Shown here piece after piece: positions 1-24,813 of a stretch of DNA of 24,813 nucleotides. The number at the start of each line of letters is the position of its first letter. The stretch's first letter is position 1. A program made the position numbers and the translations under genes. The stretch is taken from IMG/VR virus record IMGVR_UViG_3300037504_000157, positions 1-24,813 of that record. The stretch is one strand, 5' to 3'. The notes under the pieces are model-generated. The model made no database searches. It saw only the letters and a program-made list of their open reading frames with translations, and was not told where the DNA came from. This DNA is from a virus.

Positions 1-909
1 TCCGACTTTTTCTAATACATTAGCCTGGACTTTCCAAGAATTGGTGGCAGCATCTAATTCTGCATCTACATTGCTTAAAGTAGTATCCAACCCACCATAT
101 TGGTTTTTAATATTTTTCAAAGCTTGTGTATAAGATTCCAAAACCTGCTGACTAAAATCTTCTTGGTCTGGCAGGCGCCCCAGCCCGGTTACAGCCCCAA
201 AGTCGGTAGGCTGACCCCTAAATCTAGCGGTCGGTTGGGCGTCCCAATCTATTTCAGATTGCTGCTCTTCAGGAGTTACTAAACGCCGTGCCTGAGTAGT
301 TGCCTGCACCCCAGCTATCTGCTGCTCACCGAGGCGAGCAATATCGGCGTTTATATTATTTACAGAATTGTCAACTTCACGCTCTAAAATATTTAATTCT
401 TCTTCGGTGTTAGAGCGCACTTCCTCTATACCGTCTTTGGCCTCTTCGACGCTTTGTGGCGATATTCCAAAACCTTCTATCTTAGATAACCGGTCTAATT
501 CTTGGCGACTCTCCTGCACCCTGGTCTCTACGTCCCTAAAGCGTTTAGGTAGAGTGCCGATGTCACCCCCAACGGCCTGTTGTTTGCCCATTTGGGAGAA
601 GCTGGAGTTTACATTACCTACTGTATTAGCAACATCGCGTTCTAACTTAGTTAATTCAGCCTCAGTATTTGAGCGTATAGCCTTTAAGCGTGCCTTAACA
701 TCTCCAACTTCCTCAGAAGATATTCCAAAACCTTCTGAAAAACCCATTTTATATAAACGATTTAATTCTTGGTGAGTTTTCTTTAGCTCGGCCTCAAAAG
801 CTTTCAGGCGCTTTGGTAGCGTGCCGAGGTCTCCCTCCGCCTTTCTTACAGCTTGCCCAAGCTCTTTTAATCTTTTTATGTATTCTCTAAGTGTTTGACT
901 ATCGGCCAT
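1..909 (-). CDS. Tape measure protein, N-terminal part (runs off the window edge)
   Basis: An open frame of 303 codons starts at ATG 909 and continues past position 1 without a stop. It follows the frameshifted tail chaperone by 8 bases, the usual place of the tape measure gene, whose product sets tail length and is threaded inside the tail tube. The visible part is polar, rich in Glu/Lys/Arg/Leu and predicted helical. It contains two tandem copies of a unit of about 83 residues, at 27-111 and 116-197, each starting GD(L/I)GTLPKR, with EGFGIS in the middle, then RSNTE and a closing GxQQ. The start is preceded by a TAAGG ribosome site 7 bases away. Assignment rests on position, size, helical repeats and the upstream chaperone. 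No membrane or lysozyme domain is visible in this fragment. Confidence 0.85.
   Translation of the reverse strand, partial: MADSQTLREYIKRLKELGQAVRKAEGDLGTLPKRLKAFEAELKKTHQELNRLYKMGFSEGFGISSEEVGDVKARLKAIRSNTEAELTKLERDVANTVGNVNSSFSQMGKQQAVGGDIGTLPKRFRDVETRVQESRQELDRLSKIEGFGISPQSVEEAKDGIEEVRSNTEEELNILEREVDNSVNNINADIARLGEQQIAGVQATTQARRLVTPEEQQSEIDWDAQPTARFRGQPTDFGAVTGLGRLPDQEDFSQQVLESYTQALKNIKNQYGGLDTTLSNVDAELDAATNSWKVQANVLEKVG
319..831 (-). repeat. Tandem repeat inside the tape measure gene
   Basis: Two adjacent coding repeats (831-577 and 564-319) specify about 83 residues each. Shared landmarks are GTLPKR, QEL(N/D)RL, EGFGIS, RSNTE(A/E)EL and LER(D/E)V. Tape measure proteins commonly vary in length through such repeats. 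Confidence 0.8.
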
Positions 910-917
910 GTTTTACC

Positions 918-1903
918 TTACTCTATGTCATCTAATGATAATTCTAATGACGTGCTTTTATTAGAATCATATACTCTATCGAACCAGTCGTCTAATTGCT
1001 CCTTGCTTTCCCAAATACTTTCAGGCGGTCTGCGATCTTTAGGTAACTGCATAAATGAATCTATTTGCATCTGTTTTAAGCAGCATAAGCTTAAGGTGTG
1101 CGGAATGTTTTTAATACCCTTTAATTCAGGGTCTATTGGTTGTCCTAACTCTTTAGCGACAAGCCAGATATTTCTAAACTCGTCGCTTTTAGCTATTTTT
1201 TTAAGTTTGATGTTGATAACTCAAGGTCTAAATAACTAGACACTACCTGCTCTTTTATCTCTTTATAAGTATTTGCGTATTCTGCATAAGAAGAAAAAGC
1301 CCTTTCCTGCATTTCGGGATCAATATATGTACCCAAGTATGCACACCAATGATTAAAAGTATCTATCATCTTGGTACGCGCCAAAGAATTTATAGCAGAC
1401 TCCAAGAACAGCTTGCGTAGTTCGGCTTTATTCTTATACATCAAGGATTTCTTTTTGTCTTCTATAAGCTCGCTAGTTCTATCTTCAATGGCTTTCTGCT
1501 TGGATTTAGCATATTCATCTAAAGCATTCTGATATTCCTCACGCTCCTCCAATTCAGCAGATTCACCAGGCTCTTTAGGCTCTTTAGGTAAATCCGCAGT
1601 TGATGTAGCTTCAGACCTTAATTCCACTATACTAGACATTATAATAGCGTTACTTAACTCTTCCTTGGTCATGTCCTCATATTCAGGCAATATCGAATTG
1701 TGTTCAAGTGAATCTTTATCTTTAAGGCTTTTTCTTAACTTGCGACTGGCGCGTAAAGCGTTTTTTCTAGCGGTTTCTAAATCCGCATCTCCGACTACCC
1801 TCTGGTAAAGAACTACTTCCTCACCATCCCTTGTAAGTGCCTCTCCGTTTGCAGCCTTTAAATGCAATTCAGACTTCCAATTGAATAAATCATTTAAGTT
1901 CAT
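918..1903 (-). CDS. Tail assembly chaperone, long -1 frameshift product (gpGT analogue)
   Basis: A -1 slip on A_AAA_AAA (1202-1196) moves ribosomes from the 0 frame into a frame that stays open for 92 residues. It ends at TAA 920-918, eight bases before the tape measure start. The extension begins IAKSDEFRNIWL and ends ELSLDDIE, giving a fusion of about 328 residues. The -1 region has no start codon or ribosome site of its own near its beginning, and it would otherwise leave about 270 bases non-coding in a tightly packed operon. In lambda-like phages a small fixed fraction of ribosomes make this longer chaperone. No strong downstream stimulator stem was identified by eye, and the efficiency is unknown. 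Confidence 0.85.
1193..1903 (-). CDS. Tail assembly chaperone, short (0-frame) product
   Basis: This 236-residue product is the analogue of lambda gpG. It lies between the major tail protein and the tape measure gene, where tail assembly chaperones sit. Chaperones of this type bind the tape measure protein and recruit tail tube subunits. The protein is acidic and helix-rich, with a Pro/Glu-rich linker around residues 101-120 (for example PKEPKEPGES). It ends at TTA AAA AAA TAG, so ribosomes reach a run of seven A just before the stop. The start ATG 1903 has a GGGAGGAAGGCG ribosome site. Sequence similarity to a named family was not tested; the call rests on synteny and the frameshift signal. 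Confidence 0.8.
   Translation of the reverse strand: MNLNDLFNWKSELHLKAANGEALTRDGEEVVLYQRVVGDADLETARKNALRASRKLRKSLKDKDSLEHNSILPEYEDMTKEELSNAIIMSSIVELRSEATSTADLPKEPKEPGESAELEEREEYQNALDEYAKSKQKAIEDRTSELIEDKKKSLMYKNKAELRKLFLESAINSLARTKMIDTFNHWCAYLGTYIDPEMQERAFSSYAEYANTYKEIKEQVVSSYLDLELSTSNLKK
1196..1202 (-). promoter_or_regulatory. Programmed -1 ribosomal frameshift site A AAA AAA
   Basis: Seven consecutive A residues are read as AAA AAA in the 0 frame and are followed at once by TAG. Slippage by one base keeps perfect codon-anticodon pairing for both lysine tRNAs. The downstream -1 frame is open to 918. Confidence 0.85.
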
Positions 1904-1932
1904 CGCCTTCCTCCCGTTACTATAAATATAGA

Positions 1933-1956
1933 GGAGGTACTATAATAAGTACCTCC
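1933..1956 (-). terminator. Perfect hairpin between tail tube and tail chaperone genes
   Basis: A 9-bp perfect stem (GGAGGTACT / AGTACCTCC) closes a 6-base loop in the only sizeable gap between the tail tube and chaperone genes. On the minus strand it is followed by TCTATATTT rather than a clean U-tract. It could be a partial terminator that lowers chaperone expression relative to the abundant tail tube protein, or an mRNA-stabilising stem. It also contains AGGAGG-like sequence that might be masked. Confidence 0.55.
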
Positions 1957-1967
1957 CACTATCCTTT

Positions 1968-3185
1968 CTACATACTACCAGAATAAACAGTCATATCTCC
2001 GGACTTACTCTTGAAATCGAACGTCTGAGTTACATCCTCACCAACATTAGAAGTATGTCCCTCAGAAGTAATAATAATCTCAGGAATATACAGAGTCTTA
2101 AGCACTGTGGGCGAATCACTGTCACCGCAAGGGTCTTCCTCCGGGTCATTGATCTCAACCTTGAGTGAAATCCCAGATTCTGTCAGCTCACACACCCGCC
2201 ATTCTGTCTCACCTGCCGGCTCTAACTCGCCAGTAGTAAGCAATGCAATTAAATCAGTGTCAGTATCTAGTACAGAAATATCTCCCGTAATTTCAGGGGC
2301 CTGCACTGTAGTACCCACAACACTTGCCGTTCCCATTTCCTTGACTACTGTATTAGGAAATGTGCCCCTAATATTCACAGACTGCACGCGCGAAACTGAA
2401 TTAGCTGCAATAGTAACAGGGATATTCTTACCATAAACCGCTGCTGGCACCGTGTCATCGCTAACATTACTCCAGTTATTCCCGCTTGGGTCAGCCTGGT
2501 AAATAACTACCAAGCGATCACTAACAGAATCAGCAAAGGAAATTTCAGGAGCAGTATCATCAATCGAATACTGTCCAGCAGCTGGTCCACTAGCAACCTC
2601 GGTAAGGTATGTACCATCCATGATAACAGAGATGGCATAATTGCCATTCTTTCTAACCACAGGCGTTTCTGAAAGTGCGACGGGGCTCGATGCAGCCTGC
2701 GTGCTATCGAAGGTCTCCACAACTATATCGTTAGAAAACCAGGCCTTTTCATTGGCTGACAGGGTGTACTCCTCTGTAGCCTCAGCATCGACCGAGTAAG
2801 AGTATGTAAAATCTGTAACCTGAGCTTTCTTTACGTGCACTGCTTTGACATAATCAGCGACATCCTTGTCTTTAATAACGCCGATCAGATCAACCTTGCC
2901 TAAATCTGTAACACTAACTCCGCCAGCGGGGTAATTAGTATAATCATTACCAGTAAGCGTGGCAAAAACCTTAATGCCCACGTCCATTACCTGGAAAGTA
3001 GCAGTAACCTCAGGAATATCAGAGATTACGCCCGCATTAGTAGGGTTACCCAACTCCTTAATATCCGTGGTCGGAATTGTGGTTGGGAAGTCCAATCTTT
3101 GCACCCTATGAGTTAAAAAATCCCCATATTTTCCGACAACTTTCAAAGCTATCTTTTGATAGGGAATAGAAATTCGTCTAGCCAT
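1968..3185 (-). CDS. Major tail (tube) protein, putative
   Basis: A protein of 405 residues lies directly upstream of the tail chaperone pair, the standard place of the major tail tube protein in siphoviruses. The sequence is beta-rich, with many short V/I/T strands, no signal peptide and no membrane segment. It contains a central segment of about 150 residues rich in Ser/Thr/Asp (about 115-270) that resembles an added Ig-like or surface domain. The length is well above the 200-250 residues of a minimal tube protein, which fits such an insertion. The start ATG 3185 has a TTAGGAGGATT ribosome site. Two Cys (CELTES and DPCGDS) lie near the C-terminus. No signature motif was recognised; the call is by synteny and composition. 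Confidence 0.7.
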   Translation of the reverse strand: MARRISIPYQKIALKVVGKYGDFLTHRVQRLDFPTTIPTTDIKELGNPTNAGVISDIPEVTATFQVMDVGIKVFATLTGNDYTNYPAGGVSVTDLGKVDLIGVIKDKDVADYVKAVHVKKAQVTDFTYSYSVDAEATEEYTLSANEKAWFSNDIVVETFDSTQAASSPVALSETPVVRKNGNYAISVIMDGTYLTEVASGPAAGQYSIDDTAPEISFADSVSDRLVVIYQADPSGNNWSNVSDDTVPAAVYGKNIPVTIAANSVSRVQSVNIRGTFPNTVVKEMGTASVVGTTVQAPEITGDISVLDTDTDLIALLTTGELEPAGETEWRVCELTESGISLKVEINDPEEDPCGDSDSPTVLKTLYIPEIIITSEGHTSNVGEDVTQTFDFKSKSGDMTVYSGSM

Positions 3186-3196
3186 TTTTAATCCTC

Positions 3197-3637
3197 CTAA
3201 ATAGCTTGGTATTTAGTTCTAAAGGTTATAGAACTACGCCAATATAGCTTTTCTACCAAGTCCTCAAATACTCTAACAGGTTTCAAAACCCGCTTGTCTA
3301 CTAACAAAACCCCAATTTTAGGGGGCGTTGTATCTGGTGGGAATCCCACATCATAATCATTTACATCTATATGCGCTTCTAGCTCAGAGTATAACAAATA
3401 CGCCAACTCATCGCGCTGTGTTTTATTTTTTGCAAAGATGTCGATTCTCCACATAATTTCATTTTGTTCGCAGCCTCCCAATTCAAGAGGTTCCCCCCGC
3501 ACATCCAGATTGGTTACTGAGACTGTAGGTAAATCTAACTTGCCTCCGGGAAATCCATCTTCTACATTGATATTATCTGCGACTAAATCGCTTATCCAAT
3601 AATATATAGACCTATCCCATTTAACCTCTAATCGCAT
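3197..3637 (-). CDS. Tail terminator / tail completion protein, putative
   Basis: This 146-residue protein sits just before the tail tube gene and after the head-tail joining genes, the usual place of the gpU-type tail terminator that caps the tube and joins it to the head. It opens with MRLEVKWDRSIYYWI. A middle section around WRIDIFAKNKTQRDELAYLL followed by a C-terminal strand (WRSSITFRTKY) is typical of small mixed alpha/beta terminator proteins. It ends 11 bases before the tail tube start. Assignment is by order, size and general pattern. Confidence 0.6.
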   Translation of the reverse strand: MRLEVKWDRSIYYWISDLVADNINVEDGFPGGKLDLPTVSVTNLDVRGEPLELGGCEQNEIMWRIDIFAKNKTQRDELAYLLYSELEAHIDVNDYDVGFPPDTTPPKIGVLLVDKRVLKPVRVFEDLVEKLYWRSSITFRTKYQAI

Positions 3638-3645
3638 TTTATCTC

Positions 3646-4512
3646 CTAAGGTCTAAATACTGATCCTATTTCCTTTACGTATTCTCCAGGCTCTACCTTG
3701 CGCATAAATCTCCCAGGTGTAACAAGCTGATACCATACATTGCCCTTGGAACTAACACGCTCTTCAATATAATACTGCTCACCCTTATAAGGCTTACCAC
3801 GTATACTAACTGTATTAACGTTTTCTGTATTAGTTAGTTGGTCACCGGTAACACCTGCAACACCGTCAATCCAGCGTTTATATTCTTTATCTGCTATTTC
3901 TTTTATAATTGAATTAGCCGCATTGCGTACCCGTTGTATAAAACCGGTGCCAGGAAAAGACGGATAAGCTAAACCCCCGCCCTGATTTCCAAACTCCAAG
4001 AAAACCCAGAAGGGCGCCTTATCACCCCATTCATCTATGCGCATTTCAATTATCTCATCATAGTTAGGGTACTTATCTATCTCGATACCCATTTTTCTAG
4101 CCTTATCACCCCAGCCCATTCTACCGGGCATGTAAATCCCGTACTTCCAGAAGTTATAGTTTTGCTTCGGTGTACCACTTCCCGGCCCACCGCCAGCGCG
4201 TTGCCCAGCCAAAATATCACTATAATCCCCAGCTAATTGCGGGTCAAATACTTGAAATGATTTCAAACCTAAAGATACATAATAATGCCCAGGTTTTTGT
4301 AAGTTAGATAAGAGTTGCTTTCTGTAAGCAGGGTAATTAAATTCTGATACAGAAGTTAATGCAGCCTCAGCAGATTTAAGCAATTCATTTTTTAGTGCTT
4401 CCTCAGAAGCTACAGCTATATTACCACGTATAGCCAAATCCATTTCGGCATAATCATATTGAGCAACATACTTGCTCAAGACATCAAATTCTTGTATCAA
4501 ATCTTCAAACAT
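3646..4512 (-). CDS. Neck / minor tail protein, putative (HK97 gp10-type position)
   Basis: This 288-residue protein lies between the head-tail connector genes and the tail terminator. This slot usually holds a protein of the HK97 gp10 neck or tail-completion type, and the length is larger than usual. The first 100 residues are helical and polar. A Gly-rich stretch (AGQRAGGGPGSG, near residues 103-114) precedes an aromatic region (NYNFWKYGIYMPGRMGWG) and a section with PFWVFLEFGNQGGG. The ATG at 4512 overlaps the stop of the gene before (TAATG), which implies translational coupling. No catalytic motif was recognised. Confidence 0.5.
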   Translation of the reverse strand: MFEDLIQEFDVLSKYVAQYDYAEMDLAIRGNIAVASEEALKNELLKSAEAALTSVSEFNYPAYRKQLLSNLQKPGHYYVSLGLKSFQVFDPQLAGDYSDILAGQRAGGGPGSGTPKQNYNFWKYGIYMPGRMGWGDKARKMGIEIDKYPNYDEIIEMRIDEWGDKAPFWVFLEFGNQGGGLAYPSFPGTGFIQRVRNAANSIIKEIADKEYKRWIDGVAGVTGDQLTNTENVNTVSIRGKPYKGEQYYIEERVSSKGNVWYQLVTPGRFMRKVEPGEYVKEIGSVFRP

Positions 4513-4733
4513 TAAAAGGTTAACCCTTCTATATCATCGCCTAATAGTATCCTGAATACTGACCTGGTATAATCATTAAAATTATCTAAAATATACTTGC
4601 GTATGATTTTATACTTTTCAGCGTCATTTAACTCTTCTTCTACATCGTTTAATAGTAGGGATAGATACCTGCCCTGCCTGCGTTTTATTACGGCCAGCAA
4701 ATCTATCATATCTAACCCGTTTATCTCCCACAT
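4512..4733 (-). CDS. Small protein of the head-tail region, unknown function
   Basis: This 73-residue protein begins MWEINGLDMIDLLA, with a strong ribosome site (GGGGAGGAG) 2-3 bases before ATG 4733. It is charged and largely helical, with RRQGRYLSLLLNDVEEEL in the middle. It is coupled to the next gene through a one-base TAATG overlap and lies 11 bases after the preceding gene. Its place in the connector block suggests a virion or assembly role, but no family was recognised. Confidence 0.65.
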   Translation of the reverse strand: MWEINGLDMIDLLAVIKRRQGRYLSLLLNDVEEELNDAEKYKIIRKYILDNFNDYTRSVFRILLGDDIEGLTF

Positions 4734-4744
4734 AACTCCTCCCC

Positions 4745-5191
4745 TTACAATTCTTCGGTATCTTCCTTTAGAATTACTTTAATTCTATTTGGCTCTGGTA
4801 CACCTTTCAAATGCCAACTCTGCATATACAAATCTCTACTATCCACTATGAAATACTCTGAATTGCGCACATAGTCTAAATATATGCCGCTATAAGTTAT
4901 CGTAACATAGCAATCGCCATTGTCTATAATACCGCCAGATTGCCAATTCTTTTCCTCGGTTTTACTCCAGACTACATGAGCTTGAATATCCACACCTGAA
5001 GTAGTTTGCATCCAATAATACCCATCACAAACTGGGCACAAACCGCTTGCTGATAATCCAGTAACCGGGTCTAAACTACATCTGGGGCAAGCTATACCAG
5101 TAACAAGAGTGTGTATTGTAATCTGCCTGCCAATAGTATCACGTATTTCATCTATGGTTTCTTTAGTGTCTTCTGGAAAGATAATGTTCAT
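4745..5191 (-). CDS. Zinc-ribbon head-tail adaptor-like protein, putative
   Basis: This 148-residue protein has a four-cysteine zinc-binding pair, ACPRC near residue 34 and CPVC near residue 52, separated by 14 residues. It is followed by a beta-rich C-terminal part (VTITYSGIYLDYV, FIVDSRDL). Small beta-barrel proteins at this position are often head-closure or stopper proteins. The ATG at 5191 lies inside the 3' end of the glycosyltransferase gene (29-base overlap), with AGGAAG upstream. The gene therefore marks the return from the inserted modification cassette to structural genes. The zinc site is a direct reading; the structural role is inferred from position. Confidence 0.55.
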   Translation of the reverse strand: MNIIFPEDTKETIDEIRDTIGRQITIHTLVTGIACPRCSLDPVTGLSASGLCPVCDGYYWMQTTSGVDIQAHVVWSKTEEKNWQSGGIIDNGDCYVTITYSGIYLDYVRNSEYFIVDSRDLYMQSWHLKGVPEPNRIKVILKEDTEEL

Positions 5192-6362
5192 AAGTCCACT
5201 TCCTATAATCTTTCTCTAAAACATGATTAAATAAATCTTCCCAAGCAGATGCAATTACCTTCCAATCAAATCTATCACTGGTTACTAGATTATAAATTGC
5301 CTCGGCTTTTTGCTCTCTAAGCTTTTCCCGCTCGTAAACTTTCTGTAATGTACCGGCTACGCCCTGCGGAGTAACTACTCCACCGTCAGTTAAGATACCT
5401 GGATAAGTATACCAGCTTTCTACCGGTGTATAATAAGCTGTATCACCATAAATTTCTGGCGGCGCGGAATAATCAGTTACTACCTGAGCACGTTTACAAG
5501 CCGCGTGCTCAAAGTTTGTGAGGCCAAAGCCCTCTCCCATAGAAGTATTTATGCCCACATCACAAGCATTATAGATGTAATTAAGCCTTTCGATTGATAC
5601 ATAATTTTGTGGGGATAATTCTAATGAGGTGAGGATTAGTCTATCTTCTATATTGATGTCCGGACGCCTAGCTAGCTTTATTATATCCCAACCTGCATCA
5701 CGAATTCCACAGTGCATATATAGCTTAACATTTTCAGGCTTATCCTTAGCAAAAATGGAAAACCCTTTCATAGTTAAATCTAAGCGTTTGCGTCTTTGAT
5801 TGCGATTGGCATTGAGGAAAATAAAATAATCCTCATTTAAGTTCTCTAGTTTCTGCCTAGCTTGTGTTTTTGGTATAGGATAGAAAATATCTTTATCAAT
5901 ACCATGCGGTATAACTTTAATATCTGCTGCGGGCACAAAATCTGTAAATGCGCCCCTACCAAATTCGGTATAAGCTACTGGGATGCTATGCTGCACAATA
6001 GGATGCACCCACTCCAAATCAAGAGGTTTGGCATCTACTGGAAAATAAACAACTACTGGAACATCGTAAGCTTCTAATATTTCCAAATACTTGGGCACTA
6101 CCCAAGGATCATTCAATATGAAGACCAGGTCCGGTTTAAATTTATCCATTAAATTGCCTAGGCGATTAAACCCATACAAGTCCCCGCCTAAACGCGCCGG
6201 GTATAGATCATAGTCAACTGCATGATAAGGGTCGCCATTATAATTTATAGCTAAATGCACAACCTCGTAATCCTCGGAAAGATTAGAAAAAATACTTTCT
6301 GTAACCCTGGCAAACCCAGTTGCTACCCCACCATCTCCAACACACAACACCTTTTTACCCAT
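5163..6362 (-). CDS. Glycosyltransferase, GT-B fold, GT4-like
   Basis: The 399-residue product has the size and layout of a complete GT-B enzyme that transfers a sugar from a nucleotide sugar to an acceptor. A glycine-rich N-terminal loop GDGGVATGFARV lies at residues 9-20. The linker-region motif NANRNQRRKRLDL is at 184-196. The EX7E motif, E277 to E285 in GEGFGLTNFE, is the donor-phosphate or catalytic signature of family GT4. No signal peptide or membrane anchor is seen, so it should act in the cytoplasm. It lies at the tail-proximal end of a five-gene cassette of glycosyl- and sulfotransferases set between connector genes, so its acceptor is plausibly a virion protein or glycan. Sugar and acceptor are not identifiable. 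Confidence 0.88.
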   Translation of the reverse strand: MGKKVLCVGDGGVATGFARVTESIFSNLSEDYEVVHLAINYNGDPYHAVDYDLYPARLGGDLYGFNRLGNLMDKFKPDLVFILNDPWVVPKYLEILEAYDVPVVVYFPVDAKPLDLEWVHPIVQHSIPVAYTEFGRGAFTDFVPAADIKVIPHGIDKDIFYPIPKTQARQKLENLNEDYFIFLNANRNQRRKRLDLTMKGFSIFAKDKPENVKLYMHCGIRDAGWDIIKLARRPDINIEDRLILTSLELSPQNYVSIERLNYIYNACDVGINTSMGEGFGLTNFEHAACKRAQVVTDYSAPPEIYGDTAYYTPVESWYTYPGILTDGGVVTPQGVAGTLQKVYEREKLREQKAEAIYNLVTSDRFDWKVIASAWEDLFNHVLEKDYRKWTYEHYLSRRH

Positions 6363-6374
6363 TTTACTTCTCCC

Positions 6375-7106
6375 TTAAATTTCTTGCCTAAATAATTTTT
6401 CCCAGTACTTATTTTGCAAATACTCGGTTGATTTTACCTCTTCTAGACTCAACCAATTTACCCAATCGCCTATAATACCTTTTCTACGCCAACGGTCATT
6501 GCGTACCTCTGCCCCAGGTTCACGTCCAGATTTATTTTTAAACGAATGCTTGCGCTTAAGAAATTTCAATGTATTAACTTGAGGATTAAAACCTATAACT
6601 TTTGATATAGCGGTTACTTCTGAGATTATATCCTGCTTCATCCACTCATAAGAAGTCCACACATAATGTGAATCCTTACAATGGTTTCTAGTACTGTAAT
6701 AATCCCACATCATATCGAGCATATTCTCTGAGTATCGCCTAAAATTCTCAGAAGCAAAATAGCGTTTTATAGCATCTGCATCTGAGACATACATCTTAGG
6801 ATTTCCACTTCTATCATATCTACGGTGAAAAGCGCGTGATACTCCCTGGTCCCTAGGGTTTCTAACCACACCTACTACAGTATAATCAACCGGCTTTAAA
6901 ATCTCAAGAATTTGCTCTGGTAAAGCATGGTGAAACTTTACAATGCGCCCAGCCTCAAAGTGCTCGCGAATTAAATCTTGTTTCTGCTCTATTTTACTGA
7001 CATCAATTTCTGGGCTAGTGCGCATTTCAAATAAATCTGCTAGCCAATAATGCAACCACCTGGAACCGCAACGCATTTCTGATGTAATAATAATCCTTTT
7101 ATTCAT
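6375..7106 (-). CDS. Sulfotransferase (PAPS-dependent type)
   Basis: This 243-residue protein has the sulfotransferase core that moves a sulfuryl group from PAPS to a hydroxyl or amine. The 5'-phosphosulfate-binding loop is TSEMRCGSRWL (residues 8-18). The 3'-phosphate motif is RNPRDQGVS (82-90), with R82 and S90 in the expected places. The C-terminal RRKGIIGDW (207-215) matches the RKGxxGDW co-substrate motif of classical cytosolic sulfotransferases. His59/His60 in KFHHALPE could supply the catalytic base. The gene overlaps the upstream glycosyltransferase by 8 bases and sits 12 bases before the next, so it is co-translated with sugar transferases. A sulfated glycan product is the natural inference; the acceptor is unknown. 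Confidence 0.85.
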   Translation of the reverse strand: MNKRIIITSEMRCGSRWLHYWLADLFEMRTSPEIDVSKIEQKQDLIREHFEAGRIVKFHHALPEQILEILKPVDYTVVGVVRNPRDQGVSRAFHRRYDRSGNPKMYVSDADAIKRYFASENFRRYSENMLDMMWDYYSTRNHCKDSHYVWTSYEWMKQDIISEVTAISKVIGFNPQVNTLKFLKRKHSFKNKSGREPGAEVRNDRWRRKGIIGDWVNWLSLEEVKSTEYLQNKYWEKLFRQEI

Positions 7107-7968
7107 AAGTTCTACCCTTTAATAACTTCCTAAAAGCTGCCCTATGTGAATCTTGCCAATGTTTTAAGGTATAATTATTTGAAATTTTTCTAAGTTTCTG
7201 CTGGTCGTGTTCGTCATCTAAGCATTTCTTAATTGCTTCAGACATAGACTTAAAATTACCAGCCTTAAAATACCTTACCCCTTCCTGCTCCCCAAATTCG
7301 TCCAACATACCAACACCCTTGGGAATGACTAATTTTACTCCACAAGCCAATGCTTCCAATGGAGGTATTGGTATACCCTCTATTAACGACGTACATAAAT
7401 AAATTTGTAACGACCTAAAAAACCTTGGCATATTCCCGCCTGTTACATGCCTGTGTTTTACTGGCCACCCGCGCCCCACAACTCTAAAATCTATATCATT
7501 TGATAATTTACTATTACTAAGAGCCTTAACTAGATGTAACCCCTTTCTATTTCCTTCTGTTACGTAACCCGCCAACCCCACAATTGGTTTAGTAACCTTT
7601 TTACCAATGGTAAATCTACTATGATCAACATACGGGGTAACTTTACATACTAAAGCGCGTGTCTGTGTTTTAAGTAACTCCATATATTGATCTGCGCATG
7701 TAGTACAAATATCATATTCTTTCGCCAACTTTCGCCAGCGTCTAGACTTAGCAGACTTTTCATTATAATGACTAAACCAAGCGCCTGTAAATGTTTTATA
7801 CTTTTTTGGTGCCAAACCCTGAAGATAACACATCCCATAATTTATATCTGCACTTTGGTCCGGGTTTCTCCCAATAGAATAACTGGGTTGCCCCCTCACT
7901 AGGCCCCGACCAAGTCTTGGAACTATTTTTCCACTATTTGGGCGTTTGACTAATACTCTTACTTGCAT
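7099..7968 (-). CDS. Glycosyltransferase, GT4-like (short)
   Basis: This 289-residue protein keeps the C-terminal half of a GT-B glycosyltransferase. GLAGYVTEGNRKGLHLVKAL (131-150) resembles the donor-domain start, FRVVGRGWP follows, and the EX7E motif is E197 to E205 in EGIPIPPLEALACG. The N-terminal acceptor domain is shorter than in standard enzymes of about 360-400 residues. Two Cys pairs (CTTC at 88-91) are notable. The weak ribosome site (ACGGAAATAC) and the 10-base overlap with the gene before suggest translational coupling. Donor and acceptor cannot be read from the sequence. Confidence 0.8.
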   Translation of the reverse strand: MQVRVLVKRPNSGKIVPRLGRGLVRGQPSYSIGRNPDQSADINYGMCYLQGLAPKKYKTFTGAWFSHYNEKSAKSRRWRKLAKEYDICTTCADQYMELLKTQTRALVCKVTPYVDHSRFTIGKKVTKPIVGLAGYVTEGNRKGLHLVKALSNSKLSNDIDFRVVGRGWPVKHRHVTGGNMPRFFRSLQIYLCTSLIEGIPIPPLEALACGVKLVIPKGVGMLDEFGEQEGVRYFKAGNFKSMSEAIKKCLDDEHDQQKLRKISNNYTLKHWQDSHRAAFRKLLKGRTYE

Positions 7969-8924
7969 TTGTATTTCCGTATTATATCTGATACACGATT
8001 GCGAATAGCTTCAAAACTATAATATTTTTTTATAAATTCAAATCCTCTTTCACGTTGGCGCTTATAATAGTTTTCATCTTGTATCAATCTAACTCCTAAC
8101 TCTACAGCGCGTTGTGTATCAAAAGGATCACATAAAGGGTGTCCAGTTGGATTAGTCCACATACTACCAACCATTGGAGTTCCTATTATAGCGTGTGCTA
8201 GTCCGTGTCTGTTTTGTGCATGCGCAGCATACATATCTACGCCAATTAAAGAGGTGCCTATAATTTTTATAAATTCCCGGTAATTAACTCGCGGATTGAA
8301 TTTTATATTAGATATACTTGTTAATTTAGCTGCCCTCTTAGTATTGTTTCTTGGTAAAAAATATACAATTCTAGCGTTCGTTGCGCTATTTATTCCGGCT
8401 AGAACAGCTATATTTTGCATAGTTCTATTCGGCTCGCTCTTGTGATCAACAGTGAGAATATATTTCTTTTTTGGCAAAGACCTATATTTTTTGTATGCAG
8501 TAGTAGGACCTATTGGTGAGGGCAACCATTCCCCAGGAACCCCTGTAAGATTAGAGTACAAGTTTGCAGCTTGCCTAGTGCGTGCCGCTATTACATCACA
8601 ATAATTTTTAATGTCCTTAAGTCTAGTTATACCTTTATTATGATTTAAAAACTTTTCTAGATGTGGGTCTGGCATTGCAACAATTAAAGCATTCGGACGG
8701 GCGTCTCTTAAATGTTTTAGATGTAAAGAATTAAAAAATAAATTAACTAAAAAAACATCGTAATTATTTAGAACTTTTCTACCTATTGGAGTCTTTTCCC
8801 AATAAAGTCTATGACATTCTAACGCTCTTGGCAGAGCCGAAATACCAACAACTGGTTTTTCTGGATGCTTAAATTTTTCAATGCGTTTTTTAGATTTGTA
8901 TACATATGCAACACGCTCAAACAT
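7959..8924 (-). CDS. Glycosyltransferase-like protein
   Basis: This 321-residue protein looks like a diverged GT-B sugar transferase. An N-terminal alpha/beta region (YDVFLVNLFF, NALIVAMPDPH) is followed by a short linker, then a donor-type domain with KKYILTVDHKSEPNRTMQNI, RIVYFLPRNN, a DMYAAHAQNRHGLAHAIIG segment and a terminal helical tail. The usual EX7E pair is not obvious; the HGLAHAIIGTPMVG stretch occupies its place. The gene is basic in composition and AT-rich, like its cassette neighbours. It abuts the second sulfotransferase and overlaps the next glycosyltransferase by 10 bases. Function as a glycosyltransferase is an inference from fold pattern and company. Confidence 0.62.
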   Translation of the reverse strand: MFERVAYVYKSKKRIEKFKHPEKPVVGISALPRALECHRLYWEKTPIGRKVLNNYDVFLVNLFFNSLHLKHLRDARPNALIVAMPDPHLEKFLNHNKGITRLKDIKNYCDVIAARTRQAANLYSNLTGVPGEWLPSPIGPTTAYKKYRSLPKKKYILTVDHKSEPNRTMQNIAVLAGINSATNARIVYFLPRNNTKRAAKLTSISNIKFNPRVNYREFIKIIGTSLIGVDMYAAHAQNRHGLAHAIIGTPMVGSMWTNPTGHPLCDPFDTQRAVELGVRLIQDENYYKRQRERGFEFIKKYYSFEAIRNRVSDIIRKYKCK

Positions 8925-9455
8925 TTATAACCACTTTCCAGCTACATTACTGTCTATAAAATTAACTGGTTTATATTTCAATTTACATTCTTTAGCCAAC
9001 CATTTTAACGTTGATTTTGGATAATGTAAAAGAGCTTGAAAATCTAACATATAGTATTCTACATCTTTGGATTTAATCGCGGACAAAATCATAAGATACG
9101 CTTTCCGTATATTTTCCAAACCTTTTCTATAAGTATTTACATGTTTGCGCCTAGAAGTTTGTGAACTTATTGTACTTTTCCAATCTCTTATAGGCACGAT
9201 TATTACAGGCTTATATCCAACCGCTTCAAACTTTTCAATATATGTTTCTAAATCAGGCCACGCATTTGCGTGTGGGAAACTTCTTCTTAATACTACATCG
9301 CCCTTAGATTTTAAAAAATCCTCAAGGTTATCAAGATGTTTATCTATCTCTTGCTTGTGTCCAAATTGCCCGTATACTCCCCAGTGCACTAATATCTTTG
9401 CAAGCAGGCGTGTACCAGAACTTTCAGAACCCATAATTAAATATGCTTTAGACAT
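8925..9455 (-). CDS. Small sulfotransferase-like P-loop protein
   Basis: This 176-residue protein begins with a beta strand and loop, YLIMGSESSGTRLLAKIL, which matches the 5'-phosphosulfate (P-loop-like) element of sulfotransferases. The segment VIIVPIRDWKSTISSQ (85-100) has R90 and S98/S99 at the 3'-phosphate-binding positions. Small proteins of this GSESSGTR type occur in phage and bacterial glycan loci. It is the first gene of the five-gene modification cassette and directly abuts the next gene (stop at 8925, ATG at 8924). A nucleotide or kinase-like activity is an alternative, because only the two phosphate-binding elements are clear. Confidence 0.68.
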   Translation of the reverse strand: MSKAYLIMGSESSGTRLLAKILVHWGVYGQFGHKQEIDKHLDNLEDFLKSKGDVVLRRSFPHANAWPDLETYIEKFEAVGYKPVIIVPIRDWKSTISSQTSRRKHVNTYRKGLENIRKAYLMILSAIKSKDVEYYMLDFQALLHYPKSTLKWLAKECKLKYKPVNFIDSNVAGKWL

Positions 9456-9460
9456 GGCAC

Positions 9461-10207
9461 CTACTTGTAACCCTCTCTAACATTTTTAGGGTATTTAAAT
9501 CCAGGCAAAGACTGTCTAGCAACACCGTATAGCTTCCCATTCAAAAGCTTTTCTAATAATTCTCGGTCTTGTTTAAGAACATCTCTAGCAGCCCTACCCG
9601 CACCTAGGTTAGAAAAACTAATCTCGTCGTCTTTCCAACTTTGTAAATCCCAGGTATGATTCTTAAGTTCTGCCGATTTTACAATAATAGCTGCTTGCAC
9701 CACTATTAGAGGCTCGTCATTAAATAAAACTACCGGCGGCTCAGAGTCTTCATATCTATGCTTGTTAATATTCCTGACTATATTGCCCTCAGCGTCTATT
9801 TTATATTTTCTGCGCCAGCGCCTGCCTAAAGTTTTTAATGCTAGCAATAGAGCATCGCTTAATGTCTCTCTACTAAATTGGTAGTCAGTAGGGTCAATAT
9901 CCCCAAGATAAACACGCAAATCCTCAATTAAATAATCTAAATCTGTAGTACTATAATCTACTACTGTAAAAGTACCAACTTCTACATAACTTCTATTATC
10001 TTTATAACCTGTAAAAACGTAGCGATGCCCACCCTCACCAGAAGTTAGATAATAAGCGTGATATGTTTTTTCAGGTTTACTTTCCTGCGGGGATAAAACC
10101 CTTTCTGCCCCTCCAGGCGTAATTAATATACCAGAAACGCTGGTAGGCTCTACAGAAAAAGTAACCTCACATTTTACAGTTTCTTGTAATTGCTGATAGT
10201 CAGGCAT
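9461..10207 (-). CDS. Head-tail connector protein, putative
   Basis: This 248-residue protein has an N-terminal beta-rich part (EVTFSVEPTSVSGILITPGG, then YVFTGYKDNRSYVEVGTF). A helical C-terminal part carries LRVYLGDIDPTDYQFSRETL followed by ALLLALKTLGRRWRRKY. The pattern 'yLgD..p..y.fs...L..aL' is typical of phage head-completion or connector (gp6-like) proteins that sit under the portal. It lies two genes after the major capsid gene and just before the inserted sugar/sulfate cassette. AAGGA precedes ATG 10207. The fold call is by motif pattern and place, not by alignment. Confidence 0.6.
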   Translation of the reverse strand: MPDYQQLQETVKCEVTFSVEPTSVSGILITPGGAERVLSPQESKPEKTYHAYYLTSGEGGHRYVFTGYKDNRSYVEVGTFTVVDYSTTDLDYLIEDLRVYLGDIDPTDYQFSRETLSDALLLALKTLGRRWRRKYKIDAEGNIVRNINKHRYEDSEPPVVLFNDEPLIVVQAAIIVKSAELKNHTWDLQSWKDDEISFSNLGAGRAARDVLKQDRELLEKLLNGKLYGVARQSLPGFKYPKNVREGYK

Positions 10208-10213
10208 GATTTA

Positions 10214-10717
10214 TTATTCCTTAGTCTGTTGCAACTCAGATAAACGCGCCTTGATAGCATTGATCGTACCCACAGGCCTGTTCATCTCTACAGCCTTGTC
10301 TAACAAGCGTTTAACAGGTACAGTAGAAGTAAACTTATCTAGTAAAGCCTTAACTGCAAAGAAAGGTTTACCCAGGGCTTCTTCTAATTCAGCGTCCGTC
10401 ACCTCGTTTACTGAGATTTCCTCTTCGATTTCCTCAGAATAGGGCGCAATTAAACCCTTGTCCAAGAGAAGTTTATTAGCCTTGCGGAAGTAATCATCTT
10501 CAATCTGTGTCCAACATGTGACCATAATATCTTCTCTATCTAATTCGGGGTCGGTGGGATCGCCTGCTAAAATAATATCAGTAGGCACTTCCTCATAAAT
10601 ATCAATAATACTGACCCTTACCTTACCTAGTATAGGTTTAATATACCTAGATACTGGCTCACCATCTTCCTGAGCTGCTCTTACTACATTATAAAAAAGT
10701 CTTTCCTTCTTAGCCAT
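10214..10717 (-). CDS. Conserved-type head protein of unknown function
   Basis: This 167-residue acidic, soluble protein is the first gene after the major capsid gene. It opens MAKKERLFYNVVRAAQEDG behind an excellent ribosome site (GGGAGGTAG). The middle is Asp/Glu-rich (SEEIEEEISVNEVTDAELEEALG) and the C-terminus is helical. It resembles no family I can name. Its position suggests a minor virion, connector or tail-attachment role; the gap before it holds a weak stem (10743-10788). Confidence 0.6.
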   Translation of the reverse strand: MAKKERLFYNVVRAAQEDGEPVSRYIKPILGKVRVSIIDIYEEVPTDIILAGDPTDPELDREDIMVTCWTQIEDDYFRKANKLLLDKGLIAPYSEEIEEEISVNEVTDAELEEALGKPFFAVKALLDKFTSTVPVKRLLDKAVEMNRPVGTINAIKARLSELQQTKE

Positions 10718-10742
10718 CCTACCTCCCTTTAAATTAAATACA

Positions 10743-10788
10743 GCGGGCTGTTATACCTTTAACATTTAACCCTTAATGAGGCACCCGC
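10743..10788 (-). terminator. Weak stem downstream of the capsid gene
   Basis: GCGGG (10788-10784) can pair with CCCGC (10747-10743), and TGCCT next to it can pair with AGGTA, leaving a bulged stem with a large loop. No U-tract follows. It may modestly reduce read-through from the highly expressed capsid gene, or simply protect its 3' end. Confidence 0.3.
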
Positions 10789-10803
10789 GTTAAAAATATT
10801 AAG

Positions 10804-12059
10804 CTATGCTAAACTTGAAATATCAATAACGTAAATGCCCTGCGCTCGGTCAATAATCATGCCGAATTGCTGATCGCTTGTGTTATTCAAGAAGCTTCGG
10901 TTTGCTTCTTACTCTCATTATCGCTAATGAGGCCGGACTATACTATCACCCTTTCGGGGGCACCCCTCTAGTCTCTGGACCTTGCCCTTTTAAGGGCCTT
11001 GGCTGCTGATTGTCTGCAATTAAAATTTTCAGATTACGTTTGCTTTTTCAAGCTCCGCTTACTATTTTAATATACTCAGAGGTTCCAGCAATTTGAGTGC
11101 TTGCTCAATAAGTATTTCTACTTATTAGTTGCCCCTTTTAGCTATGCCAAGCTAGTGATATCTATTACATAAATACCCATAACTTTATTTACCAGCATGC
11201 CAAAATTTAAAAACAACTCAAGATTCCACTGCGGGGGCGTCGGCTCCATATTGGTCCATTCTTTCCAGCGCGGTTCGCCGTAAGTAATGAACTCGCCAAC
11301 ATTCTCTCCCAGCACCAGAACATATCTATCTTCCAGCAACTTGGAATAGTCAACTAGATTATCCCATACCTGCTCAAGAGCAACGATATTAGCGCCGTAA
11401 TACTTGCCCAAGAAACCAGTGCGGTGAATCTCGCGGATGGCCTCCTCATTAGCGACGTAATTGCTCTCATCAGTATGGAACCCGCCAAACTCCGTTATAG
11501 GAGCTAGCGCCCTGCGCGTACCAACAACGCTGCGCACACTACCAACTTTATAATTAATCTCGTCAATAGCATCTTTCAAAGTAGAAGCAGACAGCGTAGC
11601 TTCTGTAGCATAATTGTCGGCGGTGTTAGACTCCGACCAGATATTCCCTAAGCTCGTGAACACGCGGCTAACAAAATAATCCTTAAGCTTAGCCTGCATC
11701 TCAGAGCGAATATCCGCAACGCTACCCAACTCACCTGATTCTAACTCCCACTCATTAGCAGTGACACGAATGTCAGCGCCATCGAGCATGTAATTTACGC
11801 GATCTTCAACCGTGATCTCACTAGCCAGGTGCACCGAACCGGGTACCAGACTGCGCACCTCAATCCCCTTGCGCACTTTCTTTACTAAGGCATCTCCTGG
11901 CTCCATTCTGCGCGTATTGAGCATAAGTCCCACAATATCCTCAGTAACGTGGCGCGGGTCAATATACTCAACAATCAGAGAAGCCAAAGCATCTCGCTTG
12001 TTGCGATCACTGGCCAAAGAAGCATAAGCTTCCTTAAACTTCTTCTCGTTAATATCCAT
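10804..12059 (-). CDS. Major capsid protein, spliced form: join of 12059-11213 and 10874-10804
   Basis: This is the HK97-fold-type major capsid protein by position (after portal, protease/scaffold and decoration genes) and by size. The gene is split by a group I intron. Exon 1 ends in codon TTG plus a T (11213); exon 2 starts at 10874 and stops at TAG 10806-10804. The joined protein has 305 residues and ends LYQQFGMIIDRAQ then GIYVIDISSLA. I prefer ATG 12059 (MDINEKK) over 12065, because the GGGAG ribosome site directly abuts the first ATG but lies 6 bases before the second. The exact junction is inferred from P1 pairing (exon GUUGU with guide GCAAC), from an intron-terminal G, and from equal length with the unspliced product. 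A junction shifted by a codon remains possible. Confidence 0.82.
10875..11212 (-). ncRNA. Group I intron (about 338 nt) in the major capsid gene, no endonuclease ORF
   Basis: Core helices can be read directly. P7 is GACTA (10973-10969) with TAGTC (10940-10936). P3 is GGAACCTCT (11086-11078) with the segment 10968-10959. P8 is CCC-GAAA-GGG (10958-10949). P5 is GCCC/GGGC (10997-10984). The conserved element GCAGACAATCAGCAGCC precedes P5. P9 is a 7-bp stem with a GCGA tetraloop (10931-10914), and a further 7-bp stem follows (10910-10889). The guide GCAAC (11132-11128) pairs with exon GUUGU, leaving the terminal U-G pair expected at the 5' splice site. The 80 bases between splice site and guide encode an alternative capsid C-terminus. 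No P10 pairing with the proposed exon 2 start was evident, which is the main doubt about the 3' site. Confidence 0.9.
11107..11126 (-). other. GAAA-tetraloop hairpin just after the intron guide sequence
   Basis: AATAAGTA and TACTTATT form a perfect 8-bp stem capped by GAAA, starting one base after the guide sequence of the group I intron. It is in the position of a P2-type element. A GNRA loop here could dock into the ribozyme core. Confidence 0.7.
11142..12059 (-). CDS. Major capsid protein, unspliced form with intron-encoded C-terminus
   Basis: Reading straight into the intron, the capsid frame stays open for 71 bases and stops at TAG 11144-11142. It gives a 305-residue protein, the same length as the spliced form. 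Its last 23 residues, starting FLNFGMLVNKVM and ending GIYVIDITSLA, match the exon 2 end at 13 of 23 positions, with conservative changes at most of the rest (F/Y, L/I, V/I, N/D, K/R, T/S). In the final 11 codons the two copies differ almost only at synonymous positions. An unspliced transcript should thus still make an intact capsid subunit. Whether both forms enter the virion is not known. Confidence 0.8.
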   Translation of the reverse strand: MDINEKKFKEAYASLASDRNKRDALASLIVEYIDPRHVTEDIVGLMLNTRRMEPGDALVKKVRKGIEVRSLVPGSVHLASEITVEDRVNYMLDGADIRVTANEWELESGELGSVADIRSEMQAKLKDYFVSRVFTSLGNIWSESNTADNYATEATLSASTLKDAIDEINYKVGSVRSVVGTRRALAPITEFGGFHTDESNYVANEEAIREIHRTGFLGKYYGANIVALEQVWDNLVDYSKLLEDRYVLVLGENVGEFITYGEPRWKEWTNMEPTPPQWNLELFLNFGMLVNKVMGIYVIDITSLA

Positions 12060-12069
12060 TGTCATCTCC

Positions 12070-12648
12070 CTACGGGCTTAACGTGCGCACAGTAAGAGCA
12101 AAATTGTCGCTGTCCCAACGCTCAACAACAGCAACAGCAGTCTTACCATTCGCAGTAACAGTCAACTTACCAGCATTAGCTTCACTTTCATTACTGGCAT
12201 CGGCAGCGTACAATGAAGTTCCAGGCGTCTTCATAGAAGCATTGTAAATAAACTGCCCGGAAGGAATTGTAAACACCCCACCACCAAAAGCCAACGCTAG
12301 CGTACCGGAAGGAATAGTCACACTTTCCTGGTAACCAGGATAAGTGAGATAAATGCTCTTTCCGGTAACAGGTGCGTTAGAAGACTTATCAAAGCCCTGA
12401 CGCAACGCATAATTATAACTTGGCCAACTGACAATGGGCGGTTCTCGCCGGTCAACTTTCCAAGTAAGAACGTACTTAGCCTTACTGGCTTCGGAAGCAT
12501 TATCAGGAAGCTTAACTCCTGGAACGTCTTCCTTTCTACCGGTCAAGTCTGAATAACTGAAGGTTGAAGTGAACAACACCATTCTACCTTCCGTGGTATC
12601 TTCAGTCGTGACCACACCAGTAATATCTGAAAACTTGTTAATTTCCAT
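12070..12648 (-). CDS. Head decoration / stabilisation protein, putative
   Basis: This 192-residue protein, beginning MEINKFSDITGV, lies between the scaffold and the major capsid gene, where decoration proteins of the gpD type are encoded. I chose ATG 12648 because AGGAG sits 7 bases upstream. The frame extends further (to 12690), but that start lies inside the preceding gene and lacks a ribosome site. The sequence is beta-rich, with Gly/Ser/Thr turns (SGTLALAFGGGVFTIPSGQF) and a C-terminal Ig-like flavour (KLTVTANGKTAVAVVERWD). Its stop overlaps the capsid gene ribosome site, so translation is probably coupled. The function is inferred from order and composition. Confidence 0.6.
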   Translation of the reverse strand: MEINKFSDITGVVTTEDTTEGRMVLFTSTFSYSDLTGRKEDVPGVKLPDNASEASKAKYVLTWKVDRREPPIVSWPSYNYALRQGFDKSSNAPVTGKSIYLTYPGYQESVTIPSGTLALAFGGGVFTIPSGQFIYNASMKTPGTSLYAADASNESEANAGKLTVTANGKTAVAVVERWDSDNFALTVRTLSP

Positions 12649-12658
12649 TTCTGAACTC

Positions 12659-13075
12659 CTAACTCTTATCCAAATTCTTAAGACCTTCACGAATGATGTC
12701 TAGTGCGGATTCATCGGCATCACCACTAAGGTCGGGAATTCGTTCAGTCTGAGAGGCCGCAGCAGAGCGCACCTCTTTCATCATTGTAATCATCGCCGAA
12801 AAAGCTTCATCAGAAAGCTCTAAGAAAACCTCGCGCTTCTCTTCTAGCTCTTCCTCGGAAAGCTCAATACCGGCCTCAGCGAGTTCCTGCAAACGCGCAG
12901 CCAAAAGCTCGCGCTCAGCCTCTGCCTTTTCTCGCTGCTCTTTGTATTCTTTAAGCTCTTTATTAGCCTCAACCAACTCAGAATTTGCATTAGCCAACTC
13001 TTCATTAGCAGATTCCAACTCTTCAACGGTAGAACTCAACTCTTCTACCTTCTCCTCAAGCTCCTGCATATCCAT
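12659..13075 (-). CDS. Nested scaffold protein from an internal in-frame start
   Basis: Within the protease-scaffold gene, ATG 13075 (residue 211) follows a perfect GGAGG with 5-base spacing (TCGGAGGAAAATATG). It lies exactly at the junction between the protease-like domain and the coiled coil. Initiation here would give a free 138-residue scaffold beginning MDMQELEEKVEEL. This mirrors lambda, where the scaffold Nu3 is translated from inside the protease gene C. The ribosome site is better than that of many true starts in the window. The free scaffold is predicted and not proven. Confidence 0.7.
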   Translation of the reverse strand: MDMQELEEKVEELSSTVEELESANEELANANSELVEANKELKEYKEQREKAEAERELLAARLQELAEAGIELSEEELEEKREVFLELSDEAFSAMITMMKEVRSAAASQTERIPDLSGDADESALDIIREGLKNLDKS

Positions 13076-13705
13076 ATTTTCCTCCGAATTTAAAGAACTA
13101 TTTCCACCTTGATAATTCTCAAATAATTTTTGTGCTTCCTCTTTAAATACCTCTAGTGTATCAGCAGCCTCAAGCGCCTCTTTAAGCTGTTTTATAATAG
13201 GCGCATTCTTTGACGCTATAGATAAAACCGGGGTCCTTCCAGAATACGCCGGGTTCCCTACTATAGTGGCCCCACGTAATATAGGGTCTTGCAACCACTG
13301 AACTCCGTCTTCGTCCTCTTTAGACTCTGAATATAAAAGTTCCCAAGAAATATCTATATTATCACCAGACGCCTGCATATCTTTCAACATTTTATACGCT
13401 TCTGGTCTTTCAGACTTCCAGATAACTGCCCTTCCAGGAACTTTATCATCATCAATACTTAACTCTACAATAGGCCCTAAAGGTTCTGCATCAGAATGAT
13501 CTGGGCGCACCCCGCCCTCCGCCACCTTTATTGGCATGTACAAGCCACTTTCAACCAGGTTAGCAAAGGCGCTGTCAGGCACACCTTGATTATTCTCATT
13601 AGGTTTATTGTCAGTTAAAATAAATTCTAAGTACCCTACACTAGGGTTTTCACTCGATGCTTCTGTACGAAACACGGCAGAGGAAGTTAATTTAATCTTC
13701 TGCAT
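12659..13705 (-). CDS. Prohead protease with C-terminal scaffold domain
   Basis: This 348-residue protein has two parts. Residues 1 to about 200 form an alpha/beta domain like phage prohead serine proteases, with PDHSDAEPLG (H70) and the strand segment GATIVGNPAYSGRTPVLSIAS carrying a candidate nucleophile Ser. Residues about 205-348 are a long Glu-rich coiled coil (ELEEKVEELSSTVEELES and onward), as in scaffolding proteins. Such fusions process themselves and the capsid inner core during head maturation. It overlaps the portal gene by 14 bases and is followed by the decoration gene. The protease call rests on gene order and domain pattern; the catalytic triad was not verified. Confidence 0.75.
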   Translation of the reverse strand: MQKIKLTSSAVFRTEASSENPSVGYLEFILTDNKPNENNQGVPDSAFANLVESGLYMPIKVAEGGVRPDHSDAEPLGPIVELSIDDDKVPGRAVIWKSERPEAYKMLKDMQASGDNIDISWELLYSESKEDEDGVQWLQDPILRGATIVGNPAYSGRTPVLSIASKNAPIIKQLKEALEAADTLEVFKEEAQKLFENYQGGNSSLNSEENMDMQELEEKVEELSSTVEELESANEELANANSELVEANKELKEYKEQREKAEAERELLAARLQELAEAGIELSEEELEEKREVFLELSDEAFSAMITMMKEVRSAAASQTERIPDLSGDADESALDIIREGLKNLDKS

Positions 13706-15161
13706 CTTGCTCTCCCTCGTTTAAATCCTTTTGCTTTTCATCCCCAACCTTACTTGGTTTAGGACTATAAGGCATCTCAGGATGTTCTAGCAAATCTAAC
13801 TCTTGCATTTTATCACGCTCTATGCGCATGCGTTGCATCTCAGTATCAAAATCAAAGTTGCCCATTTCTGCCCAACCAGTTCTTGAGATTACACCGCTCT
13901 CATAAAATACTCTGCCAATTTCCATTAACTCTGACAAATCTTGAAGTCTTATTGGTGGATAATAAGGTTCAGGTATACCAGTAAAATTATTTTTGGTTTT
14001 AATCTCAGAGTATAAATTCTTTGGAAACTTCAAAAGCTGTCTGCGCATAAATTCAATAGTGTTAATAGGGGGTAGCATAGCCATCTTAGAATTGCTCGTT
14101 CCACTACGCTTGGTCTCTCCCGATATTACTATGCGTGGAATACCTAAAGCGGCCAGGATGTCTTCGTTAATTATATTATACTTGGACTCACTTAAAAGCG
14201 CCTTAACATCTGGAGTAATCCACTCAATATCTAATGTATGATTAGAAAATAATTGAAACAGTCTCTCATGATTGCCTTTAATCTGTCTCCAACGCATCTG
14301 CTTTTTAAGGTCCTCAATCACACTGTCGTCATCTTCTGTCAATGGATATTCATCGTTACCCATCTTGAAAAGTTGAATGGCTGAAATTACTCTCGAAGCA
14401 ATAGCATAATCCATCTTAAGCAGGTTGCGCTTATGCATCAACAATTCTAAGGCGGGTAATAAATAAGGCATAGGATAAACATTGCCAGAATGATTATTCC
14501 GCCTTATTATAACCGGGTCGTTTAATTTAAATACCGACTTTCCATCTTTAACTGCGCGTACAAAATCTGGGTACTCGCTTACTAATTGTTCGTAGGTTTC
14601 ACGATCTTTTATACCGTCTAGAAATTCCCCGCCACTTTCTATAAAGTGTTTATCACTCTCTGAAATTTTTACAACTGCCACTACGTGGTTTGGTAGAGGC
14701 GTCTTTCTGAGAGAGATGCTAGCAGGGTCTCTAATCCAAATATCTACAGGTAGCAGATACTGTTTGCGCAACTTACTATCTATGCGCGTACCTGGAACAT
14801 ATCCCCAAGTTACTTCAGGCACTACCAACCCAGAAATTAAGAACTCCCTGGCAGCCCTCCTTAAAAACCGCTCGATGACACGGTTGACATGTTCGTATAC
14901 TAATAACTCATTATCTGTACAAGATTTTGGATTTACATCGTAACCATTGATTCCAATCTCTACCTGTTTGTTTATAGTGTTATATGCTAGTCCGTCGTGC
15001 TCATAGAAGAATCTACACAAATCTATAACATCATGATACTTCTTTGGCACCTGCATCTTATCAACACCGCTGCTTGGATACTCCTTCAAACTCCATACAG
15101 GGTTTTCAGGTGTAGGCAACGGATTATAAAACGCAGCCTGTGCTAATCTATCTTTTGCCAT
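13692..15161 (-). CDS. Portal protein
   Basis: This 489-residue protein directly follows the large terminase gene. It has the features of a phage portal, the dodecameric ring through which DNA enters the head. A long helical stem region (LLPALELLMHKRNLLKMDYAI) is followed by the clip/crown pattern KYNIINEDILAALGIPRIVISGE, a typical portal segment in which a 'GIP..l' element precedes a Ser/Gly-rich loop (KRSGTSNSK). The acidic C-terminal tail carries many Glu/Lys. The length fits the family range of 400-550. Its 3' end overlaps the protease gene by 14 bases, and it starts 3 bases after the TerL stop. Confidence 0.88.
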   Translation of the reverse strand: MAKDRLAQAAFYNPLPTPENPVWSLKEYPSSGVDKMQVPKKYHDVIDLCRFFYEHDGLAYNTINKQVEIGINGYDVNPKSCTDNELLVYEHVNRVIERFLRRAAREFLISGLVVPEVTWGYVPGTRIDSKLRKQYLLPVDIWIRDPASISLRKTPLPNHVVAVVKISESDKHFIESGGEFLDGIKDRETYEQLVSEYPDFVRAVKDGKSVFKLNDPVIIRRNNHSGNVYPMPYLLPALELLMHKRNLLKMDYAIASRVISAIQLFKMGNDEYPLTEDDDSVIEDLKKQMRWRQIKGNHERLFQLFSNHTLDIEWITPDVKALLSESKYNIINEDILAALGIPRIVISGETKRSGTSNSKMAMLPPINTIEFMRRQLLKFPKNLYSEIKTKNNFTGIPEPYYPPIRLQDLSELMEIGRVFYESGVISRTGWAEMGNFDFDTEMQRMRIERDKMQELDLLEHPEMPYSPKPSKVGDEKQKDLNEGEQDAED

Positions 15162-15164
15162 TGT

Positions 15165-16718
15165 TTAAAATACTCCCCACCTTGGGCGATAAAGTTTTTC
15201 TCGCTGGCGCTGTAACTTGCCCACATCGTAAACTAAATAATTAGCCAATTCTCCGCATAAGAATGCAGCAAGATTGTGATCCTGCCCATGCCTCGAACCT
15301 CCGTGCACAGTTAGAGTTTTAAATACCAGCTCACCCGATGGTGTGCGTCTATAAGTAGTGCGTTCAAGTTCTGATATAAAAGCCTCGTCCTTCCAGGTAA
15401 ACTCATAATTGTGATTATTTACCTTGGATTGAAGTAGTTGCATTCCAAACTGCTTCGCCCGCACACTTATATCGTCACCGTCTTCGTCTTTACCAACCGG
15501 TATGGTAGACCTAAACTTAATAGGTATGATGCGCTCAGAAAACTTCTTGTGTCTATATTGAGGATCGTTTCTAAGATGCTGTATTAAAGCCTTCCCAGAA
15601 TGCCCCTCATCTATGCCAAGAAAATCCGGCTTATATAAAGAGTCAAACTTATCTATTATTTTTTCTTGTTTGTCATAATCTACTTGTTTTAAAGTAGTTC
15701 GAACTAAATAGCGCCAATGATTTATTGAATGCGTTTTATACCAAACCAATATAATAGTAGGCTCCACATAACCTAGGTCAATACCAAACATTACTTGTGT
15801 AGTGTGCGCCGGTAAAGCCGGTAAAGAATTGTAGTACTTTATTAAATACGCTGGATTCTTCTTAATCTTTTGCCCATACAAAGAACCTTTAAACACATCA
15901 TAATTACCTATTAACATTCTACCCCTATCAAACATGGAATAAGAAGGCACTCCATGTTCTGCAAGTACAAAATGCTGGTAATCTTCACTTTCTTCCCCGC
16001 CGAATTGTTTTAGGTTGCGTGCATTGTCTTCCTCGCTATACCTAGGATTATCAAAAGCGGATATTCTGTGCTTGGTGAACTTTGCGTCCTTTCTATCAGC
16101 GTAGAATAACACGTTCTTTTCACGCTGCCCGGTGGGAACCCCAGATATAATTAACTGGCTACCTTCTTGCCAATCGTTTAGACAAGGTATTAATTCCAGG
16201 TATGTGCCCCAGGGGTAGAATCCCGCCTCGTCTAGAAGAATAACTGGAACATGCAACCCGACCACATTAGCCCCAGTTCCAGACTGTCCAGCAATACGAC
16301 AATCAATTACTGAATTATTGCTTAGTTTTATAGTATATGACTGAGAGTTAATACCGGTGCGCCCGGTATAATGTCCAAGTAACGGGTGTTGCCTGAACCA
16401 TTTGGACAGGCGTGTAAAAATAGGTTCTAAATGCACGCGATTTGGTACAGTATAAACTATAGTTTCATCCCAAAAATTATTTAAACTATACCAAATCAAA
16501 CGATCTATTAACGATACACTTTTCCCAACCGCCCTGGCACTACAGATAGATACTCTGGGATTCGCATCACATAAAAACTCCATTTGGTAGTCAGTGTATT
16601 CCCAATCATCATCCTCTTCCATATCTAATTCGCGAATAAATTCTCCGCACCAGGCAGGATGCCTAAGAATTTCCAATACGGCCAACTCTTCTTCAGTTAG
16701 TTTTTCTACCAGTGCCAT
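15165..16718 (-). CDS. terL: Terminase large subunit
   Basis: This 517-residue ATPase-nuclease powers DNA packaging into the prohead. Walker A is SARAVGKS (60-67) and Walker B is VILLDEAG, with D163 and E164. The C-terminal RuvC-like nuclease domain starts at FGIDLGYVEPTIILVWY and continues with LGIDEGHSGKALI and a late acidic/His segment (HGGSRHGQDHNLAAFL). All expected metal-binding acidic positions appear to be present. The start lacks a good ribosome site and follows the putative small subunit by two bases, so it is probably translated by coupling. The portal gene follows immediately. Confidence 0.95.
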   Translation of the reverse strand: MALVEKLTEEELAVLEILRHPAWCGEFIRELDMEEDDDWEYTDYQMEFLCDANPRVSICSARAVGKSVSLIDRLIWYSLNNFWDETIVYTVPNRVHLEPIFTRLSKWFRQHPLLGHYTGRTGINSQSYTIKLSNNSVIDCRIAGQSGTGANVVGLHVPVILLDEAGFYPWGTYLELIPCLNDWQEGSQLIISGVPTGQREKNVLFYADRKDAKFTKHRISAFDNPRYSEEDNARNLKQFGGEESEDYQHFVLAEHGVPSYSMFDRGRMLIGNYDVFKGSLYGQKIKKNPAYLIKYYNSLPALPAHTTQVMFGIDLGYVEPTIILVWYKTHSINHWRYLVRTTLKQVDYDKQEKIIDKFDSLYKPDFLGIDEGHSGKALIQHLRNDPQYRHKKFSERIIPIKFRSTIPVGKDEDGDDISVRAKQFGMQLLQSKVNNHNYEFTWKDEAFISELERTTYRRTPSGELVFKTLTVHGGSRHGQDHNLAAFLCGELANYLVYDVGKLQRQREKLYRPRWGVF

Positions 16719-16720
16719 GA

Positions 16721-17338
16721 CTAAAACGGTGGTCCAGCAGATAAATTCTTACCAGACTCCAAGTCCGAACTCTCTAGCTTAAAAGCTTTTCCACACCGCC
16801 CGCATAGCAGGGCGAGCTCATTAGATTCATCAGGATATAAAAACCAAGCTTTAGCTAAAAGCATTTTGCATTCGGGGCAATAAATCTCTTTTAAGCGTGA
16901 GTCAATAAAACTTTTAGCGCGGGTTTTAATATCTTCAATAAAATCAACCACACTGCGCTGCCCACTCTCCTGTCTAGAGCGTCTAGCTATACTAAGGTCT
17001 TTCTGGAGAGTGGATATATCATCGCGCAACCTATGTGCCTCGCGATTGATAGCGCCATATAAACTCCAATCACCTTCTTCTCTTGCATCGTTCAGTGCTT
17101 GCCACGTATCTTCCAGTAAGATAAAAGTTCTAGCCAACTCATTTAGAGCTAGTCTGTCATTACCAGTCATATCAGATAAATCGTAATCATCCTTAAAGGA
17201 TTCTATGATTTTTTCTATGCGCCCCTCCATAGTTCCCGATAGAATCTTATCACGTATCTCAATAAGTTCTTCATCGCTTTTATCTCTGTACTGTGGCAAA
17301 TTTTTCAACTGTGTTATTGTCATGCGTTTCTTAGCCAA
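16721..17338 (-). CDS. Putative terminase small subunit with zinc ribbon
   Basis: This 205-residue protein sits immediately upstream of TerL, the usual slot for the small terminase subunit that recognises packaging DNA. The start is TTG 17338, 9 bases after GGAGG; no earlier in-frame ATG has a ribosome site. The N-terminal half is helical (ITQLKNLPQYRDKSDEELIEIRD) and a coiled region follows. A zinc ribbon near the C-terminus is formed by CPEC and CGRC, about 25 residues apart. Zinc ribbons are not a general hallmark of small terminases, so the role is inferred from position only. Confidence 0.5.
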   Translation of the reverse strand: MAKKRMTITQLKNLPQYRDKSDEELIEIRDKILSGTMEGRIEKIIESFKDDYDLSDMTGNDRLALNELARTFILLEDTWQALNDAREEGDWSLYGAINREAHRLRDDISTLQKDLSIARRSRQESGQRSVVDFIEDIKTRAKSFIDSRLKEIYCPECKMLLAKAWFLYPDESNELALLCGRCGKAFKLESSDLESGKNLSAGPPF

Positions 17339-17347
17339 AAGTACCTC

Positions 17348-17518
17348 CTATAATCCACAAGCATTCCATCCGCAGGTTAAACACTGCATACACTTGCCAA
17401 TATGCACTAATCTAGAATTACATATTGGACAAGTGTCTCCCTCTGTATCCCCACTCCGAGCATCAGGCCTACTAACAACTTCGGAGCCAACCTCCACTTC
17501 AGTATTTTCACTTTGCAT
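17348..17518 (-). CDS. Small zinc-ribbon protein
   Basis: This 56-residue protein begins MQSENTEVEVGSEVV and has a compact C-terminal zinc ribbon, TCPICNSRLVHIGKCMQCLTC, ending GWNACGL. AAGGAG lies about 8 bases before ATG 17518. The stop overlaps the ribosome site of the putative small terminase gene, so the two are likely co-translated. The domain resembles short zinc ribbons seen in many phage early proteins. The function is not recognisable; DNA or RNA binding is plausible. Confidence 0.72.
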   Translation of the reverse strand: MQSENTEVEVGSEVVSRPDARSGDTEGDTCPICNSRLVHIGKCMQCLTCGWNACGL

Positions 17519-17534
17519 TTATGAATCTCCTTAA

Positions 17535-17561
17535 ATGCTATGCATTAACGTCTAACAGACG
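17535..17561. promoter_or_regulatory. Inverted repeats ahead of the packaging genes
   Basis: The gap between 17519 and 17565 holds a 5-bp hairpin (CGTCT-AAC-AGACG, 17549-17561) and an imperfect palindrome (ATGC-TAT-GCAT, 17535-17545). They lie at the boundary between the small-gene block and the packaging/structural block. They could be an operator or a processing site; no convincing promoter pair was found. Confidence 0.35.
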
Positions 17562-17565
17562 AATT

Positions 17566-17910
17566 TTAATTATACTTATCTTCTAAATACTCTACTTTTT
17601 TAGAACGCAATTGCTCTAAATACCTATTCCTTCTCTCTATTTTTACCAACGCTCTAATCCAATCAGGCCAATCTTTAGAACTTTTACCTTGAAGATTTTG
17701 TTCTAAATAACACGCCTTGCAAAGCCAGTCGGAACCAAAAACCTCGCTTCCACATATAACGCATGTGTATTTTATTCCATAATCAAGATTTTCGTCTTCC
17801 CATCGCTTTTTGCAAGACCTGCACCAAGACTGTAACCCATCAGCAGCTTTAGCATCTTTGTTAAAATGAGAATTTGTTTTTTCTAGTCCGCACTTAGCAC
17901 AGGTCTTCAT
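17566..17910 (-). CDS. Double zinc-finger protein, HNH-like N-terminus without a nuclease motif
   Basis: This 114-residue protein opens MKTCAKCGLEKTNSHFNKD and continues to WCRSCKKRW, which resembles the zinc-binding lead segment of many phage HNH endonucleases. A second four-Cys site follows (CVIC and CKAC). The C-terminal part is basic and helical (RALVKIERRNRYLEQLRSKK). No HNH catalytic His-Asn-His array is visible, so it is not called a nuclease. A nucleic-acid-binding role is likely. It begins 3 bases after the membrane protein gene. Confidence 0.65.
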   Translation of the reverse strand: MKTCAKCGLEKTNSHFNKDAKAADGLQSWCRSCKKRWEDENLDYGIKYTCVICGSEVFGSDWLCKACYLEQNLQGKSSKDWPDWIRALVKIERRNRYLEQLRSKKVEYLEDKYN

Positions 17911-17913
17911 AAC

Positions 17914-18216
17914 CTACTGCCTACTAGCTAAAGCAGAAACACTGGCTCTAGCTGATCTATAAGTATTGATAGCAGGCTTCATAAATCCCATCACTGCTAA
18001 AGCAGCGCCTAATGCACCTAAGAACGTAGGACCAAATCTAGCTAGCTCCGGCCACATATTAACTAGCATATCTGAATACCCGACTAGCATCACGGATGCG
18101 AAAGTTAACGCACCAGTAACGTAACTAACTGCGTCGTCACTTAAATTAAAAGCCTCTTTGGCAAATTTGGATAGACCAATTGTCAAAGCACTTAAACTAA
18201 TTCCCCATAATTTCAT
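17914..18216 (-). CDS. Small multi-span membrane protein, holin candidate
   Basis: This 100-residue protein starts at ATG 18216 (MKLWGISL), placed 5 bases after GGAGG; the longer frame to 18285 lacks a ribosome site. Two clear hydrophobic spans lie near residues 30-48 (SYVTGALTFASVMLVGYS) and 67-82 (FLGALGAALAVMGFM). A weaker hydrophobic N-terminal helix precedes them, and a basic tail (KPAINTYRSARASVS) follows. Size and topology fit a holin that permeabilises the membrane at lysis. A virion or inner-membrane role cannot be excluded, because no endolysin gene adjoins it. Confidence 0.6.
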   Translation of the reverse strand: MKLWGISLSALTIGLSKFAKEAFNLSDDAVSYVTGALTFASVMLVGYSDMLVNMWPELARFGPTFLGALGAALAVMGFMKPAINTYRSARASVSALASRQ

Positions 18217-18217
18217 A

Positions 18218-18439
18218 TTAACCTCCGTACAATAAATCCCTAAACTTCTTGCAAGCCTGGCGGTGTGAATTGAAACTAAACACACTATCCTCTGAACAAT
18301 CGGAGTAAATTACATTCAAAGTACCTAGCCCAGATTTTTCTAAATTTAAATACAGGCTTGCAGCACCTTCAACCTTTTCAAGCAATTTATCATATCGCTT
18401 ATCGAAATAAAACCACAATTCTCCTAGATGTGAACTCAT
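18218..18439 (-). CDS. Small protein of unknown function
   Basis: This 73-residue protein begins MSSHLGELWFYFDKRYDKL at ATG 18439, behind a strong GAGGAGG ribosome site. The longer frame to 18505 is less likely. It is soluble, with scattered aromatic residues. Its stop lies one base before the ATG of the membrane protein gene, and the two share a compact overlapping arrangement (GGAGGTTAATATG). Not recognised. Confidence 0.6.
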   Translation of the reverse strand: MSSHLGELWFYFDKRYDKLLEKVEGAASLYLNLEKSGLGTLNVIYSDCSEDSVFSFNSHRQACKKFRDLLYGG

Positions 18440-18441
18440 AT

Positions 18442-18579
18442 TTACCTCCTCTCTCCCATAGCGTCGTAAATAACTTGCAGGCACCTGGGGCACTCCCAGA
18501 CACAAATTAAAATTCCGGTTCGCCTATCATACCTGGTATCAACCATACACATAGAACACCCGCAATTAGGACAAGGCAT
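18442..18579 (-). CDS. Tiny zinc-ribbon protein
   Basis: This 45-residue protein, beginning MPCPNCGCSMCMVDTRYD, has a four-Cys zinc ribbon (CPNC and CPRC, about 27 residues apart). It ends EWCPRCL-type sequence then DAMGERR. The ATG overlaps the stop of the gene before (TAATG at 18581-18577), and its own stop is within the next ribosome site. Tight coupling on both sides supports it as real. The function is unknown. Confidence 0.65.
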   Translation of the reverse strand: MPCPNCGCSMCMVDTRYDRRTGILICVWECPRCLQVIYDAMGERR

Positions 18580-18839
18580 TAGATACCTTTAAAATACTCT
18601 GGAATTTCTTCCGCCTCAGAACACACTTGCAAAAAATACTCTGGTGCCTCCTCACGAATTTGCTCTTCAATATACTCACTCACCTTTTCTGGCGAGTGTT
18701 TAGATAGAAAATATATATCCAAAACCATCTTTCTAAGTGCGGTATTCTTCTTAATTATTGCGGCGGTGAGCACATCGAAAAAGTGCGCAAAATCCTTCTC
18801 TTCGTCAACATATTCCGATAGATATTTAGAATAATTCAT
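18579..18839 (-). CDS. Small acidic protein of unknown function
   Basis: This 86-residue helical, acidic protein (begins MNYSKYLSEYVDEEKDF, ends EIPEYFKGI) has a GGAGAT ribosome site before ATG 18839. Its start lies inside the 3' end of the RNA ligase gene (14-base overlap). No family recognised. Confidence 0.6.
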   Translation of the reverse strand: MNYSKYLSEYVDEEKDFAHFFDVLTAAIIKKNTALRKMVLDIYFLSKHSPEKVSEYIEEQIREEAPEYFLQVCSEAEEIPEYFKGI

Positions 18840-19704
18840 AACACATCTCCTTTGATTTTGCTATTATACAATGATACAAATCTGCAAAATCAATAATAGG
18901 GCGCTTATTATCCTTTACAATTTCATACATCTCCGCATCTAGAATATCATGCCAAATCCTGCCGAAAAACTCTGGTATGCGCTGCCTAGATAGAGGTTCT
19001 GACTCACGCATCTTAGCCAAAATCTTTTCCACTCTACCACGAGTTACATACTTACTTGCTACCGCTTCTTCTATACTGGAAGTAACAGTCTCCTTACTTT
19101 TATGCTGCTCTCTAAACCTAGCATTAACTAACTTGGCCCAAAGCGTTCTCCCATATTGGTTTACAAAATCATAGCGTTTGATCACAATACCTTCGCCCAC
19201 ACAACCCTCTTGCATCATGTAAGTGTTATTCTTCATGAATTTTAACAATTGTTGGCGCGTCGGGTTGCGCATGCCTTTAGCAGGTACTACTTCAATGTTT
19301 TCAGGCTCAAAGCATTTAAAGAGATAAATATAAGAATGATAGTCTAAATATTTTTCCTTGGAGTGAGAATATACATCAAAAAGATAAAACTTTCTCCAAG
19401 CCTCTGGTACATAAGTTTTAAGCGTATGTGGAACCAGCCATTCTCCATATAATCTTAAATCTGGATTCTTTTTTAATAGAGGCAAGAAGCTATCTTTATT
19501 TTCTAATACCCAAGCATAGAATCCTTGGTTATCCTTCTCTAAGGTTAATTGCCTATTTCTGCTCCCAGCTTTTAACTCAGAATCCTCAATCCAAACAGAA
19601 GCATTAGTTCCATCTAATTTAGGAAAAACATAGCAAACGCCCTTCGTTATACCCTTCACCTCATCCATACCGAGGCGCTTTAATTTTTCATAACGCCTAA
19701 ACAT
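18826..19704 (-). CDS. RNA ligase, Rnl2-like nucleotidyltransferase
   Basis: The 292-residue protein has the ordered motifs of the ATP-dependent ligase superfamily. Motif I is KLDGTN (29-34, with K29 as the adenylated lysine). Motif Ia-like GSRNRQL is at 47-53, and E87 lies in LYGEW. Motif III is FDVY near 109-112, motif IV is EGIVIK (171-176), and motif V is AKLV with K191. Such ligases seal nicked RNA, and in phages they often repair tRNA cut by host defence nucleases. No polynucleotide kinase gene is visible in the window. A strong GGGAGGGGG ribosome site precedes the ATG. It lies in the early-type block together with a tmRNA-like RNA and an HD phosphohydrolase. A DNA-ligase role is a weaker alternative. 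Confidence 0.82.
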   Translation of the reverse strand: MFRRYEKLKRLGMDEVKGITKGVCYVFPKLDGTNASVWIEDSELKAGSRNRQLTLEKDNQGFYAWVLENKDSFLPLLKKNPDLRLYGEWLVPHTLKTYVPEAWRKFYLFDVYSHSKEKYLDYHSYIYLFKCFEPENIEVVPAKGMRNPTRQQLLKFMKNNTYMMQEGCVGEGIVIKRYDFVNQYGRTLWAKLVNARFREQHKSKETVTSSIEEAVASKYVTRGRVEKILAKMRESEPLSRQRIPEFFGRIWHDILDAEMYEIVKDNKRPIIDFADLYHCIIAKSKEMCYELF

Positions 19705-20281
19705 AGCAACCCCCTCCCCTTCCTGTAGAAGAAATCTTGGCGTAGTTATCTGAGACTAAAGTATAATAAGTGCGCACAAACTCACTTTCTGCAATTTTAG
19801 GCTGCCAAGGTATAATTTTCAAGAAAGGGTAAATCTGTCCAGCGGGCCAAAAACCAGAATCTAGATCAGCTCGCATCAACTGTTTAGCCTCACTTAAACA
19901 CAAGCGAGTATCAATTTCATACACCTTATTTGGCATAGCCTTGTACTCAAATTTTAGAGCTAAAAGATCATCAAATCTTCTAGCTAATCTAGAGTAGTCT
20001 TGTATAATTAAACGCTTTAATGGATGGCTTACATCGCCTAAATAAGCCTCGTGAGCATCGTGAAATAACAAAGAAAGAGCCGCTTCTTCTCCATGTAACC
20101 TTCTTGCAATCTTACTAGCTAAAACACTATGCTGAGCCACGCTATAGAATTCCTCAGTATGCCCAGTAAATCTACCAATATTAGATAGAGCATGAGCTAT
20201 ATCCTCTAAATCCAAGTCCTCTATCTTCGGGGCCTCTAAATCTATATACTTGCCTGTATATGTTAATATATGACTACTCAT
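19697..20281 (-). CDS. HD-domain phosphohydrolase (YfbR-like nucleotidase)
   Basis: This 194-residue HD-superfamily metal-dependent phosphohydrolase has GRFTGH (36-41), H51 in QHSVLAS, the HD pair H74-D75 in LLFHDAHEAYLGD, and D123 in EIDTRL. The pattern is like the YfbR family of 5'-deoxynucleotidases that hydrolyse dNMPs, and phages carry them to manipulate nucleotide pools. Metal ligands and the surrounding conserved Asp/Glu are intact. The stop overlaps the RNA ligase start by 8 bases. Substrate assignment is from family resemblance. Confidence 0.78.
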   Translation of the reverse strand: MSSHILTYTGKYIDLEAPKIEDLDLEDIAHALSNIGRFTGHTEEFYSVAQHSVLASKIARRLHGEEAALSLLFHDAHEAYLGDVSHPLKRLIIQDYSRLARRFDDLLALKFEYKAMPNKVYEIDTRLCLSEAKQLMRADLDSGFWPAGQIYPFLKIIPWQPKIAESEFVRTYYTLVSDNYAKISSTGRGGGCYV

Positions 20282-20491
20282 CTATCCCCACATTTCCTTT
20301 CCGCATTTTTCACACTTATACACTACACCCATATCCCTGCTTTCTGGGTACATCATAACACCACGACTATGCATTAAACCATCACAATTATCTACATAGC
20401 ATTCTCTTGGGGTGCATACGGGACAATCCTCTCCTTTCTTGTGTGGAGAAGATAACTTTCCATAAAATTCTGCCCATTTTTCCCAATGCAT
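20282..20491 (-). CDS. Small zinc-ribbon protein
   Basis: This 69-residue protein (begins MHWEKWAEFYGKL) has CPVC near residue 23, further Cys in RECYVDNCDG, and KCEKCGKEM at the C-terminus, a zinc-ribbon layout. GAGGAGG precedes ATG 20491. It abuts the HD gene. Function unknown. Confidence 0.6.
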   Translation of the reverse strand: MHWEKWAEFYGKLSSPHKKGEDCPVCTPRECYVDNCDGLMHSRGVMMYPESRDMGVVYKCEKCGKEMWG

Positions 20492-20492
20492 A

Positions 20493-20699
20493 TTATTCCT
20501 CCTCAGTCCTTATAAGTTCAACTTCGTACTCTAACTGTGTATCACTATAAGTCCAGGCATGGCGCGGAGCTAAATCTCTAATGACATTTGATTTCGTGGG
20601 CTCTTCTGCATACCAATCGCCCACTGTAATTGATTTAGTTACAATAGTTATTTCAGTTATACGATACTCATAAAAGGTATATTCTTTACCCACTTGCAT
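20493..20699 (-). CDS. Small protein of unknown function
   Basis: This 68-residue, beta-rich protein begins MQVGKEYTFYEYRITEITI, with an AAGGAGGG ribosome site. It overlaps the upstream gene by 14 bases. No family recognised. Confidence 0.55.
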   Translation of the reverse strand: MQVGKEYTFYEYRITEITIVTKSITVGDWYAEEPTKSNVIRDLAPRHAWTYSDTQLEYEVELIRTEEE

Positions 20700-20874
20700 T
20701 ACCCTCCTTACAAGATGAAATCGGTTTTAAGTTTCTGTGATACACCTCATTTTCAATTAGATTAAAAAGAAACTTTAACTTTTGATAAATTTTCCAAAGA
20801 GTTTTATCGTCTAATTTATCTCTCTCTAAGGAGTACAATACCCAAGCTTCTAAAATATCTAATATCTTATGCAT
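20686..20874 (-). CDS. Small helical protein of unknown function
   Basis: A 62-residue protein begins MHKILDILEAWVLYSLERD. Its start overlaps the 3' end of the gene before by 8 bases, with AGGGAG about 14 bases upstream, so translation probably depends on coupling. Its frame extends beyond the next ribosome site. Not recognised; moderate confidence that it is translated. Confidence 0.45.
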   Translation of the reverse strand: MHKILDILEAWVLYSLERDKLDDKTLWKIYQKLKFLFNLIENEVYHRNLKPISSCKEGNASG

Positions 20875-21061
20875 CTGAAAAAATATACTCCCTTAATGCC
20901 TCTTCATAATCATCAATTGTTTTGGCGTCTGGTGTGTCTGGGTACAAACTTTCCGAATAACCTTCCCAATTTTTAACACCGCCAGATTCTAACATGTGCA
21001 GTTTTATACTATCTAATCTAAGTCTAAAATAGTTTTCATACGTAAGTTCTATATCTCGCAT
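20867..21061 (-). CDS. Small protein of unknown function
   Basis: A 64-residue protein begins MRDIELTYENYFRLRLD behind GGGGGC, close to ATG 21061. It follows the tmRNA-like RNA by about 20 bases. Charged and soluble; not recognised. Confidence 0.55.
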   Translation of the reverse strand: MRDIELTYENYFRLRLDSIKLHMLESGGVKNWEGYSESLYPDTPDAKTIDDYEEALREYIFSDA

Positions 21062-21081
21062 TTTTGCCCCCTATATCATAG

Positions 21082-21200
21082 TGGACCTGGCCGGAATCGA
21101 ACCGGCGTACACAGGGTTCACACAGCCTTCGGCGTCTTAACTGGGTTGGTTATCGCGTACAAACTGTTTATACTAACTGTGGCGAATCCTAATCAGGCCC
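21082..21200 (-). ncRNA. tmRNA-like / tRNA-like RNA, about 119 nt, strongly reduced
   Basis: GGGCCTG (21200-21194) pairs with CAGGTCC (21089-21083) to form a 7-bp acceptor stem with one G-U. A perfect T arm (GCCGG-TTCGATT-CCGGC) lies just inside. The 5' side continues ATTAGGATTCGCC, close to the tmRNA signature GGNTTCGAC rather than a tRNA D arm. The 3' side GTAC-T arm also matches tmRNA layout, and CACAG/CTGTG can form a short P2-like helix. No anticodon arm is present. The interior is only about 60 nt, far too short for normal pseudoknots, and no tag ending in Ala-Leu-Ala-Ala-type codons is seen. The 3' end is A-CTA, so CCA is not encoded. It could be a degenerate tmRNA, a minimal tRNA mimic or a decayed tRNA. 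Confidence 0.6.
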
Positions 21201-21209
21201 AGTACAAAT

Positions 21210-21356
21210 CTAAGCTTTAACACTTCCACAAACCGTGCAGCGCCAACCACCATTTCCACCACGCACCTTTTCAGCGTAGTTGTGTACACGCCTGTGCTTG
21301 CCATACTGCTTGTCTTGAAACTTGTGTTCACATTTGCACCGCTTGATCTTGGTCAT
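21210..21356 (-). CDS. Small basic zinc-ribbon protein
   Basis: This 48-residue protein begins MTKIKRCKCEHKFQDKQYG, contains RRVHNYAEK and ends WRCTVCGSVKA. The paired Cys (CKC and CTVC) and high basic content indicate a zinc ribbon that may bind RNA. A similar CEHKFQDxxYG pattern is familiar from small phage proteins. GGAGG lies upstream of ATG 21356, and its stop is 9 bases before the tmRNA-like RNA. Confidence 0.72.
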   Translation of the reverse strand: MTKIKRCKCEHKFQDKQYGKHRRVHNYAEKVRGGNGGWRCTVCGSVKA

Positions 21357-21366
21357 TTTTTCCTCC

Positions 21367-21744
21367 CTATTTGAATAAACCGTGCTCGTGTTCTAGAAAC
21401 TGCATATACTCTACCCGGATTCCATTACCTACAGTATTCCAACGCTTCGCGGTAGAATAATCTACTTCTACTAATATGTTGTTACTCTGCATCCAATCTA
21501 CTGCATCTTCACCAGCGCAATCTACTACTAAAAACTTTTCCCAGGTAGAAGAATGCTCAGGCTTAAGCATCACCTCGTCACCTATCTTTGCACAGTCTAA
21601 CACTGCTACAAATCCATCATATGCAGACAAATCCTCCGGAATCTGCTCCCAAGCCCGTCTATTATTTATTACCTCCTGCATTATACCTGGAGAATACTGT
21701 GAAGCCCAACCAGTTAAAATACTTAATACTAGTAAAAATTGCAT
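21367..21744 (-). CDS. Exported double-psi-beta-barrel (RlpA-like) protein
   Basis: This 125-residue protein starts with a short hydrophobic signal-like segment (MQFLLVLSILTGWAS). A double-psi-beta-barrel pattern follows: ASQYSPG near the mature N-terminus, VAVLDCAKIGDEVML, FLVVDCAG, a helix with DWM, and VEVDYSTAKRW. The RlpA/expansin-like fold binds peptidoglycan or polysaccharide, and in phages it may help degrade or remodel the wall. Two Cys in equivalent strand positions could form a disulfide. The ATG overlaps the stop of a tiny membrane peptide gene (TAATG), which suggests a lysis or export pair. Catalytic activity is not established. Confidence 0.68.
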   Translation of the reverse strand: MQFLLVLSILTGWASQYSPGIMQEVINNRRAWEQIPEDLSAYDGFVAVLDCAKIGDEVMLKPEHSSTWEKFLVVDCAGEDAVDWMQSNNILVEVDYSTAKRWNTVGNGIRVEYMQFLEHEHGLFK

Positions 21745-21860
21745 TAATTTCCCCCGTTATCCGATAACAAAATTAGAAATAATGCGACAAGCAATCCGCC
21801 AATTATACAAGCGCCACCGAATAACCAAATAGAGCCCAAAAGAAATGCAAAAAGTTTCAT
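21744..21860 (-). CDS. Tiny single-span membrane peptide
   Basis: This 38-residue peptide begins MKLFAFLLGSIWLFGG and is almost wholly hydrophobic up to LILLSDNGGN. A GGGAGAG ribosome site lies about 9 bases upstream of ATG 21860, and the stop overlaps the next start. It could be a small holin-like or accessory lysis peptide for the following DPBB protein. No family identified. Confidence 0.65.
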   Translation of the reverse strand: MKLFAFLLGSIWLFGGACIIGGLLVALFLILLSDNGGN

Positions 21861-21863
21861 TAT

Positions 21864-22283
21864 TTAATCTCTCCCGTATGTTATCTTATAGACCTGCAAT
21901 TTAGTTTCCGGAGGAGAAGTCCCAATACCTCCAGAAGTATCGGAGCATACAAACATCTTTTGATCAACATTACCGCCTCTGCGAGTTTCCTCTAACTCAT
22001 TCTCAAGTTCTTTAACCTGCACTTTAGCCTCGTGAGTCATTTGTTGCTGAATTTCGTACTGAGATTGCAAGTAGCTAACCCGCTCTCTTAAGAGCCTAAT
22101 CTTCTCCTCTTTATCAGCTGCGCACATCTTAGCGTCAAAACTATCTACATGCTTCCAGAATGTACCGTACTTATTTTCTCTTACTTGCACGCACTTTCCA
22201 CAACGCGGACAATAAGCTATGGCATCAGGATCAGACTCAGTTGCATACACAGGTACTGAGTTGGAATTAATTGCTACCCACAT
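21864..22283 (-). CDS. Zinc-finger / coiled-coil protein with a tail-fibre-like C-terminus
   Basis: This 139-residue protein has CPRC near residue 25 with a His/Cys pair later (WKHVDSFDAKMC), then a coiled coil of about 50 residues (KEEKIRLLRERVSYLQSQYE and following). It ends with GGIGTSPPETKLQV, a pattern seen in trimeric tail-fibre repeats. A very strong ribosome site (TTAGGAGGTAAAA) precedes ATG 22283, which overlaps the gene before by 17 bases. The function is not recognised. Confidence 0.6.
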   Translation of the reverse strand: MWVAINSNSVPVYATESDPDAIAYCPRCGKCVQVRENKYGTFWKHVDSFDAKMCAADKEEKIRLLRERVSYLQSQYEIQQQMTHEAKVQVKELENELEETRRGGNVDQKMFVCSDTSGGIGTSPPETKLQVYKITYGRD

Positions 22284-22452
22284 TTTTACCTCCTAATTCA
22301 AAATACCTAGATTTTGCCACAAATGCGTCCTCCCAAACTATTACTTGTTCAACCGGGCCGCCTATACGAATTTCATACTCAACTAGCAGGAAAGAATCTT
22401 CCCAACTTGCCGTCCCGGCCTCAACGCGGCGTGCGGCCTCTACACAATTCAT
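22267..22452 (-). CDS. First gene after the strong promoter, unknown function
   Basis: A 61-residue protein begins MNCVEAARRVEAGTASWED and ends GKNVGSN. It has a GAGGGGGC ribosome site 4 bases before ATG 22452. It lies about 36 bases downstream of the predicted transcription start and so is the promoter-proximal gene of the block. The protein is soluble and acidic. Not recognised. Confidence 0.6.
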   Translation of the reverse strand: MNCVEAARRVEAGTASWEDSFLLVEYEIRIGGPVEQVIVWEDAFVAKSRYFELGGKNVGSN

Positions 22453-22494
22453 AACGCCCCCTCTCGAATCAAGCGCGTCCCCTCAACTGAGTAT

Positions 22495-22523
22495 ATTATA
22501 TCACAACTTTTTAACCTTGTCAA
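22495..22523 (-). promoter_or_regulatory. Consensus sigma70/sigmaA promoter
   Basis: TTGACA (22523-22518) and TATAAT (22500-22495) are separated by exactly 17 bases on the minus strand. Transcription should start near 22488 and run through the 22452 gene and the long co-directional block. It is the only full-consensus promoter I found in the window. Confidence 0.92.
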
Positions 22524-22531
22524 GTTGCTCG

Positions 22532-22546
22532 CACCATTAAATGGTG
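22532..22546. promoter_or_regulatory. Perfect 15-bp inverted repeat just upstream of the promoter
   Basis: CACCATT-A-AATGGTG is a perfect 7+1+7 palindrome whose edge is 8 bases upstream of the -35 box. It overlaps the stop codon of the methyltransferase gene. Its symmetry suits a dimeric repressor or activator; a terminator is less likely because the loop would be short and no U-tract follows. Confidence 0.5.
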
Positions 22547-23244
22547 AATAACCTCTCTATCCTGCTTTCTTTACCGCGCTCAGTATTGAGATCAGTTTTT
22601 GTAGGAAATTCCGCTATACACTTAAAATCATCTGGGGCAGCATACTCTGAAACCACTAACTTATGCCCATCAGCAGAGAGCTCTCTAACCTTATTCCAAA
22701 ATTTATCAGTGTCCCAAGAATCTACAGCAGCATACCCAGTAGTATTTTTATATGGCGGGTCACAATAAATTAAAGTTGCAGCATAATCCAACTTGCGCTC
22801 ATAATTTAAAAAATCTAAGGTGAAGAAATTAGGCTGAAGTTTTTCTAGTGCCTGCTTTTTACGCATTAGAGAATCTCTAGCTTCCCTAGCCCAGTTTCTT
22901 TCTTCGCTTCTTGCATACCCGCCGAACCACTTACCGCCCCATGAACATCCAAAACCAACAAAACTAACTAATTCTTTTGGATAATCTTGCTTATTATTAC
23001 TAATCCTTTTGTATAATTTTTCACTAATTTCCCCTGGTGGGACCCAACCCTGCATAATCGCATTCCACATAGCAATCAGGTAATGATTTATATCAGAGCA
23101 GAATACTGGGGGCATTTCTATTTTGGTAGTTACCCAGGCACTCCCCACAAAAGGCTCCCAATAAAATTGCCCAGTCTCTCTGAGGTTATTTAGCACCTTA
23201 GCGATTTTCTTTCTAAGTCTGTACTTACCGCCTAAATATCGCAC
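22537..23244 (-). CDS. dam-like: DNA adenine methyltransferase, Dam (D12) class
   Basis: This 235-residue enzyme transfers a methyl group from SAM to adenine in DNA. Motifs are in the D12/alpha-class order: N-terminal RYLGGKYRL, FVGS (32-35) of motif I, SDIN (50-53), and the catalytic DPPY (162-165) with following KNTTGY. The start is GTG 23244, 7 bases after GGAGG. No restriction endonuclease gene is present, so it is probably an orphan phage methyltransferase that protects phage DNA. The target site is not predictable from sequence alone. Confidence 0.9.
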   Translation of the reverse strand: MRYLGGKYRLRKKIAKVLNNLRETGQFYWEPFVGSAWVTTKIEMPPVFCSDINHYLIAMWNAIMQGWVPPGEISEKLYKRISNNKQDYPKELVSFVGFGCSWGGKWFGGYARSEERNWAREARDSLMRKKQALEKLQPNFFTLDFLNYERKLDYAATLIYCDPPYKNTTGYAAVDSWDTDKFWNKVRELSADGHKLVVSEYAAPDDFKCIAEFPTKTDLNTERGKESRIERLFTI

Positions 23245-23576
23245 CGCTCTACCTCCAGCACATTAGCAATGCGCTCAAGTGCTTCAGCAATACGCATCAA
23301 ACTAGACTCCAAATTGTAACTAGAACTTCTCTTCTCTAGTTTTTGATCCGGAATAGAAAACGGGTACATTTTACCGTCAGCCTCAAACTTAACTTCACCG
23401 GCTTTTGCATTATCGGCATCTGCTTCTACTTCTAATTTTTGCCTCGGTGAGGTTGTCCCTAGCCAAACAATGTCATTGCTTTCAAAGGTAACTTCATCAG
23501 GACTTCCCACTTCAAACGTAATCTTATCCGAATTATACTTTACTCTATCACCTATACGACTATTATCTGTGCCCAT
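23232..23576 (-). CDS. Small ORF with tail-fibre-like motif and C-terminal helix
   Basis: This 114-residue protein begins MGTDNSRIGDRVKYNSDK. It has beta-rich repeats (ITFEVGSPDEVTFESND), a WLGTTSPRQKLEVEAD segment like the GIGTTSP-x-KLxV motif of phage fibre repeats, and a terminal helix (SLMRIAEALERIANVLEVE). It is much too short for a tail fibre. A GGGGGAAA ribosome site precedes ATG 23576. It overlaps the methyltransferase start by 13 bases. The role is unknown. Confidence 0.55.
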   Translation of the reverse strand: MGTDNSRIGDRVKYNSDKITFEVGSPDEVTFESNDIVWLGTTSPRQKLEVEADADNAKAGEVKFEADGKMYPFSIPDQKLEKRSSSYNLESSLMRIAEALERIANVLEVERCDI

Positions 23577-23590
23577 AATTTCCCCCTGAA

Positions 23591-23719
23591 CTAAAGCTGG
23601 CGGTTTTTAACGCGCCACTTGATGAAATCTAACAGTATACGAAGTACTAACCAAAGACCCAAAGTAACAAGCAAGAATTTTAGCAGAAAACTTCGCACAC
23701 AAAAATAACATAAACACAT
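23591..23719 (-). CDS. Tiny single-span membrane peptide
   Basis: This 42-residue peptide begins MCLCYFCVRSFLLKFLLV. A hydrophobic span runs through LVTLGLWLVLRILL, and the tail is basic (IKWRVKNRQL). GCAGGTAA precedes ATG 23719, three bases after the stop of the gene before. It has an N-out or single-span topology; the function is unknown. Confidence 0.5.
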   Translation of the reverse strand: MCLCYFCVRSFLLKFLLVTLGLWLVLRILLDFIKWRVKNRQL

Positions 23720-23722
23720 TAT

Positions 23723-24037
23723 TTACCTGCGCTCACTATCATCATCACCACGAAGCACAGCGCGAGAATCAGAGCTATTGCAGCTATCATTATCAGGCCG
23801 ACCACTAACACAACCACAGTATAACCTCCATGCAGACTGCTTATCGTCTGCTTTTATATAATACAACTTCCCAAATTGATAAGCGTGGTGCACGCTGGGA
23901 GCTATCTTTCGCGTCTTCTCAGACCATAAGCGAGGCACACCATCTACCCAATGTTTGAGCTGTCTGGCAATATGAGCCCAGCCCCCTGCAACATCTACAC
24001 ACCACCACGTCGCATCCAAATCAACATCGTCTTGCAT
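23723..24037 (-). CDS. Small protein of unknown function
   Basis: A 104-residue protein begins MQDDVDLDATWWCVDVAGG and carries several Trp, His and Tyr residues. It ends in a charged, Asp-rich tail (LRGDDDSERR). The ATG at 24037 overlaps the preceding stop (TAATG). No family recognised. Confidence 0.55.
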   Translation of the reverse strand: MQDDVDLDATWWCVDVAGGWAHIARQLKHWVDGVPRLWSEKTRKIAPSVHHAYQFGKLYYIKADDKQSAWRLYCGCVSGRPDNDSCNSSDSRAVLRGDDDSERR

Positions 24038-24228
24038 TATCTTAATTTTCCCTCGATAATATCGCGCACCTCTTCAAACAACTTATCATTATTCCAGACT
24101 TCAATTCTACCTACCTCATACGGGTAGTGCCTATCACTAGTATAAGCTTCTATCCTAGCAGTTCTTAACCCCTTGTACTCTGGATTAAGTACCATTTCTT
24201 CTGTTGTGCCTATGCATTCAATTTGCAT
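24037..24228 (-). CDS. Small protein of unknown function
   Basis: A 63-residue protein begins MQIECIGTTEEMVLNPEYKG, with GGAGAGT close to ATG 24228. It couples to the next gene by a one-base overlap. Soluble, mixed alpha/beta; not recognised. Confidence 0.55.
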   Translation of the reverse strand: MQIECIGTTEEMVLNPEYKGLRTARIEAYTSDRHYPYEVGRIEVWNNDKLFEEVRDIIEGKLR

Positions 24229-24229
24229 T

Positions 24230-24412
24230 TTACTCTCCTTTTATTAGGCATTCGCAGTCACTTGAATGAAAGTGCGAACGTATATTATCCTTACCGCATG
24301 TGCAGGCGCACTCTTTTACTGGCCAATTACCTTGTTCTACTGCTATTAATTTTTTCTTAACTGGCGGACTTTGCTTAGGTATTTTCTGCTCACTTATTGC
24401 ATCCAGCTGCAT
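24230..24412 (-). CDS. Small Cys-rich protein
   Basis: A 60-residue protein begins MQLDAISEQKIPKQS. It has a basic middle and a Cys/His cluster near the C-terminus (ECACTCGKDN, then HFHSSDCEC), suggesting a zinc site. AAAGGAG lies 7 bases before ATG 24412. It is the first gene after the tRNA. Unknown function. Confidence 0.6.
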   Translation of the reverse strand: MQLDAISEQKIPKQSPPVKKKLIAVEQGNWPVKECACTCGKDNIRSHFHSSDCECLIKGE

Positions 24413-24456
24413 AGTTAAAACTCCTTTAATTTTAGTAAATTTGCTTTAAAAACACA

Positions 24457-24476
24457 CTACCTATAGGTCTACCTAT
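24457..24476. repeat. Direct repeat with an internal palindrome in the leader
   Basis: CTACCTAT occurs twice (24457-24464 and 24469-24476), and ACCTATAGGT (24459-24468) is a perfect 10-bp palindrome between them. It lies in the 113-base gap between the tRNA and the first small gene. It could be an operator; no promoter boxes are clear here. Confidence 0.45.
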
Positions 24477-24525
24477 CCCCCCGGTATAAACCCAAATTTG
24501 ATGCCTTCTAACGCCTTCAGGGCGA

Positions 24526-24597
24526 AGGTGGCGCCTGGGCTCGAACCAGGTTCTGTGGATTACAAAACCGCTGCTCTACCAAATGAGCTACGCCACC
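24526..24597 (-). tRNA. tRNA-Thr (UGU)
   Basis: The acceptor stem GGTGGCG/CGCCACC is perfect. The D arm is GCTC-ATTTGGTA-GAGC and the T arm is CCTGG-TTCGAGC-CCAGG. The anticodon loop TTTGTAA gives anticodon UGU, reading ACA. The anticodon stem GCGGT/TCCAC has two non-pairs (C-A and U-U), which is unusual. CCA is not encoded. A small CGCC/GGCG hairpin follows at once. Confidence 0.85.
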
Positions 24598-24604
24598 GAT
24601 AGAA

Positions 24605-24813
24605 CTACATGACTTGATTAGCCTCAGATTCATGCGCCACGATTATGTGGCAATTGGGACAGTAAACTTGCGCGATGTAAGCCGCTGACTCATGCCCAGA
24701 ATCTGCTTTTGGTAAATCAGCTTGAAAGTTTCTATTCTTATACTTGACATCACAGTTATAAAACTCTAATACCAAGTTGCATTTAAGTCTGCCCTCGCAT
24801 TCTGGGCAAATTG
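24605..24813 (-). CDS. Zinc-ribbon protein, C-terminal fragment (start outside the window)
   Basis: An open frame enters from the right edge and stops at TAG 24607-24605, giving about 68 visible residues. CPEC at the edge and CPNC later make a zinc-ribbon pair, with NCDVKYKNRNF between them and a final AHESEANQVM. It ends 7 bases before the tRNA. No function can be assigned. Confidence 0.6.
   Translation of the reverse strand, partial: ICPECEGRLKCNLVLEFYNCDVKYKNRNFQADLPKADSGHESAAYIAQVYCPNCHIIVAHESEANQVM

Follow-up and report, generated by a model that had tools for sequence, protein, structure and literature searches.

A fixed glycosyltransferase gene with exchangeable glycosyltransferase and sulfotransferase cargo in the head-tail block of an uncultured phage clade

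The window, as the whole stretch of DNA analyzed is called here, is a complete IMG/VR virus record of 24,813 bases, and is a phage fragment. Its minus-strand gene order runs from terminase to portal, to protease/scaffold, to a 206-aa capsid-block protein (12070-12690), to the major capsid protein (MCP), and then to connectors. Five genes, i.e., those of the cassette considered here, lie 3' of these connectors, and are followed, also on the minus strand, by additional genes for connectors and tail, the last of which encodes a truncated tape-measure-like protein. The MCP is called by position and synteny, its PHROGs matches being to families of unknown function. All five cassette open reading frames are present at 5163-9455 on the minus strand, and are found in the order of transcription STB-GTC-GTB-STA-GTA. 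The features referred to are as follows:

4745..5191, minus strand: Hc1, conserved virion-block protein downstream of the cassette, with a 29-nt overlap with GTA (weak phrog_1004 match; clade synteny)
5163..6362, minus strand: GTA, GT-B family-4-type glycosyltransferase and, within the clade, a core head-tail-block gene (PF00534, phrog_2170)
6375..7106, minus strand: STA, predicted SULT-type PAPS sulfotransferase (PF00685, PDB SULTs, three PAPS motifs)
7099..7968, minus strand: GTB, predicted glycosyltransferase of the Glyco_trans_1_2 type (PF13524, PF00534)
7959..8924, minus strand: GTC, candidate glycosyltransferase, GT-B-like by eye only, without a credible match
8925..9455, minus strand: STB, small predicted sulfotransferase-fold protein (AF2 model, structural matches, homologue profiles)
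7097..9275, unstranded: exchanged block, consisting of the 3' two thirds of STB along with GTC and GTB (near-identity to L020)
9461..10207, minus strand: Conn, conserved protein of the connector region, encoded upstream of the cassette (syntenic in the clade)

A first-pass annotation had described a five-gene span with overlapping ends, and that description holds, as successive genes are separated by gaps of at most 12 nt or instead overlap slightly. Proceeding in order of transcription, there is a 5-nt gap between Conn and STB, 0 nt between STB and GTC, overlaps of 10 nt between GTC and GTB and of 8 nt between GTB and STA, a 12-nt gap between STA and GTA, and then a 29-nt overlap of GTA with the next virion gene. 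Such tight packing, together with this overlap of GTA with a virion-block gene, suggests that the five genes and the virion genes would form one co-transcribed, presumably late unit. Promoter and terminator scans were uninformative, with promoter-like sites somewhat more numerous than in shuffled sequences and terminators at the level of shuffles. The same gene order, STB-GTC-GTB-STA-GTA, is repeated in a second, divergent phage, contig 3300037826_000057 (L020). Chance open reading frames are ruled out by conservation in this independently assembled relative, and a chimeric assembly is unlikely given that an independent contig displays an identical gene order.

GTA matches Glycos_transf_1 (PF00534) at 34 bits, versus a cut-off of 26.4, and phrog_2170 at an E of 1.4e-44. 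Its E-x7-E active site is present (GEGFGLTNFE), and 106 of 124 GTA-labelled proteins have the motif GEGxG-x4-E, with the rest being in some cases truncated or intein-split and in others motif variants. Scans using TerL, MCP, and GTA yielded some 155 loci of one uncultured phage clade. Only loci recovered via TerL or MCP were used in counting the position of GTA, so as to avoid bias towards GTA. Of these, 37 span the interval from Conn to Hc1/Sm/Neck, GTA is found within it in all 37, and in 33 of those it is the only gene there; a phage-encoded glycosyltransferase, that is, is located within or near virion genes in every spanning locus. GTA divergence also follows that of MCP (r 0.62) and of Hc1 (r 0.72), with neither value reached in any of 2000 permutations. 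GTA therefore is a core gene rather than part of an insertion, and it is the other four genes which are variable cargo. The earlier description of five genes interrupting the connectors thus was correct as to location, but what is found there is a fixed glycosyltransferase plus a four-gene insertion instead of a single, five-gene insertion.

Two sulfotransferase-like genes had also been proposed, and both proposals stand, on different grounds. The larger, STA, matches PF00685 (Sulfotransfer_1) with an E of 3.8e-12 and 46.6 bits, versus a curated cut-off of 22, and matches solved SULT enzymes in the PDB with an E of 1.5e-13. All three PAPS motifs are present, as had been noted in the first-pass annotation: TSEMRCGSRWL (residues 8-18; the 5'-PSB loop), RNPRDQGVS (residues 82-90; R..S of the 3'-PB), and RKGIIGDW (residues 208-215), with RKGxxGDW also found in three of the four homologues aligned. 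Profile and motifs together make the prediction of a PAPS-type sulfotransferase a secure one. Among 50,697 phage records nothing matches STA, and in IMG/VR no match was found by single-sequence search, with 13 loci found via alignment. A PF00685 match is seen in 7 of 48 clade records, one of them in the metagenome-assembled genome (MAG) carrying L158. No APS kinase was found over the cut-off in 21 clade records, and the PAPS employed therefore must be host-made.

STB, the smaller of the two, itself has no Pfam family match. Four of its 11 aligned homologues match Sulfotransfer_3 (PF13469) and four match Stf0 (PF09037), at E <= 0.05 and with weak scores. An AF2 model of STB has a pLDDT of 82, and in a structure search (VIA) its ten best matches are all sulfotransferases (Z 13.9-11.0), with the first kinase found at 10.9. 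The loop GPESSGTR is without the kinase Walker lysine, and both this loop and R90..S98 are conserved across the 11 aligned homologues, R90..S98 invariantly so. Alignment of STB with STA by hhalign was not significant, and in a profile search of the PDB, using A11, repeat proteins dominated, with a tyrosylprotein sulfotransferase appearing only at an E of 0.02. STB, as judged from its modelled fold, thus would be a protein of the sulfotransferase superfamily without being a member of a curated family. As the folds most similar to the STB model include those of tyrosylprotein sulfotransferases, it could be argued that STB, and perhaps STA, would sulfate tyrosines of virion proteins directly, i.e., independently of the glycosyltransferases. 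Olefin-synthase, curacin, heparan, and trehalose sulfotransferases score similarly, however, and fold does not give substrate. Sulfotransferases here, furthermore, co-occur with glycosyltransferases and sugar genes, and direct tyrosine sulfation overall appears very unlikely.

GTB matches PF13524 (Glyco_trans_1_2) with an E of 2e-13 and 50.9 bits, versus a cut-off of 25, as well as PF00534 (1e-10), and has an E-x7-E motif within EGIPIPPLE; on this basis its prediction as a glycosyltransferase is secure. For GTC, no credible match was obtained by Pfam or PDB sequence search, nothing by hhalign against glycosyltransferase profiles, and no credible fold match from a single-sequence AF2 model (pLDDT 33). 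Neither GTC nor the other sulfotransferases tried found a match in the phage records, and GTC is otherwise seen only in contig 3300037826_000057. The ending of GTC looks GT-B-like, by eye only. Of the three glycosyltransferases originally called, that is, GTA and GTB are upheld by profile and GTC is left without a credible match.

Comparison of the window with L020 indicates that some of this cargo is mobile. Over 7097-9275 there are just 8 mismatches in 2,179 nt (99.6% identity), whereas identity drops abruptly on both sides of this 2.18-kb block, with most flanking 100-bp bins at 50-70%. One breakpoint falls within STB and the other right where STA begins, and outside of the block STA and GTA are 53% and 51% identical, respectively. 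So sharp a difference between block and flanks argues that the 3' portion of STB along with GTC and GTB has been recently exchanged between two otherwise divergent phages, i.e., that the block moves between phages. A second near-identical patch with L020 is found at about 10.87-11.15 kb, and coincides with a group I intron.

The slot next to GTA is a recurrent site for variable glycan cargo. In L090 a methyltransferase, two genes without a Pfam match, and an STA homologue are found between Conn and GTA, and in L089 a Sulfatase-family protein, FkbM, and extra glycosyltransferases. In L015, Polysacc_synt_2, GNAT, and NeuB genes are present on the Conn side of the slot, with the contig stopping prior to GTA. 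A second island is located directly upstream of TerL, and among its genes are GT2, methyltransferases, DegT aminotransferases, FkbM, MptE-like, NDP-sugar enzymes, GDP-mannose dehydratase, NeuB, and sulfotransferases. That of L182, for example, has a cytidylyltransferase, NeuB, MptE-like, GT- and FkbM-like genes, an STA homologue, and an NKWYS protein, and then TerL. STB homologues are found within this TerL-upstream island in L005 and L035, and a broken sulfotransferase gene is seen in L007.

It could be that the four cargo genes are just recent passengers lacking a fixed role, as the exact cargo is known from two phages only, its block was exchanged recently, and a sulfotransferase gene in one relative is broken. 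The reading frames are intact and tightly packed, however, related functions recur in the same slot of relatives, and STA, with a dN/dS versus L020 of about 0.20 (dS saturated), would seem to be under purifying selection. That these genes are passengers accordingly is very unlikely.

Similar arrangements are found elsewhere. STB relatives are present in phages with different capsid PHROGs, namely phrog_3116 (L192, its protein being a capsid protein by position only), phrog_3922 (L199), phrog_771 (L208), and phrog_1357 (L217). In all four, the small sulfotransferase is located among head-tail genes, with a glycosyltransferase either adjacent or a few genes off. Presence of this pairing in phages of unrelated capsid families argues that it has arisen or spread more than once at this location in the genome. 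As to what bacteria or other cells these phages infect, a host scan of genome contigs returned just two MAG contigs with conflicting labels (Brevinema versus Bathyarchaeota), and a host therefore is not claimed.

The first-pass annotation suggested modification of virion proteins, and the fixed position of GTA in all 37 spanning loci, along with the similar arrangement in phages with unrelated capsids, supports that idea, with the acceptor a presumed one. Also put forward there were effects on adsorption, mucus or particle binding, or immune recognition, and these would be possible consequences of such modification. We consider it probable that the cassette is a cytoplasmic, swappable, late-operon module which would place glycan and sulfate on virion proteins. 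As a putative order of steps, GTA would put a sugar on a co-produced protein acceptor, with a head, connector, or tail protein of the virion being the most likely one; lengthening of the glycan would fall to GTB, with GTC perhaps participating; and STA and STB would move sulfate from host-made PAPS onto that glycan, with STB possibly acting on protein. Since it is the cargo beside GTA that is swapped between phages, the outer glycan would vary and the first step, that of GTA, would be kept constant. No strongly hydrophobic segment is found in any of the five proteins, which fits with predicted cytoplasmic action. It is this combination of soluble enzymes, a virion operon, and neighboring genes of protein- or surface-glycan type that makes virion-protein modification the best reading. 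Late-operon position nevertheless does not prove the acceptor. A counter-example to arguing from position is the GTA homologue of cyanophage S-EIV1, which is found beside a primase rather than virion genes. Only a minority of the clade's records, too, have sulfotransferases (the above-noted 7 of 48 with PF00685), and this is counted against the best explanation.

Acceptors other than virion proteins can be envisaged. Phage genes that alter surface polysaccharides are established, e.g., capsule O-acetyltransferases (PMC6586298), and the cargo families NKWYS, DegT, NeuB, and GT2 resemble those of capsule or O-antigen loci. The enzymes thus might act on the host, that is, on envelope or surface glycans, resulting in receptor masking or superinfection exclusion, or on some other host glycoconjugate. 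The cassette, though, has no flippase, polymerase, membrane-spanning glycosyltransferase, or strongly hydrophobic segment, and its core glycosyltransferase is locked among connector genes, where one would not obviously expect a gene for action on the host surface to be retained. Action on the host we therefore view as unlikely, albeit carrying some weight.

Alternatively, the target may be phage DNA, with a base handle being glycosylated and sulfated against restriction. Nucleotide modification based on glycosyltransferases and sulfotransferases has been proposed for phages (PMC10829341, citing Iyer 2013), and among the genes of the TerL-upstream island set is one with a match to a TET-associated glycosyltransferase. 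Tet_JBP is found in 0 of 31 clade records (the window itself being a fragment), which weakens the DNA explanation only a little, as the search was without a working positive control, i.e., the control search matched nowhere. A thymidylate synthase-like gene is seen in only 1 of 31 clade records, although that one belongs to the sister phage, whose cassette is the same. The neighbors NeuB, MptE-like, and FkbM are more usual for protein or surface glycans than for base chemistry. Base hypermodification overall seems quite unlikely.

Modification of virion proteins, to return to the preferred reading, has precedents. Mycobacteriophage glycosyltransferases (Che8 gp110, Corndog gp38, and that of Myrna) modify capsid and tail tube proteins (Freeman 2023, as cited in PMC12363180). 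In an F1-cluster relative, glycosyltransferase genes are near the genome 3' end (PMC11256854), whereas here the glycosyltransferase is fixed among connectors and has linked sulfotransferases. The best PDB match to GTA, and its sole strong PDB relative, is chlorovirus B736L (2.8e-40). PBCV-1 (B736L/A546L) likewise encodes its own, mostly soluble glycosyltransferases, with capsid glycosylation autonomous, and A546L, a homologue of B736L, is listed among them, with the B736L acceptor unresolved; PBCV-1, however, is a eukaryotic virus, and the text consulted makes no mention of a step involving a sulfotransferase (PMC9614988). Among phages, phrog_2170 glycosyltransferases of Synechococcus phages S-CBS4 and S-EIV1 and of Tetrasphaera phage TJE1 are 28-37% identical to GTA over at least 95%. 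The S-CBS4 homologue is accompanied by a galactosyltransferase and a methyltransferase, and the portal gene is two genes away. Unlike here, no sulfotransferase is annotated beside the GTA homologue in any of the three, and the S-EIV1 copy is away from virion genes.

The first-pass annotation had treated sulfation as unfamiliar in tailed phages, and this is not supported, as sulfotransferase genes or domains, with function unclear, are reported from tailed marine and environmental phages (PMC10580990, PMC8290583), and glycosyltransferase/sulfotransferase systems have been connected with base modification (PMC10829341). In the text consulted, those sulfotransferases are described without the gene context seen here, that is, linkage to glycosyltransferases, within a head-tail block, recurring across lineages. 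A sulfotransferase linked to a syntenic glycosyltransferase in a head-tail block was not found in the open-licence papers searched, which is not proof of absence, nor was a relevant paper on sulfated phage virions found there.

More tentatively, and with chances that we would place somewhat short of even, this widespread uncultured clade may build a strain-specific coat on its own particles, one in which the conserved glycosyltransferase starts a glycan and swappable cargo finishes it, that cargo consisting here of glycosyltransferases and sulfotransferases and, in relatives, of a NeuB-type sugar pathway or methyltransferases. These would be the first sulfated virion glycans of tailed phages, and, given that unrelated phages have sulfotransferase-glycosyltransferase pairs in their head-tail blocks, the coat strategy would be convergent. 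If true, then particles would bear a sugar coat that is both exchangeable and negatively charged. This would be a surface feature apart from tail fibers, and one that could control adsorption, the binding of particles, and recognition. Phage sulfotransferases, so far reported without a known function, would gain a concrete role. There would be a rule as well, which is that glycosyltransferases plus sulfotransferases in a connector region should lead one to expect modified virion proteins.

The RNA-related features of the window are as follows.

10914-11167, minus strand: group I catalytic intron (Rfam RF00028, 59 bits)
18826-19704, minus strand: RNA ligase (PF09414, 1.1e-18)
21079-21200, minus strand: tmRNA family match (RF00023, 54 bits; only 122 nt)

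At its 3' end, the capsid gene overlaps the intron, and in comparison with the sister phage (L020, contig 3300037826_000057) this patch is 96-98% identical, versus 60-70% for its flanks. In that sister phage the major capsid gene is itself split, i.e., by a homing-endonuclease-like ORF of 219 aa (L020:6743-8496). Its core glycosyltransferase (GTA), in turn, is 822 aa long (L020:13515-15983), with an intein bearing a LAGLIDADG domain found inside the GEGWGL active-site region. Terminases (TerL) of 870-916 aa are encoded at three loci (L020:757-3495, L015:167-2917 and L045:3881-6496), and the sequence of the sister phage's enzyme has an insertion resembling an intein where Walker A lies. As to the remaining window features, ARAGORN did not detect a tmRNA at 21079-21200, and the RNA ligase gene lies upstream of the terminase region.

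A second gene resembling the PAPS-type sulfotransferase STA lies upstream of TerL, disrupted into two frames (L007:4180-4792), and cyanophage S-EIV1, which carries a GTA homologue, has an annotated sulfate adenylyltransferase ~8 kb away (L161:1-176; KJ410740.1 17153-18619). Preceding TerL in another relative is a glycan island:

L182:3-7429: cytidylyltransferase, NeuB, two MptE/DUF115-like, GT-like, FkbM-like and two sulfotransferase-like genes

In L015 (7925-11180), the connector gene is followed directly by Polysacc_synt_2, GNAT and NeuB genes, a set that makes up a phage sugar pathway of nonulosonic-acid type.
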